Assembly (NCBI RefSeq): GCF_000312505.2
Contig: NZ_HG326225.1
Span: forward strand, 76,249 to 140,248
DNA: 64,000 nucleotides
Origin: Fenollaria massiliensis
GTDB lineage: Bacteria > Bacillota > Clostridia > Tissierellales > Peptoniphilaceae
Direction of reading: 5' to 3'
Below the pieces are notes generated by a model. The model searched no databases. It was given only the letters and a program-made list of their open reading frames with translations, and had not been told where the DNA came from. This document shows, piece by piece, positions 1 through 64,000 of the stretch (position 1 is the stretch's first letter; each line of letters starts with the position of its first letter). Both the position numbers and the translations under genes were made by a program.

Positions 1-54
1 AACCCGAAAACGGAACTAAACTAAAACTACCGTAGTAGTAATTAATTACTTTAC

Positions 55-96
55 TCACGTGGGATTTTTATGCATAACCATAGGTATACAAAGCAT
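55..96 (-). CDS. 13-codon leader peptide (Orf12-like) before the ICE cargo gene
   Basis: A short ORF reads MLCIPMVMHKNPT and resembles the start of the Orf12 leader peptide that precedes tet(M) in Tn916 and takes part in transcriptional attenuation there. Here it stops after 13 codons, and the sequence to its left does not continue as the tet(M) leader hairpin that I remember. The cargo gene lies outside the window, so its identity is unknown. Confidence 0.5.
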   Translation of the reverse strand: MLCIPMVMHKNPT

Positions 97-132
97 ACAG
101 ATATTCTCTGGATACTTTAGAATCACATGATA

Positions 133-234
133 AAGGTATTCTTAAACTGGGTACAAAAAACTAAGCCCTCCTAAAAAAGGACATCCAATTATTTGTTCCC
201 ACTATCAAATTGACAGTTTATTTAAGAATACCTT
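133..234 (-). promoter_or_regulatory. tet(M)-type leader region with a 14-bp inverted repeat
   Basis: AAGGTATTCTTAAA at 133-146 is the exact inverse of TTTAAGAATACCTT at 221-234, with 74 bases between. This is the 5' leader found upstream of tet(M) in Tn916-like elements. The inverted repeat could fold into a long hairpin in the minus-strand transcript and overlaps the small ORF at 218-241. A control role by attenuation is known for Tn916 and is inferred here. Confidence 0.6.
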
Positions 235-241
235 GCCGCAT
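218..241 (-). CDS. Seven-codon upstream ORF in the cargo leader
   Basis: ATG followed by RQGILK and a stop, preceded by an AAAAGGAG Shine-Dalgarno at good spacing. It sits inside one arm of the long leader inverted repeat, so ribosomes on it could affect folding. Whether it is translated is not known. Confidence 0.3.
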   Translation of the reverse strand: MRQGILK

Positions 242-370
242 ATTTATTAACTCCTTTTAAATAGATACTTAAATAATAGCACGTAAGAGCATATTTGTCA
301 AGGAATCTCCAATTTTTTATCAAAGAGAGTACGTGATTACAAAATAGCTGTAATAATGTACCAATATTTG

Positions 371-1306
371 TTATTCTATAATCTTCCAATTACTCCCGTT
401 CTTTTCAAGTACCAAATCAAATTGAGATACCTGCGTTGCTTTGGTCTGCTGGTCGATATACTCCACTGTCAGCGATACCGTGACTTGATTATCCTTACGA
501 TTGTGAATAGGATTTACCAGTTCTTGAAAGATGTACTCTTTTCCGATTGGTTTTAATATCCCGTCATTCACATAGTAGGAAAGTTCACTGGCTGTCGCTG
601 TAGGATAGAGCTTGAAGAACGTCGTTAAAAACTCATTGATTTCATTGGTTGTAATGGAATCAACCGTCCCCTCACTTTCAATGGCTTTTGGTTTATAACT
701 TGATTTCTTAGGTATGTTGGTAATGGTCGGATTCTTAACCAGTACCATATTTCCAGAACCATCTACATAGACACTCACTATATAAGCAGAGTGGACGGTC
801 TTTGTATTTTCTCCCTCTGTAATGAGCTGGTCTACACTGTAGGTTACATTAAACTCATTGTCGCCAGTTGGCTCTACCGTCCATATCTGAAATCCTCTTA
901 CAGAAGACGATACAGGAATATCTTTGCGTACTGTATCAACATTGAGAGCTTGAAGTTCATCTGTCAGATAGCCTTTTAGACTTTCCATTCGATTATCAAT
1001 GGACTTATCGGATTGCTCCCATGAATAGTAGACTTTCGCAAAGTTCTCTACAAAATTTTCTACATGATGAGTATCAACGTATTCCTTTTCTATGATAGTT
1101 GTTTCGTGAATAGTATGAGTATCTATAGCTGTAAAGTGCTTGAATATCGCAAAGCTGAAACTAAGCCCTAAAAGTACCCACAAGGCAATCACAACCTTTT
1201 TATGAGGATTGACCTTATAGTAGACACGAGGTTTCTTTTCCTTTGGTATCTGTTTTTCTTTATTCTGATTTTTTCTAAATTTCATCATTAAATCTTCCTT
1301 TCTCAT
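371..1306 (-). CDS. orf13: Tn916 Orf13, TcpC-family conjugation channel protein
   Basis: Bitopic membrane protein of the Gram-positive type IV secretion channel (TcpC/VirB8-like). A basic cytoplasmic N-terminus is followed by one transmembrane helix at about residues 39-60 (VIALWVLLGLSFSFAIF) and a large extracellular part made of two NTF2-like domains. It assembles the mating channel with Orf14-17. The upstream ATG overlaps the orf14 stop codon by four bases. An internal ATG at 1288 also has a good AAGGAAG site, so the first six residues are uncertain. Product and position match Tn916 orf13. Confidence 0.93.
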   Translation of the reverse strand: MRKEDLMMKFRKNQNKEKQIPKEKKPRVYYKVNPHKKVVIALWVLLGLSFSFAIFKHFTAIDTHTIHETTIIEKEYVDTHHVENFVENFAKVYYSWEQSDKSIDNRMESLKGYLTDELQALNVDTVRKDIPVSSSVRGFQIWTVEPTGDNEFNVTYSVDQLITEGENTKTVHSAYIVSVYVDGSGNMVLVKNPTITNIPKKSSYKPKAIESEGTVDSITTNEINEFLTTFFKLYPTATASELSYYVNDGILKPIGKEYIFQELVNPIHNRKDNQVTVSLTVEYIDQQTKATQVSQFDLVLEKNGSNWKIIE

Positions 1307-2304
1307 TGTTTGATTCGTCCTGCTCCCACTAAATGCTGTTGCCAGTAGGGGCTTGTTAAGTCGGCATAACCGATTGGGTCGCCTGCATGAAACATACGGT
1401 TATTGCCAAGGTATATCCCAACATGAGTAATATAAGAGCCAGCGTTATAGGTAGAATGAAAGAAAACCAAATCGCCAGCTTGTGCTTCCGATAGTGGGAT
1501 ATGCTGGGTCACATCATATTGCTGTTGTGCGGTTCGTGGTAAGTTAATTCCAGCTTTTCCATACGTCCATTGTGTCAGTCCGCTACAATCAAAAGAAGTA
1601 GTCGGGGAAGCTCCACCGTAAACGTATCGCCAGCCCTCATATTTCAGTGCTTCGTCCATGATGGCTTGTACCGTATCATCATCAAACTCTGTTGTGACAA
1701 GATACTGCGTTACCAGTTGCACATAAAACATATTGCCATAGTTGTATCGCCAGCCCCCATTGATAGGTATGGCTATGGGATTGGGGTAAGACACTTTTTC
1801 GCCACCTGAATACTCTTTTGAGAAACTTTGAGCCAGTTCAAAGGTATATTTATTTCCACGATTAGCCACATACCCTAAGAAACCACCACCATAATTGTAG
1901 GACTGGATAACCGATTCTAAATCTACACTGAGCCTTTCGCTACTGGCTAATAATTCACTGAAATACTTCACAACTTGCTTAATGGATTCTTCTGTACTCA
2001 ATGAATTAGGTGGAAGACCGAGGGATTCCGAGGACTGCATAACATCTTCCGCAGTACCGCCCGATTCCACCTGTATAATCGCAAGAAGTATGTTGACATA
2101 TTCTTCAACGCCATATTCTTTGGCATATTTTTCTACCATAGGCTTATGAGCCAGCACTTCTGCGGAAACATTCACACCTCCATAATGAATATTGGAAATT
2201 CCGCTGTCCTGTTCATCTGAAAATAAAATGGCAACAAACAGAAGCAGTGAGAAGACCATCAAGAATAATCCAGAACCACCAATCACTAAAGTTTTCAACT
2301 TCAT
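1303..2304 (-). CDS. orf14: Tn916 Orf14, secreted lysozyme-like / NlpC-P60 peptidoglycan hydrolase
   Basis: Cell-wall hydrolase that opens peptidoglycan for the conjugation channel. An N-terminal membrane anchor (about residues 7-28) is followed by a lysozyme-like transglycosylase domain containing IIQVESGG with the likely catalytic Glu. The C-terminal NlpC/P60 endopeptidase domain shows the catalytic Cys in FDCSGLTQW and the His in THVGIYLG. The length of 333 aa matches the family in Tn916. It overlaps orf15 and orf13 by four bases at each end, which suggests coupled translation. Confidence 0.95.
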   Translation of the reverse strand: MKLKTLVIGGSGLFLMVFSLLLFVAILFSDEQDSGISNIHYGGVNVSAEVLAHKPMVEKYAKEYGVEEYVNILLAIIQVESGGTAEDVMQSSESLGLPPNSLSTEESIKQVVKYFSELLASSERLSVDLESVIQSYNYGGGFLGYVANRGNKYTFELAQSFSKEYSGGEKVSYPNPIAIPINGGWRYNYGNMFYVQLVTQYLVTTEFDDDTVQAIMDEALKYEGWRYVYGGASPTTSFDCSGLTQWTYGKAGINLPRTAQQQYDVTQHIPLSEAQAGDLVFFHSTYNAGSYITHVGIYLGNNRMFHAGDPIGYADLTSPYWQQHLVGAGRIKQ

Positions 2305-4478
2305 GGTTTCTTACCGACTTTCTTAATGGTGGCGGTTTTGATTGGTGGTCTACTTCTTGTATTTTGTAGTGGTACTCTTTGAACAGTAGACGGACGTTCT
2401 TTTGTGATTGGACGTTGTGAAGTTCTATCTGCTGTAGTGGTTGAAGTTGCTGGCTTTTGAACGGTTTTTTCTTGAACGGTATTGCCTTGGCGTTCCACTT
2501 TTGGACTTGAAAAATCGGACTTAACTGCTGGACGCTCTTGTTTGGCTTGTTGAGATTCCTTATATGAAGTCTGAATATTAGACTGTTTTGAGGTCTGTTC
2601 ATCATGATATTGTTCTTGTCTTGTAGTCGGTCTTTCATGAACAGAAGAAGCAGGCTGTTTTTTCTGTTTGACCTGTTCCATTTCAGAGCGACGCTTCGCA
2701 ATGGTTTTTCGCCTTTGTTCCTGCTGTTCCTTGCGTCCACTGGCTCTGTCCGCTTTGGTTTGAGAAATACTACTGGTTAAATCACGGACATTCTCTTTTA
2801 CTTTGGATTTTCCTTGATATACTGCATATCTTGCATTGGTCGGCAAATCTTTAACCTGTTCTTTCAAACCACTAGCAGTGTCTACCATTCTGTCTTTGGT
2901 ATCAGCTACTGTACCGATGGTTTGACCGATACGTTTTCCAAGTGTTGATTTTTCCTTTCCGTCTGGTCGGGAGTGATCTGCTTGTGTCCTTGCAGAACTC
3001 CCCGAACCCGACTGTCCTTTTTTACCTGTAACAATGGCAGACCCAGCCCCTAGAGTAGTCATGGAACGTCCAAGTTTCCGCTGTAGACGGTGCATGTGAG
3101 CGTGCATAAGCATACGAGGTTTTCTCATCACACGACTTCCCACACTTTGAGAATCGTTACTCTGTAGAGAAAACATACTCATTAAATCGCCCAGCTTGAA
3201 GTAGATTCCTGCAAAGGTCACAATCTGTAGAAAAGCAATCAAAAAGAACGGATAACCAGCCGATAAGGTATAGAGCATGGTTGAAATACTAAATGCTGTC
3301 GTAATAATCAATGTGATTCCAGCTCGTGTCAAAATGGTATTAAAGAGCTTTGTTATGGCTCGTTTTGACATACCATCAAATGATGGAATCATGCTTAAAA
3401 TAAAGCTCACAGGCAGAAACATAGCATAGATGATAAAAAGTACCTGCGAGAAAATCATGATTCCTGTTAATAGGAATACAAATATGGAAATCCCAATATT
3501 GAAGACAAATAGGAAGAAGACTGTACCTAAACGGTTAATGGTCTTTGTAATGGTTAGATTGGTATTGCTTCTGTCTTCAATTTCTTCCGCAACAATTTTT
3601 TCTCTGTCTTCGCCATTGTTGGAATCTGGGCTGGTGGAGAGCAGGCTTTCCACACGGTCAATACCGATACTTTCAATGTCTGAACTGTTGTATTGAAGCA
3701 GTAGCCACGGTTGCTGAACCTGTATGGAAAACAGGCTATCTCTGATTAAGTCCACGCTGTCCTTGCCTTGACTATCGGAATGGGGCATGACAATCTTCGT
3801 GCCAAGTGATAAACTGGCATTACTGATGTCTGATGAAAAGTCATTGATTTTTTTAATGTAGTCGGGAGCGTAGGCAATAAAGGAAGCCGATAGGATAAAC
3901 ACCAGCACAAAATTCATAATGGCATGAATTGCCTTTGTGGTTTCTCTCTTTATCAGTCCCGTATAGGCAACATAAACCCCAAGAACCAAAATCAAGAGTA
4001 AGAGGAATCCAACATAGAAACCCTCTGTTGAAAATCCGTTTGCACTCACACCAGCTAAGGTCTGCATATTCTTACCAATGGAATCTGCTGTAGCGGAAAT
4101 GAAGTCTAAGGAATAGGCTTCCTGTACTAAGTAACCTGTCGCATTGGAAACATACAAACTGATTGTCCAAATAAAATTGGTAATGGCATATAGTCCATAC
4201 ATGACCTGTTTTCCAATCCCGTCCGACCAGTTCCACGGAAGCCAGCCCCAGCTATTATCCACATAAAAATCCAGTTGATAGTTTTCAAGTGGGTATCGGC
4301 TGTATTCATTTGCCACATTGACCGTATCATCTACCAAGCCCGCAGCTTGAACCACCGTTCCCAGCATGGCTAAAAGAAAAATGGCAATCACAAGTGTGAA
4401 AGCCACTGTCATTGCCACTTTACCTAGACGTTTCAGCGTCCAGTTTGATTTTATTCTGTTTACTATTGATGGTTTCAC
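2301..4478 (-). CDS. orf15: Tn916 Orf15, polytopic channel protein (VirB6/TcpH-like)
   Basis: Large inner-membrane component of the mating channel. A signal-like first helix (about 22-45) is followed by several transmembrane segments up to about residue 435, including a cluster near 155-215 and another at 315-430. The last 280 residues are hydrophilic, rich in Lys, Gln, Arg and Ser, and probably disordered and cytoplasmic. This layout is typical of Tn916 Orf15. The gene starts two bases after orf16 ends. Confidence 0.93.
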   Translation of the reverse strand: MKPSIVNRIKSNWTLKRLGKVAMTVAFTLVIAIFLLAMLGTVVQAAGLVDDTVNVANEYSRYPLENYQLDFYVDNSWGWLPWNWSDGIGKQVMYGLYAITNFIWTISLYVSNATGYLVQEAYSLDFISATADSIGKNMQTLAGVSANGFSTEGFYVGFLLLLILVLGVYVAYTGLIKRETTKAIHAIMNFVLVFILSASFIAYAPDYIKKINDFSSDISNASLSLGTKIVMPHSDSQGKDSVDLIRDSLFSIQVQQPWLLLQYNSSDIESIGIDRVESLLSTSPDSNNGEDREKIVAEEIEDRSNTNLTITKTINRLGTVFFLFVFNIGISIFVFLLTGIMIFSQVLFIIYAMFLPVSFILSMIPSFDGMSKRAITKLFNTILTRAGITLIITTAFSISTMLYTLSAGYPFFLIAFLQIVTFAGIYFKLGDLMSMFSLQSNDSQSVGSRVMRKPRMLMHAHMHRLQRKLGRSMTTLGAGSAIVTGKKGQSGSGSSARTQADHSRPDGKEKSTLGKRIGQTIGTVADTKDRMVDTASGLKEQVKDLPTNARYAVYQGKSKVKENVRDLTSSISQTKADRASGRKEQQEQRRKTIAKRRSEMEQVKQKKQPASSVHERPTTRQEQYHDEQTSKQSNIQTSYKESQQAKQERPAVKSDFSSPKVERQGNTVQEKTVQKPATSTTTADRTSQRPITKERPSTVQRVPLQNTRSRPPIKTATIKKVGKKP

Positions 4479-4480
4479 AT

Positions 4481-6928
4481 TTACACCTCTTTTCGCACAG
4501 GTGGTCTGGTATCAAAGGCATGGAGCAGTTCTTCAAATACAGGGTGGAACTGTATCACACCGACACGACCATATAAATCACTGATAAGGCATTGCCCGTT
4601 TTCCAAATCACGCAATCGCTTCTGATTGTTTTCGTCCTCTGGGTCTACACCAAAAAAGGCTAAGGTCTTTTTAATCTCGTTAAGGTCAGTGGAACGAAAT
4701 GCAAATTTTAAGCCGAGGTTATTTTTCAGTTTTTCATCTAAGAGGTCGTCTGTATTTTGGGTCACGAAATATACCCCAGCGTTCATAGCACGACCAGCCC
4801 GAACCAGCTTCATAGATAGTGTTTTTCCTTGTGCTACCTGTAAAAAGCTCCATGCTTCGTCTAAATCTACAATCTTGAAAATGCTTCGGTCTGTATGGAT
4901 AAAGTCTAAAGCAAAGGTACTAATGACAATCAGCATAGCAACGGATAAAAGCTCCATAGTGGTATATTCCTCAAAGGAAGTTTCCTTGTCGGGAAGTACC
5001 AAGTCCGCAACCTGTATAATGTTCAGTTGTTTTTCTAAGCTGATAGACTGCTCCACATAACCATTACTGAATAATAAATGTGCAAAGTCATAGTCTGTAA
5101 AACTTTCGATATGGTCGGCTATACTGGTACTTAGTGGCGTATTCTCAACCCGTAATTCCTCAATCACTTTCATCAACCCTCGTACTTCACTATTGGTTAC
5201 TGCACGAATGGCTTTTCTAAGGATTGGGAAGCGTTCCCCATCACGAGAGGAAATCCCCGTAAGGAATGTCAGAATATCAATAGCCAGTGATTCAGAATCT
5301 TTGGGATTTTTCATAATCACATAAGGGTCAAGTAAGCCTTTGTTTTTCTCATCAGAAGTCAGAGTGACGATATTGATTTCATGGGAAATCTCTGGCAAGG
5401 TTTCTTTCCATCTGCCACGTTCTGCTTTTGGGTCTACAATCACTGCTTGTGCCCCATAAAGCACCGCATAATAGACGATAAGGTTATTCGCAAAGGATTT
5501 ACCACCACCCAGCGAACCAACAAAAGCCGACGCTAACGCATTGGTTACTGAACCCTTAACCCCTTGACTGGCAAGAGCAGGTTTCAGATAGACATTGCGT
5601 CCAGTATCTAAGCTGTAGCCAACATAAATCCCCTCATTTTCCCCCAGCATTTGAGTAGCACCAAAACCTAAACCAGCGAGGAAATCAGAGGTCACGTATT
5701 GAATATAATCATTCATATAACGCTTGCTGGCAGGTAAAAATTCTTCATGTAAGCCGAGCATATCCCCAAATGGTCGTACCAGTTTTACGCTTAAATCGTC
5801 ATAAAAATCTTTCACTTCATTACAACGACGTTTGAGTTCGTCAAGATCATTTGCTGATACCCTTACCACATAAGACAGCTTGTACATAGATTCCTTGCTT
5901 TGGTCTAAATTGGTTTCCAGCTCATTCACACTTTCCAGAGCTTCCGCCACATTGGAGCTGGTTTCATTATCACTTTGCCAAGCGTGGTTATCCAAGTCTT
6001 TCAGTTCTTTCTTTTTATTGCGGACAGTAGATAGGGCTTTACGATTCGCTACAATTTCCACATTCATTGACGTATCAATCGGGAATGTAAATTGCTGTTG
6101 CTGGTAGTAGAAGATTTCAGAGGACGGGAAGTCCAGTTCTCCGACAATGCTGTTAATGGTAAAGTAAGCTACATAGACGGTTTCATCTTCCTGCTGGATT
6201 TTCAAATATCGCTGTTTTTCTTCCACCAAACAGCGAGTAGGCTTAATCAAGTCATAGTATTTAATCAGCGTTTCATTATCCAGCTTTTTCTTTGATAGAT
6301 GGTACTCATACTCTTCATAGGCAGTGCCTGTCTGTCCGTAAAGGTGTTCAATCAGATAGCCGAAGTCGTCCTTATCTAACCTGCGGATTTTGAAACGACG
6401 AGAGATTTTATTTTCTAAGAGCTTTTCCATCTTCTGAAAACGCAGGATTTCATCATTACTCATACTAACAAAATCGCCCATCAGCTTATGGTTCACATCA
6501 TAGACAAAATCAGACAAAGCATTTTTTGCTTCAACGGTAAGACTTTTCATAGAAAACTCCTGATCGTTGAGAAGCAACTTAAAGCCGATAAAGAAACGGT
6601 AGTTCACTTGATTTTCGCCAATCATGGATATTAAAGCGTCTGTCTGTTGGTCGATTTTGTCATAGGCAACCGCTTTGAGCTTGCCAGTGACTTCATTTTT
6701 GGAACGCTCTTGTGCAGAACGTATGCTGGATTCTGTACTGATTTGTAAAGCATGAATTTTGCCATCACGATTTTGTGCGATAAGCTGTCTGAAAGAATCA
6801 TGCACTTGTATTTTCTGTTCTGGACTTAGAAATGAGTAATTGTAAGGAACAAGCTCATAGTAAGCATAACATTCCCCGTCTTTATTCCAGACGAGATTGT
6901 TTTCAATGTATTTAATTGGATATGCCAT
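4481..6928 (-). CDS. orf16: Tn916 Orf16, VirB4/TcpF-type conjugation ATPase
   Basis: Cytoplasmic ATPase that energises the conjugation channel. Walker A GSLGGGKS lies near residue 476 and Walker B FKIVDLDEAW near 688, with QNTDDLLD after it as in VirB4-like proteins. I chose the ATG giving MAYPIKYIENN (815 aa) because TTAGGAG sits eight bases upstream and this is the family length. A longer in-frame start at 6979 would read back through the normal orf17 tail. Confidence 0.95.
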   Translation of the reverse strand: MAYPIKYIENNLVWNKDGECYAYYELVPYNYSFLSPEQKIQVHDSFRQLIAQNRDGKIHALQISTESSIRSAQERSKNEVTGKLKAVAYDKIDQQTDALISMIGENQVNYRFFIGFKLLLNDQEFSMKSLTVEAKNALSDFVYDVNHKLMGDFVSMSNDEILRFQKMEKLLENKISRRFKIRRLDKDDFGYLIEHLYGQTGTAYEEYEYHLSKKKLDNETLIKYYDLIKPTRCLVEEKQRYLKIQQEDETVYVAYFTINSIVGELDFPSSEIFYYQQQQFTFPIDTSMNVEIVANRKALSTVRNKKKELKDLDNHAWQSDNETSSNVAEALESVNELETNLDQSKESMYKLSYVVRVSANDLDELKRRCNEVKDFYDDLSVKLVRPFGDMLGLHEEFLPASKRYMNDYIQYVTSDFLAGLGFGATQMLGENEGIYVGYSLDTGRNVYLKPALASQGVKGSVTNALASAFVGSLGGGKSFANNLIVYYAVLYGAQAVIVDPKAERGRWKETLPEISHEINIVTLTSDEKNKGLLDPYVIMKNPKDSESLAIDILTFLTGISSRDGERFPILRKAIRAVTNSEVRGLMKVIEELRVENTPLSTSIADHIESFTDYDFAHLLFSNGYVEQSISLEKQLNIIQVADLVLPDKETSFEEYTTMELLSVAMLIVISTFALDFIHTDRSIFKIVDLDEAWSFLQVAQGKTLSMKLVRAGRAMNAGVYFVTQNTDDLLDEKLKNNLGLKFAFRSTDLNEIKKTLAFFGVDPEDENNQKRLRDLENGQCLISDLYGRVGVIQFHPVFEELLHAFDTRPPVRKEV

Positions 6929-6982
6929 AAAATTCACTCCTAACTGCTGTAATGGCTTCTTGTGGCTGGTTTCTGCCAAGCG

Positions 6983-7303
6983 TTACTTTTTTCCTGCATA
7001 GGTCAGCTTTGGTCGCAGTGCATAAGCAATGACAGACTTCAAAAATCCATAAGGCTTTTTACCATCAAAAGTTTTTGTAGACATAAACCATGTGAAAGCC
7101 ACAGGAATCCCAAAGTATTTGAGAAATGCTCCCTCTATCATGGAAAGAGGGGGCAAGTTGCCAAGTATCATCACTGCAAAGAGTGACACGACAAACCATG
7201 TCATTTGCGTAAAGGTTATGGGAAACGGAAGTCTAAAATCATTGATAGAATACAGTACCTTTTCCACAGACCAGATACTGGTATAGCTTCGTATTTTCTT
7301 CAT
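6983..7303 (-). CDS. orf17: Tn916 Orf17, TcpE-family membrane protein, C-terminal tail frameshifted
   Basis: Small two-helix membrane protein of the mating channel (TcpE family). The conserved start MKKIRSYTSIWSVEKVLY has an AAAGGA site; an ORF extension to 7417 is possible. The frame stops after TYAGKK in a run of six A. One extra A would continue in frame as VTLGRNQPQEAI and end at YGISN overlapping the orf16 start, which is how I remember Orf17 ending in other Tn916 copies. About 24 C-terminal residues are therefore probably lost by a one-base deletion, or the base is an assembly error. Confidence 0.82.
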   Translation of the reverse strand: MKKIRSYTSIWSVEKVLYSINDFRLPFPITFTQMTWFVVSLFAVMILGNLPPLSMIEGAFLKYFGIPVAFTWFMSTKTFDGKKPYGFLKSVIAYALRPKLTYAGKK

Positions 7304-7391
7304 GTAATCAATCCTTTCATAAAAAATAGGGGTAGCTGATTGAGCCACCCCGTAAAATAGAAAATCTGCCAGTAGTAATGTACCGACAGAT

Positions 7392-7889
7392 TTAATAGAC
7401 GATTTCAAAAATCCCATGATTGGTTGAGATAAACGTTCCTGAAAGGTCTAAATCCCGACCATAGGCTTGATAATCAATATAGTTTTGAAGACTAGCTGGT
7501 ACTTCGCCTAAAGCACCCGTTTCTTCAATGTAGTAGCGTGCCACGTCATACATATCATCACAATCGGAATGAATGATAATATCCTCTTGATGTTCGCTTA
7601 GTTCTTCAATGCTTGAAAAATGAGTGAGCAGAGCAGATAGCTCCGATTGTAATTCTTCGGGTAATTCCGATACCATTTCCCATAGTCGATTGAGTTCGCC
7701 AATGGAAGTGTATTCGTCAACCGTAAAGGGTAACTCGTAGTCATGAATGGCGTATTCCTCATATTCATCATTCAAGCCGATTTTCTCTTTGACTTCCTCA
7801 AAGTCAATGGGAAAGGTAAACCACGCACCGACCAATTCGCCCTCATTGTATTTGCCTAAATTCGCAATATAGACTTGCATATCGTCCAT
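7392..7889 (-). CDS. ardA: ArdA antirestriction protein (Tn916 Orf18)
   Basis: Acidic DNA-mimic protein that binds type I restriction-modification enzymes and protects the incoming element during conjugation. Its 165 aa are full-length and rich in Asp and Glu, with the family pattern VYIANLGKYNEGELVGAW at the N-terminus and DLDLSGTFISTNHGIFEI at the end. It matters for this window because the chromosome also carries restriction (12.4-14.4 kb) and PARIS-like (60-62.6 kb) loci, which ArdA-type proteins may inhibit or trigger. Confidence 0.96.
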   Translation of the reverse strand: MDDMQVYIANLGKYNEGELVGAWFTFPIDFEEVKEKIGLNDEYEEYAIHDYELPFTVDEYTSIGELNRLWEMVSELPEELQSELSALLTHFSSIEELSEHQEDIIIHSDCDDMYDVARYYIEETGALGEVPASLQNYIDYQAYGRDLDLSGTFISTNHGIFEIVY

Positions 7890-8005
7890 ATATTCACGTC
7901 CTTTCTTTGTAGAGATTCAAAAATCCCTACCGCACTTCGTTTGGTGTACCATTCCTTTGCGGAACATAAGAAAACCACTTATATTCCACAAAAGAACGGT
8001 TTTAT

Positions 8006-8227
8006 TTAAGCACCAATAATGCGATTGAATAGCTCTAGTAAAATGTCTTTTACTCCAGCAGCGTTGAAGACTAAGCCAACCGCAATAATCGCAATAATTA
8101 AAAAGCCAATCAGTTTGCTAAACTCACGCTTGAAGCCAAGATACAAGCCAATCACAACGATTGCTAAAAGCACCAGTGATTGAGCGTTTGATAGAAACCA
8201 GTTATAAAGGTTTTGTCCAAAATTCAT
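8006..8227 (-). CDS. orf19: Tn916 Orf19, small membrane protein
   Basis: 73 aa with two hydrophobic helices (about 12-30 and 38-58), followed by a short amphipathic end. Found between ardA and the relaxase in Tn916-like elements. It may be a VirB3- or VirB2-like channel subunit; the family's function is not well established. An AGGAG site lies just upstream. Confidence 0.88.
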   Translation of the reverse strand: MNFGQNLYNWFLSNAQSLVLLAIVVIGLYLGFKREFSKLIGFLIIAIIAVGLVFNAAGVKDILLELFNRIIGA

Positions 8228-8269
8228 AAAAATGTTCTCCTCTCTATATTCAATGAATTTGTATTTGAG

Positions 8270-9475
8270 TTATTTTTTTGTTGTTATCACGTCCTGTTCT
8301 TTTACTGACTGTTGCTTCAAAATCTGCTTGTGTCGGTCTGTCAGTTTCGCATGGTCGAGAATGTCTTTTACAACCTGCGTCTGGTTGATTTCATCAAGTT
8401 TAATCGCAACCTTTAAGGTCGGGGCAACTTGATGAGATAGCCAGTTCAGCGTCCTTTGGAAGGAGTAAGGCTCTGGTTTTGTGGTTAGTTTTAATCGTTC
8501 ACGATTGTTCCCAATAAACCAAGCCCATTCTTCATTCAGTTTCCAATCAGAACGAGGTTTGGAATCGTCTTTATCTACAAAACGGATATACCGATTGATA
8601 ATTTTAAAGGCGGTATGCTCTGGATTGTCATAGACGAGTAAATCACGGACTGCATAATAGGCACGCTCATTTTTCAATCGAATCTCAAAACGGTTTTTTA
8701 CTTCTGCGTCTTCAATGGGAATATCATTTTTCTTGTACTGCTCGTAGTCCTTTTCATAGATACAGAAATAAACTTCACTTTGTAATGAACCGATATAGAG
8801 GGTGTTTCCCATACATTCCTTTTCCTCTTTGCGTACCAGTTCGCCACTGCGATAGCTTTTAAAACTGCGGAAGACGGAGATACATTCTTCCTGTTGGCAC
8901 TTTTCAGTGAGTACAGGGATATTTAAAATCCCTGTCTTATCGTTAATGGCAAGGTCAAGGCGTTTCATCACACCGCCAGCCACCAAAACGTCCATAAAGA
9001 ACTCATACCAGCTTCTTTGTTGTGCCAGAAGATAGCTTTCAAATTGTCTGCACCCACGACCTTTCAATTCCACCAGAACTCCTTTGTCCAGTTCATGGGA
9101 GCAAAGGACGAATATGTCGCCTAAAGCATAATGCTCTGAATAAGAATAGAAACCATAGTCCTCATGAAGAAAATAGGACAGTTTCAGTTGTAAGATGTTT
9201 TCGACCACCTGCTGTACGTCTGTTGTCGGAAAGCGAATTCTTACATAATCAAACAGCATTTCAAGGGGAGCGTCGGGATTGAAGCGTTCCAGAGCTTCCC
9301 AAAGGGACTGCTGTAAATCCTCTGATGGCTTGACTTTTCCTGTTTCAATATCGCTTAGATACTGCCTTGTAATACCAGTCGCAACAGCTAAACGGTTTTG
9401 AGATAGTCCATAAGCCAAGCGTTTTTCTTTTAAATGCTGTAACCAAGTTTGTTCATTCAGTAAAAATCCCTCCAA
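8270..9475 (-). CDS. orf20: Tn916 Orf20, MobT/Rep_trans-family relaxase
   Basis: Rolling-circle-type relaxase that nicks oriT for transfer and intracellular replication of the element. The N-terminal 70 residues form a helix-turn-helix (AVATGITRQYLSDIETGKV). The rest is a Rep_trans domain, with the RSWYEFF / GVMKRLDLAINDKTG segment, where LDLAIND supplies acidic metal ligands. The length of 401 aa agrees with the longer annotated Orf20. It lies directly beside the oriT interval. Confidence 0.94.
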   Translation of the reverse strand: MEGFLLNEQTWLQHLKEKRLAYGLSQNRLAVATGITRQYLSDIETGKVKPSEDLQQSLWEALERFNPDAPLEMLFDYVRIRFPTTDVQQVVENILQLKLSYFLHEDYGFYSYSEHYALGDIFVLCSHELDKGVLVELKGRGCRQFESYLLAQQRSWYEFFMDVLVAGGVMKRLDLAINDKTGILNIPVLTEKCQQEECISVFRSFKSYRSGELVRKEEKECMGNTLYIGSLQSEVYFCIYEKDYEQYKKNDIPIEDAEVKNRFEIRLKNERAYYAVRDLLVYDNPEHTAFKIINRYIRFVDKDDSKPRSDWKLNEEWAWFIGNNRERLKLTTKPEPYSFQRTLNWLSHQVAPTLKVAIKLDEINQTQVVKDILDHAKLTDRHKQILKQQSVKEQDVITTKK

Positions 9476-9652
9476 TCAAAAAGGCGTATGTCAACTTTTA
9501 AAGCCCATTTGACATACGCTGAAATTTTGTAAATCCCTTGTAACCAAAGGATTTTCTAATGTTTTTTTGACTGTTTCCTGTCGATTTGTACCCCCCTGTT
9601 AGATACGGGGGGTTAAGTGCTGGCGTGGCTATTGCCACACCAGCCAGCAAGA
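9476..9652. other. oriT: Tn916-type origin of transfer interval
   Basis: Non-coding stretch between orf20 and orf21, where the oriT of Tn916 is known to lie. It holds two strong inverted repeats: CCCCCC/GGGGGG at 9591-9612 with a 10-base loop, and GTGGC-tatt-GCCAC inside a longer GCTGG/CAGC arm at about 9619-9644. The relaxase Orf20 and element-encoded Int act here in Tn916. The nick position cannot be read directly. Confidence 0.85.
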
Positions 9653-11038
9653 TCAGTCCACACCTGCGACTTCCGCTTCGCACGTCGCCTGCGTGGACTG
9701 TCTGCTGTTGGATAACTTTTTAATTTCCTCCAAGAAATCATATCCTTTTGGTACAAGGGGAGTATAAAACTCTGATATGACACTTGTTCCTACATCAACA
9801 TAGCCACGACCTTTGATTCGCTTTAAGAAGAAATCCTTTTGTACGTCACTGCCAAACATCATGCCATAGCCCATTTCAGACATACGACCTAAAGCCACTC
9901 TGAAATTAAACTGATCACGGATTCCGTCGCCTAAATATTTTGCGTCTGGACGTTGACAAGCCAGTATTAGAAAGAAGCCAGCTTGACGACCTAACATGAC
10001 AATCTGTTTCAGCTTATTCATAACTGCGGTGTTTTCTTTTGTTCCCAGCATTTCCATGAAAGCGACGTATTCATCAAAGATTAAGAAGTGTGCCGGGAGA
10101 CCTAAGTAAGCATAATTTTTGCCAGTCTTATAGTTCTTCATCTGCTTCATTTCCTCACTACGTTTCATCATTTCTTCATAGAATGTTTCAATGCAAGAAA
10201 GCAAGTCTTCTTTTCTATAGTAGACATTTGCCATCACAGAACCTAAGTCCGCAAGATCAGCATTTTTCGGGTCAAGAATATACAGTTTTGAATCTGTATG
10301 AAGCAAGGCTTCAATCAGTGTCAGTATAAAGTAAGTTTTACCGCCACCTGTACCACCAGCAATCAACATATGAGGGAGCTTATCATATTCCCACCATACG
10401 TTTTTCATTAAGCGAAGTTTACCATCTTTAGCTTCTACTTCATCAATAGAAATACGACTGGCTATGGTGTCATAGAGCAAAGTATATTCCACATAGGAAT
10501 CCTTTAACTCTTTATCCGTCAGCTCACAGTACAAGCCACTCTCTAATTTCTTTTCCAAGTGTAAGAGTTGGTCTTGATATTTTCCCAGCGTGATTTCCAC
10601 CCGTATCTGTATCAAGCCATTTTTAAGTCGATAATACATTTTAGGGAAGTAGGTTATCTTTTCCTTTGTACGACCAGCACTATCTTTAAAGAAACCCTCT
10701 GTTTTGACCTGTTCAGATTCATACCACTTGTTTTCAAGTATCATCTTTGCCAGTTTTTGACGGTGGTAAAGTTGTTTAACCGTATCATAGCGAACCCGTT
10801 TGAATACAAACGCTACCAGCAAGCAGATAAGAATTGCGACACTGAAACTGATAATTAAATAGGGAATGTCAATCTTATCTGCTTGTGATAGGTTAAAATC
10901 CTGCCAGTTGATCTGCTGGATTGTCTTCACATGAAACAGTCCGACAACCAGCAGGAAAACAGGCAGGAGTGACGCTATCGTAAAATGAAAGACTAAATCT
11001 TTACCAGATGGGCGAATCCTTTTACCACGCTGTTTCAT
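9653..11038 (-). CDS. orf21: Tn916 Orf21, FtsK/SpoIIIE-type coupling protein (TcpA)
   Basis: DNA-translocating ATPase that delivers the relaxosome to the channel. Two N-terminal transmembrane helices (about 15-35 and 55-78) precede an FtsK-like motor domain. Walker A AGGTGGGKT lies near residue 227 and Walker B HFLIFDEYVAFME near 320; the CQRPDAKYLGDGIRDQF segment is typical. 461 aa is the normal Tn916 length. Confidence 0.96.
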   Translation of the reverse strand: MKQRGKRIRPSGKDLVFHFTIASLLPVFLLVVGLFHVKTIQQINWQDFNLSQADKIDIPYLIISFSVAILICLLVAFVFKRVRYDTVKQLYHRQKLAKMILENKWYESEQVKTEGFFKDSAGRTKEKITYFPKMYYRLKNGLIQIRVEITLGKYQDQLLHLEKKLESGLYCELTDKELKDSYVEYTLLYDTIASRISIDEVEAKDGKLRLMKNVWWEYDKLPHMLIAGGTGGGKTYFILTLIEALLHTDSKLYILDPKNADLADLGSVMANVYYRKEDLLSCIETFYEEMMKRSEEMKQMKNYKTGKNYAYLGLPAHFLIFDEYVAFMEMLGTKENTAVMNKLKQIVMLGRQAGFFLILACQRPDAKYLGDGIRDQFNFRVALGRMSEMGYGMMFGSDVQKDFFLKRIKGRGYVDVGTSVISEFYTPLVPKGYDFLEEIKKLSNSRQSTQATCEAEVAGVD

Positions 11039-11066
11039 GCGAAAAAGTCTCCTTTCTACCTAGCGA

Positions 11067-11453
11067 CTATTTGTCTTGTGTCGGTTCTTTCTTTGCTTGT
11101 GGTTGAGCTTTGAATGAACTAGAATCCTTTGTCAGCACAATATCGTCTGCCTTGATATACCAGTCAACATCTGCTCCTTGATAGGTGGCAGTAGCAACGG
11201 TGTCCGCAATGGGATTGATAAGTTCCACCCGTGCGTTATAATCAAACTCTTTCAAAGGCACGCTGGCAGGAATACTTACTTGAATCATGCGTCCTTGTCC
11301 TTTGGATTTTAAGTCATAGGTACGTTCCTTGATTTCATCTGAAACCGACCCGTCTTCATTTTGGATTCTCACTTCACGACGTAGAGCAGAGAATTTCAAT
11401 TCTCCAAAAGTCGTGTCTTTATCTAATACAATGCCATTTGCTAATCTCATCAT
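11067..11453 (-). CDS. orf22: Tn916 Orf22, YdcP/DUF961-family protein
   Basis: 128-aa DUF961 protein found at the head of Tn916 and ICEBs1-type transfer operons; relatives in ICEBs1 help replication of the element. It is paralogous to Orf23 next to it: both share the TFGELKF/TFGNLEF opening, a basic middle, and the pattern P-x-E-x-G/K-x-F. Its last 15 residues are Lys/Gln-rich. It lies 28 bases upstream of orf21. Confidence 0.9.
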   Translation of the reverse strand: MMRLANGIVLDKDTTFGELKFSALRREVRIQNEDGSVSDEIKERTYDLKSKGQGRMIQVSIPASVPLKEFDYNARVELINPIADTVATATYQGADVDWYIKADDIVLTKDSSSFKAQPQAKKEPTQDK

Positions 11454-11468
11454 TTTTCCTCTCTTTCT

Positions 11469-11783
11469 TTATTCTTTTATCATGTCGTCAGCATGTAAAA
11501 GGTAATTTGTAAAACCACGAGTGCCGATTTTGTAGCCCTCTGCGGTAATACGTGGATTGACTAACTTCACACGTTCCTCAAAGCCGAAATGTTTTTCGCC
11601 AGCTTCAGCAGGAAGCACCACCACAATATCATCTGCTCTTTGAACATCAGAATAGAGATTATAGCTTCTTGATAAGACAGTTAGCCGTCCGTTGATTCTT
11701 CGCTGAACGACTTTATCCTCGCCAGCAAATTCTAAATTGCCGAATGTTTTTTCCATGTTGGGAATCACAAATTTAAGTTCCAT
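11469..11783 (-). CDS. orf23: Tn916 Orf23, YdcP/DUF961-family protein
   Basis: 104-aa paralogue of Orf22 (FVIPNMEKTFGNLEFAG start). First substantial gene of the ICE transfer operon, downstream of a small ORF and an intrinsic terminator that may act as an attenuator. Predicted small soluble protein; its role is inferred from the DUF961 family. Confidence 0.9.
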   Translation of the reverse strand: MELKFVIPNMEKTFGNLEFAGEDKVVQRRINGRLTVLSRSYNLYSDVQRADDIVVVLPAEAGEKHFGFEERVKLVNPRITAEGYKIGTRGFTNYLLHADDMIKE

Positions 11784-11805
11784 ATTTTTACCTATCCTTT
11801 CTTTT

Positions 11806-11880
11806 TTATTGGCTGAATGAATGTTTGATGGTCTTAAAGAGTGGGGAACGACCTTTTGATTCTTGATTTTTTGTTTTCAT
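11806..11880 (-). CDS. 24-codon ORF heading the transfer operon
   Basis: Reads MKTKNQESKGRSPLFKTIKHS and four more residues, with a GAAAGGAAG site seven bases upstream. Basic and too short for a domain call. It lies between the intrinsic terminator and orf23 and could be a leader peptide coupling translation to read-through. Short ORFs are reported at this position in Tn916-like elements. Confidence 0.5.
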   Translation of the reverse strand: MKTKNQESKGRSPLFKTIKHSFSQ

Positions 11881-11907
11881 AAGTTCACTTCCTTTCAAAA
11901 TCGGGTA

Positions 11908-11940
11908 AAAAAATAGACACCTCATTTTTTGAAGTGTCTA
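11908..11940 (-). terminator. Intrinsic terminator/attenuator before the transfer genes
   Basis: On the minus strand TAGACACTTCA pairs with TGAGGTGTCTA over 11 positions (two G-U), with an AAAAA loop and a run of seven T after it. It sits upstream of orf23-13, where read-through would be needed for transfer-gene expression. This agrees with models of Tn916 activation by transcription reading through from the cargo side. Confidence 0.75.
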
Positions 11941-12024
11941 CCTATTAAATATTCAAATTTTATTGGAAGTATCTTTATATCTTCACTTTTCAAGGATAAA
12001 TCGTCGTATCAAAGCTCATTCATA

Positions 12025-12046
12025 AGTAGTAAATTAGTAGTAAATT
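12025..12046. repeat. Tandem DR2 arm-type Int binding repeats
   Basis: Two back-to-back copies of AGTAGTAAATT, followed by GAG. Tn916 Int binds 11-bp direct repeats of this type near both ends of the element, outside the core crossover sites. Their presence fixes this as an element end. Confidence 0.75.
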
Positions 12047-12122
12047 GAGTGGTTTTGACCTTGATAAAGTGTGATAAGTCCAGTTTTTATGCGGATAACT
12101 AGATTTTTATGCTATTTTTAAA

Positions 12123-12375
12123 TTAAAAAAAGTCCATTTGTAACAATCCCAAGCTCCAATTACCAGCTAAATTGATATTCTCTTCATTTATAAATCCTGT
12201 CGTTTGTAATACTCCCTGATTGTAGGATGTTCTTGTTATATAATCATATTCTTTACCATCTACTAATTTATCAGAATTAAAGCTTGATGTTTTTTCAATA
12301 TTAAATAAGTCTCCAACTCTAAATTCGCCCCACTCAACATTTTGGAGTTTCTCGTTTAGTGAGGCATCTATTTTT
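12123..12375 (-). pseudogene. Specificity (S/BcgI-B-like) domain truncated by the ICE
   Basis: Downstream of the methylase, the minus strand reads NVEWGEFRVGDLFNIEK, then DYITRTSYNQGVLQTTGF, then NWSLGLLQMDFF, and stops at the Tn916 end. This is the opening of a target-recognition domain of an HsdS or BcgI-B subunit. No start codon lies upstream in this frame. One more A in the A7 run at 12371-12377 would fuse it in frame to the methylase, so it was probably the C-terminal part of one polypeptide. The remainder should lie on the far side of the ICE. Confidence 0.8.
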
Positions 12376-14407
12376 TTAAGAATGGAGCCTCACTTTCATT
12401 TTTCATAACAGCTGATACTTCCCAAACCAGAAAGTCTGCTACTGTTTTTTTAAAATCATCAAGTGTAGGCCTTTTATCAATTGGTGCTGATTGATTCCAA
12501 TCCGCTCCATTTTCTGGGTCAATGTTGCTTTCGTAGTATTCATCTTCAGTAAAAATATTTAATTTTGACTTGCCAAACCTAACTAGGTCTACCACTTCTT
12601 GGTATCTTTCCTTTGCTCTATCAGTATCTCTTAGGTTGTTTGATGCTTTTTTCCTGTTGCTCCTTGTATATCCGTCATTAGAAAAATCAATAAACCTTAC
12701 TATATCATCTTTTTGATGACCTTCTCCAACCCTAAACACATAGACATTGGTCTGTACACTTGATTTTCCCATAAACAAATCAATAGGCATCCTTATACTT
12801 GCTATTAGTGTATTGTTTTCTAATATTTTTTTGTTGTATTCTTTAGCCTTTCCACTTCCAGCAGAACTTTGAATAATAATTGCAGCATATCCCTTATTCA
12901 TCATAGACAAGGCCTTTTTTACAAAAATCATTCCACAACCATCAGCTGAATAAGGTGGATTTAATACAAAAGCTGTAGCGGGAAAGTCTTCATCAGCCTT
13001 GCCAAAGCCATACCTCCCATCAAAATCTATAAGAGAGTCTTGGTTTATGATATTGGATGAACCGTCACCCATAAGAATCATATTAAGTATTGCAAGCATA
13101 TAAATATTTGGCAAAATTTCTATACCCAACAATTGTTCTGCCTTGATTTGTAGGATTTTTCTCTCTAATTCTAGGGGCGATTTTATTTTGTTTTTAGCAT
13201 CAATCATCATTTCGTTCATTGCTGCTACTAATAGGCCTGCTGAACCAGTTGCAAAATCCCATACATAAGAATCTTTGTCAACTCTTGCAAGTTTAACAAG
13301 CAGGTGTGCAACATAGGATGGGGTAAGAACAACATCATTTAATTTATCTTGGCTAAAACCAAGCCAAGAATACATTTCATTGAATAACTTTCCTGTAAAA
13401 TCAGTTGTTAATCCAATTTTGTAATAAATTCCTAAGTCATCTACAATTTTACAAAAAATTCTCTTTAATTGACTTTCTCCATTATATGGTTTATTTATAT
13501 TTTCTGATAATAAAGTGTTTTTTAGTGTTCTTACAATAAGATTTTGTTTTTTCTCTGTTAAGTTTTTATTTTTAAGGAAGGCTTCTATTTTTCTTACGAT
13601 AATTTCGCCATCTGTATCTCCTTCTTCAGTAGATGATTTAAGGTCTGATTTTTCTAGTGGTCTAACTTTTCCAGCTATGCCCAGTGTTGCCATAATAGAG
13701 GCAGAAACTAGATAAACCCTATCATTTTCACTTAAGCCCTTTTCTTCTTTATAGATATCATTGTTAAGCTTTGTAAGAGATGTCTCAATTTCTTTTTCTC
13801 TTTTCTCTCTTAATTTATCTAATTCATCATTAGATAAATTAAGTTCATTAATCTTTTTTATAAAATCATTAAAGTTATCTTTATTAAGGAAAGATAAATC
13901 TGTGTAATCATCAACTTTTTGACCTATGCCTAAATTATTTTTAGATACATAATATACCCCTATAGAATGTTCTATTGAACCATCTAATCTCTTGAAGCCA
14001 GTAACACCTATAGAAATTACATCTGTATAAGAAGTATAGTGTAGTATTGCATTTGCATAATGAATAGCTCCGTTAACTGCATAAGAATTAATATTTTTAT
14101 AGTTTGGTTCATTTTTGCTAGTTGTGTTATCTACATTTCCATCTTTATTTAGTTTAACTAATTTATCCTTATATCCCTTGTATTCAATCAAAATAGGATA
14201 ATAATTTAAGGCTTCATCTTGCAATAATAATTTAGCATCTGGTCTATTTCCTCCAGCTCCTCCACTTTTAGATGCATACTCATTTAATGCTTTATCTATT
14301 TCATCATTCAAACTTTCCTGTTCTAGTTTATAGTCTAAACCGTAACTCTTCAACCAACCATTTACTAAATCAGCTATGTTAGGTTCAATGGATTGTAACT
14401 TCGCCAT
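12368..14407 (-). CDS. BcgI-like restriction-modification subunit (nuclease plus N6-adenine methylase)
   Basis: 679-aa protein. An N-terminal PD-(D/E)XK-like region (DAKLLLQDEA then ILIEYKG, about residues 57-77) precedes an N6-adenine methyltransferase with motif I DFATGSAGLL near 386 and catalytic motif IV NPPY near 482. This nuclease-methylase order is that of BcgI-A and other type IIB/IIG enzymes. The start reading MAKLQSIEPN was chosen because CTGGAGG lies upstream at good spacing. The specificity partner is cut by the Tn916 insertion, so cleavage and methylation are probably lost. Type I HsdM is the alternative, but the nuclease motif favours BcgI-like. Confidence 0.82.
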   Translation of the reverse strand: MAKLQSIEPNIADLVNGWLKSYGLDYKLEQESLNDEIDKALNEYASKSGGAGGNRPDAKLLLQDEALNYYPILIEYKGYKDKLVKLNKDGNVDNTTSKNEPNYKNINSYAVNGAIHYANAILHYTSYTDVISIGVTGFKRLDGSIEHSIGVYYVSKNNLGIGQKVDDYTDLSFLNKDNFNDFIKKINELNLSNDELDKLREKREKEIETSLTKLNNDIYKEEKGLSENDRVYLVSASIMATLGIAGKVRPLEKSDLKSSTEEGDTDGEIIVRKIEAFLKNKNLTEKKQNLIVRTLKNTLLSENINKPYNGESQLKRIFCKIVDDLGIYYKIGLTTDFTGKLFNEMYSWLGFSQDKLNDVVLTPSYVAHLLVKLARVDKDSYVWDFATGSAGLLVAAMNEMMIDAKNKIKSPLELERKILQIKAEQLLGIEILPNIYMLAILNMILMGDGSSNIINQDSLIDFDGRYGFGKADEDFPATAFVLNPPYSADGCGMIFVKKALSMMNKGYAAIIIQSSAGSGKAKEYNKKILENNTLIASIRMPIDLFMGKSSVQTNVYVFRVGEGHQKDDIVRFIDFSNDGYTRSNRKKASNNLRDTDRAKERYQEVVDLVRFGKSKLNIFTEDEYYESNIDPENGADWNQSAPIDKRPTLDDFKKTVADFLVWEVSAVMKNESEAPFLKK

Positions 14408-14432
14408 ATTAATACCTCCAGTTTTACTTTTA

Positions 14433-15044
14433 TTAATGATATTCTTTTTCAATAATTTTTTTAATGTTTACACCTAAATTGTTAATAGAGCAACTTATTG
14501 ATTTTAATTGATCATTTTGTTTTTTAAGTGCACTTACTATATCATCTTCAATTGAATTTACAGTATATATAGTCATATAATTTTGCACATCTATACTAAA
14601 ACTATTGTTATAAACTTTACCATTTGAGCAATAAGTTATTTCACCTTTGGCAGGCTCTTTATGTTCTTTCTTTATATAATTATTAGCTCCAAAAAATAAT
14701 AAATAGCTTTGGTGTGTTCCTAAAATGCATATTTTCCCTTTTTCTTTTTGTAAAAGATTTTTAAAGTCTGGTTCTAATCCATTGATAAATTCATCTGATA
14801 TATTTATACTAATGTTATTGGCAATTCTATTACCATTATTTGTGAATTTTAACCCGAAAAATATCTTATTTATCAACACAAATTCAACATCAATATATGG
14901 TCTAGTATTCTCTTCAAACTGAACTTTCATCTCTTTAACTTGTCTCATAGATGCCTTTGCCGATTTTAAATTAGCTACGCATATAATTATAGAAGCAACA
15001 ACGTTTATTAAAGTGAGAAAGAACATTGCCCACTCTACTGACAT
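14433..15044 (-). CDS. Membrane-anchored protein of unknown function beside the R-M gene
   Basis: 203 aa. One N-terminal transmembrane helix (WAMFFLTLINVVASIIICVA), a charged coiled-coil-like stretch to about residue 45, then a beta-rich soluble part starting RPYIDVEF, and an end with Lys/Glu. Start has AAGGAG at good spacing. It is co-directional with and 25 bases upstream of the methylase, so probably the same transcript. I recognise no family; similar anchored proteins are common in defence loci, but that is only context. Confidence 0.7.
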   Translation of the reverse strand: MSVEWAMFFLTLINVVASIIICVANLKSAKASMRQVKEMKVQFEENTRPYIDVEFVLINKIFFGLKFTNNGNRIANNISINISDEFINGLEPDFKNLLQKEKGKICILGTHQSYLLFFGANNYIKKEHKEPAKGEITYCSNGKVYNNSFSIDVQNYMTIYTVNSIEDDIVSALKKQNDQLKSISCSINNLGVNIKKIIEKEYH

Positions 15045-15259
15045 TTGCTCAACTCCTTTATTTTAAAATAAATCAAAACTTGATTTTTATATTACTATTA
15101 TAAATATATTTATTTCATTATATCACATTTAGCTTTATATTGTTATTAATAATTTTCTATGCACTTCGCATTATCCTTAAATTTAATTTGTAAAGTTCTA
15201 TAAATGTAAGATGTACACATCAAGAAATGTATATTTTACACTTCTTGATGATTACTATA
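15045..15259. other. AT-rich intergenic region with promoter and a 9-bp hairpin
   Basis: On the minus strand a TGTGATATAATG extended -10 lies about 70 bases before the 203-aa gene. CATCAAGAA at 15218-15226 is repeated inverted as TTCTTGATG at 15242-15250 without a T run on either strand. It could be a protein-binding site. No ORF of note. Confidence 0.5.
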
Positions 15260-15372
15260 TCACAGATAGTATTTTATTTTATTTAACGTAGATATAGCCT
15301 CTATATTATTTTTGAGCCTTTCTGATGGAGTTAGTTTTTCAACTAGAACCTCATTCGTGATTTGAAAGTTTT
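15260..15372 (-). pseudogene. Remnant of a conjugative-element SNF2-type helicase
   Basis: Frame reads KNFQITNEVLVEKL, TPSERLKNNIEAI, STLNKIKYYL then stop. Large helicase/methylase proteins of Tn1549-like elements have a segment of the form NFxIT...G...R..NNI.AI..L just before the helicase motifs. Only about 37 codons survive and no start is present. Assigned by pattern memory; moderate certainty. Confidence 0.45.
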
Positions 15373-15388
15373 TTAAGTTTTGATCAAC

Positions 15389-15414
15389 AAAAAAAGAAGC
15401 CTTTTAGCTTCTTT
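15389..15414 (-). terminator. Intrinsic terminator after the TnpV-like gene
   Basis: Minus strand AAAGAAGC-TAAAAG-GCTTCTTT followed by T's: an 8-bp perfect stem and six-base loop, starting nine bases after the stop codon of the 15423-15836 gene. Confidence 0.85.
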
Positions 15415-15422
15415 CTCCAAAT

Positions 15423-15836
15423 CTATTCTTCTATTATTTCCTTTATTAGCATCTCTCTCAGTGCTGACATCATCACTGGATATTGAGGACTGTCCTCGCT
15501 CTCTATCTTCCACGCTTTCATCATTCTCGGCTTTTCCGTCTTGATGAAGTTCTCTGCTCTCACTTGCGTCTCTTTCAAGTGGTCTATCAAGGTCTTGTCC
15601 CAATATAGTTCTTGAAGTTTCATCCAGTTCTCGTCCGTTTGTTCCAGTGACAGATAATCCAGCCTCATTATCGCCCAATTCACTCCATGATTTTTTTGGA
15701 ATTCCTCGTCCGCTAGTAGCTCGTCCTCCACTATCTCGTTCATCTTGTACGCTATCTCCTCCGTGTCCTCGCATTGATCGAACGGACTCTCTATCCCAAT
15801 CTCCTCGTATTCTTTCAGACTCTCCTCGAAGCTCAT
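15423..15836 (-). CDS. TnpV-like small transposon protein
   Basis: 137 aa, preceded by AGGAGGT seven bases from the ATG and followed by a clean terminator, so expressed in its own right. Middle part has AIMRLDYLSLEQ, then KLQELYWDKTLIDHLKETQ and a helical end, which resembles the YGxMRxxYL...L..HL pattern of the TnpV proteins carried by Clostridiales mobile elements. Its function is unknown. It is more G+C-rich than its surroundings. An overlapping Arg/Glu-rich frame (15373-15774) runs into the terminator and is considered a shadow. Confidence 0.55.
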   Translation of the reverse strand: MSFEESLKEYEEIGIESPFDQCEDTEEIAYKMNEIVEDELLADEEFQKNHGVNWAIMRLDYLSLEQTDENWMKLQELYWDKTLIDHLKETQVRAENFIKTEKPRMMKAWKIESEDSPQYPVMMSALREMLIKEIIEE

Positions 15837-15934
15837 TTTCTATACCTCCTATATCTTCTCTTTTACTTTAGTGCTATTGTACAATATACTATTAACATTT
15901 GTCAAGCCTTTTCTTCTTTTTTCTTATTAAGCAA

Positions 15935-16127
15935 AATAAAAAAGGAACTATAAATAATTATAGCTCCTCTATATGATTTTTAACATGTTTCCGAAGATAC
16001 CTCCATCTCCCACGCTAGGGTCTACAGATAAATCTAAACTGTAATGTTTTTCGCTATCTCGGGTATTTCCGACGCTCCCGGTTAAGCTAAAGGATAAAAC
16101 ATTAACCCCCAATTCTCTTTTAATTGT
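15935..16127 (-). ncRNA. Structured RNA gene, copy 1 of a tandem pair
   Basis: About 193-nt transcript predicted from a strong promoter (16134-16162) and an intrinsic terminator (AGGAGCTATAA/TTATAGTTCCT plus T run). Stems visible: GGTTAA/TTAACC; TCGG-aaatac-CCGA; and TACAG/CTGTA around a 10-11-base loop. AATGTTTT in the first loop can pair with AAAACATT further on, which would make a pseudoknot. Copy 2 shares the core. No ORF or Shine-Dalgarno. The family is not recognised with certainty; AbiF-type RNA is a guess. Confidence 0.75.
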
Positions 16128-16133
16128 AAGTAT

Positions 16134-16162
16134 ATTATAGCACATCTAAGATAGTCTTTCAA
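16134..16162 (-). promoter_or_regulatory. Promoter of RNA copy 1
   Basis: Minus strand TTGAAA (-35, 16157-16162) and TATAAT (-10, 16134-16139) with a 17-base spacer and a TGTGC extended -10. Near consensus. The same boxes and spacing recur for copy 2. Confidence 0.85.
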
Positions 16163-16214
16163 CTACAAACAAACAAATAAAATTGTGTTTCACATAAACT
16201 AAACACTTCTAATG

Positions 16215-16407
16215 CAAAAATCAAAAAGGAGTAATGCTGATTCATCACTCCTTAGTCAATTTTATTGGCTTTTTAGCAATACAACCTCACTAGCCCTTGA
16301 GTCCACCGATAAATTGTAACGGTGATGTTTTTAGCTATCTCGGGTATTTCCGACGCTCCTGGTTAAGCTAAAGGATAAACATTAACCCCCAATCCTCTGT
16401 TAATTGT
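16215..16407 (-). ncRNA. Structured RNA gene, copy 2 of a tandem pair
   Basis: Same predicted length (about 193 nt) and core as copy 1, with terminator AAGGAGTGATG/CATTACTCCTT plus T's at 16215-16253. The third stem is CACCG/CGGTG where copy 1 has TACAG/CTGTA: both sides of two base pairs have changed together, which is direct evidence that the stem is selected. The 3' third differs from copy 1. No coding potential seen. Confidence 0.75.
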
Positions 16408-16413
16408 GAATAT

Positions 16414-16442
16414 ATTATAGCACATTTAGCTTAATCTTTCAA
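16414..16442 (-). promoter_or_regulatory. Promoter of RNA copy 2, inside the end of the upstream gene
   Basis: TTGAAA (16437-16442), 17-base spacer, TATAAT (16414-16419). The -35 box encodes part of FERLS at the end of the 43-aa gene, and the stop codon lies in the spacer. Confidence 0.85.
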
Positions 16443-16557
16443 ATTCTTTTTCAAGTTCTTTAGCTTGTAACTTAAGCTCTTTAATTTTTTCAGCCGAATC
16501 CTCTTTTTTCTTATTTTCTTTCTCAATTTTGTCAAGAATTCTCTCTAATTTATTCAT
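16426..16557 (-). CDS. 43-aa coiled-coil protein (DUF4315-like)
   Basis: Reads MNKLERILDKIEKENKKK then a Glu/Lys-rich helix ending FERLS. AAGGAGG lies seven bases upstream. Short, all-helical, highly charged proteins of this look (DUF4315) occur beside helicase and TnpV-like genes in Clostridiales conjugative elements. It is shorter than usual. Too small for the ORF list but well supported by its start site. Confidence 0.6.
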   Translation of the reverse strand: MNKLERILDKIEKENKKKEDSAEKIKELKLQAKELEKEFERLS

Positions 16558-16619
16558 AACATACCTCCTTTTTACTCATTTTAATTTTAAGCTATCTAAA
16601 ACGCTCATATCTCGATTTT

Positions 16620-16643
16620 ATATACTTAGCCTGCTAAGTATAT
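16620..16643. repeat. Perfect 10-bp palindrome
   Basis: ATATACTTAG-cctg-CTAAGTATAT in the 160-bp gap between the 43-aa gene and the frameshifted remnant. No T run on the proper side for a good terminator; could be an operator or a weak terminator. Confidence 0.4.
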
Positions 16644-16718
16644 GGAAAGACTCTTAAAAGCCGTGCTACGCTTAAAATATGATTAAAAATAGAGTGAGCA
16701 TAAAACTTGCTTTATAAT

Positions 16719-16945
16719 TTAAAACCAAGCTTTTCTTTTCCCATTCTTAAATATTTTCTTCTTAATCCCAAGCAGTTTCGATGGATATTTTTCTATCACT
16801 TCTGCAAAATTTATTGAACCGTAAATTTCTCCATAATTCATTGCTTCTAATATATCATCTTTATTTTCTTTAACTTTAAAAAATCATAGGCTGATACTTT
16901 TAATTGCATAGGTAAAGTTTTTATTTCTATATTTAAACTTACCAC
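16719..16945 (-). pseudogene. Frameshifted small element gene, unknown family
   Basis: First part reads LNIEIKTLPMQLKVSAYDFLKLK. The frame then changes in an A-rich run near 16883 and continues as ENKDDILEAMNYGEIYGS, INFAEVIEKYPSKLLGI to a stop. The two parts join smoothly if one base is restored, so a one-base indel broke the gene. GTG at 16943-16945 may be the start. Family not recognised; position after mobC suggests a transfer accessory gene where the relaxase is normally found. Confidence 0.5.
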
Positions 16946-16969
16946 CTCTTTTTATATTACATTATAAAT

Positions 16970-17332
16970 TTATTTACTATTACCTTCAAATTTCTTAGGG
17001 TTTTTTAATAACTGTGAATACAATTTACATAAATTCTTTGATAAATTATTCAAATCTTCTTGCATCTTTTTTACATCATTTTTATAAATAACTGCGTTTG
17101 TATTTGCAACTTTTGCAATCTGATTTATATTATTCCCCACTTTAGAAATTTCCCATTGCAAATCTCTAAACGGATTAAGATCAACTACATTAATTTCTTT
17201 TTCTAAAACACATTCTCTTATAAAATGGCTCATAGTTTTGCACTTAGCTTTTCTCATTTTCTCTTCAAAAAGGTCTCGCTCTTTTTCTGTCAATCTGATT
17301 TCTAATCGTTCATTTCTAACTCTGTTTTTCAT
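16970..17332 (-). CDS. mobC: MobC-family relaxosome protein
   Basis: 120-aa ribbon-helix-helix protein that helps the relaxase at oriT. Conserved pattern RNERLEIRLTEKERDLFEEK, CKTMSHFIRECVLEKEI and the C-terminal NNINQIAKVAN helix. AAAGGAG precedes the ATG. A second gene with the same N-terminal half lies at 59791-60003. No relaxase gene follows, so the element could only be mobilised in trans. Confidence 0.85.
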   Translation of the reverse strand: MKNRVRNERLEIRLTEKERDLFEEKMRKAKCKTMSHFIRECVLEKEINVVDLNPFRDLQWEISKVGNNINQIAKVANTNAVIYKNDVKKMQEDLNNLSKNLCKLYSQLLKNPKKFEGNSK

Positions 17333-17360
17333 AAAATTCTCCTTTCACTACCTACTTAAT

Positions 17361-17475
17361 TGGGGTCTTAGGGCTCTCCCTAACATGCATAAAATTATTA
17401 AAAAATAAACATAGTTTGAAAGTTTTTTAATCAAATTTTTCGCAAGTGTACGGACACTTGCTGTGCTTGCTACTA
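17361..17475 (-). other. oriT: oriT-like site, copy A
   Basis: Upstream of mobC. Holds GTTAGGGAGAGCCCTAAGAC (minus strand, 17365-17384, IR TTAGGG/CCCTAA) and an 8-bp hairpin GCAAGTGT-acgg-ACACTTGC (17442-17461) flanked by GTAGCAAGCACAG and CGAAAAA. The same blocks, in the same order relative to mobC, are found at 59652-59763. Conserved inverted repeats directly before mobC are typical of oriT; nicking is inferred. Confidence 0.7.
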
Positions 17476-17697
17476 ACATATTTACAATAAACACCAATAA
17501 ATTGTTCAACAGAAAATGTAATTGTAATTGTAATTTGCAAAATTAAAACTATTAAAATCTGATAAATTATTTTTTACCTATTAAGATGTTTATATTATCT
17601 AGCTTTTATTTTTATTAATTCTATTTGAAAAGTTTTTAAAGTACAATTACAAATTACAAAATTACAATTTACTTAAATTTAAATCTCCTATTATTTT
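17476..17697. repeat. AT-rich region with iteron-like TGTAAT repeats
   Basis: TGTAATTGTAATTGTAATT at 17517-17535 and the inverted relatives ACAATTACAAATTACAAAAT at about 17643-17662 flank about 100 bases of A/T-rich DNA downstream of the VapE-like gene. They may be binding sites for a replication or segregation protein. No ORF. Confidence 0.45.
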
Positions 17698-19107
17698 TTA
17701 ATTATCTTTTTTCCATTCTTCAGGTATGCTTTTTTTATCTATTTCTATAAAATCAAAATTAGAATTTATTTTCTTTTCATAATACATAGTTACAGGGATT
17801 GATACACCACTTGGCGATATTCTTTTAGTTTTAGATAGACGAATCGGATTCCATTCTGGAAAATAGTTATACATGATTTCTGAAAATGATTTTGACTTAA
17901 TTTGATATCCTTGCATAAGTAATTCCTTAAAACATGTAATGTTTGGTTCTACACTACTTCTTTTATATTCTTCTAAGAAAGATCGAATTTCTTCTACATC
18001 TGGATTCAGGTATTTAAATTTTTCTTGTTCTTCTTTTAAGTCTTTTAAAAAATCATCTGGCAAAGTCCATGAGTGAGATTTGTTTTTATATATTTCATAC
18101 CCTAACGCAAATGCCTGGCTAAAATCTTTTTTTATTGTATTGAGATAATCTTCTTCGGACGCTCCTCCTAGAAAATCTTTATCTAAATAAATTGGTTTTA
18201 ATCGTTTATCTTTGTTGCATGCAACTGGAAGATATCTCCTCTCGCCTGTATGATCATTAAGAAAAGTTATTTCATTTAATGTGCCTATAAATATACAAGT
18301 TCTTGGAACATCTTTTGAAAATTTTTCATAAGGGATTCTAATTCTATCATTTAGTTTTGATAAAAAAGATTTCGCCTCATTAGCAGATTTTGCATTTCTT
18401 AATGCAACAAATTCTTCGATTTCTACAACTGTTTTGCCCATCATATTCATTATAGAATCTTTTCCTTGTATTGTATCTAAAGTGCAAAACCAATCGTCTT
18501 TTAGAGCAAGGTATCTTGCGAATGTAGATTTGCCTATACCTTGTCCACCTACAAGTACCATCATTTCATCAAACTTAGATCCTGGTTCAAATATTCTTTT
18601 TATTATACCTAAAATCATATGTTCCATAATCCAGTTATTTAAGTCTGTATCCTCCGACCCTAAATAAGTTGGCAGCAATTTTCTTATGGCGTTTTTATCT
18701 CCATTCCAAACAAGACTTTCAATATACTGTACTGGTGGACTAATTTCATTCTTATTAGCAACGTATTTAACTGCCTCTAACATTTTATTAGAATTGTAAT
18801 TTATTCCAAACTGTTTTTCTATTTCAATGCCTAGCCTATTATTTAATGAATCATCCCAAAGACGAATTTCATTTGGTTTAATATTTTTTTCACCTATAAT
18901 TTTTCCTTGGAATTTAATCTCCTTTGTAAAGCTATCACGAAAAATTTTGCCTTCAATTATGTTGTTTTCAATACAGTATTTAGGATTTAAAATCGTTGTT
19001 ATAACATTATTTACATTTTGATTTACAGTGCCATTTCCATTAATCTTAAGGTCTGAATTTAAATATGTTTTATCAGCTTCAGGAAATATTAAATTGCTAT
19101 AACTCAT
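17698..19107 (-). CDS. VapE/VirE-family ATPase (primase-helicase-like)
   Basis: 469 aa of the virulence-associated E family (P-loop superfamily 3-like helicase), used for replication of satellites, IMEs and prophages. Walker A VLVGGQGIGKSTFARY near residue 188, then TVVEIEEFVAL as Walker B, and the TCIFIGTLNEITFLNDHTG sensor segment with Arg finger ERRYLPV. Starts with an overlap of the small upstream gene's stop codon. Likely replication protein of the integrated element. Confidence 0.85.
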   Translation of the reverse strand: MSYSNLIFPEADKTYLNSDLKINGNGTVNQNVNNVITTILNPKYCIENNIIEGKIFRDSFTKEIKFQGKIIGEKNIKPNEIRLWDDSLNNRLGIEIEKQFGINYNSNKMLEAVKYVANKNEISPPVQYIESLVWNGDKNAIRKLLPTYLGSEDTDLNNWIMEHMILGIIKRIFEPGSKFDEMMVLVGGQGIGKSTFARYLALKDDWFCTLDTIQGKDSIMNMMGKTVVEIEEFVALRNAKSANEAKSFLSKLNDRIRIPYEKFSKDVPRTCIFIGTLNEITFLNDHTGERRYLPVACNKDKRLKPIYLDKDFLGGASEEDYLNTIKKDFSQAFALGYEIYKNKSHSWTLPDDFLKDLKEEQEKFKYLNPDVEEIRSFLEEYKRSSVEPNITCFKELLMQGYQIKSKSFSEIMYNYFPEWNPIRLSKTKRISPSGVSIPVTMYYEKKINSNFDFIEIDKKSIPEEWKKDN

Positions 19108-19294
19108 GATAAAACCTCCACTTTTTAAATAACCTATAATTAGAGCATTCGCAAGGAGTATATTTCATAAATTTTATAGTATTCTTAATAACATTTTTAA
19201 AACACTTAATATAATTTACATCATCTTTTTTACAAGTTACTTTCCTTTTCTTTTTTTTCATTTCCACCAGCAAATATTTACACTTATTTAACAT
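19097..19294 (-). CDS. 65-aa basic Cys-rich protein
   Basis: Start reading MLNKCKYLLVEM chosen because AGGAGG lies eight bases upstream; the longer frame up to 19420 lacks a site and overlaps a small-RNA hairpin. Rich in Lys and Cys (TPCECSN near the end). Its stop overlaps the VapE-like start (ATGAGTTATAG), suggesting translational coupling. Family not known. Confidence 0.55.
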   Translation of the reverse strand: MLNKCKYLLVEMKKKKRKVTCKKDDVNYIKCFKNVIKNTIKFMKYTPCECSNYRLFKKWRFYHEL

Positions 19295-19310
19295 TTTTTT
19301 ACCTCCTAGC

Positions 19311-19339
19311 TTGTATAAATATAGCTCCTGTGGTATAAT
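19311..19339 (+). promoter_or_regulatory. Promoter for an antisense small RNA
   Basis: TTGTAT (19311-19316), 17-base spacer, TATAAT (19334-19339) with GG before it. It points against the direction of the surrounding genes. Confidence 0.55.
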
Positions 19340-19345
19340 GAGCTT

Positions 19346-19409
19346 GCTACAGAACACTTCACAGGAGTGTGGGCCTTTACTCGCTATAGTAAAGGCTCTT
19401 TTCTTTTTT
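19346..19409 (+). ncRNA. Candidate counter-transcribed small RNA
   Basis: Sixty-odd bases between the promoter at 19311-19339 and an intrinsic terminator: GCCTTTACT-cgctat-AGTAAAGGC (19373-19396) followed by TCTTTTCTTTTTT. A first hairpin ACACT/AGTGT lies at about 19354-19370. It is antisense to the end of the RHH gene and to the leader of the 65-aa/VapE genes, the layout of plasmid copy-number RNAs. Expression is inferred. Confidence 0.5.
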
Positions 19410-19745
19410 AAGTTGTTCATAAATTTCTAATACATATAATAAAATGTCGCTATCTTCTCCATCTAATTTCCCATACTTTTTGATAACTTTTGCTAATTGA
19501 AATATTTCTTTAGATATGCTATCAGCAAGTCTATAGTCAGGCACAATATTAATCATGGTATTAGATAGCATACTGATAAAATAATCTTGTTTTTTAAGCC
19601 CACTAAGTTCAATTTTTTTACATATTACATCATATTCTTCTTCTGAAACTCTAAAATTTAAAATCTTATTTCTTTTTCTGTTTATATTAGGCTCTTTTTC
19701 TTTCTTTTTAGCTTTTAAATTTTGCATATACTTATTTCTAAACAT
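19377..19745 (-). CDS. MobC-like/RHH accessory protein of the element
   Basis: 122 aa. Basic N-terminus, then ILNFRVSEEEYDVICKKIE and GLKKQDYFISMLS, the ribbon-helix-helix pattern seen in proteins encoded next to VapE in small integrative elements. The start MFRNKYMQN has GGAGG nine bases before it and overlaps the end of the integrase gene by eight bases. The stop lies inside the small-RNA terminator hairpin. Confidence 0.65.
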   Translation of the reverse strand: MFRNKYMQNLKAKKKEKEPNINRKRNKILNFRVSEEEYDVICKKIELSGLKKQDYFISMLSNTMINIVPDYRLADSISKEIFQLAKVIKKYGKLDGEDSDILLYVLEIYEQLKKEKSLYYSE

Positions 19746-20859
19746 AGGTATCATCCTCCAATAATTCATTCCAGTTATTTTGTGTCTTCTCTCTAAGATG
19801 TGTTAAAGAAATAGCCATTTCTTTTTGTTTGCTTGGGAATAAATGTGCATATCGGTAAGTTATATCGATTGATTCATGCCCAACTCTATTTGCTATTGCC
19901 GTTGCAGAAAAACCAAGCTCTATCAATAATGATACATGAGAGTGCCTCAAATCGTGTATTCTAATCCTTTTCACGTCTGCTTTTTTTGAACCTCTATCCA
20001 TTTCATGGTGCAAAAAACTTCTTGAAAAGTTAAATATCAAATCTTTGGGTTTTAATTTGTAAAACCCTTTCAAGTAAGATTTAATTTCATCCGATAAAAA
20101 ATCCGGCATAACAATTGTTCTTATGCTTTTCTTAGTCTTAGGTTCTGTAATAATATTCTGTCCATCAATTCTTTGCAAAGACTCATTAATTGTTAAAGAG
20201 TTTGTGTCGAAATCAAATTTTTCTTCTGTTAAAGCTAAAAGTTCCCCTAATCTTAGTCCACACCAATACAATATCTCAAAAGCCACAAATGATTCTGGTT
20301 TATCTTTAATCACATTAGCAAATAATTCATACTCATCCTGTGTCCAAAAAAGCATTTCTCCTGAATCTTTTTCTCCTATTGATCCTACATCTCTAGCAAC
20401 ATTAGTTTTTAAGTTATAGTATCTGCAAGCATGATTTAGTATACTACTAAATTGAGCATGAATTGTTCTAAGATAAGTATTAGAATATTTATTACCTCTG
20501 TCATCTTTAATTTTCATTAACTCATTTTGCCACTGTATAATTGTTACTTTATTTATATCTTTCATTGATAAATTTGCAAAATATGGCATTATTTTATTAT
20601 CTACAATGTATTCCTTAGTTCGCCATGTATTTTCTTTAACACGTGGCTTTTTATCTCTTTTATATAGCTCGAAAAACTCTCTAAATGTCATATCAATAGA
20701 ATCAGCGTACTGATTTAAGAATTCTTTTTCCCAATTATTAGCTTCTTTTTTTGTTTTAAACCCCCTTTTTTTCTTTACTAGTTTTTCGCCCCTCCAATTT
20801 GTGTAATTAAATTTGCAAAACCAAGTTTTGTTTCCGCTTTCATCTCTAAACGCTGGCAT
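19738..20859 (-). CDS. int: Tyrosine-family site-specific integrase
   Basis: 373 aa. N-terminal arm-binding AP2-like domain (WFCKFNYTNWRGEKLVKK), a SAM-like core-binding domain (about 60-150), and a catalytic domain with Arg in WCGLRLGELLAL, Lys in TKKSIRTIVM, HDLRH motif near 303, VGHES, and the nucleophile Tyr in YRYAHL near 336. All catalytic residues are present, so it should be active. It follows the excisionase-like gene by one base. Confidence 0.95.
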   Translation of the reverse strand: MPAFRDESGNKTWFCKFNYTNWRGEKLVKKKRGFKTKKEANNWEKEFLNQYADSIDMTFREFFELYKRDKKPRVKENTWRTKEYIVDNKIMPYFANLSMKDINKVTIIQWQNELMKIKDDRGNKYSNTYLRTIHAQFSSILNHACRYYNLKTNVARDVGSIGEKDSGEMLFWTQDEYELFANVIKDKPESFVAFEILYWCGLRLGELLALTEEKFDFDTNSLTINESLQRIDGQNIITEPKTKKSIRTIVMPDFLSDEIKSYLKGFYKLKPKDLIFNFSRSFLHHEMDRGSKKADVKRIRIHDLRHSHVSLLIELGFSATAIANRVGHESIDITYRYAHLFPSKQKEMAISLTHLREKTQNNWNELLEDDTYV

Positions 20860-20860
20860 T

Positions 20861-21055
20861 TTATGCCTCCTTTACTTCTTTAGATCCATAACAATATTTT
20901 TCCATAAAATATCTTCTATTAACTTTTCCTCTTTGTACTCTATATCCTAGTTCTATAAGATCTCGATTCATATCATTAATAATTTGATATGCTGTTGTTC
21001 TACTAATATCTAGGAATTCTTGTACTTCTTTTGCATTCATAAAAATACTGTTCAT
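20861..21055 (-). CDS. xis: Excisionase-like HTH protein
   Basis: 64 aa with MNAKEVQEFLDISRTTAYQI, a MerR/excisionase-type winged helix, and a basic tail. Directly upstream of and nearly overlapping the integrase, with an AAGGAGG start. Probably directs excision and may regulate int. Confidence 0.8.
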   Translation of the reverse strand: MNSIFMNAKEVQEFLDISRTTAYQIINDMNRDLIELGYRVQRGKVNRRYFMEKYCYGSKEVKEA

Positions 21056-21139
21056 ATAGTCCTCCTTTCAATTTTATTGTAAGATTCTACATTCCTAAGA
21101 TAATTAGGACGAGCACTAATTTAAATAACTTACTTTTTT

Positions 21140-21194
21140 AGTTCATATTCGAACTGTTTAAATATATTATATCAGTTCTTTTATGTTCTGTCAA
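21140..21194 (-). promoter_or_regulatory. xis-int promoter with palindromic operator
   Basis: Minus strand TTGACA (21189-21194), 17-base spacer, TATAAT (21166-21171). AGTTC-atattc-GAACT, a perfect 5+5 palindrome at 21140-21155, lies just downstream, and further AGAAC/GTTCT halves lie in the spacer and toward the divergent repressor gene. Likely bound by the HTH protein at 21325. Confidence 0.75.
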
Positions 21195-21324
21195 TAGTAT
21201 TTTTTAAATAATTATTAGAAAATATTATTCATATTTCAAATAATATTATTAGAACATTTTTGTTGCTATTTTATTTTTATTATGATAAAATATATTTATA
21301 AAATATAATTTGGGTGGTGTAATT

Positions 21325-21756
21325 ATGATTTCTGGAAAAAAATTAAAAAAACTTAGACTATTACGGGGTTTAACACAAAATCAATTAGCCATTAAATCTG
21401 GCATAACCGATGCAGCAATAAGAAACTATGAGTTAGGGAATAGATCTCCTAACAAAGAACAACTAAGAAAAGTTGCAGAAGCTCTTAATTGTGATATATC
21501 AGCATTAATTGACCACGAAGCTAACTCGCCTTTTGAAATAATGCAAATAATTTTTGACTATGAAAATGACATGAAATTTAGGCCTATAACAGGAGGCGGA
21601 GAAACAACAAGTCTGTTATCCAATGATATTGATTTTAATAATTTTCTAATAGAATGGGATGAAATGAGGAAAAAACATTATAATGATGAAATAACAGATG
21701 AAGAGTTTGAAGAATGGAAATTATCATATCCAAAAAAATCAAGATTTTTAAAATAA
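21325..21756 (+). CDS. Cro/CI-type repressor of the integrative element
   Basis: 143 aa from MISGKKLKKLR (GGGTGGTG upstream). N-terminal HTH: LRGLTQNQLAIKSGITDAA then NYELGNRSP; the C-terminal half is acidic and of unknown fold. Divergent from xis-int, with a shared palindromic operator, which suggests it holds the element in the integrated state. Confidence 0.8.
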   Translation: MISGKKLKKLRLLRGLTQNQLAIKSGITDAAIRNYELGNRSPNKEQLRKVAEALNCDISALIDHEANSPFEIMQIIFDYENDMKFRPITGGGETTSLLSNDIDFNNFLIEWDEMRKKHYNDEITDEEFEEWKLSYPKKSRFLK

Positions 21757-21772
21757 AAATATGTACGCAAAA

Positions 21773-21806
21773 AGACCGCAGCTTGAAGCTACGGTCTAAT
21801 TTTTTT
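21773..21806. terminator. Bidirectional intrinsic terminator
   Basis: AGACCG...CGGTCT with inner AGCTT/AAGCT (21773-21797), T run on the plus side and TTTTTG on the minus side. Serves both the repressor and the convergent membrane gene. Confidence 0.8.
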
Positions 21807-22245
21807 ACATTTCTTTTTCAAATTTAGAATGCCAAAATACTGCATATATTTGTATAGAAAGATAGATTGCAACTAGTATTATTATTTGTAACTCATCAAC
21901 ACCCATCAATGAAAACATAATAAGCATGGCTGCAAAGAGATAGGTCATTAAGTCGTAGGCCTTTGCCTTTGATTTTTCTGCAATCAATACGTTTCTTTCG
22001 TCCTTCTTATCAATTTCAAGCTGTCTTATTAACTCTTTGTTATTTTTTGTAGAGAAATATTTAATTATATTTCCCATGAAATGTCCGAAAACTCCACATC
22101 CAATACCGATAAATAAATACGGAATAGCGAGGACTGTCTTATTTACACTATCGATGCTTTTGTGAAGATAGAATCCCGTTAAAACCAGTGCTACTCCAAA
22201 AAATACTAAAATCCAATCTTTTAAGATGCTTTTGTTTCTATTCAT
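21805..22245 (-). CDS. Four-helix membrane protein paired with an HTH regulator
   Basis: 146 aa from MNRNKSILKDW (AGGAGGAAG upstream). Two helices near the N-terminus, a charged loop ENELIRQLEI-type stretch with DERNVLIAEKSKAKA, then two more helices. The RN-x-x-I-x-E-K-S-x-A-KA segment is common in DUF2178/DUF6442-like proteins encoded with small XRE regulators. Function unknown. Confidence 0.7.
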   Translation of the reverse strand: MNRNKSILKDWILVFFGVALVLTGFYLHKSIDSVNKTVLAIPYLFIGIGCGVFGHFMGNIIKYFSTKNNKELIRQLEIDKKDERNVLIAEKSKAKAYDLMTYLFAAMLIMFSLMGVDELQIIILVAIYLSIQIYAVFWHSKFEKEM

Positions 22246-22444
22246 TTTCTTCCTCCTCATAAATAAAAATATCTTCAATTGTCAATTTAAAAAATTTAGC
22301 AATTTTAAAAGCTAAAATAATTGAAGGATTATACCTTCCATTCTCTAGAGAACCGATGGTCTGCCTTGACACTTCAAGGATATTTGCCAGTTCTTCTTGA
22401 GTAATTCCTTGACTTTTTCTAATTTCTTCAAGTCTATTTTTCAC
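22238..22444 (-). CDS. Small XRE-family transcriptional regulator
   Basis: 68-aa protein of the YgzD/YozG-like type: RKSQGITQEELANILEVSRQ, TIGSLENGRYNPSI. Overlaps the downstream membrane-protein gene by eight bases, the usual regulator-membrane pair. Confidence 0.85.
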   Translation of the reverse strand: MKNRLEEIRKSQGITQEELANILEVSRQTIGSLENGRYNPSIILAFKIAKFFKLTIEDIFIYEEEENE

Positions 22445-22550
22445 ATTTAATTACCTCCCATCAAATGACAAGTTAACTTTACATATATTATAATTCTTTT
22501 TAGAGTAAATGTCAAGTAAACTTTCCATTTTTTGTGATGATAAATTTTAT

Positions 22551-22619
22551 TTATGGTGTTGGTTTAATATAAATTTTTGATATTTTGTTTAGTCTTATTT
22601 CTGGTCTTTTTCTTGCCAT
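22551..22619 (-). CDS. 22-codon basic ORF with a sequestered ribosome site
   Basis: Reads MARKRPEIRLNKISKIY and five more. AGGAGGA lies six bases upstream but is part of the 12-bp stem at 22626-22657. It may be the start of a truncated MobC-like gene or a regulated leader peptide. Confidence 0.35.
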   Translation of the reverse strand: MARKRPEIRLNKISKIYIKPTP

Positions 22620-22625
22620 AAAAAT

Positions 22626-22657
22626 TCCTCCTGATTATGATTATCTAATCAGGAGGA
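22626..22657 (-). promoter_or_regulatory. 12-bp hairpin covering a Shine-Dalgarno
   Basis: TCCTCCTGATTA-8-TAATCAGGAGGA, perfect, followed on the minus strand by ATTTTT. It could be a weak terminator for guaA transcripts or a translation block for the short ORF. Confidence 0.55.
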
Positions 22658-22825
22658 GTTTATATACACAAACTAATTCAAAGTCTCAATTTTTTGTCCA
22701 AATGTAAACCACTTGGAACTATTATTCAATTTATTCTTTTTTACTTCCAGTACCATTTGAGTACCAGTAGCCATTTTTCATTCTCTATATAGCTTGTAAT
22801 CAAGCCATTTTAGAAAATTTTGCGA

Positions 22826-24361
22826 TTACTCCCACTCGATTGTTCCTGGTGGCTTAGAAGTAATATCATACACCACTCTATTAATTCCTTTTACTTCATT
22901 AATTATTCTATTCGAAATTTTCGCAAGTATATCCATATCTATCGGATAAAATTCTGCTGTCATACCGTCTGTGCTTGTTACGGCTCTTAGGGCGCATACG
23001 TAGTCGTATGTTCTTTCGTCGCCCATAACGCCAACTGTCTTGATGTCTGGTAGTGCGGCAAAGGCTTGCCAAATCTTTCTATATAGGCCGTTTTTCTTTA
23101 ATTCGTCTATATAGATGGCGTCTGCTTCACGAAGTATGTTTAGTTTTTGCTCTGTTATTTCACCTATAACTCTGATTGCAAGGCCTGGTCCTGGGAACGG
23201 ATGTCTATAGATAAGGTCTTCATCTAGGCCAAGCTCAAGTCCTATGGCTCTTACTTCGTCTTTGAATAACTCTCTTAGTGGCTCAATAAGTCCTTCGAAA
23301 CCTATGTCATCTGGTAGACCGCCTACGTTGTGATGACTCTTGATAACTGCTGAACCGTTTGTACCTGATTCAACTACGTCTGGATATATGGTTCCTTGAA
23401 CAAGGTAATCGATTTTACCAAGTTTCTTTGCTTCTTCTTCAAAAACTCTGATAAATTCTTCGCCGATGATTTTTCTCTTCTTTTCTGGTTCTGATACGCC
23501 AGCTAATTTATCTAAGTATCTCTTTTGAGCGTTAACTCTTATGAAGTTGATCTTAAACCTATTCTTAAATATCTCTTCGACTTGGTCACCCTCATCTTTT
23601 CTAAGTAGACCATGGTCAACGAAGATACATGTAAGTTTATCGCCTATTGCCTTGTGCATAAGGACTGCGGCTACTGATGAGTCAACTCCGCCTGATAGTG
23701 CTAGTAGTGCTTTTTTATCGCCAACTTTTTCTCTAATCTCTTTAACTTTATTTTCAATGAAATTTTCGCTCGTCCAATCTCCCTTAAGACCCGCTATGTC
23801 ATAAAGGAAGTTTCTAATCATCTTGTCGCCATCGATTGAGTGTTTTACTTCTGGGTGGAATTGTACTGCGTAAATCTTTTTTTCTTCATTTTCCATCGCT
23901 GCGATAGGGCAATTGTCAGTTGATGCGATGCACTTAAAGCCTTCTGGCAATTTGGATATGTAGTCAGTGTGACTCATCCAAACTTGACCGCTTTCAACGC
24001 CCTTAAATAATTTTGACTCTTTATAGTGGCAGATGGTCTTGCCATATTCCCTATTCTTCTCAGAGCCCTTCTTTACCTCGCCGCCTAATAAATGCGCTGT
24101 TAATTGGTCGCCATAACAAATACCTAAGATAGGTATGCCTAGTTCAAATATTTCCTTTGATATCGATGGTGAATCATCAAGGTAGGCTGAGTTCGGTCCG
24201 CCTGTAAAGATAATTGCCTTAGGGTCCTTCGCTTTTATTTCTTCGATGCTTTTAGTATAAGGAATTATTTCTGAGTAAATATTGTTTTCTCTGACGCGTC
24301 TTGCGATTAATTGCTTATACTGTCCGCCGAAATCTATTACTAAGACTAAATCGTGTTTCAT
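22826..24361 (-). CDS. guaA: GMP synthase (glutamine-hydrolysing)
   Basis: Makes GMP from XMP, ATP and glutamine. 511 aa, full length. Class I amidotransferase domain with Cys in [15 protein letters not shown] and His/Glu in [11 protein letters not shown] pyrophosphatase P-loop [13 protein letters not shown]-terminal dimerisation domain ending KPPGTIEWE. Preceded by an extended -10 TGATATAAT and AGAGGTG. guaA 3' ends are common integration targets, which fits the neighbouring mobile DNA. Confidence 0.98.
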
Positions 24362-24478
24362 TTAATCACCTCTTGTAATAATTATATCACAAGTTTATTT
24401 TTAAAGCTATAAATTTTAAAGACTTTATCAAAATAGTTACAATTTTGTTAAAATTGTTATCCACCTCTGCTAAAGTGG

Positions 24479-24484
24479 TATAAT
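24479..24484 (+). promoter_or_regulatory. -10 box for the SLH protein gene
   Basis: GTGGTATAAT 22 bases before the start codon. A TTGTTA at 24454-24459 is a possible -35 but the spacer would be 19. Confidence 0.5.
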
Positions 24485-24505
24485 ATATACAAAGGAGATG
24501 ATATT

Positions 24506-26563
24506 ATGCTTAAAAAGATAAATGTTATTGCTGCGATGCTCGCTATGTTTATGCTTTTGTGCGCATTGCCAGTAAATTCATTAGCTCAAGAAAAAAATCT
24601 AAACAAGGTGGACGACAAGACGATGGAGAAATTAGTTTTAAAAGCAAAAGAAATATTTAATATCAAAGATGTCTATGATAATTTTGAGGTAAATAGCTCA
24701 AGTGACAACGATTACGGCACTATATACAATTTATCATGGTCGAAGAAGGATGGCTCAAGTGATCTTAATGTAAGCATATCAAAGGACATGCACATCACTA
24801 ACTATAATAAATATGAGAACAAAAAATATGAAACGCTTAAACCAAATTACTCGTATGAAGCTTTGAAAAAATATGCCATTGACACGATCAAAAAGATTGA
24901 CCCAGTAAACGCTAAGAGCCTTAAGCTAAATGAAAGCTCTTATCAAAACTATATAGACGATAACGCATATATTTTTAACTTTGATAGATATGTAGGCGAT
25001 AGACGCGTTATAGGTGACGGCGCATCCATCACCATTAATTACGTTGACAAGAGCGTACAAAGGTACTCCTTAAACTATAATCATGGCTTTGATTTTTCAA
25101 AAACAACTGAATTTGATGCTCTTAAGAGTAATTTAACTATGGATGAGGCTATAAATATATTTAAAAAAAATAAATATATAAAGCCTATGATTAAATTTGT
25201 AATTGACGAAAAGAAGGATCCAAGAATTACTTTTAAAACTATATATAGCAACGAGCTAAATGCAAATTACTTTGTTAATTCGACTAATAAAAAATATGAG
25301 CGCTACGACTACCCTGTCTTTTTAAATAATTTCATGACTAAGGATGCTGCTGCAGAAGGGGCTATGGACGGCCTTAGCGAGTACGAAGTTAAAGGCATAG
25401 ATAAGATTAAGGGCATAAAGACTAAGGACGAAGCTGTTAAAAAGGCAAAAACTTTTGTGAAAGACGCTAGCAAAGCAAAAGTGACTTTATCTAATTTAAA
25501 TCAAGACTATATCTCTAAGGACTACGTTTATAACATCAATATGGAAAGTGGCAAAGATGAGAAAAAGACTTACTATAACATCTCTTTCGATGCGAAGGAT
25601 TTAACTCTTTTAAGATTTTCTGTATATAATAATTTTGATAGTGGTGATAATAACAAAAAAGATTTAAGCTCTGATGAATTAAAGAAAATTGCATTGGATT
25701 ATATCAAGAAAAATGCATCTGACATCGATGAAAAGAATTTAGAATTGATGGCAACTGAAAATAATACCGTTTACTTTGTAAGAGTGATGGACGGCTACTA
25801 CATTCCAGAAAACTCTATAAGCATAGGCGTTTCTAAGGATACGAAAGAAATAAATGAGTACTCAAGAGCTTGGTATAGAAAGCCGATAAAATACGAAAAA
25901 GCTAAAAAATCTATTGATGAAGCTTATGATGTAATTAAAAAAGAAATTAATTATGAAGAAGCTTATCAATATATAAGGGATAAATCTGATCCTGCTAAGT
26001 CAAGTGTAGTTTTAACTTATATGCCAAAGAATACTAAGATTGAGATTGATGCAATAAGTGGTAAGCTTGCAAAATCAAATGAAGAATTAAAAAATTACTC
26101 TGACATTGACAAATCAAAATATAAAGACAAGGCAATTCTTCTTAAACAAATGGGCTACGCTTATATCGAAGATGAGATAATGCCTGAGAAAAACTTGAAG
26201 CAAAAAGACTTTATAACTTTTGTTTATATATTTGGCTCAAGAGATAGTGACGAAATCATTGACAATGCTTACCAAAGGGCTCTAAGGGAAGGCGTAATTA
26301 AAGCAAATGAAGTAAGCAGAGAAAAAGAAATCACAAATATGGATTTAGCAAAATTTATGATAAGGCTAAAAGGTATGGAAGAGCTTGTTGGCAAAGATAT
26401 ATTCAAAAATATTAACACAAAGGTAAAGCTTACAAAGGAAGAAAATGCTTATCTAAGCCTAGCGAATGCTTTAGGATATATTAGTGGCAAGACAATTGAT
26501 AAGAACGCAAAAGTTAATAGAGATGAGTTTATAAATATAGTTTATAATTACGTTTTTAAATAA
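24506..26563 (+). CDS. Secreted YcdB/YcdC-repeat protein with S-layer homology end
   Basis: 685 aa. Signal peptide of about 27 residues (MLAMFMLLCALPVNSLA). Several PepSY/YcdB-like repeats follow, seen as recurring DEA...K / AKSLKLNESSYQNYID-type units across residues 35-510. The last about 150 residues look like SLH domains (KQMGYAYIEDEIMPEK, NMDLAKFMIRLKGMEE), which would tether it to the cell wall. Good AAAGGAG site. Function of YcdB/YcdC proteins is unknown; a protease-propeptide-like role is possible. Confidence 0.8.
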   Translation: MLKKINVIAAMLAMFMLLCALPVNSLAQEKNLNKVDDKTMEKLVLKAKEIFNIKDVYDNFEVNSSSDNDYGTIYNLSWSKKDGSSDLNVSISKDMHITNYNKYENKKYETLKPNYSYEALKKYAIDTIKKIDPVNAKSLKLNESSYQNYIDDNAYIFNFDRYVGDRRVIGDGASITINYVDKSVQRYSLNYNHGFDFSKTTEFDALKSNLTMDEAINIFKKNKYIKPMIKFVIDEKKDPRITFKTIYSNELNANYFVNSTNKKYERYDYPVFLNNFMTKDAAAEGAMDGLSEYEVKGIDKIKGIKTKDEAVKKAKTFVKDASKAKVTLSNLNQDYISKDYVYNINMESGKDEKKTYYNISFDAKDLTLLRFSVYNNFDSGDNNKKDLSSDELKKIALDYIKKNASDIDEKNLELMATENNTVYFVRVMDGYYIPENSISIGVSKDTKEINEYSRAWYRKPIKYEKAKKSIDEAYDVIKKEINYEEAYQYIRDKSDPAKSSVVLTYMPKNTKIEIDAISGKLAKSNEELKNYSDIDKSKYKDKAILLKQMGYAYIEDEIMPEKNLKQKDFITFVYIFGSRDSDEIIDNAYQRALREGVIKANEVSREKEITNMDLAKFMIRLKGMEELVGKDIFKNINTKVKLTKEENAYLSLANALGYISGKTIDKNAKVNRDEFINIVYNYVFK

Positions 26564-26577
26564 AAGTGCAAAAAGAA

Positions 26578-26609
26578 AATGCTTACAGCAATCGCTGTAA
26601 GCATTTTTT
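26578..26609. terminator. Strong bidirectional terminator
   Basis: AATGCTTACAGC-aatc-GCTGTAAGCATT, a perfect 12-bp stem with T runs on both sides, between the convergent SLH and M42 peptidase genes. Confidence 0.92.
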
Positions 26610-26624
26610 ATATATAAGCTATTA

Positions 26625-27671
26625 TTAGTCTTCTAATAAATAAGCTAGTGCTAGTCTAAATGTTGCATCAACTGCTTCTTTGTGTGTTCTTTCAAAGCTA
26701 TGTGATGCGTCAACACCTGGTCCAATAAGTGCGGCTCTTACGTTCCAGCCTGCTCTTAAAACTGCTGATGCGTCTGATCCGTAGTATGGATATATGTCTA
26801 TTGCGTATGGAATATCATTCTTTCTAGCTAATTTTATAAGTTTTTCGCTCATCATCTTATCATAAGGTCCTGAAGAATCTTTTACACAAACAGTGCACTT
26901 GAATTCTGATGATGTTTGTCCTGTGCCTGGCGCTGCCATGTCTACAGCTATAAACTCAACTGTTTTTTCAGGTAGACCAGCGCTTGATCCGTGGCCAAGC
27001 TCTTCATAGTTTGAGATAAAGAAGTTTGTTGTGTGTTTTAGCTTAATATTATTTTCTTTTAAATATTTTACAAGTCCTACAAGAACTGCAACGCAAGCCT
27101 TGTCATCAAGGTGTCTTGACTTAATAAAGCCTGATGGTGTAACCCATGTGCCTGGATATAGATAAACGTAGTCACCAACATTGATACCAAGCTTTTCAAC
27201 ATCTTCTCTTGATGAAACTTTTTCATCAATTCTAATTTCCATTGAGTCTTCGTCTCTCTTTGTTTCGTCAGCTTTTGCGCCATAAACATGAGTTGAAGAA
27301 ACATTAGTAAGTATAGTGCCTGTGTATTCGCCATCATCAATAGTTGAGATAACACATTCACAGCCTTCAATTACATTCCATGGATATCCGCCTAATTTAG
27401 TAAGTTTAAGTCTACCATTTCCTGTTATGTCTTTAACCATGCAACCAAGCGTATCAACGTGAGCTGATAAAGTCACTTGTTCTTCGTCGTCTTCGCCTTC
27501 AACTGTTACATAGAAGCCGTTCTTCGCATTTTTATGAGCCTTTAAGCCGTATTTAGCAAGTTCTTCTTCAACTAAGTTAAGTGCCTTGATAGTATCTCCT
27601 GTTGGTGATGGTGTTTTTAATAGCTTTACCATAAATTCAACCATGTAGTCTAAATCGTATTTTACGTCCAT
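26625..27671 (-). CDS. M42-family metallo-aminopeptidase
   Basis: 348 aa cytosolic aminopeptidase (glutamyl aminopeptidase/TET type), usually a dodecamer with two metals. Metal ligands visible: His in LSAHVDTLG, Asp in SRHLDDKACV, the catalytic EE in NYEELGHGSS, Asp in VDMAAPG, and His in DASHSFERTH. Last gene of the aro run, two bases after aroQ; no evident link with aromatic synthesis apart from shared transcription. Confidence 0.93.
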   Translation of the reverse strand: MDVKYDLDYMVEFMVKLLKTPSPTGDTIKALNLVEEELAKYGLKAHKNAKNGFYVTVEGEDDEEQVTLSAHVDTLGCMVKDITGNGRLKLTKLGGYPWNVIEGCECVISTIDDGEYTGTILTNVSSTHVYGAKADETKRDEDSMEIRIDEKVSSREDVEKLGINVGDYVYLYPGTWVTPSGFIKSRHLDDKACVAVLVGLVKYLKENNIKLKHTTNFFISNYEELGHGSSAGLPEKTVEFIAVDMAAPGTGQTSSEFKCTVCVKDSSGPYDKMMSEKLIKLARKNDIPYAIDIYPYYGSDASAVLRAGWNVRAALIGPGVDASHSFERTHKEAVDATFRLALAYLLED

Positions 27672-27673
27672 TA

Positions 27674-28108
27674 TTATTCCTCCCTTAATAAATAATCTAT
27701 TGCTAATTTGTATGAATCAAAGCCAAAGCCTGAGATAACTCCATCACAAGCTGCTGCTGTGACAGAATTTTTTCTAAACTCATCGCGTGCCAATATATTT
27801 GTTAAGTGCACTTCGACTTTTTTTATCTTTATAGCCTTTAGCGCATCATATATGGCATAGCTGTAATGCGAGTAAGCAGCTGGATTGATGATAACAGCAT
27901 CATATTCTCCATCAATTAGTTCTTGAAGCTTATCAATGATGGCTCCTTCAGAATTTGATTGAAACTCATCTAAATTAGCTCCTTTATCCTTCGCATAAGA
28001 CTTTAATTCATTTACTAAATCATTATAAGATAAATTGCCATAAATTTCAAGCTCTCTCTTGCCAAGTATATTAATATTCGGTCCGTTGATTACAATTATT
28101 TTTTTCAT
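27674..28108 (-). CDS. aroQ: 3-dehydroquinate dehydratase, type II
   Basis: Third step of the shikimate pathway. 144 aa with INGPNINILGKRE, catalytic Tyr in IYGNLSYND, FQSNSEG, INPAAYSHYSYA with the catalytic His region, and VEVHLTNILARDEFR. Overlaps aroK by four bases. Confidence 0.97.
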   Translation of the reverse strand: MKKIIVINGPNINILGKRELEIYGNLSYNDLVNELKSYAKDKGANLDEFQSNSEGAIIDKLQELIDGEYDAVIINPAAYSHYSYAIYDALKAIKIKKVEVHLTNILARDEFRKNSVTAAACDGVISGFGFDSYKLAIDYLLREE

Positions 28109-28611
28109 TTAATCACTCCTTGTACTTTTAAACGCCTTTTTATTTCTTTACACATCAAAAAAACTGATTTGTCTGTTTTCATCGTCATGTCACAATACTT
28201 TTCGAATAAAGGCGCTCTTTGATTATAAAGCTTCGTCATCGGATCTCCCTCAGCTCTTAGTAAGGGTCTTCTCGATGTATCAAGATTTGTTTTCAAAAAC
28301 TCAAGCGGCCTTTTTAGATAAATGACATAGCCGCGATTTTTTAAAAAATTCATATTTTCCTCGCGCATAACTGTTCCGCCGCCAGTCGCTATAACTCTTT
28401 TATCGAGCCTAGCTACTCTTTCGCAAGCAAGTGTCTCTCTGTGCCTAAAATCTTCCTCGCCAAATTTTCGAAAAATTTCATTTATGCTCATCCCAGCCTC
28501 TTTTTCTATCAGTCTATCTATGTCAATGGCCTTGTAGCCAATTTTGCGAGCAAGTTCGTAGGCGATGGTCGTCTTTCCACTGTTTGGCATGCCTATGATA
28601 ATTATATTCAT
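28105..28611 (-). CDS. aroK: Shikimate kinase
   Basis: Phosphorylates shikimate at O3. 168 aa from MNIIIIGMPNSGKTT; the ATG overlaps the aroC stop as ATGA, so I reject the longer frame to 28653. P-loop GMPNSGKTT, DID in YKAIDIDRL, RHRET, GGGTVMR and KRPLEFL. Confidence 0.96.
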   Translation of the reverse strand: MNIIIIGMPNSGKTTIAYELARKIGYKAIDIDRLIEKEAGMSINEIFRKFGEEDFRHRETLACERVARLDKRVIATGGGTVMREENMNFLKNRGYVIYLKRPLEFLKTNLDTSRRPLLRAEGDPMTKLYNQRAPLFEKYCDMTMKTDKSVFLMCKEIKRRLKVQGVIK

Positions 28612-29654
28612 GCGCTCACCAGCATATCGTAGATGGCAAGAGCTGCGTAGCACTTCATAATTGGGTAAACGCGTGGAACGACTGAAGCGTCATGCCTGCC
28701 ACTTATCTTTATCTCAGCGTTTTCCATAGTCTTCATGTTTATGGTCTTAAACTCACGAGATATCGAAGCGATTGGCTTAAAAACAAGATTCAAGGCAATG
28801 TCAGTACCATTTGATATGCCGCCAATTATGCCTCCGTTAGTATTTTTAAAAAATTTTACTTTATCGTCTTCTACTCTCATCTCGTCAGCCACTTCGCTGC
28901 CAAGGCTTTGAGCAAAATCATATCCATCTCCAAAGGAGACTGACTTGACAGATGGTATCAAATACATGTATCTTGCTAGCTCCCCATCAAGCGGAGCAAA
29001 TGGCGGCTCGCCAAGGCCTGCCTTGACGCCTTTTATAATTAATTCGGCCTCTGTTCCAACGCTATCGTTTTCATTTTTTATATCGTCTAAATATTTTTCA
29101 ATCTCGTCGTCACTGTACTTATACATGTGATATGTTTTTGATAAAAATTCTTCGCCGCGCGCTTCGTCAATGATTTTACCCACTCTTTTTAAATGCGTTT
29201 CAAAAGTAATTCCTTTCTTTTCTAGCTCTTTTAAAACAATTGCAGCAGCCGCACAAACTGGCGCTGTTAAACGAGCTGAGAATATGCCCGAGCCGCGATA
29301 GTCATTAAAGCCCTTGTACTTAATAAAGGCAGGATAATCAGCCTGCGACGGCCTTGCTAAATCTTTTATTTTTTCATACGAAGAGCTGTCTACGTCAGAA
29401 TTTTTCATAAGTATGGTAAGTGCGGCTCCTGTTGTGAAACCATTAAAAACACCGGATATGATCTCATATTCATCAGCCTCTCTTCGCGCACTCGAAGCAA
29501 TTGATTTTGGTCTTCTCTCTAAAAGGATTTTATCAATGTAGTCTCTATCGACTTCTATGCCGCTAGCTAAGCCATCAAGCGTCGCCATCATAAATTTTCC
29601 ATGCGATTCACCTGAAAGAGTGAGCCTTATTCTATTTCCAATTGTCGATGACAT
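28608..29654 (-). CDS. aroC: Chorismate synthase
   Basis: Last common step, EPSP to chorismate, with reduced FMN. 348 aa. Signature GNRIRLTLSGESHGKFM at the start, RPSQADY, RGSGIFSARLTAP and SGRHDASVVPRVYP near the end. The start overlaps aroA by 23 bases. Confidence 0.97.
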   Translation of the reverse strand: MSSTIGNRIRLTLSGESHGKFMMATLDGLASGIEVDRDYIDKILLERRPKSIASSARREADEYEIISGVFNGFTTGAALTILMKNSDVDSSSYEKIKDLARPSQADYPAFIKYKGFNDYRGSGIFSARLTAPVCAAAAIVLKELEKKGITFETHLKRVGKIIDEARGEEFLSKTYHMYKYSDDEIEKYLDDIKNENDSVGTEAELIIKGVKAGLGEPPFAPLDGELARYMYLIPSVKSVSFGDGYDFAQSLGSEVADEMRVEDDKVKFFKNTNGGIIGGISNGTDIALNLVFKPIASISREFKTINMKTMENAEIKISGRHDASVVPRVYPIMKCYAALAIYDMLVSA

Positions 29655-30867
29655 TGACCTCGCCTCCCAAACTTATATAATCCTCGAAAAATTTCGGATA
29701 TGACTTATTCACGCACTCGTAGCCACTTAAGAATATATCTTGATCAAGCTTTGTCGCAAGCATCGCTATCATCATGGCTATCCTGTGGTCATTATATGCA
29801 TCAAACATATTGGTATACATGATGATGTCCTCAAGCGGATTCACGATTAAGCTGTCATTTGTGAAAATAATTTTCGCTCCAATCTTTTTAAGTTCATTGA
29901 TAATTGCTTGAACCCTGTTTGATTCCTTAAAAATCAATCTATTTATAGAAGTGAATGTAGTTTTATGCTTTCTAAATAGTGCCGCCATAGCAAGTATTGG
30001 CACTATGTCTGGCGAGTCCTTCATATCAAAGCTAAGATTTTGCGTCTGATCATATTTAGATAAGATATCGATCCCCTTTTTATCGCCTTGTATGCTTGAC
30101 TCATCCATGTCCATGATATTTATATCAGAGCCCAAATAATTTGCTGCGTAGTAATTAGCTGCGTTTGAATAATCTCTTTCAATCACATATTCACCAGCTG
30201 ATTTAAATTCTTGTCCGCCTTTTATTTTAAATTCATTTTCACTTGTATCAATTTCAATACCAAAATCTTTAAGACACTTGATACTCATGTCAATGTATGA
30301 GCGTGAAGATATATCACAGTCAAGAATTATGCGTGAATCAAAATTCATGCGCGCAAGCTTAAATAATAGCGCTGAGACGAATTGGCTTGAGATGTCTTCC
30401 GTAATTATATATTCATCTTTGACCAAGTCGCCTTTTATGGTGATGGATTTATTTTTATCATTTCTATGAAATTTTATACCATTGTCATTAAAAATTTTAA
30501 AAATAGTATCATTTGGTCTTTCATAAAGCTTATCGCCCATGTATATCTCGTGTAAATTGCCATCCAAAATATTTAACAGCATAAAGCGAAGTGTTGTACC
30601 AGAGGCTTCGATGCGGATTCTATCTGGACTTTTTTTATTTTCACGCGGCTTGACAAGGACGTCACCATTATCCAAAAGATCAAAATCAGCAAAACTTATT
30701 AGACTAAGCATAGTGTCCTTAATGTCGTCAGATAAGTCAAATCCTTTGATTATGGTATTTTCGCCAGCAAAAGAACTTGCAAAGATATATCTGTGCAAGT
30801 AACTTTTTGAGTGATTTACATAAACTTCACCCTTTAATTTAGAATTTTTTATTCTTAATATGCTCAT
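29632..30867 (-). CDS. aroA: 5-enolpyruvylshikimate-3-phosphate synthase
   Basis: Joins shikimate-3-phosphate and PEP; the glyphosate target. 411 aa, two inside-out alpha/beta domains. NHSKSYLHRYIFA near the start, IEASGTTLRFML, YERPNDTIF, and NDHRIAMMIAM at the end. Somewhat divergent in the PEP loop, ASGTTLR, where many enzymes have NAGTAMR. Confidence 0.95.
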   Translation of the reverse strand: MSILRIKNSKLKGEVYVNHSKSYLHRYIFASSFAGENTIIKGFDLSDDIKDTMLSLISFADFDLLDNGDVLVKPRENKKSPDRIRIEASGTTLRFMLLNILDGNLHEIYMGDKLYERPNDTIFKIFNDNGIKFHRNDKNKSITIKGDLVKDEYIITEDISSQFVSALLFKLARMNFDSRIILDCDISSRSYIDMSIKCLKDFGIEIDTSENEFKIKGGQEFKSAGEYVIERDYSNAANYYAANYLGSDINIMDMDESSIQGDKKGIDILSKYDQTQNLSFDMKDSPDIVPILAMAALFRKHKTTFTSINRLIFKESNRVQAIINELKKIGAKIIFTNDSLIVNPLEDIIMYTNMFDAYNDHRIAMMIAMLATKLDQDIFLSGYECVNKSYPKFFEDYISLGGEVNVIDNWK

Positions 30868-31846
30868 TATAAAGCTCTACTACCTTTCTCTCGTCCATTT
30901 TTTGTATAAGTGCATCTTTATTTTTCAAAAAAACAAAGTTTATTTCGTCACCCATCATCTTTTTATCACTTTTAAGTGATTTTATCTCATAATTTATTTC
31001 TTCGATTGGATAATATTTATGAATTAATTCAAAACTCCTCATATAAGTTTCTTCATCTGTAATATTTAAAATTTTGCCAAGCTCAAGCGCAATCTTCATC
31101 CCAATGGCAACGCTATGGCCATGTGATAGAGCAAATCCGCTTGCTGCTTCAATCACGTGACCAAAGGTGTGGCCAAAATTTAGCGACATGCGAGCACCCT
31201 TCTCATTTTTGTCTTCACAAACAAAATGAACTTTCGCCCAAATGGATTTTTCTAAAATTTCTTCAATATTTGCATCATTTTTGATTAAATCATATAATTC
31301 GCCATCACAGATAAGCGCATGCTTAATTACTTCTGCAAAACCTGATATATACTCATCTTTAGGAAGCGTCTTGAGTGCATCTATGGCTATAAAAACTTTG
31401 TATGGATCATAAAAAGTTCCTAAAATATTTTTCTTATCACAAAAATCAATTCCAGTCTTTGATCCGATGGCTGCGTCTGTCATAGCAAGTAAGCTTGTTG
31501 CAACGTTTACGTGCTTTATGCCTCTATAAAGAATCGACGCTGCAAAGCCGCCTATGTCCGTTACTACGCCGCCGCCAACATTGATTATAAGTGAGTGCCT
31601 ATCAAGTTTATCAGCTGCGTACTCTAAGAGATTTTCTAAAACGCTAAGGCTCTTTGACTCTTCACCTGCATCTATCACATATAGAAAGGCATCATATTTC
31701 TTCACTATCTCATCGATAAAAGCTCTTTGCTCTCTATAAAGATTTCTATCTGTTAATACAAGATGCTTCGTAAATTTTTTATCTAAAATAATTTCATTCG
31801 CCTTGTGAATAATTTTTATTTCATAAGAAAGTTCATCTTTATTCAT
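30839..31846 (-). CDS. aroB: 3-dehydroquinate synthase
   Basis: Converts DAHP to 3-dehydroquinate with NAD and a divalent metal. 335 aa. VIDAGEESKSLSVLENLL, VGGGVVTDIGGFAAS, ATSLLAMTDAAIGSKTGI, NFGHTFGHVIEA metal His region and SHGHSVAIGM are present. Overlaps aroA and aroF. Confidence 0.97.
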   Translation of the reverse strand: MNKDELSYEIKIIHKANEIILDKKFTKHLVLTDRNLYREQRAFIDEIVKKYDAFLYVIDAGEESKSLSVLENLLEYAADKLDRHSLIINVGGGVVTDIGGFAASILYRGIKHVNVATSLLAMTDAAIGSKTGIDFCDKKNILGTFYDPYKVFIAIDALKTLPKDEYISGFAEVIKHALICDGELYDLIKNDANIEEILEKSIWAKVHFVCEDKNEKGARMSLNFGHTFGHVIEAASGFALSHGHSVAIGMKIALELGKILNITDEETYMRSFELIHKYYPIEEINYEIKSLKSDKKMMGDEINFVFLKNKDALIQKMDERKVVELYNEHIKNKKF

Positions 31847-32657
31847 AAGATTTGCCCATCGCCTTAAGTATTTTCTTTAAATCTAATAATAACTCATCAA
31901 ACTCAGCATAATTTATGGCTTGCTCGCCATCTGAAAGTGCCTCTCTTTTCTTGTCGTTTACTTCGACAATGATCCCGTCTGCGCCAACAGCTGCACTCGC
32001 GAGACTTAGCGGCTTAACTAAGTAGTCAATGCCACCTGCATGTGATGGATCGACTATGATTGGTAGATTTGTATATTTCTTAATTATAGGCACACTCGAG
32101 ATATCAAGCGTATTTCTAGTAGCTGTCTCGAAAGTCCTTATACCTCTTTCGCATAAAATAACGTCTTCATTGCCGCCCTTCAAAATATATTCAGCCGCCG
32201 CAATAAATTCTTTTATTTTATTTGCAAAGCCTCTTTTCAATAATACTGGTTTATTTATTTTGCCAAGCTCTGTGAGTAGTGAAAAGTTTTGCATATTTCT
32301 TGCGCCAACTTGAATTATGTCAACTGAGTCCATAAAATAATCAAGCTCACGCAAATCCATCAGCTCAGAAACAAATTTCACGTCATAAGCCTTTTTTATT
32401 TCTTTAAAATATTCAAGTGCTTCGCGTCCTAAGCCTTGGAAGCTATATGGTGATGTTCTCGGCTTGAATGCGCCTGCTCTTATAAATTTTATTCCGCGAG
32501 ATGATAAAAATTTTACCTCATCAAGAAGTGACTCATAAGATTCACACGCGCAAGGACCGGCAATAAGTGTAAAGCCATCACCAATCTTTTCGCTGCCTAT
32601 ATTAATAATTGTTTTTTCTTTATATGTTTTTGATGATTTTTCTTGTTCAAAGTTCAT
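31839..32657 (-). CDS. aroF: DAHP synthase, AroAbeta/KdsA-like type
   Basis: First committed step: PEP plus erythrose-4-phosphate. 272 aa from MNFEQEKSSKTYK; GGAG lies nine bases before and the start overlaps the aroE stop. IAGPCACES, RAGAFKPRTSPYSFQG, LLKRGFANKIKEF, CERGIRTFETATRNTLD and VDPSHAGG are diagnostic. No fused chorismate mutase or ACT domain, so no obvious feedback domain beyond a short N-terminus. Confidence 0.96.
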   Translation of the reverse strand: MNFEQEKSSKTYKEKTIINIGSEKIGDGFTLIAGPCACESYESLLDEVKFLSSRGIKFIRAGAFKPRTSPYSFQGLGREALEYFKEIKKAYDVKFVSELMDLRELDYFMDSVDIIQVGARNMQNFSLLTELGKINKPVLLKRGFANKIKEFIAAAEYILKGGNEDVILCERGIRTFETATRNTLDISSVPIIKKYTNLPIIVDPSHAGGIDYLVKPLSLASAAVGADGIIVEVNDKKREALSDGEQAINYAEFDELLLDLKKILKAMGKSYE

Positions 32658-33429
32658 TTCTATCAGCTCCAGTCCAAATTTTAAAGGATTCTTCTGCTTG
32701 GCCCAGGAACATGCCCCAGCCATTCATAGTGATGAGGCCTGCTTCTTTAGCAAGTTTCAAAAATTTTGTCTCTTCTGGATTATATGTTAAATCATAAGCA
32801 AAGCCAGCTCTGCTCATCTCAAAGTCTTCTTTTGACAATGGACTCTCATCAAGCTTTCCTGCCATGCCAAGTCCAGTCGCGTTAATGATTACATCTTGAT
32901 CCATGCCGTAGCCGTAAGGATATATCTCTATATCGTCTTCAAAATTCTTTAATTTATAATGCGCCTCAACCTCATCGCGCGTATAAACAGTTATTTGAAA
33001 GATGTTTAGCTTAAGAAGAGCATAAATAATGCTGCGAGCCGCTCCACCAGTACCTAAAACAGCGTAAGAATATCTCTCATATTTTGGTATTAGGCTTGTG
33101 ATGTCCTTCATAAAGCCGATGTAATCAGTATTGTGAAGGCTTATCTTGCCATTTGCAAGGCTTGCCGTATTAGCTGCGCCTAAAATTTTAACCGCTTCAC
33201 TCACTTCATCAGCATATTTAAGAATTTCTTCCTTAAGCGGTGTAGTTATGTTAAAACCAAGCACTTCACCAGTCTTTGCTTCATTTACAAAGCTTTCAAG
33301 TCCATCTTTATTTATTTCTTTTTTTTCGTAAGTAAGTTCAAGTCCATCTCTATTAATAAAGTCTTTCATCACTTCAGGTGACTTTGACTGCTCAATCGGA
33401 CTACCTATCACGAATAATTTATTTCTCAT
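32647..33429 (-). CDS. aroE: Shikimate dehydrogenase
   Basis: Reduces 3-dehydroshikimate with NADPH. 260 aa. VIGSPIEQSKSPEVM, GFNITTPLKEEIL (catalytic Lys), LHNTDYIGF, VLGTGGAARSI Rossmann motif and INATGLGM. First aro gene after yvcK, overlapping it by 11 bases. Confidence 0.96.
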   Translation of the reverse strand: MRNKLFVIGSPIEQSKSPEVMKDFINRDGLELTYEKKEINKDGLESFVNEAKTGEVLGFNITTPLKEEILKYADEVSEAVKILGAANTASLANGKISLHNTDYIGFMKDITSLIPKYERYSYAVLGTGGAARSIIYALLKLNIFQITVYTRDEVEAHYKLKNFEDDIEIYPYGYGMDQDVIINATGLGMAGKLDESPLSKEDFEMSRAGFAYDLTYNPEETKFLKLAKEAGLITMNGWGMFLGQAEESFKIWTGADRNEL

Positions 33430-34423
33430 AAGTCTTTACCCTTCTAGTCTTTATATAGTAATCGATGATCATATTCGCAAGCTTTTCGCTGTCGTGTCTA
33501 GCATAGTCGCCATCATCCAAGCAATCGCCATCGATATAATCAATCGCCTCTTCTTTTAAAAATTTCTTGTCTTCATCTGTCAAAAATATTTGCTCTTGAT
33601 ATTTTTCTTGATATTTTTTCTTAAGCTCTTCGCTTAAAACCTTATTATTTATAATAATCGAGTCAAAAATTTTATCTGAGTGTTCAAAAATCGCCTCGAT
33701 GTGATCTTTTACAGACATCTCATCAGTCTCTCCGTGCTGAGTCATTACGTTTTGCACATAAATCTTTTTTGCTGATGAAGAAAGAATCGCTTCTTTAACG
33801 CCTTTCACGAGCAAATTTGGTATAACCGATGTATATAAGCTACCTGGTCCTATAAGTATGATATCCGCCTTGTTAATGGCTGTGATTACGCCATCAAGCG
33901 GCTCAACATCCTTCGGACAAAGCTCAACTCTTTTAATCTTTTTATTGTCTTTTATCGCCTCGGCTGGCAATATGCTCTCGCCAAAGGCCTTGCTCTTGTC
34001 GTCATAAGTCGCCTCGATATTGACATCGTTTACGGTGATGGGCATAACAGTTCCCTTGACTCTTAGTATGCTTGAGGCCATCTTGACAGCTTCTTCAAAG
34101 GAGCCGTATATTTCATTCATGGCAAGCAAAAATAAATTGCCAAAGGATTGGCCCTTTAACTCGCCCTTCTCAAAACGATGTGAAAGAAGTGTATTCATCT
34201 CAGGCTCTATATCAGAAAGTGCTAAAAGACAGTTACGCACATCGCCTGGTGGCAGCATGCCGAAGCTTCTTCTTAAAATGCCGCTTCCGCCACCATCGTC
34301 AGCCATAGTCACAAGCGCAGTTATCTCTGAAGAATAATTTTTTATACCCTTTAGTAGCGTCGATAAGCCTGTTCCTCCGCCTATAGTCACTATCCTAGGG
34401 TTTAGGCTTCTATAACTAAACAT
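33419..34423 (-). CDS. yvcK: YvcK/GlmR-family regulator of carbon flux
   Basis: CofD-like protein that binds UDP-GlcNAc in Bacillus and steers carbon to cell-wall precursors. 334 aa. TIGGGTGLSTLLKG, MADDGGGSGILRR, LPPGDVRNCLLAL and GPGSLYTSVIPNLLV. In most Firmicutes whiA follows it; here aroE does. Confidence 0.95.
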   Translation of the reverse strand: MFSYRSLNPRIVTIGGGTGLSTLLKGIKNYSSEITALVTMADDGGGSGILRRSFGMLPPGDVRNCLLALSDIEPEMNTLLSHRFEKGELKGQSFGNLFLLAMNEIYGSFEEAVKMASSILRVKGTVMPITVNDVNIEATYDDKSKAFGESILPAEAIKDNKKIKRVELCPKDVEPLDGVITAINKADIILIGPGSLYTSVIPNLLVKGVKEAILSSSAKKIYVQNVMTQHGETDEMSVKDHIEAIFEHSDKIFDSIIINNKVLSEELKKKYQEKYQEQIFLTDEDKKFLKEEAIDYIDGDCLDDGDYARHDSEKLANMIIDYYIKTRRVKTYEK

Positions 34424-35285
34424 TGCGCGCCTCTTTATCCATGTCTCTATTTTTCAAAACAGTTAAATTTTTCTTTTCCTTTAAATATTCATAAAGCCTT
34501 TCAGCCATGTAAACGCTTCTGTGTCTACCACCTGTGCATCCCATGCCTATGGTTAATTGATTTTTTCCTTCCTTTATATAATTTGGTAATAAAAAATCAA
34601 GCATATCTATAAGTTTTTGGAAAAATTCTTCTGTTGCGTCATATTTTTCTAAAAATTCCTTTATTTCTTTATTAAGTCCTGACAACGGCCTTAAATCTTC
34701 AAGATAATATGGATTTGGTAAGAATCTCACATCAAAGACAAGATCTGCCTCCTCCAAAATTCCGTACTTAAAACCAAAGCTTTCCACGACTATGGTAAGT
34801 TTCTTTCTTGTAATGGTATTTGAAAGTATTTCATAAAGCTTATCTTTTAAGTCGCTGCTCTTCATAGAGCTTGTATCTATGATGTAGTCAGACTTGTCCT
34901 TAAGCTCCTTAAGCGTCTCTCTTTCCTTTTGTATACCATCTTTTAAGGAGCCATCCTTGCTTAATGGATGCGGCCTTCTTCTTTCGTTGAAGCGCTTAAT
35001 TAGCTCACTATCTCTAGCGTCTAAAAATATTAATTTAAAATCTAAATTCTTTTTTTCAAGCCCATCGATAACAGTTAGCATATCATTAAAAAATTCCTTG
35101 CCTCTTATGTCCATACCAAAGGCAACCTTGTTTATGTCTTCATTGTCATTATCAATTAGCTCGAAAAATTTTGGCAATAAAACAGGAGGCATATTGTCAA
35201 TGCAGTAAAATCCATTATCTTCCATGAAATTCAATAAAGAACTTTTTCCGGCACCACTCATGCCTGTTACTACATATATGTCCAT
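34416..35285 (-). CDS. rapZ: RNase adapter protein RapZ
   Basis: P-loop protein; binds GlcN6P or c-di-nucleotides in relatives and controls cell-wall precursor synthesis. 289 aa. Walker A TGMSGAGKSS, FCIDNMPP, RRRPHPL, and C-terminal IGMGCTGGRHRSVYMAE, all conserved. Confidence 0.96.
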   Translation of the reverse strand: MDIYVVTGMSGAGKSSLLNFMEDNGFYCIDNMPPVLLPKFFELIDNDNEDINKVAFGMDIRGKEFFNDMLTVIDGLEKKNLDFKLIFLDARDSELIKRFNERRRPHPLSKDGSLKDGIQKERETLKELKDKSDYIIDTSSMKSSDLKDKLYEILSNTITRKKLTIVVESFGFKYGILEEADLVFDVRFLPNPYYLEDLRPLSGLNKEIKEFLEKYDATEEFFQKLIDMLDFLLPNYIKEGKNQLTIGMGCTGGRHRSVYMAERLYEYLKEKKNLTVLKNRDMDKEARNV

Positions 35286-35294
35286 AATATCCTC

Positions 35295-36071
35295 CTATTC
35301 TATATAAATATTCTTAATTCTCTTAATATCAATTTGAGCTTCGTCAGCTCTTCTTAATGCTTCTTTTACATCGCCTACACGCTCTAGTCTGTGAGCGTCT
35401 GATCCTAAATATAGATCGACATCTATATCCTTAATCTTAATCAAATCTTCAACCGAAAGATTCTTGTGCGATGAATTTATTTCTAGTGCCACTCCATGTT
35501 CTTTACATGCCTTGGCGAGTCTAACAATGTTTACATCTATCTTGTCACCCGGATGAGTAATTATCTTTATTGGGTACTTCTCTATCGCCTTGATGTATGA
35601 GTCTGTAACCCTCTCTGTCACCTCTTCGTGCCATTTCTTGAACGGTTTTGAAATTTGAGGCAGTATCGATAATTTCATCTGCTCCTTAAAATTTTTCGTT
35701 TTTATTCCATAATGAAAGCCCATAAGAACTATGTCTAGATAATTCATTATGTCTGCGTCAAGATCTACAGTGCCGTTAAAATCAAGCAAATTCGCTTCGA
35801 CACCCATAAGTATCTTTAGTCCCTTGTCATTATATTCCTCGTTTAACTTGTCAATCCTCGCTCTAAGAACTGGCAAATTGCTTCTCTTTATACCAAACAT
35901 ATAATGAGCAAGGCCATGATCAGTAATTGCTAGCTCCTTAAGGCCCATCAGATACGCTTTTTTTGCGCTCTCCTCAGGAGTTTGTGTAGCGTGTCTGCCA
36001 AGATTGCCCTTAGTTCCTGACGAGAATATCGTATGCGTATGATAATCGCCATATAATCTAATTTTATTCAT
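35295..36071 (-). CDS. PHP-domain phosphatase (YcdX-like)
   Basis: 258-aa trinuclear metal phosphoesterase. Metal ligands in GDYHTHTIFSSGT, ITDHGLAHY, GVEANLLD, MGFHYG, ITHPG and GSDAHRLE. Often found between murB and rapZ; substrate not known. Confidence 0.9.
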   Translation of the reverse strand: MNKIRLYGDYHTHTIFSSGTKGNLGRHATQTPEESAKKAYLMGLKELAITDHGLAHYMFGIKRSNLPVLRARIDKLNEEYNDKGLKILMGVEANLLDFNGTVDLDADIMNYLDIVLMGFHYGIKTKNFKEQMKLSILPQISKPFKKWHEEVTERVTDSYIKAIEKYPIKIITHPGDKIDVNIVRLAKACKEHGVALEINSSHKNLSVEDLIKIKDIDVDLYLGSDAHRLERVGDVKEALRRADEAQIDIKRIKNIYIE

Positions 36072-36966
36072 TTATAATCCTTATCTCCTCTTCAAGATCG
36101 ACAGCGAACTTTTCTTTTACTATAGCTTTTACTTTTTCAATAAGTGTGACTACGTCGTCAAAACTTGCTCCGCCAGTGTTAATAATAAAGCCAGAGTGCT
36201 TTTTGCTAACCATGGCACCGCCGACAGAGAGTCCTTTTAGTCCAGCGTCTTCAATAAGTTTCGATGCGTAATGCCCTTCGGGTCTTTTAAATACGGATCC
36301 AGCAGACGGATACTCAAGCGGCTGCTTGTCAACTCTTCTTTGCGTGTAATCTTTTTGCTCAGCCTCTATCTCTTCTCTCGCTTTTTTCTCTAATTTAAAA
36401 TAAGCGCCTAATATTACGTAGCCTTTTTCTTGAAAAATGCTTCTTCTGTGAGCAAAATTTGCTTCGCTCGCGTCTAATTCAACTATCTTCTCATCTTTAA
36501 TGCATCTTACCTTAGTCACTACATCTTTTATCTCACTTCCATAAGCACCGGCGTTCATATAGACCGCTCCCCCTACAGTGCCAGGTATTCCTGAGATAGC
36601 TTCAAGACCACCAAGCCCTAAATCAAGTGCCTTGTTTGCTAGACCCTTTAGTGATGCACCAGATTCAGCATATAAAGTCACTTCATCTATTCTCTCAATC
36701 TTTGCAAAATTTTTATCAAGAACTATAACTGGTCTTTCAAAAACTTTATCACTAATAAGAAGATTACTGCCATTGCCAATGATAAGATAATTTTCATTCT
36801 TCTCGTCAAAAAGTTTGATAATTTTCAAAATTTCTTCATCGCTCACCGCTTCAATCAAAATTTTGGCAGGTCCACCTATCTTAAAAGTAGTGTACTTAGA
36901 TAAACTTTCGTCTTCTAAAATATTTTTTATATTTAATTTTTTTAATTCTTCGAGTATTTTCTTCAT
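36064..36966 (-). CDS. murB: UDP-N-acetylenolpyruvoylglucosamine reductase
   Basis: Second committed step of peptidoglycan precursor synthesis. 300 aa from MKKILEELKK; GGAGG lies five bases before this ATG, so I reject the upstream TTG. FAD site IGNGSNLLISD, SGIPGTVGGAVYMNAGAYG, and YPSAGSVFKRPEGH with the catalytic Ser. Head gene of the murB-aro run. Confidence 0.96.
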   Translation of the reverse strand: MKKILEELKKLNIKNILEDESLSKYTTFKIGGPAKILIEAVSDEEILKIIKLFDEKNENYLIIGNGSNLLISDKVFERPVIVLDKNFAKIERIDEVTLYAESGASLKGLANKALDLGLGGLEAISGIPGTVGGAVYMNAGAYGSEIKDVVTKVRCIKDEKIVELDASEANFAHRRSIFQEKGYVILGAYFKLEKKAREEIEAEQKDYTQRRVDKQPLEYPSAGSVFKRPEGHYASKLIEDAGLKGLSVGGAMVSKKHSGFIINTGGASFDDVVTLIEKVKAIVKEKFAVDLEEEIRIINE

Positions 36967-36982
36967 ACATTCCTCCAATATA

Positions 36983-36988
36983 ATTATA
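36983..36988 (-). promoter_or_regulatory. -10 of the murB-aro operon, nearly leaderless
   Basis: TATGGTATAAT on the minus strand, an extended -10 only 16 bases before the murB ATG. The transcript would have a leader of about ten bases that is mostly Shine-Dalgarno. Confidence 0.6.
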
Positions 36989-37025
36989 CCATAAGTGAAG
37001 AATATTTTCTATATCTATATAAAAA

Positions 37026-37052
37026 TGGTCAAAGTTTTTTACACTTTGACCA
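37026..37052. terminator. Hairpin TGGTCAAAG/CTTTGACCA
   Basis: 9-bp perfect stem with a nine-base loop; TTTTTATAT follows on the minus strand. Backs up the terminator at 37088 or insulates murB. Confidence 0.65.
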
Positions 37053-37087
37053 ATATTTATAAATAAATTATTATAAAATACAAAAAA

Positions 37088-37109
37088 AGAAGTCCCCTAA
37101 GGGACTTCT
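37088..37109 (-). terminator. Terminator of the YfcC transporter gene
   Basis: AGAAGTCCC-ttag-GGGACTTCT followed on the minus strand by TTTTTTG, 17 bases after the stop codon. Confidence 0.9.
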
Positions 37110-37125
37110 CTGATAGTAAACAATT

Positions 37126-38580
37126 TTAGAAAATCATCATTGCTACAGTTAATACAATTATTGAGAATATTACTGTGAATATAAGAGGTTTCTTAACCCA
37201 TTTATACCAAGTACCTAATTCCATCTTAGAAATTTGTATTGCGCCCATAACAACGCCTGATGTTGGTGTTACATAGTTTACAACACCTTCTGCAGCGCAG
37301 AATATTAATATCATAACTTCTGGTGAATAACCAAGTTTAGCAGCTAATCCGCCCATAACTGGGATAGATAGTGTTGCAAGACCTGATGTTGATGGGATGA
37401 AGAATGATAGTGCAATGTAAACGATGTATGCAAATGGTACGAATAAGAATACTGGTAGACCTGATAATGCTGTTGCTGATCTATCTAGTATAAGAGCATC
37501 AATGTGAGTTTGAGCCATTAGTACTGATGCAGCTCTTGCTACAACGATAACTAAAACTACTGACAATATGTCTGCAGCTCCAGCTACGAATGCGTTAACA
37601 ATTTCTTTTTCAGATAGTCTTCCAATCCAACCAATAATGATTGATACTAGGAAGAATAATACTGAAATTTCTGGGAAGTACCATTCACCAAGTGGTGTGC
37701 CAGTTAATACTGCTGACCAGCCTTCAAATGCTGTTACGCCAAAATCTGGCCAAGGTATTAAAGAAATAATCATAATAATAAAAGTAATTGCGAATACAAC
37801 AAGGATAAATTTGTGTCTTCCTGTGAATACTAACTCATCATCAGTCTTTGTAGTTTTGAACTCTTTGTCCATAACTTCTCTTTCTTGAAGTGATAGTATT
37901 GTTGATCCTTTGTCTTTGTGTACTTTGCTAGCGTATTTTAATACGAAGTACATTGCAGTACCTAAAGCTACTGCCCAAAGAATAGCACCTAGTAATATAA
38001 CAGTACCTTTGTTACATTCAACTCCTGCACCGTTAAGTGCGTCCATAGCTACACCTGTAGCGAATGGGTTAACAGTTGAACCAAGTACGCCGGCACCTGC
38101 TCCAAGAAGAACAGTTGCTACAGCAACTAGTGTATCAAAGCCTGCAGCTACCATCGCAGTGATGATTAAAGGATATAGGGCAACAGTTTCTTCTGCCATA
38201 CCGTAAGTTGATCCACCGATTGAGAATAGGATCATTAGTACAGCGATAAGAGCCATTTCTCTACCCTTCATGTTCTTAACTAATCTGTGGATACCAGCTT
38301 CAAGAGCTCCTGTTTTGTTAACAACTGCTAGGAAACCGCCGATAACTAATACGAAGATTGCTATGTCTATGGCGTCAACAAAGCCGTTGTAAAAACTCAT
38401 TGCTATTTCTGGTAATCCTGCTGCTGATACTTCAGTAACAGCTTCTTCAGCTCCCTTAGGAATTACAGGGGCAAATTGTGCTCCATTAAAAATCCATGAT
38501 AAGATTGCAACAAATAGTATAATTAGGATAAGAATACTATAAGCACTTAATGAACGTTTCTTTTTTGTTTTTTCCATCAT
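37126..38580 (-). CDS. YfcC/DcuC-family anaerobic carboxylate or peptide carrier
   Basis: 484 aa, about 12-13 transmembrane helices, of the C4-dicarboxylate anaerobic carrier superfamily (PF03606). Typical: FVLVIGGFLAVVNKTGALEAG, GGSTYGMAEETVALYPLI and IPSTSGLATLSIPVMGGLA. Substrate not known; relatives move dicarboxylates, amino acids or peptides. AAGGAGG before the start; monocistronic. Confidence 0.88.
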   Translation of the reverse strand: MMEKTKKKRSLSAYSILILIILFVAILSWIFNGAQFAPVIPKGAEEAVTEVSAAGLPEIAMSFYNGFVDAIDIAIFVLVIGGFLAVVNKTGALEAGIHRLVKNMKGREMALIAVLMILFSIGGSTYGMAEETVALYPLIITAMVAAGFDTLVAVATVLLGAGAGVLGSTVNPFATGVAMDALNGAGVECNKGTVILLGAILWAVALGTAMYFVLKYASKVHKDKGSTILSLQEREVMDKEFKTTKTDDELVFTGRHKFILVVFAITFIIMIISLIPWPDFGVTAFEGWSAVLTGTPLGEWYFPEISVLFFLVSIIIGWIGRLSEKEIVNAFVAGAADILSVVLVIVVARAASVLMAQTHIDALILDRSATALSGLPVFLFVPFAYIVYIALSFFIPSTSGLATLSIPVMGGLAAKLGYSPEVMILIFCAAEGVVNYVTPTSGVVMGAIQISKMELGTWYKWVKKPLIFTVIFSIIVLTVAMMIF

Positions 38581-38777
38581 TTTACCTCCTTAATGATTGT
38601 TTACTATCCTTATAATAATTATACTACATCTCCAGTACTTATGCAACACTTTTTTTGCCTATAGTGATAAATTTATCATTGTCTAACTAAGTCCCCGCTT
38701 TTTTAAGCATAGCCATTGATATATTATTTATATATTAATTCATATTTTTGGGTATAATATTTATTCGGAGGTGCAAA

Positions 38778-39566
38778 ATGAAATTAAATAATATAAAAGC
38801 GGCTTTCTTTGATATGGATGGAACGATAGTCAGCTTCACTACTCATAAGATTAGTGATAGAGATATCAAAGCTATTAATAAACTTAGAGAAAATGGCGTA
38901 CTTGTCTTTATCTCATCTGGCCGTGACAAGAATAATATAATGAAGGTTTTAGACAATACTCTTAAGGTCGATGGCTTTGTAGGCATGAACGGTAATCTTA
39001 ATGTGATTGGTGATGAAATTATTTCTGAGCATTTTATGGATGAAGATGACGTTCGCTTCATTGTAGATGCATCAAAAAGGCTTAACTTTGCCCTATCGCT
39101 TTTTACTCGCGAAGGTGTTGTGCTTAACATGGCTGATGACAAGGTTCACGCTGTTCATGACCACGTTGAAGTGCCTATACCTAAAATTGCTTCGCTCGAT
39201 GATTTGGATTTATCTAAAGTTTTTCAAATGAACTCATATACTACTAGAGCTTTTGACGAAGAAAATTTAGTGCCATACATGAACAATTCTGTCTTTAAGA
39301 GATGGAACGATGATTTTGCAGATATCAATAGCAAAAAAACTTCTAAGCTAAAAGGAATAAATAAAATAATAGAAAAACTTGGTATTGATATAAAAGATAC
39401 CATCAGTTTTGGTGACAGTGAAAATGATCTTGAGATGATTAAGGGTACTGGCGTATCCGTTGCCATGGCAAATGCAATGCCAGTTATTAAAAATGCTGCG
39501 ACATATATTACTAAGGACTGCGATGAGTCAGGAGCGGCTTATTTTATTGAAAACTACATCTTATAA
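38778..39566 (+). CDS. HAD-superfamily (Cof-type) sugar phosphatase
   Basis: 262 aa from MKLNNIKAAFFDMDGT; CGGAGG lies upstream, so the longer frame from 38748 is rejected. Motif I DMDGT, motif II FISSGR, motif IV FGDSENDLEMI and the Cof cap domain. Acts on sugar or nucleotide phosphates. Confidence 0.92.
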   Translation: MKLNNIKAAFFDMDGTIVSFTTHKISDRDIKAINKLRENGVLVFISSGRDKNNIMKVLDNTLKVDGFVGMNGNLNVIGDEIISEHFMDEDDVRFIVDASKRLNFALSLFTREGVVLNMADDKVHAVHDHVEVPIPKIASLDDLDLSKVFQMNSYTTRAFDEENLVPYMNNSVFKRWNDDFADINSKKTSKLKGINKIIEKLGIDIKDTISFGDSENDLEMIKGTGVSVAMANAMPVIKNAATYITKDCDESGAAYFIENYIL

Positions 39567-39629
39567 ACTTGATTTTTTATATGCTTTGTGATAAAATTTA
39601 ACAAGAATTTAAAAAAATGAGGTTTATAT

Positions 39630-41177
39630 ATGTCAAATAAAAAAACTGTTATTAAATCACTCGCGATGATATCGGTGTTTACGCTGATTAGCAAGATCAT
39701 GGGCTTCTTCAGAGAAACCATGATAGCGTCGAAATATGGCGCCAATCTCGAGACTGATATGTATACTGCTGCTACAACTGCAGTTATATTTTTGATTGGA
39801 GCACTTGGTAGTGGCTTAAACACTACTCTTGTGCCAATATTTTCAGAAGTTGAAGAAAAAGAAGGCAAGCGCGGTAAAATAAAATTCATGAACAAAATCA
39901 TGAACATCATCGGCCTTATCGCCATCGTTTTGTGCGTTTTAGCCTATATCTTCGCTCCTTTAATCACAAAGGCTATCGCTAAAGGCTTTACAGGCGAGAC
40001 ACTTGCCTACACAGCCTATCTAATGAAAATTGGTATACCAATAATTTTATTCTTATCAATTACATACATTTTCTCAAGCTTTTTGCAATCAGAAAATGTT
40101 TTTGGCCCTTATGCCATCATGGGTATACCATATAATTTAATCTATATCATATTTTTGATGTCTTTCGCAAGAAGAGGCAACATTGACCTTTTGATGTTTA
40201 TCAGCGTTATAGCGGCGTCAATGCAATTTTTAATTCAATTACCTGCTGTTAAGCACAAAAGATACAGATTTACGCCCGATCTTGATTTTAAAGATCCATA
40301 TGTAACAAAGATGTTTAAACTAATCCTTCCTATACTTATAGGCTCAAGCGCATATCAAATCAACTTAGTTGTAGATAAAACGCTTGCTTCAGAGCTAGTT
40401 AGTGGATCGATCTCGGTACTAAACTATTCATCAAAAATATATCTTATGATAATATCTGTCTTTGTAATGGCGCTAACAACTGTAATTTTCCCAAAACTTT
40501 CTTCATCCATGATTAGAAACGAAAGTCAAGAGATTAGAAGCATAATTAGCGAAAGTGTTGATACAGTCGCACTTATCACGCTTCCAGCTACCTTCGCCAT
40601 AGTTTTTTTAAGCTACCCAATAGTTGAGATACTTTTCCAAAGGAATATGTTTAACGAAACAGCCACACTAATGACTTCAGGTGCACTAACGTTCTATATC
40701 CTAGGACTTTTCTTTGCATCTCTAAGAATGATATTTGAAAAAGTATTTTATTCTATGCAAAAAACTAAAATCCCGATGATCAATGGACTTATAGCTGTTG
40801 CTGTCAACGTCGGCTTCGACATCATCTTAGTTAGATTCATGCAACACAAAGGCCTTGCCCTTGCTACATCGATCTCATCCTTGGTTTCTGCGGTGACACT
40901 ATATATTTCTTTAAAAAAAGTTTATCCAGATATCGAGATCAAAGACAATCTCATCTCACTTATAAAAATACTAGCAGCCTCCATCATCATGGCACTTTCT
41001 ATGTATTTACTATTTACACTTGGTGTAAAAATTTTAGGCGAGAAAAAAATAATCAAATTTTTAATGATGGCTATATCAGGAGTAATCTCTCTAGTCATCT
41101 ATGTTATATCACTTAAGGCGCTAAAGGTTCATGCCTTAGACGCTGTACTAAATTTTAGAAGGAGGACTAATGAATAA
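39630..41177 (+). CDS. murJ: Lipid II flippase MurJ
   Basis: 515 aa, 14 transmembrane helices, MVF family. Typical N-terminus SLAMISVFTLISKIMGFFRE and A-x-x-G-A-x-x-E-x-D-x-Y-T-A. Overlaps the ABC exporter gene by eight bases. Confidence 0.93.
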   Translation: MSNKKTVIKSLAMISVFTLISKIMGFFRETMIASKYGANLETDMYTAATTAVIFLIGALGSGLNTTLVPIFSEVEEKEGKRGKIKFMNKIMNIIGLIAIVLCVLAYIFAPLITKAIAKGFTGETLAYTAYLMKIGIPIILFLSITYIFSSFLQSENVFGPYAIMGIPYNLIYIIFLMSFARRGNIDLLMFISVIAASMQFLIQLPAVKHKRYRFTPDLDFKDPYVTKMFKLILPILIGSSAYQINLVVDKTLASELVSGSISVLNYSSKIYLMIISVFVMALTTVIFPKLSSSMIRNESQEIRSIISESVDTVALITLPATFAIVFLSYPIVEILFQRNMFNETATLMTSGALTFYILGLFFASLRMIFEKVFYSMQKTKIPMINGLIAVAVNVGFDIILVRFMQHKGLALATSISSLVSAVTLYISLKKVYPDIEIKDNLISLIKILAASIIMALSMYLLFTLGVKILGEKKIIKFLMMAISGVISLVIYVISLKALKVHALDAVLNFRRRTNE

Positions 41178-42918
41178 CAAAGAATTACTAAAAAGATTTT
41201 TGCCCTACTTTAAAAAATATAGAAAAGTATTGTTCCTAGACTTGTTCTGCGCTGTATTAACTACAGTGTGTGAACTAGTCTTTCCTTTATTATTAAGAAG
41301 TATAACTAATACTGCTTCTAGGGACATGGCACTTTTAACAAATCAATACATCTTAAAAGTAGTCGGCGTGTATTTCACTTTACGTATCGTTGAAATAATT
41401 GCTCAATTTTATATGACTAAAGTTGGTCACATCATGGGCGCCTACATTGAAAAAGACATGCGTAGCGATGCCTTCAGCCATTTGCAGCACTTATCCGATA
41501 GTTTTTATAATAATACTAAAGTCGGACAGATTATGGCGAGAATCACTAATGACCTCTTCGATGTAACTGAATTTGCTCATCATTGCCCAGAAGAGTTCTT
41601 AATCGCAGCATTTAAGATAGTCGTATCATTCGCAATTTTAGTAAGGATCAATGTTTTACTAACAGTCTTGATGTTTACCATGATACCTATAATGATATAT
41701 GCATCAAGCTCATACAATCGCAAGATGCGCCGCGCCTTTAAAGAGCAAAGAGACCACATAGGTGATTTAAACTCAGGTCTTGAAGATTCGCTGCTTGGCT
41801 CAAAAGTAGTCAAATCCTTTGCGAATGAAGATGTCGAAGTAGAGAAATTTGAAAAAGATAACGATAAATTCCTTGAGATCAAAAAGAAAAGATACACATA
41901 CATGGCAGGTTTCGGCACAGTAAACAGAATTTTCGATGCCATCATGTATACTATGATTATAGGTATCGGTGGCTTCTTGATAAAGGCAGGCAAAATTTCT
42001 GCCGGTGACATGATTGCCTACGTTTTATTCGCCTCAAGCTTACTTACAACAATAAAAAGAATCGTCGATTTTATGGAGAATTTCAATGCGGGCATGACTG
42101 GTATCGAGCGTTTTATAGAGATTATGGATACAGATGTCGATATATTTGACAAAGAAGATGCCATCGAGCTAAAAGATGTTAAGGGCCATATCGAGTTTAA
42201 AGACGTGAGCTTCGCCTACCCTGACGATAAAAACAAAGTTCTTTCTAATATTAATCTAAGTGTTAATGAAGGCGACTCAGTTGCTATAGTTGGCCCATCG
42301 GGTTCAGGTAAAACTACTCTAGTTAACCTAATACCTCGTTTCTACGATGTTACTAAAGGCGAGATACTTATCGATGGCAAGAATATTAAAGATTTCACAC
42401 TAAAGTCTTTAAGACAAAATATCGGCTCCGTTCAACAAGAGGTTTATCTATTTAGCGGTACCATACTTGAGAATATCAAGTACGGCAAGATTGACGCAAG
42501 TAAAGAAGAAGTTATAAGTGCCGCTAAACTTGCTGGAGCTTATGATTTCATAATGGAGCTTAAAGACGGCTTCAATACTTATGTTGGCGAGCGTGGCGTA
42601 AAACTATCTGGCGGACAAAAGCAAAGAATTGCCATAGCGAGAGTATTTTTGAAAAATCCAAAAGTTCTTATACTTGATGAGGCAACATCAGCCCTTGACA
42701 ACACAAGTGAAAGACTTATACAAGAATCACTTGAAAAACTTTCACAAGGCAGAACAACACTAACAATTGCCCATAGATTGACAACTATCAAAAATGCTAA
42801 GAAAATTATAGTTCTTACAGATGACGGCATAAAAGAAAGCGGCACACACGACGAACTTATGTCAAAGGAAGGTCTTTACTACAAGCTTTATACCGGCTCG
42901 CTTCTTGATCTAAAGTAA
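41170..42918 (+). CDS. ABC exporter, fused membrane and ATPase domains
   Basis: 582 aa half-transporter of the MsbA/BmrA type. Six helices in 1-320, then an ATPase domain: Walker A GPSGSGKTTL, signature LSGGQKQRIAIAR, Walker B VLILDEATSALD, H-loop AHRLTTIK. May move lipids or drugs; coupling with murJ is suggestive only. Confidence 0.93.
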   Translation: MNNKELLKRFLPYFKKYRKVLFLDLFCAVLTTVCELVFPLLLRSITNTASRDMALLTNQYILKVVGVYFTLRIVEIIAQFYMTKVGHIMGAYIEKDMRSDAFSHLQHLSDSFYNNTKVGQIMARITNDLFDVTEFAHHCPEEFLIAAFKIVVSFAILVRINVLLTVLMFTMIPIMIYASSSYNRKMRRAFKEQRDHIGDLNSGLEDSLLGSKVVKSFANEDVEVEKFEKDNDKFLEIKKKRYTYMAGFGTVNRIFDAIMYTMIIGIGGFLIKAGKISAGDMIAYVLFASSLLTTIKRIVDFMENFNAGMTGIERFIEIMDTDVDIFDKEDAIELKDVKGHIEFKDVSFAYPDDKNKVLSNINLSVNEGDSVAIVGPSGSGKTTLVNLIPRFYDVTKGEILIDGKNIKDFTLKSLRQNIGSVQQEVYLFSGTILENIKYGKIDASKEEVISAAKLAGAYDFIMELKDGFNTYVGERGVKLSGGQKQRIAIARVFLKNPKVLILDEATSALDNTSERLIQESLEKLSQGRTTLTIAHRLTTIKNAKKIIVLTDDGIKESGTHDELMSKEGLYYKLYTGSLLDLK

Positions 42919-42996
42919 TTTAATACATTTGTAACCTATATTATGACTTTTCTATGATATAATAAATACAGTAATCATAGTAAAGGAGGAAAATAT

Positions 42997-43887
42997 ATGA
43001 AAAAAAGAATAATAAGCGCCCTACTCATGATCTGTATGCTCTTATCAAACACAGTCATGGCGATGAGTGTAGATAAATTAAAAGGTCACTGGGCAGAAAA
43101 AAAGATTGAAGAAGATTTTATGACGAAATATTTTACAGAGCTTTCTGAAAATAATTTTGCAAAATTTAATCCAAACGCACCACTACCCGCAAAAGTTTTT
43201 GCAAAAGCACTTGAAAAGCTATCAAACGAGTACGGTGATTTCAAAGTCAATATATTTGCTAACTCCGACTATCTAACAAGAGAATCGATGATTGATTATA
43301 TATTTGACGGGGTGAAAAACATAAAATTTGCGCGCAACGAAGAAAAAGTCTTTGATTTCACAGATATAGAAAAGATGGACAAGATTAGAAAAGAAAAACT
43401 AAAATATCTTCTTAATAAAGGTATTGTTTATGGCAACAAAGACAAAAAATATGCTCCACAAAAGAAATTATCACAAGTTGAAGGAGTTTTAGTTGTGCAA
43501 AGAATATACGAAATTTTTAAAGATAATGAAGGCGAAAAGAACGCCAAGAACCTATCCTTTGATGTGCAAAACATTTCAGAAGGCCTAAGTAATAACGGCG
43601 ATTCGATCTATTATAAAAAAGTAGCCGATCAAATTTTAATCACATTCACCATGGCATTTCCTAATCCAGGATACACAGTCGGAGTAGAAAAAGTACTTCT
43701 TAAAAACAATAAAGACATAATCATCTACCCACAAGTCGTAGCGCCAGGGCCAACAACAATCACACTACAAGTCATTGCATACAAAACAGTGACACTTGCA
43801 CTAAATGCAGAAGAAACAGGCGATGGACCATTCGATATCAAAGTAGTGGGTAATGAAGCAAACGATCTTGAAATTAATACTAGATAA
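42997..43887 (+). CDS. Secreted SLH protein with PrcB-like C-terminus
   Basis: 296 aa. Signal peptide MICMLLSNTVMAMS (cleavage near 23), an SLH-like region (KLKGHWAEKKIEEDF, VYGNKDKKYAPQ) to about 170, and a beta-rich end, FPNPGYTVGVEKV and APGPTTITLQVIAYKT, that resembles the PrcB protease-stabilising domain. Suggests a wall-anchored helper of a surface protease. AAAGGAGG upstream. Confidence 0.72.
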   Translation: MKKRIISALLMICMLLSNTVMAMSVDKLKGHWAEKKIEEDFMTKYFTELSENNFAKFNPNAPLPAKVFAKALEKLSNEYGDFKVNIFANSDYLTRESMIDYIFDGVKNIKFARNEEKVFDFTDIEKMDKIRKEKLKYLLNKGIVYGNKDKKYAPQKKLSQVEGVLVVQRIYEIFKDNEGEKNAKNLSFDVQNISEGLSNNGDSIYYKKVADQILITFTMAFPNPGYTVGVEKVLLKNNKDIIIYPQVVAPGPTTITLQVIAYKTVTLALNAEETGDGPFDIKVVGNEANDLEINTR

Positions 43888-43894
43888 TAAAATT

Positions 43895-43924
43895 AAGCAC
43901 TTCATCATTGGTGAAGTGCTTTTC
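43895..43924 (+). terminator. Terminator after the SLH-PrcB gene
   Basis: AAGCACTTCA-tcattgg-TGAAGTGCTT then TTCTT. Confidence 0.88.
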
Positions 43925-44019
43925 TTATACCCTTTACGTAAATTTAAGAAATTCTTAAGATTTAATTAAGAAAAAATTAAGATTTATCTATTATAATGGT
44001 CTTAAGTGAGGATGATCTT

Positions 44020-44826
44020 ATGTATAATGAAAGAATAAAAAATAGCTCTTATATAAATAAAAAAAGGAAACACAAAAGAAAAAGAAGAAAAACATTCTTC
44101 CTTATAATAATTTTACTAATTTGCATATTTTTTGGAAGGAATATATTTAGAAGAGTCTATGGAAGAATTTACTCTTTCGTAGAGAGAAGCTCCATTGCTA
44201 GACTTATAATTCCTAGTCCATATACAACTATCAAGATGGATACCAATGAAAATTATGACGGTATCGGTCAAGAAAAAATTTCTGGCGAAGGATATTTCAC
44301 AAAGTTCACAACAGTCGATGCTAATAAAAAAACATATATAGAGTATAAACAAAATTTAGAGCCATGGAAAGATAACGAATATTGGAACGGAAACATGGAA
44401 GACTACGGCTGCGGCATCACCGCCATGTCCATAGTTTTATCAGGCTACGGCTCAGAAATAAATCCAGAAAACCTAAGAACAAAGTACTACCCGCGCCTTG
44501 ATTACGCCAATCTTTCAAAAGAACTAAAAAGCTACGGCATAGACAACACAGACTTTTATTTTGATTCAAAATCTTTATCAGAAGAGAGCATAATAAATCA
44601 TCTTAAGACCAATAGGCCGATAATTATTTGCCTATGGAATAAACCAGAAGAAAATCGCTTCACAAGCAAGTCTCACTACATGGTTCTCTTAGCTGCAACA
44701 GATGATGGCAAAATATATATCTCAAACCCCAACGGCGGAGAAAACGATTACAGAAGCTCCGGTTGGTACTATTTTGATGAAATTTCTCCTTACTTAGCCA
44801 AGGCAATGTATATTACATCTTATTAA
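44020..44826 (+). CDS. Membrane-anchored C39-like cysteine peptidase
   Basis: 268 aa from MYNERIKNSSY (GAGG eight bases upstream). Very basic N-terminus, one helix (TFFLIIILLICIFFG), extracellular papain-like domain with Cys in DYGCGITAMSIV, His in SHYMVLLA and Asn in ISNPNGG, which fits the peptidase C39-like 2 family. Target unknown. Confidence 0.82.
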   Translation: MYNERIKNSSYINKKRKHKRKRRKTFFLIIILLICIFFGRNIFRRVYGRIYSFVERSSIARLIIPSPYTTIKMDTNENYDGIGQEKISGEGYFTKFTTVDANKKTYIEYKQNLEPWKDNEYWNGNMEDYGCGITAMSIVLSGYGSEINPENLRTKYYPRLDYANLSKELKSYGIDNTDFYFDSKSLSEESIINHLKTNRPIIICLWNKPEENRFTSKSHYMVLLAATDDGKIYISNPNGGENDYRSSGWYYFDEISPYLAKAMYITSY

Positions 44827-44830
44827 TAAA

Positions 44831-44866
44831 AATACCTTATCAAGCACGATAAGGTATTTTATTTTT
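44831..44866. terminator. Bidirectional terminator
   Basis: AATACCTTATC-aagcac-GATAAGGTATT followed by TTATTTTT. It overlaps the stop of the convergent GNAT gene. Confidence 0.85.
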
Positions 44867-45350
44867 ATTCACTTTTTATTAATTGATACGCCCTTCTCTC
44901 GTCACCATTCTTTAGATGAATGATACCCGTATAAATAAAGCCTAATTTTTTTAGAAGAGTGCGCATAATATTGTTATCTTCATGAGTATCTATGCGAATG
45001 TTATTCGTTTTTTCAAAAGCAAAATCTATAGCGTCCATGAGTAAATTTTTCCCCTTTCCAAAACTTGCAATTCTATGAATAACAGCATAAGGTTCGTCAT
45101 TGAGCCACGCACCTTGAATCTCCTTATAAGTCCCTTCGCCCGAATAGCTTAGCATAAAAACTCCATATATGCCTTCGTAATCATAAGCTATATATAATTC
45201 ATTCCTTGTGATGTCATTCAAAAGAGTTTCTTCGTCAGGGTACTTATCACTCCACTGATGCAAGTTGCCATCGGCGCGCATCTTTTTCTTCGCCGCCTCA
45301 TATATGCGCATGATAAATTTAATATCTTCCTTATTTGCTCTTCTAATCAT
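44865..45350 (-). CDS. GNAT-family N-acetyltransferase
   Basis: 161 aa. Acetyl-CoA fold with YSGEGTYKEIQGAW, VIHRIASFGKGKNLLMDAI (P-loop-like R/Q-x-x-G-x-G/A variant) and IRIDTHEDNNIMRTLLKKLGF. Substrate unknown. Confidence 0.87.
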   Translation of the reverse strand: MIRRANKEDIKFIMRIYEAAKKKMRADGNLHQWSDKYPDEETLLNDITRNELYIAYDYEGIYGVFMLSYSGEGTYKEIQGAWLNDEPYAVIHRIASFGKGKNLLMDAIDFAFEKTNNIRIDTHEDNNIMRTLLKKLGFIYTGIIHLKNGDERRAYQLIKSE

Positions 45351-45370
45351 TAAAACACCTCTATGTACAA

Positions 45371-45394
45371 AAAAGCAGCCTCATGGCTGCTTTT
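45371..45394 (-). terminator. Terminator of the rplJL operon
   Basis: GCAGCC-atga-GGCTGC on the minus strand with TTTTTTG after it, 20 bases past rplL. Confidence 0.9.
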
Positions 45395-45414
45395 AATATA
45401 AGTTTTTGATTAAA

Positions 45415-45795
45415 TTACTTTAATGTAATCTTTGCTCCAACTTCTTCTAGTTTCTTCTTCATTTCGTCAGCTTCTGCCTTTGGTGCTGCTTCTTTGATTG
45501 TCTTAGGAGCTCCGTCTACTAAGTCTTTAGCATCCTTTAAGCCTAGGCCTGTGATTTCTCTAACTACTTTGATAACTTTGATCTTTTCTGCGCCAGCGTC
45601 TTCAAGAACTACGTCGAATTCTGATTTTTCTTCTGCTGCTGGTGCTGCTCCGCCTGCTGCTGGAGCTGCTGCAACTGCTACTGGAGCTGCTGCTGATACG
45701 CCAAATTCTTCTTCTAGTGCTTTAACTAGTTCTGATAATTCTAAAACTGTAAGTGATTTTACTTCTTCAATTAAATTTGTAACTTTTTCTGACAT
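45415..45795 (-). CDS. rplL: Ribosomal protein L7/L12
   Basis: 126 aa from [18 protein letters not shown] lies nine bases upstream, so the TTG at 45810 is rejected. Ala/Pro-rich hinge, then C-terminal [20 protein letters not shown]. Stalk of the 50S subunit that binds translation factors. Confidence 0.98.
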
Positions 45796-45819
45796 TATAA
45801 ATACCTCCAAAATTTTTAT

Positions 45820-46353
45820 TTATGCTTCTTTTGCTTTTTGTTCAGCAATTTGGTTAAGAGCTACAACTAAGCCCTTCATAGTTCCATTTAATACATTTGC
45901 AAAGCCTTGGATAGGTCCGTTTAAGCCGCCAAGTACTTGTGCGATAAGAACTTCCTTCGATGGTAGTTCTGATAATTGTTTTAATTGGTTTACGTCGAAT
46001 ATATCTTTTGATACTAAACCAACTTTGATTTCAAGTTTGTCGTTTCCTTTAGCAAACTTGTATGCTACTTTTGCTGCTGAGCTTGGGTCTTCATATGCAA
46101 ATGCTACTGCATTTGTTCCCTCTAAGTACTCATCTAAGCCTTCTACACCAAATTCGTGTAAGGCAAATCTAAGCATTGTGTTTTTGTAAACTTTGTACTC
46201 AACATTGTTTTCTCTGCATTGTTTTCTAAGATCAGTAACGTCTGCAACGTTTAATCCTTGATAGTCCATAAGAACTATGGATTCTGATTTTTCAAGTTTT
46301 TCTTTAATTTCTTGAACAACTTGTTTCTTTTGTTCTAAAACATGTTCTTTCAC
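45820..46353 (-). CDS. rplJ: Ribosomal protein L10
   Basis: 177 aa. Base of the L7/L12 stalk; also the autoregulator that binds the leader upstream. MDYQGLNVADVTDLRKQCRE and NTMLRFA are typical; Ala/Lys-rich end. Confidence 0.97.
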   Translation of the reverse strand: MKEHVLEQKKQVVQEIKEKLEKSESIVLMDYQGLNVADVTDLRKQCRENNVEYKVYKNTMLRFALHEFGVEGLDEYLEGTNAVAFAYEDPSSAAKVAYKFAKGNDKLEIKVGLVSKDIFDVNQLKQLSELPSKEVLIAQVLGGLNGPIQGFANVLNGTMKGLVVALNQIAEQKAKEA

Positions 46354-46419
46354 TATTTCACCTCCGCTGGAAAAATAGGAACTTTAGCTTTTTTGCTAAT
46401 CCCGTTTAATATATATCAA

Positions 46420-46520
46420 TAAAAAACCCTCTTATAGACATAAGGGGGTTGATACTGGCTATCTATCCTCGGTAGGAAATTAAGCTTAACGCACCTACTG
46501 TCTACGGTTTATATATTCCT
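46420..46520 (-). promoter_or_regulatory. L10 leader (autoregulatory r-protein mRNA leader)
   Basis: Minus strand carries the conserved ACCGTAGACAGTAGGTGC and CCTACCGAGG blocks of Firmicute L10 leaders, then an attenuator-like terminator (AACCCCCTTAT/ATAAGAGGGTT plus T6, 46421-46450). L10-(L12)4 binding is known to repress rplJL. Confidence 0.92.
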
Positions 46521-46547
46521 ATTAAATTAAATTCTGTTAACTAGTTT

Positions 46548-46576
46548 ATTATATCAAAAACTTTCTGAGTTGTCAA
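46548..46576 (-). promoter_or_regulatory. rplJL promoter
   Basis: TTGACA (46571-46576), 17-base spacer, TATAAT (46548-46553). Perfect consensus, between rplA and the L10 leader. Confidence 0.9.
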
Positions 46577-46592
46577 TACTTTATTAAGTATT

Positions 46593-47291
46593 TTATTCAG
46601 TAATTTTTGAGCTATTTACTCTTACTCCAGGACCCATAGTCGATGTAAGTGTAACAGATCTTAAATACTTTCCTTTTGCTGCAGCTGGTTTTGCTTTGAT
46701 TATAGCTGACATGATTGCGTTAAAGTTTTCTTCTAGCTTTTCTTGGCCGAATGATACTTTACCGATTGGGCAGTGAATGATGTTTGCTTTGTCTAAACGA
46801 TATTCAACTTTACCGGCTTTGATGTCTTTGATTGCTTTTTCTAGTTCAAATGTAACTGTTCCTGACTTAGGGTTTGGCATTAAACCTTTTGGTCCTAGAA
46901 CCTTACCTAATCTACCGATAAGTCCCATTGTATCTGGTGTTGCAACGATTACGTCGAAGTCAAACCAGTTTTCTTTTTGAATCTTTTCTACCATGTCTTC
47001 TGCTCCAACATAGTCTGCGCCTGCTTGTTTAGCTTCTTCTTGTTTGTCTGCTTTTGCGATAACTAAAACTTTTTTAGTTTTACCTGTACCGTGTGGTAGT
47101 ACTACTGCGCCTCTAACTTGTTGGTCTGCATATCTTGAGTCAACACCTAATCTGCAGTGTAATTCAACAGTTTCGTCAAATTTTGCCTTTGCTAGTTTTA
47201 CTACTAGGCCGATGGCATCTTTTGACTCGAAGTATTCTTGTCTATCGAATTCTTTTAAACTGTCTTGGTATTTTTTACCTCTTTTTGCCAT
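46593..47291 (-). CDS. rplA: Ribosomal protein L1
   Basis: 232 aa, full length. [29 protein letters not shown] and [10 protein letters not shown]. Binds the 23S L1 stalk; in many bacteria represses its own operon. Confidence 0.98.
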
Positions 47292-47344
47292 TTTCTAACC
47301 TCCTTGTGGTAATAACGAAATTTTCTCCCACCTAATAAGTAGAA

Positions 47345-47770
47345 TTACTCTTCTACTTCAACGCCCATACTTCTTGCAGTTCCAGCAACCATGCTCATAG
47401 CTGCTTCTACACTTGCTGCATTTAAGTCTGGCATCTTCATTTCTGCGATCTCCTTAACTTGATCTTTTGTAAGTTTTGCTACTTTCTTCTTGTTTGGTTC
47501 GCCTGAACCGCTTTGAATGTTAAGAGCTTTTTTGATCAATACTGGAGCTGGTGGTGTCTTTGTGATAAAAGTAAATGATCTGTCTTGATATACTGTTAAA
47601 ACAACTGGTATGATTAGACCTACTTTATCTTGAGTCTTAGCATTGAACTCCTTTGTAAATTGCATAATATTTACGCCGTGTGGTCCAAGTGCAGTTCCTA
47701 CCGGTGGTGCAGGTGTAGCTTTTCCAGCCGGTATTTGAAGTTTGACAATTGCGCTAACTTTTTTTGCCAT
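47345..47770 (-). CDS. rplK: Ribosomal protein L11
   Basis: 141 aa. [32 protein letters not shown] and [10 protein letters not shown]. Part of the GTPase-associated centre. Confidence 0.98.
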
Positions 47771-47832
47771 ATTCGCACCTCCTCGATTTTTGTGCTTAAT
47801 GCACTTTTATATATTATCTTTAATGATAATAG

Positions 47833-48429
47833 CTATTTTGTGATAGGGCTTACTTGATAGTATTCAAACTCTACAAGTGTGTCCCTACCGAACATATTAA
47901 CAGAACACTTTATTGTTCCTGAGTCTTCATTGACTGAATCAACTATAGCTTCGAATCCCTTGAATGGTCCGTCTGTAACGGCTAGGTGGTCTCCGTGCTT
48001 GTAGTTTACATCTTTTCTTGTATCGTCTACAATGGATTTTGTATGAACGCCTAGGTTATAAAGTTCTTTTTCTGTTAATGGTATTGGTTTTGATTGTGGT
48101 CCAACAAAACCTGTTACTCCTCTGGTATTTCTTACTAGATACCATGATTTATCGTTGATAATCATCTTGACTAGCACGTAGCTTGGGAATATCTTTCTAG
48201 ATTTGATTTTTTTGGCGCCATCCTTTTTTTCTACGTATTCTTCTGTGGGCACTTCTACTTTAAAAATACCGTCAGCTGTGCCACGATTAACTATCATCTT
48301 TTCAATTGTAGCTTTTACCTTATTTTCATATCCTGAATACGTATGGATTACATACCATTTGGCGTCTGCTTCTCTATCTGATAAATCGATAGAATTAGCC
48401 TTGTTTTCATTTAAATCTAAATCGCTCAT
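47833..48429 (-). CDS. nusG: Transcription elongation factor NusG
   Basis: 198 aa. NGN domain WYVIHTYSGYENKVK, PSYVLVKMIIND, RNTRGVTGFVG; C-terminal KOW GDHLAVTDGPFKGF. The first 22 residues are an acidic addition of low conservation. Confidence 0.97.
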   Translation of the reverse strand: MSDLDLNENKANSIDLSDREADAKWYVIHTYSGYENKVKATIEKMIVNRGTADGIFKVEVPTEEYVEKKDGAKKIKSRKIFPSYVLVKMIINDKSWYLVRNTRGVTGFVGPQSKPIPLTEKELYNLGVHTKSIVDDTRKDVNYKHGDHLAVTDGPFKGFEAIVDSVNEDSGTIKCSVNMFGRDTLVEFEYYQVSPITK

Positions 48430-48431
48430 TG

Positions 48432-48623
48432 CTATTTAATAAATTGTTTAACTACAGCGCCGATTCCCACGTCGATAAGGTATACTAATGCAGCTACAGC
48501 CACACTAATTCCAATTACAACTAATGTGTAATTAACTAAGTCTTTTTTGCTAGGCCAAATTACTTTTCTCATTTCAGCTTTTACGCCTTTGAAGAAATTG
48601 CCTGCTTTACCTTTGTTTTCCAT
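48432..48623 (-). CDS. secE: Preprotein translocase subunit SecE
   Basis: 63 aa, single C-terminal transmembrane helix. FFKGVKAEMRKVIWPSKKDL is the family signature. Two bases upstream of nusG. Confidence 0.96.
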   Translation of the reverse strand: MENKGKAGNFFKGVKAEMRKVIWPSKKDLVNYTLVVIGISVAVAALVYLIDVGIGAVVKQFIK

Positions 48624-48641
48624 GCTATCAACTCCTAAAAA

Positions 48642-48791
48642 TTATTTTGTTTCCTTATGTGCTGTGTGCTTCTTGCAGAACTTGCAGTACTTTTGAAGCT
48701 CAATTCTTTCAGTAGTGTTCTTCTTATTCTTCTTTGTTGTGTAATTTCTTTGATTGCATTCTGTACAAGCTAATACGACCTTTTCTCTCAT
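48642..48791 (-). CDS. rpmG: Ribosomal protein L33
   Basis: 49 aa: [20 protein letters not shown], then [14 protein letters not shown]. Four zinc-binding Cys (CxxC twice) mark the zinc form. GGAGG upstream. Not listed among long ORFs because of its size. Head of the rpmG-secE-nusG cluster. Confidence 0.97.
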
Positions 48792-48848
48792 TTATAAACA
48801 CCTCCTACTCATATAATACTCTAAAAAGTATTATACAACTACCTATAT

Positions 48849-48877
48849 ATATTATCTTAATTTTACCAATTTGTCAA
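48849..48877 (-). promoter_or_regulatory. rpmG-secE-nusG promoter
   Basis: TTGACA (48872-48877), 17-base spacer, TAATAT (48849-48854), in a 225-bp AT-rich gap that holds nothing else I can support. Confidence 0.8.
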
Positions 48878-49016
48878 GTCGTTTTTTAAATTATTTTTAT
48901 ATAAAATTTATTTTCTTTCCTATTATATATACTAAATTATATATAATGATTTATAATTTAGGTTTTTTATAATATTTTGAAATATTTTTTATATATATTA
49001 TTATTTTTTATTTATT

Positions 49017-49535
49017 TTATAAATTTAAATCCTTTAATTTTTCAAGTTCTGCTTCGTCGATGCCAGATAATTTCATGTTATTTATCATATTATTTTTTTT
49101 GGAAATTCTTTTTTGTGTTCGTTTAGAATTTTCTATCTCTATAGCGAGCTCTCTTGAGCTAAGTCTAGAGGCGCCTCTTTGAAAGATAAGGCTTTGCTCT
49201 GCAAGGTCACTTGTAGCGACTCTTATCTTATAGCCATAAGGCATATTGGCCACTTCTCTTTCGATATATGAGTCGGCTGTGATATTTTCTTTGGTGAAAA
49301 CTATCTCAAGACCCTTTATTATTTTCTTTTCGCCTTGATTGCCTTTGATGAGGTGTCCATCGTATACAAGTACGATGCGTTCTTTATTGTAGCGCATGTA
49401 CTCTTCTAAGATATTCTCTAGCTCATCACGAGCGGCCTCTAGCGACTCTTCCTTTCTTTCTCTCAAATGCTCCCATGAATTGATGACGTTGTATCCATCA
49501 ACAAAGAGTATATGCCTAAGCTTTTTCTTTTTCAT
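49017..49535 (-). CDS. yacP: NYN-domain endoribonuclease (YacP/Rae1)
   Basis: 172 aa. PIN-like nuclease that cuts mRNA at the ribosome A site in Bacillus (Rae1). ILFVDGYNVINSWEHL, VYDGHLIKGNQG, ENITADSYIEREV and VATSDLAEQ. Overlaps rlmB by 20 bases. sigH, which usually follows in sporulating Firmicutes, is absent. Confidence 0.92.
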   Translation of the reverse strand: MKKKKLRHILFVDGYNVINSWEHLRERKEESLEAARDELENILEEYMRYNKERIVLVYDGHLIKGNQGEKKIIKGLEIVFTKENITADSYIEREVANMPYGYKIRVATSDLAEQSLIFQRGASRLSSRELAIEIENSKRTQKRISKKNNMINNMKLSGIDEAELEKLKDLNL

Positions 49536-50262
49536 CCTTTTGTCTTAAAATTTCATACATGGCAATGGCTGCTGCATTTGATGCGTTTAATGAGTTTGTC
49601 TTGCCAAACATTGGTAGACTAATTATAGCATCACAGTTTTTCTTAACTAGTTCTGATAAGCCCTTGCCTTCTGAGCCAACTACTAGAGCTACTGGTCCTA
49701 ATAGGTTTGCCTTTGTGTATTTTTGGCCATCCATGTCAAGTCCGTATATCCATACGTTTCTTTCTTTAAGCTCTTTTATCTCTTGATTAAGGTTAGTAAC
49801 GCTCACAACTATCATGTTATCAACGGCTCCTGCTGAAGCTTTATAAACTGTTTCGTTAACCATAGCTGATCTTCTCTTTGGTATGATAACCGCGTGAACA
49901 CCAGCGCACTCTGCTGTTCTGATGATTGCGCCTAAGTTGTGAGTATCTTCAATACCATCTAAAATTACAAAGAATGGATCTTCGCCTTTTTCTTCGGCTA
50001 GCTTAAATCCGTCTTCAATACTTTTGTATTCAAAACCTGCTGTGAACGCGACAACGCCTTGATGCACCTCACCTTTTGATAATGAATCAAGTTTTTCTCT
50101 CTCAACTCTTTGTACGATGACACCATTTTGACTTGCAAGGCTTAAAATTCTGCCGATTGAGCCCTTTAGCTCTCCTTTTTGCACATATAATTTGTCGATG
50201 GCTCTGCCATTCTTCAAAAGTTCCATAACCGGATTTCTTCCGTATATATATTGTTCTTCCAA
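49516..50262 (-). CDS. rlmB: 23S rRNA 2'-O-methyltransferase (RlmB/TrmH family)
   Basis: 248 aa SPOUT enzyme for G2251. YIYGRNPVMELLKN, ILDGIEDTHNLGAIIRTAE, VVGSEGKGLS and SLPMFGKTNSLNASNAA with the trefoil knot. Confidence 0.95.
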   Translation of the reverse strand: MEEQYIYGRNPVMELLKNGRAIDKLYVQKGELKGSIGRILSLASQNGVIVQRVEREKLDSLSKGEVHQGVVAFTAGFEYKSIEDGFKLAEEKGEDPFFVILDGIEDTHNLGAIIRTAECAGVHAVIIPKRRSAMVNETVYKASAGAVDNMIVVSVTNLNQEIKELKERNVWIYGLDMDGQKYTKANLLGPVALVVGSEGKGLSELVKKNCDAIISLPMFGKTNSLNASNAAAIAMYEILRQKDEKEKA

Positions 50263-50263
50263 T

Positions 50264-50680
50264 TTAATCCTCCAAACATAATTTAACTAGCTCAAAAAGT
50301 CTAGTGTATTCCTTTTTCAAAAATAGATATGCAATAAGAGCTTCAAAGCCTGTTGACACCTTATATGCACTGTTGTCTGTGTTCTTTGGTGCCTTATGTG
50401 ACTTGTGGTTTCTGGCTCTTTTAAATACATAAAGCTCGTCTTCTGTGAGATGCTCCTTGATTTTCTCAAAGGCATCTCTTTGCGCATAAGCGCTGACATA
50501 TTTTGTCGATAGCTTTTGCAGCTCGTATGCCTTTAACGGTTCTTTCGCGATGTAGTAGCGCACAAAGAGCTCGTAGACAGCATCGCCGATGTAGGCAAGC
50601 CTTATTGGGCTCATCTCATTTATTTCGGCGTCGCTGTACTCAATGCCAAAAAGCTCAGTTATATCTAAATCTTTTCCCAT
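50264..50680 (-). CDS. mrnC: Mini-ribonuclease III
   Basis: 138 aa, RNase III domain without a dsRBD: LAYIGDAVYELFVR with the catalytic Asp, KYVSAYAQRDAF, RNHKSHKAPKNTDNSAYK and ALIAYLFL. Matures 23S rRNA. Overlaps cysS by 16 bases. Confidence 0.96.
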   Translation of the reverse strand: MGKDLDITELFGIEYSDAEINEMSPIRLAYIGDAVYELFVRYYIAKEPLKAYELQKLSTKYVSAYAQRDAFEKIKEHLTEDELYVFKRARNHKSHKAPKNTDNSAYKVSTGFEALIAYLFLKKEYTRLFELVKLCLED

Positions 50681-52077
50681 CTTTGTCCGTCTTTGCTATC
50701 TATAATCTTTATGCCCATAGCAAGTAAATCATCTCTGATTTTATCAGCCTTGGCATAATCTTTATTCATTCTTGCTTCATTTCTCTCGTCTATCATCTTT
50801 TTAATCTTGTCTTCGTCTTCTCCAAGTGATGCATCTGACTCATCTTCTTTCATCACCGCTTCACTATCATCAAGTCCAAGAACTTTTAATAAATCATTTA
50901 ATTTATCTTCGATATATTTTGCGCTTTCATAATCATCATCTTCAAGTTTATTAATTACCTTAACTATATTGAAAATGCATGTTAGTGCATCGGCTGTGTT
51001 GAAATCATCGCTCATAGCCGCGATAAAGCCAGCTACTTCCTTATCAACATCTTTGATGATCTCGTCTGAAGCTTTTTTCCCTGTATCTTTGATTGCTTCA
51101 AGCCTCTTAAGAGCATTGTGTATCCTCTTAACAGAATTTTTTGCACCATCCATGCCTTCTTTAGTGAAGTTCATAGGCTTTCTATAGTGAGTTGACAAGA
51201 TGAAGAATCTTACTGTATCCTTATCATAATCGTCAAGCAAATCCTTAAGCAAAATGAAATTGCCTAATGATTTACTCATCTTTTTGCCATCGACATTGAC
51301 CATACCATTGTGTAGCCAATATTTTGCGAATGGCTTTCCTGTTAGAGCCTCACTTTGTTGAATTTCATTCTCATGATGAGGAAACTCTAGGTCGCTGCCG
51401 CCAGCGTGTATATCAAGCGTATCTCCTAAGATTGCTCTACTCATAGCCGAGCACTCGATGTGCCAGCCAGGTCTACCATCTGACCAAGGTGATGCCCAGT
51501 GCGGTTCATTTGGTTTAGCCTTTTTCCAAAGAGCAAAATCTAGTGGATTTTTCTTTTTTTCATTTATATCGACTCTTAGACCTGAGATAAGGTCATCAAT
51601 GTTCTTCTTTGAAAGTTTTCCGTAGTCTTTTGCCTTAGTAGTGTCGAAATAAACATCGCCATCCGACTCATAAGCAGCGCCCTTCTCAATAAGTCCTTTT
51701 ATAAAATCTATAATCTCATCCATGTGTTCAGTCGCTCTTGGATTGATATTGTCATAATCATAAATGCCAAGTTTAGTAGCAACATCTTTGAATCGCTCGA
51801 TATATTTTTCAGCCACTTCATTTGAAGTGATACCGCTTTCATTCGCTTTATTAATTATCTTATCGTCTACGTCAGTGAAGTTAAAAACATACTTTACGTC
51901 GTAGCCCATGAATATCAAAAATCTTCTAACTGTATCAAATACAACTAAAGGTCTGGCATTGCCTACATGTATGTCATTATAAACAGTAGGACCACAACAA
52001 TAAAAATTCACCTTAGTATCATTTATCGGTTTGAATTCTTCTACTAATCCTGATAATGTGTTGTGTAATTTAATCAT
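50665..52077 (-). CDS. cysS: Cysteinyl-tRNA synthetase
   Basis: 470 aa from MIKLHNTLSG with AAGGAGG upstream; the frame to 52134 is rejected. Zinc Cys in YCCGPTVYND, HIGH-type HVGNARPLV, WHIECSAM, KMSKSLGNF. No cysE upstream and no T-box seen. Confidence 0.97.
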   Translation of the reverse strand: MIKLHNTLSGLVEEFKPINDTKVNFYCCGPTVYNDIHVGNARPLVVFDTVRRFLIFMGYDVKYVFNFTDVDDKIINKANESGITSNEVAEKYIERFKDVATKLGIYDYDNINPRATEHMDEIIDFIKGLIEKGAAYESDGDVYFDTTKAKDYGKLSKKNIDDLISGLRVDINEKKKNPLDFALWKKAKPNEPHWASPWSDGRPGWHIECSAMSRAILGDTLDIHAGGSDLEFPHHENEIQQSEALTGKPFAKYWLHNGMVNVDGKKMSKSLGNFILLKDLLDDYDKDTVRFFILSTHYRKPMNFTKEGMDGAKNSVKRIHNALKRLEAIKDTGKKASDEIIKDVDKEVAGFIAAMSDDFNTADALTCIFNIVKVINKLEDDDYESAKYIEDKLNDLLKVLGLDDSEAVMKEDESDASLGEDEDKIKKMIDERNEARMNKDYAKADKIRDDLLAMGIKIIDSKDGQRWEKI

Positions 52078-52105
52078 AATTGCCTCCTTATATATTAATA
52101 TAGTT

Positions 52106-52134
52106 ATTTTATCATATATATGCCTTTTAGTCAA
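52106..52134 (-). promoter_or_regulatory. cysS operon promoter
   Basis: TTGACT (52129-52134), 17-base spacer, TAAAAT (52106-52111). Confidence 0.75.
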
Positions 52135-52216
52135 TGGATTTAAGCGTGCGAAGTTCTTTAAGATAAGTGCTTTTAATGAATTTTTTATTTATATGAAATT
52201 GTTTTTGCATATAAAA

Positions 52217-52242
52217 AGAGCTGCGAAATAAATCACAGCTCT
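52217..52242 (-). terminator. Terminator of the EFR1 gene
   Basis: AGAGCTG-12-CAGCTCT, followed on the minus strand by TTTTTATATG, 15 bases after the stop. Confidence 0.85.
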
Positions 52243-52256
52243 CGAATTAATTTTAT

Positions 52257-53027
52257 TTAATTATTAATTTTTTCTTTATATACTCTAGATAAAAGATATC
52301 TCTCCTTGCCAACAGTCTTTTTGCCATACTCAATCGCGCCTGTCGGGCACTTCGCGATGCATGATGCGCAGTGCGTACAATTGCCGTTCCAAACTGGGTA
52401 GCCGTCCTTGTAAGTAATGTTATTTAAAACGCAATTCTTGGCGCATATACCGCACTTGATGCACTTATCTGCATAATAAAATTTTTTGTCGCTCACTATA
52501 AACTTAAAGAAAATTTTATTGACAAGACTTGACTCTAGTTTACCAGCAAGGCCGCTATTTACTTCTGGGAAATTCTTACCATCTTTGATAATAGCAGCCG
52601 CTTTAGTAATTTTATCATTTGCTTCATCGATAAGCTTTCTATTGTGCTCATCTGAATCTAAATTGAATAGCATCAAATAATTTTCTGGCATCTTTATCCC
52701 ATAAAGGCCTTTGAAATTTAATCCAAGCTTTTTCGTGTTTGCTCTAATGTATTTCTCTGCATTGCCGCAGGAGTCGCCATAGTTTAAAATTACATAGATC
52801 TCTTTCGATCCAGTAAAAGAGCAACCCAATAAATACTCCGACAAAAATCTTGGTACGCGCCAGCTATATGTTGGCGCAACTAAGACGAAGGGCTTTTCTG
52901 AGTGAAAAGTCTCAGACTTGCCATTCTTTATGTAAGTGAATAGATCAAGCACTTCGTCAACTAGGTCCTCAGCCAATTTCTTCGCTATGTATTCACTGTT
53001 ACCTGTTCCTGAAAAATATAGTATCAT
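52257..53027 (-). CDS. EFR1-family flavodoxin-ferredoxin protein
   Basis: 256 aa. N-terminal flavodoxin fold (ILYFSGTGNSEYIAKKL) and two 4Fe-4S clusters: CIKCGICAKNC and CTHCASCIAKCPTGAIEY. Electron carrier of unknown partner, common in anaerobes. Confidence 0.92.
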   Translation of the reverse strand: MILYFSGTGNSEYIAKKLAEDLVDEVLDLFTYIKNGKSETFHSEKPFVLVAPTYSWRVPRFLSEYLLGCSFTGSKEIYVILNYGDSCGNAEKYIRANTKKLGLNFKGLYGIKMPENYLMLFNLDSDEHNRKLIDEANDKITKAAAIIKDGKNFPEVNSGLAGKLESSLVNKIFFKFIVSDKKFYYADKCIKCGICAKNCVLNNITYKDGYPVWNGNCTHCASCIAKCPTGAIEYGKKTVGKERYLLSRVYKEKINN

Positions 53028-53041
53028 ATCTGCTCCTATCT

Positions 53042-54360
53042 TTATAAAACATTTACTCTCTTACTAATAACGCTATAGCTTCCACATGCATTGTCTTTTG
53101 CTTGGGAACATAATTTTCTATCCTCGTCAATCTTGCGAGAGCACAATTTATCAATATCATTATCTTTGGCATTTTTTCTTTTATCTTTGAAATTATTAGA
53201 ATTTTGACTATCTTTATTTCCTGTTTTGAAGTAGAATGTCAGGTCATATGGATGGACTGTTCCGTCTTTGTCAATTCTACCCACCACGACTTTATCAACT
53301 ATGCTTTCAAATACTGTTCTATTAAATTCCTCTATAATTTCTCTATTTTCTAAGATCTTTTTAAATTGCTTTAGTCTTTCTTTAATAGAGTTTTCATCTT
53401 TGATAGTTAGCTCTGGTGTTTTCTTTTCATCAAGTAATTCTTCTTTTTGTTTTGTAAGTTTTTTATACTTTTTAGCATAAACTTTTTCATCTATACTATC
53501 TTCTAAATGAAGATCAACTAACTTTCTTTCTTGACTATTGATTCTATTTAATTAATTTTCTATCTTTTTCAAATCTTTGACTAAAGATTCATCATTTATT
53601 TCTTCTTCTACAATTTTTAATTATTTCCAACACTGTAGTATCAGACCATTTTGTTTTACCTCTCGGGGTTATATATCCTTGCTCTTCTAGTTCCCTACCA
53701 ATGACTGAGCCACCATTGCCCTCTAAATATCTTTTAAAGATGTATCTGACAATTTTGGCTTCTTCTTCATTTATAGAGATACTTTTTGTTGTAGAGTCAT
53801 AATCGTATCCAAGACAACCTTGAAAACCAATAAGCTCCCCCTTTTCCATTTTCATTTTTAGTCCTTTTTTACATGGGCTGAGGTATTTTCTACTTTTTGT
53901 TGAGCTACTGAACTTAATATTGTTAGTAATAGCTCTCCATCCATTGTCAAAGTATCTATATTTTCTTCTTCAAATACTACACTAACATTGTTTTCCTTTA
54001 ATAGTCTTACATACTTTAAAGTATCTAATGTGTTTCTAGCAAATTTTGATATATATTTAGTAATTATCATGTCTATATCTCCATTTTGGCAATCGCTAAT
54101 TAGTCTCATGAAATCTGCTTTTTGGTTGCAGTTGTTCCTGTTGTTGCTTCATCTGCATATATACCAGCCAAAGTCCAGTTCTTATTATTTTTTATTAGAT
54201 TTGTATAATAATCAACTTTCGATTTATATGATTCAAGTTGGGCTTTACTATTAGTGCTAACTCGACAATATGCTGCAACATGTTTTAATTCTAAATCTAG
54301 TGCATTTCTATTTCTTGCTCCTGTATTTGAAGACTTTATTAATTTTACTTTAGTATTCAT
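53042..54360 (-). pseudogene. Large serine recombinase (TnpX-like), broken in several places
   Basis: Pieces in order: resolvase domain VAAYCRVSTNSKAQLESY; MIITKYISKFARNTLDTLKY; recombinase domain GCLGYDYDSTTKSISINEEE and PRGKTKWSDTTVLEII; coiled coil; end VDKVVVGRIDKDGTVHPYDL and SYSVISKRV. Frame changes near 54110 (about four bases lost in KKQ-ADFMR), near 53857 (one base), and a stop region with internal loss near 53550-53640. Once the integrase of an element; now inactive. Confidence 0.9.
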
Positions 54361-54969
54361 TTTACCTCCTTCCCATTTTATATCTTTCTATAGTGTTATT
54401 ATATCACAAGATTAATTACTTTATATCTATTTTCTTATAATCATTTTCTATTCTATTTTTTATTCTTGTATATTCCTTATCATTAATTAATTTAAGATCA
54501 TAAAGTCTACATAACATAGCAACTCTCATACTAAAATCTTTATTGCTTGCATTTTAACCTCCTATGTAAGATGAATTTTTTACCTTGGTAAATGGACTAA
54601 ATTTGAAATATATAAATCTCAAATAAGCAACTTCAAAAATATTTACACTTCAAAGTATTTTGATTTTTATAGAAAGATGACAAAATACTCCTCACTTTAT
54701 AAAGGGAAATTTGCCCTCTTTGGTAACCTGAATTTTTATTTTTTATAGTATTTTTGAGTTTTATTGATTAATTGAATATAAAAAATAAGGACTTATGCTA
54801 TTAAACATAAATCCTCTAAAATGAAATGAATTTGTTCTTTATCTATATTTTAAATTTGATTTTTTATGATAATTACCAGTATCAAAAAGGTCTATTGTTT
54901 TTTTCTATATGTATAACAGACCCTAAATAATACATAGCAATTACCTCCACTATTTAATTTCTTGCTTTC
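54361..54969. other. AT-rich remnant DNA between recombinase and MATE
   Basis: A frame without a start, 54416-54553 on the minus strand, reads SNKDFSMRVAMLCRLYDLK and NRIENDYKKIDIK, like the SHOCT-type small proteins near serine recombinases. Further right AGTATTTTG/CAAAATACT (about 54655-54690) and AAAGGG/CCCTCTTT hairpins occur. No intact gene. Confidence 0.5.
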
Positions 54970-56348
54970 TTAGGCACATTTTTGCTCTTTTCTACTAATT
55001 GTATTCATACCTCTAACAACGATAATTGCTAAGAAAAAAGACAATATGTCAGAAACGGGTTGGAGCAAATATATCCCAAATTTCCCATATAAATTAGTAA
55101 GTAAATATAATAAAGGTATGTAGAAAATACCTTGCCTTGAAATCGAAATTATCAACGACCAAAAATATTTACCTATGTTTTGCATTAACATACTACTTAT
55201 CGCATAATAGGCTAACAATGGAATTGTTATACATTGCATTCTAAGTATTTGCACTCCTATAGAAATAACTTCACTATCTTTAGACATTGCAATAATAAAA
55301 TGTTCCGAAAAAATATATAGCACCACTGCTGATATAATCAAAAATATAGTTCCAACAACAACTGTCAAATTAAATGCTGATCTAACTCTGCCATATTTTT
55401 TTGCACCATAATTCATTGCACAAATAGGTTGAAACCCTTGCCCCCATCCAATCATAATCATATAAGCTATGGCAACTGTTCTTGAACTTACGGTTAATGC
55501 TGCAATAATACTGTCCCCAAAGCTTGCTGCAACTCTATTCAATAAAATGAGGGAAACACTTGTAATTGCTTGCCTTGAAAAGTTAGGCATTCCTCCTACA
55601 AGAATATGGTATATGCGTTCTTTACTACATTTGACATTTTTCAAAGAAACAGGAATATTGCCATTTCTTTTCGCCAACATAGTAAGTGAAATACAAGCAA
55701 TTATTTGCCCTGTCAAAGTTGCAATTCCAGCTCCAACAAACCCGAACTTGAATATAAACATAAATACAGGATCAAGAACCATATTGCTGAACATTCCTAA
55801 AGTAAACCTATCATTCCATCTTTTACATTTCCACAAAGCCTCAATTGATTATAAATAGTAATAGAATACAGACTAAATGGAACGCTTATTATAATCACCT
55901 TTAAATACTGAGTAGTAAATTCAAATAAGTTAACAGAAGCATTCCCACCAATGAACTTTGTCAAGTCTGATATAAAAATCCATGACATTATAGCTATCAA
56001 AAATCCACTTATAATAGAAAATGCCATTCCTATGGAAGAAATAATTGTCGCCTCTTCTTCATCTTGTTCTCCAAGTTTTTTAGACATAATATTACCGCTA
56101 CCATATCCAAACCAAAAACCAATAGCCTGAATAATACTCACGAAGCTAAAAACAACACCAATAGCGGCTGTCATCGATTTATCATTTAAAAGTCCGACAA
56201 AAAATGTGTCTGTCAAATTATAAATAACCATAATTAGCATACCAACAATTGTTGGAACAGACATTTTTACTATCAAAGGTAAAAGTGGTTCACTTAAAAT
56301 CTTTTGCCTTCTCAATTCTTTTTGATCTATTTGATTTTTTGATTTCAT
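54970..56348 (-). pseudogene. MATE-family multidrug efflux pump, single frameshift
   Basis: Start MKSKNQIDQKELR at 56348, two bases after the upstream gene. First part (about 183 aa) ends at GNVKDGMIGLL; the second frame continues TLGMFSNMVLDPVFMF to the natural end. One base is missing near 55812. Otherwise full MATE: TIVGMLIMVIYNLTDTFFVG, 12 helices. Third gene of the TetR-Rph-like operon. May be real inactivation or an assembly error. Confidence 0.88.
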
Positions 56349-56349
56349 A

Positions 56350-58824
56350 TCAGCAACCTTTGACCTCGCCGGTATTACCATCTACTTGTATGGTATCTCC
56401 ATCCTTGAATTTGGTAGTTGCAAAACCAACTCCAAGAACTGCCGGTATATTATATTCTCTTGCAACAATTGCAGCATGGCTCAAAGCAGAACCTGTATCT
56501 GCCACAACAGCACTTGCCAGCTTAAATAATGGAGTCCATTCAGGATCTGTAAGATGACAAACTAATATATCTCCTTTTTTCATTTTATAAAATTCTTTGG
56601 GACTATTTATTAGACACACCTTTCCAACTGCAATGCCAGTGCTTCCGCTTACTCCTTTTAAGACATCACCATCTGTTTTAAAAATCAATAACTTTGAAGC
56701 TTCCCAAACTTTTACTGCTAAAGGAAATTTTTCGTTTCTCCTATTTATTTTTTCCTTATCTGATTCATTTAAATTACCTCTGTTAATTACTTCCAACAAT
56801 TCTTTATGAAAAAGATTAGCCACTCCAGTTTCTATGTTTTCATCACCCAAGAGTATAAAGTTAATTCTTCTAACACACTTCCTCACATAATAAAATAGTG
56901 TTTCCCACAAATATTGACTTTCTTCACGAACCACATGAAAATATCTAAAATATTTTATCTGTTTTTCTACATCCTGATACTTTCTACCATAGATTTCCTT
57001 TACGCTCTCCATAAGCTTAGAAAAATCCTTTACATCGTTACTTCCATTACTATTTTCATTTAATATAGGTCGTAATATATTTATAAGCCTATCAGGATCC
57101 TCAAGAAATGTTTTTGCAGATAAACAATAACAGTTATAATCAGATTTAAAGCCATTATCTTTCATAAACTCATCTGATATATTCTTAAAATCATTATACT
57201 TTTTATATAATTCCTTAAAATTATCTCCGGAAATTATTGCTTTTTTTAAAGCTTCATTTTTTCTTATCTCACGAGCCATTTTATAGACATCATTTGTAAC
57301 CACTGATGTTTTATTATCTAAGTCCCAATAAAAATCAAATGATGAATAATTGCTATTTACTTTTTTTATTATTTTGGTAAATTTCTTGCTATTTAAAACT
57401 GATGGAAATAATGCATATTTGAATCTATCATAAGCAAGCTTTTGCAAAAGAACATAACTTTCTTCTAAGAAATTTCCACACTCCGTTAATGTCATATTTT
57501 CAAAATTTAAGTGCTTGATTTCTTCTATTTCAACTTCATATATATTCATAAAATCTTTGCACTTCTTATAACAGAACTCAAAATCCTTCATGTTCTTTAA
57601 AATATTAAAAAATTTAAAAATATTCTTTCCAATTCGCTTTCCGTCATCAGAAAAAGTTTGTATACCATCATCATCTATAATTGGATTTCTTGGTAAAATA
57701 ATTCCACCTTCTGACAAAATGTTTACTTTCTGATCATTAATTGCCATCAAATAATCGAAATCAAGGACTCTATGTGCAAAAGGCATTTTTTCTAAAAAGA
57801 ATGACATTACTTCTTTTGTATCCTTTTTGATTTTTTTACCATTTATATACTTCTCTATTAAATCATTGCCAGTTATATCATTCTTGGAATTTTTTAATGT
57901 GGTAATCGCTCTCGCTTGTAAAATATAGACAATATCATTTTTGATAGCCCATTCAATATCCATAGGCATACCATAGTGTTTTTCAATCTCTAAACCGCAC
58001 TTCATAAGTTCAAGTATTTCTCTATCATTTAATGCACGAATTTTTCTTTTATCTGGATTTACCGATACTTCAACAGTTTCCTTATCCCCGTATATAATCT
58101 GAGTTTCCTTGCTTCCAATATTTACTTCGATTATATTTCCTGATTTGTCAATAATGTAGCTATCCGCTGTAACTCTTCCGCTTACAACGCTTTCTCCTAA
58201 GCCAAAGCTTGCATTTATTTGCATCTCATTTTCTTTTTTGTTTACTGGGTTTACAGTAAATAAAACTCCTGATTTTTCACTCTCTATCATTTCTTGAATA
58301 ACAACTGCAATAGAAACTGAAGTTTGATCATAACCTTGATGAAATCTATAGCTTACAGCTCTATTCCCCCAAAGTGAAGCATAACAATTACGCACCCCAT
58401 TTAATACACTTTCAATACCTTGAACATTTAAATAAGTTTCTTGTTGCCCTGCAAAACTGGCATCCGGTAAATCTTCTGCCGTTGCTGAAGAACGCACTGC
58501 AACTCTTGTATTATTTCCAAGATTAAAATATTTTTCTCTTATTGCATTTTCCAATTGCTCAGGAAATTTCCCAGCCTTTATCTTTTCTCTAAAATGCTCA
58601 GCTTCATTTAGAAGTATTTTTTCATCATCTGCTGATTTTTTAATTCCATTTTCAATGAGGCTATCAATAGCATTTACTTTTAAAAAATCTCTATATGCGT
58701 CTGCTGTTATAACAAAACCACTTGGAACATTTATTTTAGCCGAAGTCATTTCTCCAAGATTAGCTCCCTTACCTCCAACAATTAATACATCTTCCTTTTT
58801 TATCTCATTAAAATCCAGAATCAT
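56350..58824 (-). CDS. PEP-synthase/rifampin phosphotransferase-like enzyme
   Basis: 824 aa. N-terminal ATP-grasp domain (VGGKGANLGEMTSA, VRSSATAEDLPDASFAGQQ, FTVNPVNKK, MPMDIEWAI), a divergent 350-residue middle, and a C-terminal phospho-His domain TGSALSHAAIVAREYNIPAV near 783. No PEP/pyruvate-binding barrel. This is the layout of rifampin phosphotransferase (ATP, substrate, His domains), not of true PEP synthase. The middle domain decides the substrate and is not similar enough by eye to call rifampin. ATG chosen with AAGGAAGG eight bases upstream. Confidence 0.78.
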   Translation of the reverse strand: MILDFNEIKKEDVLIVGGKGANLGEMTSAKINVPSGFVITADAYRDFLKVNAIDSLIENGIKKSADDEKILLNEAEHFREKIKAGKFPEQLENAIREKYFNLGNNTRVAVRSSATAEDLPDASFAGQQETYLNVQGIESVLNGVRNCYASLWGNRAVSYRFHQGYDQTSVSIAVVIQEMIESEKSGVLFTVNPVNKKENEMQINASFGLGESVVSGRVTADSYIIDKSGNIIEVNIGSKETQIIYGDKETVEVSVNPDKRKIRALNDREILELMKCGLEIEKHYGMPMDIEWAIKNDIVYILQARAITTLKNSKNDITGNDLIEKYINGKKIKKDTKEVMSFFLEKMPFAHRVLDFDYLMAINDQKVNILSEGGIILPRNPIIDDDGIQTFSDDGKRIGKNIFKFFNILKNMKDFEFCYKKCKDFMNIYEVEIEEIKHLNFENMTLTECGNFLEESYVLLQKLAYDRFKYALFPSVLNSKKFTKIIKKVNSNYSSFDFYWDLDNKTSVVTNDVYKMAREIRKNEALKKAIISGDNFKELYKKYNDFKNISDEFMKDNGFKSDYNCYCLSAKTFLEDPDRLINILRPILNENSNGSNDVKDFSKLMESVKEIYGRKYQDVEKQIKYFRYFHVVREESQYLWETLFYYVRKCVRRINFILLGDENIETGVANLFHKELLEVINRGNLNESDKEKINRRNEKFPLAVKVWEASKLLIFKTDGDVLKGVSGSTGIAVGKVCLINSPKEFYKMKKGDILVCHLTDPEWTPLFKLASAVVADTGSALSHAAIVAREYNIPAVLGVGFATTKFKDGDTIQVDGNTGEVKGC

Positions 58825-58847
58825 TTCTATCACCTTCCTTTTTACAA

Positions 58848-59444
58848 TTAAATTTCTATATATTTAAAAACAATGCTTTGTATATAAATATTAAGCACTT
58901 CCTCAAATGTATCTTCATTAAAATGGAAATAATTTGAACATAGAACAAAGCTTCCAACAAAGGCATTTGATAAACCTTGCTTATCTACGCTTTTTACTAC
59001 ATTGTTTTTGTACCAATAATCGATTAACCTATCCAAAAAATCCCCATATAGATTTTCTACTCTATTCACTTTCTTTGAATCTTGACTCGCAAATATTCTA
59101 AATGCCTCTTGATAAATTTGCTGATTTCTAATTTTCTCAGTCATGTCTATTGAATACTTAAAAATTACCTCTGAAAGGAATTTTTTAGGATTCGTAAGTG
59201 AATTTGAAAATTCTTTTTCAATGTTCTCCAATTTTTGTATTGATCTATATGCCATTAAATCAATGACAAGAGATTCTTTATCTTTCCAAAAATTATAGAA
59301 ACTCCCTTGAGCTATTCCGACTCTTTTTGTCAATTCCGAAATGCTAAGTGATTTTGTCCCTTTATCATGAAATAAATCAAGAGCTGTTTCCATAATACTT
59401 TCTTTGATTTTTATCTTTTCTTCTTCTGTAAATGCCTTTCCCAT
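58848..59444 (-). CDS. TetR-family regulator of the Rph-like/MATE operon
   Basis: 198 aa from MGKAFTEEEKIKIKES with CGGAGG upstream. HTH: TKRVGIAQGSFYNFWKDKESL. The C-terminal ligand domain is unknown. First gene of the operon, followed after 23 bases by the Rph-like gene; likely autorepressor relieved by a drug or metabolite. Confidence 0.9.
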   Translation of the reverse strand: MGKAFTEEEKIKIKESIMETALDLFHDKGTKSLSISELTKRVGIAQGSFYNFWKDKESLVIDLMAYRSIQKLENIEKEFSNSLTNPKKFLSEVIFKYSIDMTEKIRNQQIYQEAFRIFASQDSKKVNRVENLYGDFLDRLIDYWYKNNVVKSVDKQGLSNAFVGSFVLCSNYFHFNEDTFEEVLNIYIQSIVFKYIEI

Positions 59445-59474
59445 ATTTTTATCCTCCGAGAGTGGTTTTTTTTG

Positions 59475-59556
59475 TCTATGAATTTTACATTTTTTATTCA
59501 TAGATATTATAACTCTTCTTCCTGTATATGTCAATGAATATTATTTTTTATATTCA
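59475..59556 (-). promoter_or_regulatory. TetR promoter with two palindromes
   Basis: TTGACA (59529-59534), 17-base spacer, TATAAT (59506-59511). Palindrome TCTATGAAT/ATTCATAGA (59475-59504) lies just after the -10, and TGAATAT/ATATTCA (59535-59556) just before the -35. They share ATGAATA-like halves and are likely TetR operators. Confidence 0.75.
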
Positions 59557-59651
59557 CAGATGGCTTCGAATTGAATACATCATTATAATTTGGTATAATA
59601 TAGCTATAAATTCAAAACTTGCTTAACGCTTGATATCTAATTTATTCTTAT

Positions 59652-59763
59652 GTAGCAAGCACAGTAAGTGTACGGACACTTACGAAAAAATTAATGGAGC
59701 AGCCCTTTACGGAATGCTCCATTTTTTTAATTTTTACCTTGTTAGGGAGAACCCTAAGACCCC
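59652..59763 (+). other. oriT: oriT-like site, copy B
   Basis: GTAGCAAGCACAG, hairpin GTAAGTGT-acgg-ACACTTAC (59664-59683), CGAAAAA, then GTTAGGGAGAACCCTAAGAC (59741-59760). Matches copy A at 17361-17475 block by block, with complementary changes in the hairpin stem (GC/GC to GT/AC ends). Confidence 0.7.
59693..59728 (+). terminator. Hairpin with T run inside the oriT-like region
   Basis: AATGGAGCA-13-TGCTCCATT then TTTTT. It would stop transcription entering mobC from upstream; not present in copy A. Confidence 0.75.
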
Positions 59764-59790
59764 GAAATATATTTTATAAAGGAGAATAAA

Positions 59791-60003
59791 ATGGCAAATA
59801 GATTTAGAAATGAAAGAATAGAAATAAAATTAACTAAGGAAGAAAAAGAAGTTTTTGAAAAGAAAATGAAACTTGCTAATTGCAAAACAATGTCTCACTT
59901 TCTTAGGAAATGTGTATTAGAAAAAGAAATTTATGTAGTAGATTTAGAACCATTTAGAAACCTACAATGGCTACTTTCAAATGCAACAAACAGTATAAAT
60001 TAG
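59791..60003 (+). pseudogene. mobC: MobC, C-terminally truncated second copy
   Basis: 70 aa: RNERIEIKLTKEEKEVFEKK, CKTMSHFLRKCVLEKEI, then it diverges after FRNLQW and stops. It lacks the C-terminal helix of the 120-aa copy at 16970-17332 and no relaxase follows. AAAGGAG site intact, so a short protein could still be made. Confidence 0.75.
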
Positions 60004-60244
60004 ATAGAATTGTTATATAAATTACAAAATTCAATAATTAAAATTTTCTGTTTTAGGTTCAGCAAACTATTATCATAAAAAACTTAACAATATACATTGC
60101 TTATTTAAAAATATTTTTCTTACTATTTTAATATTGCAGAAATATTATAGATGTTATTAAACGGATAATCTTTCTCTAATATAAGAAATCAATTCTGGTG
60201 GTGTATCTGCATATGCAGACAATTCTGAAATTATGTCAGATAAA
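60004..60244. other. Junction region with the lost tail of the DUF4435 gene
   Basis: 60165-60244 on the minus strand continues the DUF4435 protein in another frame (HANLSDIISELSAYADTPPE, ISYIRERLSV). The rest is AT-rich with no ORF. Confidence 0.6.
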
Positions 60245-61051
60245 TTAGCATGTATTTTTCTTTTTTTGAAAAATATTTTCTATTATATTTTTACCTGCAT
60301 CTTGAAATACATCTCTAAAAACAGGTGTTAGTGCTTGAGTAAAATACTTCCCTCTTATTTTACTTACTGGATTTAATCTTAAATTTTCTATCTCTTTATT
60401 GATTTCAGACTCTTTAATTTTAAGCGAATCTTTAACTAATTTCTCAAGGACTTGTATTTTACAAATATTCTTAATGTTACTATATTCTTTTAAATTTGAC
60501 ATTTGTGTATACTCAACACAATGTTTAGATTTTTTAATTTGTAATGAATACCAGGCATTCGCATAAATAATTTCTTCAATAATTTTATCTCTTATACTTA
60601 TTATATGATTATAAACAACTTTAAAGTCTGAATTATCATCTTCATTTTCTTCAGAAATCCCAATTATTCCTATTAATATTCTCTTTATTGCAGAATTCGT
60701 AAAATAATTATTCTCTATTGAATAGGACGATGTTACATATATACTATCAGGTATATTATCATTATTGTCATAATCACGATCTATAAAATACATATTCTTT
60801 TTTAAATCTTCAATCGCGGTTTGATTTGAAATCATATTATGAACTGCTATAACATTATTTTTACAATTACAATGAAAAACCCTATATTCTTTGTCCAAAA
60901 TATACGAAGATATTCTACTAATATAATACTTAAAATCATCCTTGCCTTCAAAAAATAAAAATATGTCTTTCTTACTCTTTGAGGTTATATAACTTTGAAA
61001 AATAGACTCTATACAGTCAGATTCATTCTCCATAAAATTCAATAAACCCAC
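60245..61051 (-). CDS. DUF4435 TOPRIM-like protein (AriB-like), frameshifted end
   Basis: 268 aa from a GTG with AGGAGG nine bases upstream, overlapping the ATPase stop. TOPRIM-type acidic residues: FFEGKDDFKYY near 32 and YFIDRDYDNN near 88, then SYSIENNYF. In PARIS, AriB is a DUF4435 nuclease released by AriA when an anti-restriction protein is sensed. In a run of seven A the frame ends at QKKKNTC; a change of one base would add 31 more residues ending RERLSV. Confidence 0.8.
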   Translation of the reverse strand: MGLLNFMENESDCIESIFQSYITSKSKKDIFLFFEGKDDFKYYISRISSYILDKEYRVFHCNCKNNVIAVHNMISNQTAIEDLKKNMYFIDRDYDNNDNIPDSIYVTSSYSIENNYFTNSAIKRILIGIIGISEENEDDNSDFKVVYNHIISIRDKIIEEIIYANAWYSLQIKKSKHCVEYTQMSNLKEYSNIKNICKIQVLEKLVKDSLKIKESEINKEIENLRLNPVSKIRGKYFTQALTPVFRDVFQDAGKNIIENIFQKKKNTC

Positions 61052-61055
61052 AGGT

Positions 61056-62591
61056 CTACACCTCCTTATACTTATCAAGTTCAATAACGAATTTTCTATA
61101 TTCATTTTTGAATATAAAAGGAGAATGTGTCGTTGCAATCATTAATCCAATTTTTTGAGAGTCAAAAATATCTTTCAAGAATTCTTTCTGCCACTCTATT
61201 GATAATGATATCTCTGGTTCATCAATTATAAATATACAAGGTGTTACTACATCCAAATAAACTTTAGAGAAAATAGAAATCACCTGTTTTTCTCCTGAAG
61301 ATAAATCTTCAAAATCAATTTTCCTATTATTAAAATCATAAACATTCATTGTTAAAAGCGATTCATCATATACTATTTTTTTACCAGATAAATACTTTGT
61401 ACAAACATCAGAAAATTTTCTAAGTTTTGAATCTAATGGTTTTTGTTCATCATATATTTTTACTAATTTTTGTAAATAATATAATAAAAATTCTATATTA
61501 GGCATTAGTTCGCCTTTTGCTGAATTATTGATGAAATTTTTTAAACTATCAATATTATCGATTCTTTCCTCGCCAATTCTTTTTATTATTACATCTACTT
61601 TATGCATATCGATTCTCTTATATTCACCAAGATATTCTCTTACATTTTTCTTCAGTAACTCACTAATGATATTTGCATTCATTTCTATATATGCTGTATT
61701 TGCATCTTTTCTCATTTTATTCAGCACATTGCTTATTCTATTTTTAACATCATTCATTCCAAATCCCATGTATTTTGGTGATAACTCATATCTATTGTAC
61801 TCATCTCTACGATTTAGAAAAACTTTATCCAAACCGACTTCCACTCTTCTATACGTTGGATAAAAAAGAATGTCTTCTTCTAGTGCATCTTTTATTTTGT
61901 ACAAAATTCTAGAAAGATCTTCATATTGTAACTCTTTTAATTCTTGCAATATATACATAAACTTCTTATTTTTAATTAAGTCAATCCCATTATCAAAATA
62001 TCTATAAGTTAATTCCTCAATTAGATCTAAATCAATATATTGTTTATATTCAAAATCCTTCCTTAATTTTATGGAATAACTTCTTGGCAAATACATTGAT
62101 ATTTCTTCAAGTAAATTTTCTATTCTTCTAGAATATTTATTATCTTTACTATTAACTTGAAAATATTGTTCTCGATCTATTTCATATTTTTCTCCCGAAA
62201 TACTAACAGTCACTTTTTTAAAATTAATATCCATTAATATGTTTTTATCGCTAGTCAAAATTGCAACTATTATATTCAGTATAGTTGTTTTACCAACGCC
62301 ATTTTCAGATACCCATATAGAAATATCATCTTTAAAATTTATCAAATAATTATACTTTCCAAATAGTCCTTCTATTTTTATACTTTCAAGAGATGTTAAA
62401 TTAATATGATTATTCAATTTTTTATTAATATTTATCTTATTTAAAACATCTATTATATCTTTATCACTTAGATCAATCGTATCTAAATCACTTAGTGAAT
62501 AAATGTCATTTAATAGTAAATAGTTCCTTAATTGTTCATTTGTAAGTGCATATTCCTTAGCTATTTCATCTATACTTCCATATTTTTTCAC
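61056..62591 (-). CDS. ABC/AAA_15-type ATPase (AriA-like) of a PARIS-like system
   Basis: 511 aa from GTG with GGAGG eight bases upstream. Short N-terminal helical region (SIDEIAKEYALTNEQL), then an SMC/ABC-type ATPase: Walker A SENGVGKTTIL near 95, long helical insert, signature DLSSGEKQ near 430, Walker B CIFIIDEPEISLS near 455, and ATTHSPFIF. Pairing with DUF4435 in one operon is the PARIS arrangement. OLD-type or retron ATPases are alternatives. Confidence 0.82.
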   Translation of the reverse strand: MKKYGSIDEIAKEYALTNEQLRNYLLLNDIYSLSDLDTIDLSDKDIIDVLNKININKKLNNHINLTSLESIKIEGLFGKYNYLINFKDDISIWVSENGVGKTTILNIIVAILTSDKNILMDINFKKVTVSISGEKYEIDREQYFQVNSKDNKYSRRIENLLEEISMYLPRSYSIKLRKDFEYKQYIDLDLIEELTYRYFDNGIDLIKNKKFMYILQELKELQYEDLSRILYKIKDALEEDILFYPTYRRVEVGLDKVFLNRRDEYNRYELSPKYMGFGMNDVKNRISNVLNKMRKDANTAYIEMNANIISELLKKNVREYLGEYKRIDMHKVDVIIKRIGEERIDNIDSLKNFINNSAKGELMPNIEFLLYYLQKLVKIYDEQKPLDSKLRKFSDVCTKYLSGKKIVYDESLLTMNVYDFNNRKIDFEDLSSGEKQVISIFSKVYLDVVTPCIFIIDEPEISLSIEWQKEFLKDIFDSQKIGLMIATTHSPFIFKNEYRKFVIELDKYKEV

Positions 62592-62592
62592 T

Positions 62593-62808
62593 TATATATC
62601 CTCCTTAATTTCATTTTTTAATATTTCTTCAATTTCATAATCTAAAAAATTCTCAAATTCTAAGCAAAATATCTGTGGTTACGATTTGCCCATTATTAAT
62701 TTTATAAAATGTATTTTTTACCAATCCTTGCTTTTTTATCAATTCGCTATTTGTCATATCTAAATCTATTAGTTTTTTAAATAATCTTTTATACCTAAAA
62801 GTTCTCAA
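62593..62808 (-). pseudogene. Small Cro/CI-type regulator, frameshifted
   Basis: RYKRLFKKLIDLDMTNSELI, KKQGLVKNTFYKINNGQ, VTTDILLRI then a stop; one base restored gives ENFLDYEIEEILKNEIKEDI up to the SD of the ATPase gene. Typical YozG-like regulator at the head of a defence operon. Start probably TTG at 62808. Confidence 0.7.
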
Positions 62809-63100
62809 TATACACTATAACGAAGACTTATATTTATTATATTATACCATTAAATATCGGTTTAATATAAAACGTTCTCTTTAAAAGAACATTTAAATTT
62901 ATAAACAGTAGTATATTAACCCATATTCTCTACTAATTAATATTTTCTTGTCTATAATTTGCCAGACAGCGTTCGTTAAATTACATCTCATTAATTCTAT
63001 TTGAAATAATTATCACTACTTCAAAACCTTATTAGAGGTCAAATCACCAATATACTTATTTTCAAGGTATAGGTCATAGAAGTCTCTCATTCATATTGTT
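62809..63100. other. AT-rich gap without a supported gene
   Basis: One short frame on the minus strand near 63020-63092 (MRDFYDLYLENKYIGDL and seven more residues) has no clear ribosome site. Otherwise A/T-rich. Confidence 0.4.
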
Positions 63101-63379
63101 TTACTTAAACAAACCTGAGTGTGAGCCTGTTCTTACTAATGATAATATTAAAAACTCTTCTATTTTTTCATATATTAATAAAAAATCGGGCTCTATATGA
63201 CATTCTCGAGTCCCTTTGTAATTTCCAGCTAATGAATGGTCTCCATATTTTTCATCAAGAGTTTCATCCTTTGCTATTTTTTCAATAACATCAAAGAGCT
63301 TTTTAATATCTTTTCCTTGCTTTTTAGCCTGCTTTAGGTCTTTTTTAAATCTACTTGTAAACTTTATTTTATACTTCAA
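63101..63379 (-). CDS. yafQ: YafQ-family mRNA interferase toxin
   Basis: 92 aa RelE/ParE fold. FTSRFKKDLKQAKKQGKD, YGDHSLAGNYKGTRECHIEP, FLLIYE, RTGSHSGLF: the His/Asp residues of YafQ are there. Cuts mRNA at the ribosome. Overlaps the antitoxin gene by 11 bases. Confidence 0.92.
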   Translation of the reverse strand: MKYKIKFTSRFKKDLKQAKKQGKDIKKLFDVIEKIAKDETLDEKYGDHSLAGNYKGTRECHIEPDFLLIYEKIEEFLILSLVRTGSHSGLFK

Positions 63380-63641
63380 GGGCTTTCCTCAAGTCATCCA
63401 TATTATCATAGGATTTCACATTCGTATCTTTAGCTATCATTCTTCCTTCTTCAATCGCTTTTATAGTTTCATCATCTGGAATATCAAGTTTTAAATCAAA
63501 AGGAATGCCACTTTCTCTAATACTTGCCCTTAAAAACATGTTAATTGCAGTGGTCATATTTAAACCTAAACTGGAGTAGATTTTTTCTGCTGCTTCTTTT
63601 ATTTCTTTATCTGTTCTTATATTCAAATTTGTTGTAGCCAT
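63369..63641 (-). CDS. dinJ: RelB/DinJ-family antitoxin
   Basis: 90 aa from MATTNLNIRTDKEIKE (GGAG upstream). RHH N-terminus, then YSSLGLNMTTAINMFLRASI and IPFDLKLDIPDDET. Neutralises YafQ and represses the operon. Confidence 0.92.
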   Translation of the reverse strand: MATTNLNIRTDKEIKEAAEKIYSSLGLNMTTAINMFLRASIRESGIPFDLKLDIPDDETIKAIEEGRMIAKDTNVKSYDNMDDLRKALEV

Positions 63642-63652
63642 ATCCTCATCTC

Positions 63653-63691
63653 CTTTGACCTTATTATATGTCAAAGTTCGTGCTTTGTCAA
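63653..63691 (-). promoter_or_regulatory. TA operon promoter with overlapping operator
   Basis: TTGACA (63686-63691), 17-base spacer, TATAAT (63663-63668). CTTTGAC-10-GTCAAAG (63653-63676) spans the -10 and is the likely DinJ operator. Confidence 0.82.
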
Positions 63692-63763
63692 TACATTGTC
63701 ATCATTAAATGTTTTTACATTTTATATAACATATGTAACGAATCCTTACTCCCTTCAATAAAA

Positions 63764-63796
63764 AAAGAGCAGCTTTTTAAGCTACTCTTGTATAAA
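63764..63796 (-). terminator. Terminator of the incoming minus-strand gene
   Basis: AGAGTAGCTT-aaa-AAGCTGCTCT with seven T's on the minus strand. Confidence 0.82.
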
Positions 63797-63956
63797 GTAC
63801 AAAATGAGTTAAATATATTTTTTTTGTTTCCTCATACTAATCTTAAAACTACTCTTACGTCCATGTAGTTTTTTTGAGTCTTTTTTACGTATCCTTCTTC
63901 GTCTTTATCAAATACAAAATGCTTGTAAAACTGCTTAAAATGCAGGATTTCTAAAT

Positions 63957-64000
63957 TTACATCTTTTGTATCAATGCTATAGTCTCAACATGTGTTGTCA
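63957..64000 (-). CDS. C-terminal end of an RlmD/RumA-type rRNA methyltransferase (partial)
   Basis: Last codons read TTHVETIALIQKM then stop. HVETxxL is the usual end of the 23S rRNA m5U methyltransferases of the TrmA/RlmD family. The gene continues beyond 64000. Confidence 0.7.
   Translation of the reverse strand, partial: TTHVETIALIQKM

What the first reader, a model, noticed from the sequence alone, without database searches (positions are those of the whole stretch)
15935..16407. Tandem pair of structured RNA genes with covarying stem
Two 193-nt units on the minus strand each have TTGAAA-17-TATAAT, a shared core and their own terminator. The stem TACAG/CTGTA in copy 1 is CACCG/CGGTG in copy 2, two compensated pairs. 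GGTTAA/TTAACC and a possible pseudoknot (AATGTTTT with AAAACATT) occur in both. No protein explains them. They sit in mobile-element remnants, as RNA antitoxins or anti-defence RNAs often do; AbiF-type RNA is possible, but no Abi_2 gene is in sight.
Basis: partly seen in the sequence, partly recalled or inferred. Interest (0 to 1): 0.78.

Follow-up and report, generated by a model that had tools for sequence, protein, structure and literature searches.

The report
Orphan RNA antitoxin genes in tandem
Two side-by-side small-RNA genes belong to an unlisted RNA family that elsewhere sits directly in front of a predicted RNA-cutting toxin gene, so they look like antidotes that have outlived their poison.

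Summary
In detail: window 15935-16442 (minus strand) carries two homologous RNA genes, each with TTGAAA-17-TATAAT and its own terminator. Rfam does not list them. A model trained on five copies finds relatives on integrative elements and plasmids of Bacillota and Fusobacteria; in the 13 RNA-gene pairs found, the core ends 77-117 nt before a PBECR4 gene (PF18813, predicted endoRNase). Promoter, RNA, terminator, nuclease is the layout of type III toxin-antitoxin loci. P1, P2 and P4 covary, and the P1 and P2 loops pair downstream: two pseudoknots whose letters vary while pairing is kept. PBECR4 genes of other branches lack this RNA but mostly follow other RNA-like stretches, two with tandem repeats.

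The window's genus has two RNA copies in 3 of 3 genomes and no PBECR4. Its RNAs are better conserved than the flanks measured. Best reading: solitary RNA antitoxins of a type III-like system with a toxin family that I found nowhere reported as having an RNA partner. Inhibition of PBECR4 by the RNA is inferred, not shown. 'RNA antitoxin' was a good guess in kind; AbiF is not supported.

The parts
16414..16442 (-). promoter of RNA copy 2 (TTGAAA-17-TATAAT)
   Evidence: exact match
16223..16407 (-). RNA gene copy 2 (start inferred from the -10 box), orthologue of G002 RNA-a
   Evidence: R2 129.1 bits
16294..16397 (-). conserved core of copy 2 (P1, P2, PK1, P4; PK2 only partly kept)
   Evidence: models R1-R3; PK2
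16377..16382 (-). PK1 5' strand in the P1 loop of copy 2 (AUGUUU)
16325..16330 (-). PK1 3' strand of copy 2 (AAACAU)
16304..16324 (-). P4 hairpin of copy 2 (CACCG/CGGUG)
16223..16253 (-). intrinsic terminator of copy 2
16134..16162 (-). promoter of RNA copy 1 (TTGAAA-17-TATAAT)
   Evidence: exact match
15935..16127 (-). RNA gene copy 1 (start inferred), orthologue of G002 RNA-b
   Evidence: R2 122.2 bits
16013..16117 (-). conserved core of copy 1
   Evidence: models R1-R3
16096..16103 (-). PK1 5' strand of copy 1 (AAUGUUUU)
16043..16050 (-). PK1 3' strand of copy 1 (AAAACAUU); its last base is also the first of P4
16023..16043 (-). P4 hairpin of copy 1 (UACAG/CUGUA)
15935..15970 (-). intrinsic terminator of copy 1
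16425..16560 (-). small ORF (coiled-coil-like by eye) in front of copy 2; similar ORFs precede both RNAs in G002; 77% identical to the one before RNA-a

Best explanation
The two units are solitary antitoxin RNAs of a type III-like toxin-antitoxin system. In the complete system a strong promoter makes a 170-200 nt RNA that folds into P1, P2 and P4 with two loop-to-downstream pseudoknots. Most transcripts stop at the terminator; a minority read on into the PBECR4 gene, whose product is a predicted metal-independent endoRNase. The folded RNA is proposed to bind the nuclease and block it, as ToxI blocks ToxN, so cells that lose the element are poisoned when the RNA decays. In the window's genus the nuclease gene is gone or was never there, and two diverged RNA copies are kept under their own promoters. 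They may still protect against PBECR4 nucleases of incoming elements. Shown: the RNA family, its fold by covariation, the link to one PBECR4 branch, the absence of PBECR4 in the three genomes of this genus, conservation of the orphan RNAs. Inferred: transcription, binding, inhibition, protection.
For: Model R2, trained only on window, G002 and G049 copies, found 13 further RNAs in loci it had not seen: 12 lie directly upstream of an intact PBECR4 gene and one upstream of an 18-codon frame. With G049 that makes 13 RNA-gene pairs, core to start codon 77-117 nt. Two were found RNA first (G049; G100:C12), the rest in loci fetched by protein. Hosts: Parvimonas, Fusobacterium, Streptobacillus, Catonella, Streptococcus suis, Erysipelotrichaceae. 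P1, P2, P4: 12 of 14 pairs with two-sided changes, 93.1% of cells paired against 72.3% shuffled. PK1 and PK2 own complementarity exceeds all of 100,000 permutations; a fixed-rule version is reached by 6 of 100,000. Two other PBECR4 genes follow 65-nt and 81-nt tandem repeats. Strict terminator rule: 14 of 21 PBECR4 genes vs 18 of 128 control ORFs, p 1.3e-6. No PBECR4 in G000-G002. RNAs 95.4% and 97.2% identical between window and G002, promoter 93%, other flanks 77-91%.
Against: No experiment. The RNA of this branch is a single long unit, not a tandem repeat, a mark of known type III antitoxins. Most pairs were found through the protein, and other PBECR4 branches lack this RNA: 0 of 7 in the later PF18813 sample, 0 of 3 viral contigs, none for G121 or G055. 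The strict terminator rule fails in 7 of 21 and in 4 of 7 of the later sample. G055 (below cut-off) and L330 show no RNA layout. PK2 is the best partner in its row in only 7 of 14 and nearly lost in window copy 2. PBECR4 gave no convincing solved-structure match (inconclusive). A cis-acting leader would give much of the same layout. Solitary RNAs were found only in one genus, plus one beside a truncated frame.
Confidence: 0.68

Rival explanations
1. The RNA is only a cis-acting leader (attenuator or riboswitch-like) that sets PBECR4 expression at the terminator.
For: At 13 of 21 PBECR4 genes a terminator-like hairpin ends 15-35 nt before the start codon; I did not look for a second promoter there.
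Against: Two orphan copies per genome are kept in 3 of 3 genomes without any PBECR4 gene and are better conserved than the flanks measured. The ORF behind copy 1 has its own promoter-like TTGACA/TACAAT site (by eye).
Confidence: 0.15
2. The RNA is a guide, scaffold or positive cofactor of the PBECR4 nuclease, making an RNA-containing effector against competing elements or host RNA.
For: Variable, self-complementary loops; PBECR domains were proposed to hit crRNAs or mRNAs (PMC5512222, passages).
Against: The variable stretches pair inside the RNA and leave no evident free guide; orphan RNAs without nuclease make little sense as guides.
Confidence: 0.08
3. The window copies are decaying remnants without function.
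For: They lie beside remnants of a mobile element and the nuclease is absent.
Against: Promoter, core fold and terminator are intact in both copies; 95.4% and 97.2% identity to G002 against 77-91% for flanks outside the promoter.
Confidence: 0.2
4. An AbiF-type RNA, or a RAGATH-16 RNA.
For: RAGATH-16 matched weakly: 19.6 bits, gathering 65.6, E 0.57, sharing GCGUCG..CGAGAUAG.GAAAA.
Against: The CGAGAUAG part is seen only in the window's genus; homologues gave no RAGATH-16 hit. No AbiF match. RF03047 found in 0 of 89 genomes and no control rang, so its context stays untested.
Confidence: 0.03

Closest known systems
Type III toxin-antitoxin systems (ToxIN, CptIN, TenpIN, AbiQ)
   Same: promoter, RNA, intrinsic terminator, endoRNase gene; pseudoknotted RNA; [quoted passage not shown]
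   Different: partner is PBECR4 (PF18813), not the ToxN family; in this branch the RNA is one unit of 170-200 nt with two pseudoknots instead of short tandem repeats; in the window there is no toxin
AbiF-Cd / RCd22 (Clostridioides difficile)
   Same: RNA plus terminator in front of a toxic protein; the RNA neutralises it in trans by binding (PMC12373285, abstract and passages)
   Different: Abi_2/AbiD/F protein and abiF motif; no relation seen here (Rfam test only)
PBECR domains of Iyer et al. 2017
   Same: the partner protein belongs to this predicted RNase clade; an invariant His and Thr fit its described active site (PMC5512222, passages)
   Different: the passages seen treat them as phage and conjugative-element effectors; no RNA partner is mentioned there
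RAGATH-16 RNA (RF03047)
   Same: short shared motif in the window's genus
   Different: far below gathering score; not found in the homologues tested

Membership tests
Type III toxin-antitoxin system | endoRNase gene preceded by an intrinsic terminator and an upstream RNA | tested here: met
   In homologous loci: 13 RNA-PBECR4 pairs, 77-117 nt apart; strict terminator rule 14 of 21 PBECR4 genes vs 18 of 128 controls. Not in the window itself, where the nuclease is absent. That PBECR4 is an endoRNase is a prediction from print.
Type III toxin-antitoxin system | RNA made of tandem repeats | tested here: not met
   Single unit in this RNA family. Seen before two PBECR4 genes of another branch, 65-nt and 81-nt repeats.
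Type III toxin-antitoxin system | antitoxin RNA is pseudoknotted | tested here: met
   Two covarying loop-to-downstream helices; PK2 weaker than PK1.
Type III toxin-antitoxin system | toxin related to ToxN/AbiQ/CptN/TenpN | tested here: inconclusive
   Pfam gives PBECR4; no sequence match among solved structures; no fold match of weight.
Type III toxin-antitoxin system | RNA binds and inhibits the toxin | not testable with these tools
   needs expression and binding assays
AbiF RNA | match to the AbiF RNA model and an Abi_2 gene nearby | tested here: not met
   no AbiF hit at E up to 10; of the neighbouring genes given to Pfam none is Abi_2: PBECR4, HipA_C, NikA/MobC, VapE-like, TnpV-like
RAGATH-16 (RF03047) | score at or above 65.6 bits | tested here: not met
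   19.6 bits; no match for homologues
PBECR4 (PF18813), partner protein | score above the curated cut-off, with the His and Thr described for PBECR | tested here: met
   41.7 and 66 bits against 27; H39 and T146 invariant in 9 of 9

The most novel reading that the evidence does not exclude
PBECR4 nucleases are the toxins of a large, unrecognised class of RNA-antitoxin systems with several unrelated antitoxin RNA folds, from tandem repeats to a compact double pseudoknot with variable loops. The window's genus keeps a two-RNA immunity set without any toxin, an RNA-based anti-addiction module against invading elements.
Probability: 0.4. Interest if true: 0.82.

Novelty: new variant of a known kind. 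Interest (0 to 1): 0.72.

Why it matters
It would add a nuclease family to the type III toxin-antitoxin class, give a function to a Pfam family that is so far predicted, and provide an RNA whose loops vary while their pairing is preserved, so that toxin-antitoxin specificity can be tested by swapping loops. Solitary RNA antitoxins kept without a toxin would be a clear test case for anti-addiction by RNA.

Tried and rejected
Plasmid and phage blastn with the window DNA gave weak matches only, 9 and 26 records at E 0.01 or worse; one of them, F. hwasookii at E 0.1, later proved to lie at a real member. Three viral PBECR4 contigs had no R2 match.

R1 gave matches at E up to 1 in 136 of 249 genomes; only the best outside the genus were followed: G049 is real, G183, G029, G155, G190 were dropped by eye. 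R2 matches of G598, G570, G409, G012, G111 and G101 were dropped as coding, repeat or poorly aligned DNA. Blastn of the G049 RNA in 130 family genomes gave mostly matches to its terminator part.

PBECR4 remnant in the window genus: best tblastn E 0.14, just behind RNA-a of G002, with two stops; treated as chance.

Fold searches of the PBECR4 model (pLDDT 82.5): best Foldseek E 0.3, best Z 4.3; two CDI toxins are in the weak tail. No ToxN-like entry is among the rows shown, which excludes nothing.

Tandem Repeats Finder found no matching array for the Erysipelothrix phage locus or L375-L377, where two diverged units are visible only by eye. A third place for both RNA and protein in the F. hwasookii record and the PBECR4 gene of the Lactococcus control genome were not examined.

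Full report
OBSERVATION. Window 15935-16442, minus strand, holds two homologous RNA genes. Each has TTGAAA-17-TATAAT, a shared 104-105 nt core, a diverged 3' part and a hairpin-plus-T terminator. Folding energies are unremarkable (z -1.58 and -1.59). Rfam has no match at gathering score there and only weak ones, far below gathering scores, at E up to 10.

NEAREST GENOMES. The window lies in G000 (1.71 Mb, 7 contigs). All 3 of 3 genomes of its genus carry two copies. G001 is 99% identical to the window over the 16 kb compared; G002 is diverged. In G002 the copies are 1.8 kb apart: RNA-a is followed by a 70-aa ORF and a HipA_C kinase gene, RNA-b by a TnpV-like ORF (weak Pfam match). The window keeps DNA like the 70-aa ORF and not the kinase. 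By their 3' parts copy 2 is orthologous to RNA-a and copy 1 to RNA-b. The RNAs are 95.4% and 97.2% identical (cores 98.1% and 96.2%), the promoter of copy 2 93.0%, the small ORF 77.2%, the stretch behind copy 1 88.5% and the following ORF 91.3%. This suggests selection on the RNAs.

FAMILY. A sequence-only model (R1) found a full-length homologue in G049 (E 1.2e-7). In both genomes the next gene encodes a PBECR4 protein (PF18813; 41.7 and 66 bits against a cut-off of 27; 37% identity between the two). That prompted the reverse search. tblastn with the Parvimonas protein found two Fusobacterium plasmids, and R2 found an RNA before each of the three PBECR4 genes looked at there, two of them in tandem in F. 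hwasookii. The one genome-contig scan gave 11 loci: R2 finds the RNA in 9 of 11 at E up to 0.001; a tenth (Tissierellia) is visible by eye and by the later model R3 at E 0.046; the eleventh (Enterococcus pallens) shows another RNA-like stretch. Of the 18 RNAs, five were R2's training set; of the other 13, 12 lie before intact PBECR4 genes and one before an 18-codon frame in Streptobacillus that may be a truncated PBECR4 start. With G049 there are 13 pairs, distance 77-117 nt. Most of these loci were fetched through the protein, so they show what precedes this PBECR4 branch rather than what follows the RNA.

DISTRIBUTION. R3 (18 sequences) finds the RNA in 5 of 249 genomes of the order, nine copies, none outside lineages already known: three beside PBECR4 and six in the window's genus. 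PF18813 occurs in 4 of 130 family genomes, 3 over the cut-off, and not in G000-G002; in 5 of 104 class genomes. A profile of this PBECR4 branch matched 3 of 391 class genomes, G000 and G002 negative. R2 matched 6 of 391 class genomes, three of them dropped as chance. Other PBECR4 branches do not carry this RNA: no R3 match at G121, G055 or viral contigs, G575 and G592, nor before any of the 7 genes of the later sample (one match of E 0.08 in L378 does not lie at that position).

FOLD. P1, P2 and P4 covary: 93.1% of 246 cells paired against 72.3% in shuffles, 12 of 14 pairs with changes on both sides, all slid versions far lower (the alignment was fitted to R2 and leans to these helices). The P1 loop pairs with the strand before P4 (PK1) and the P2 loop with the strand after GAAAUA (PK2). 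In 14 lineages (w1, G002a, G002b and Fh2 dropped as close relatives, Ery2 not entered) the own complementarity beats every one of 100,000 permutations: PK1 183 vs at most 164, PK2 175 vs at most 170. The own partner is best or tied in 13 of 14 rows for PK1 and 7 of 14 for PK2 (borders set by eye). With a fixed rule, two best helices between the 52 nt before and 32 nt after the anchor, 6 of 100,000 permutations reach the observed total of 414, the best being 422. PK1 examples: AUGUUU/AAACAU, AUGCUU/AAGCAU, AUAUAC/GUAUAU, GUGAG/CUCAC, AUGGG/CCCAU. Window copy 2 keeps only two pairs of PK2, a point against a strict need for it.

OTHER PBECR4 GENES. I read the upstream DNA of 18 PBECR4 matches without this RNA (9, L341, L374, 7). 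In 16 a hairpin stands shortly before the start codon behind an RNA-like stretch, mostly with a -10-like box ahead (by eye; in L378 the T run is poor; for one gene of G121 the promoter lies outside the print). G055 (below cut-off, inside a long ORF) and L330 show no such layout. Two G121 genes follow tandem repeats, 65 nt (100% matches) and 81 nt (80%), as in type III loci. A strict terminator rule is met by 14 of 21 PBECR4 genes and 18 of 128 control ORFs (p 1.3e-6), and by 3 of 7 in the later sample chosen by PF18813 alone; together 17 of 28 (p 1.0e-6).

MECHANISM. Passages of PMC5086642 describe type III systems as an endoRNase plus pseudoknotted RNA antitoxin, one promoter and an intervening Rho-independent terminator, and use tandem repeats as a criterion. 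Passages of PMC5512222 predict PBECR domains to be metal-independent endoRNases with a His and a Thr/Ser; a His and a Thr are invariant here. The simplest reading is that the RNA neutralises PBECR4. Orphan copies are then leftovers that still give immunity, or anti-addiction RNAs. Inhibition, binding and transcription are inferred.

NOVELTY. 'PBECR4' is in 0 papers of the held library. 'PBECR' is in 6, of which two concern the domain, PMC5512222 and PMC9403866 (the others judged by title); the passages seen in neither link it to an RNA antitoxin. 'PBECR' with 'toxin-antitoxin' gave one paper. Preprints and most subscription papers are not covered. I rate it a new variant of a known kind: type III-like by layout and pseudoknots, different in toxin family and, in this branch, in having a single-unit RNA.

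Noticed in passing
window 15373-15836 (-); L133 7710-8396; L314 8252-16324: A TnpV-like ORF (137 aa, weak Pfam match) shares its strand and most of its DNA with another open frame that looks like the linker of a giant SNF2/methylase-type element protein or its remnant. In L314 a 254-aa ORF lies in another frame of the giant gene (not tested against TnpV). Possibly two genes in one stretch.
   Followed up: partly
L165 3799-3893 (G049): Two units resembling type I-E CRISPR repeats, 61 nt apart, lie just upstream of the RNA in a conjugative element: a possible mini-array (resemblance recalled, repeats).
   Followed up: partly
L133 6036-7225; window 16733-16967 (-): HipA_C kinase with a 70-aa upstream ORF between the two RNAs of G002; kinase relatives on a Campylobacter and a Megamonas plasmid also follow a smaller ORF, whose relation was not tested. 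The window keeps only DNA like the 70-aa ORF.
   Followed up: partly
L341 (Enterococcus pallens), viral contigs L328, L329: These PBECR4 genes share a different upstream RNA-like stretch closed by a GAGTGCA/TGCACTC stem.
   Followed up: no
L372, L373, L378, L381: A third RNA-like type (GTCAGGYAG..CTCCTGAATAGG) precedes PBECR4 genes in other Clostridia.
   Followed up: no
window 49-214 (-), 22668-22800 (-), 46411-46525 (-): Rfam matches: Enterococcus sRNA_0030, SpR18 sRNA, L10 leader.
   Followed up: no
window 16425-16560 (-): Small ORF, coiled-coil-like by eye, duplicated together with the RNA unit in G002; role unknown.
   Followed up: no
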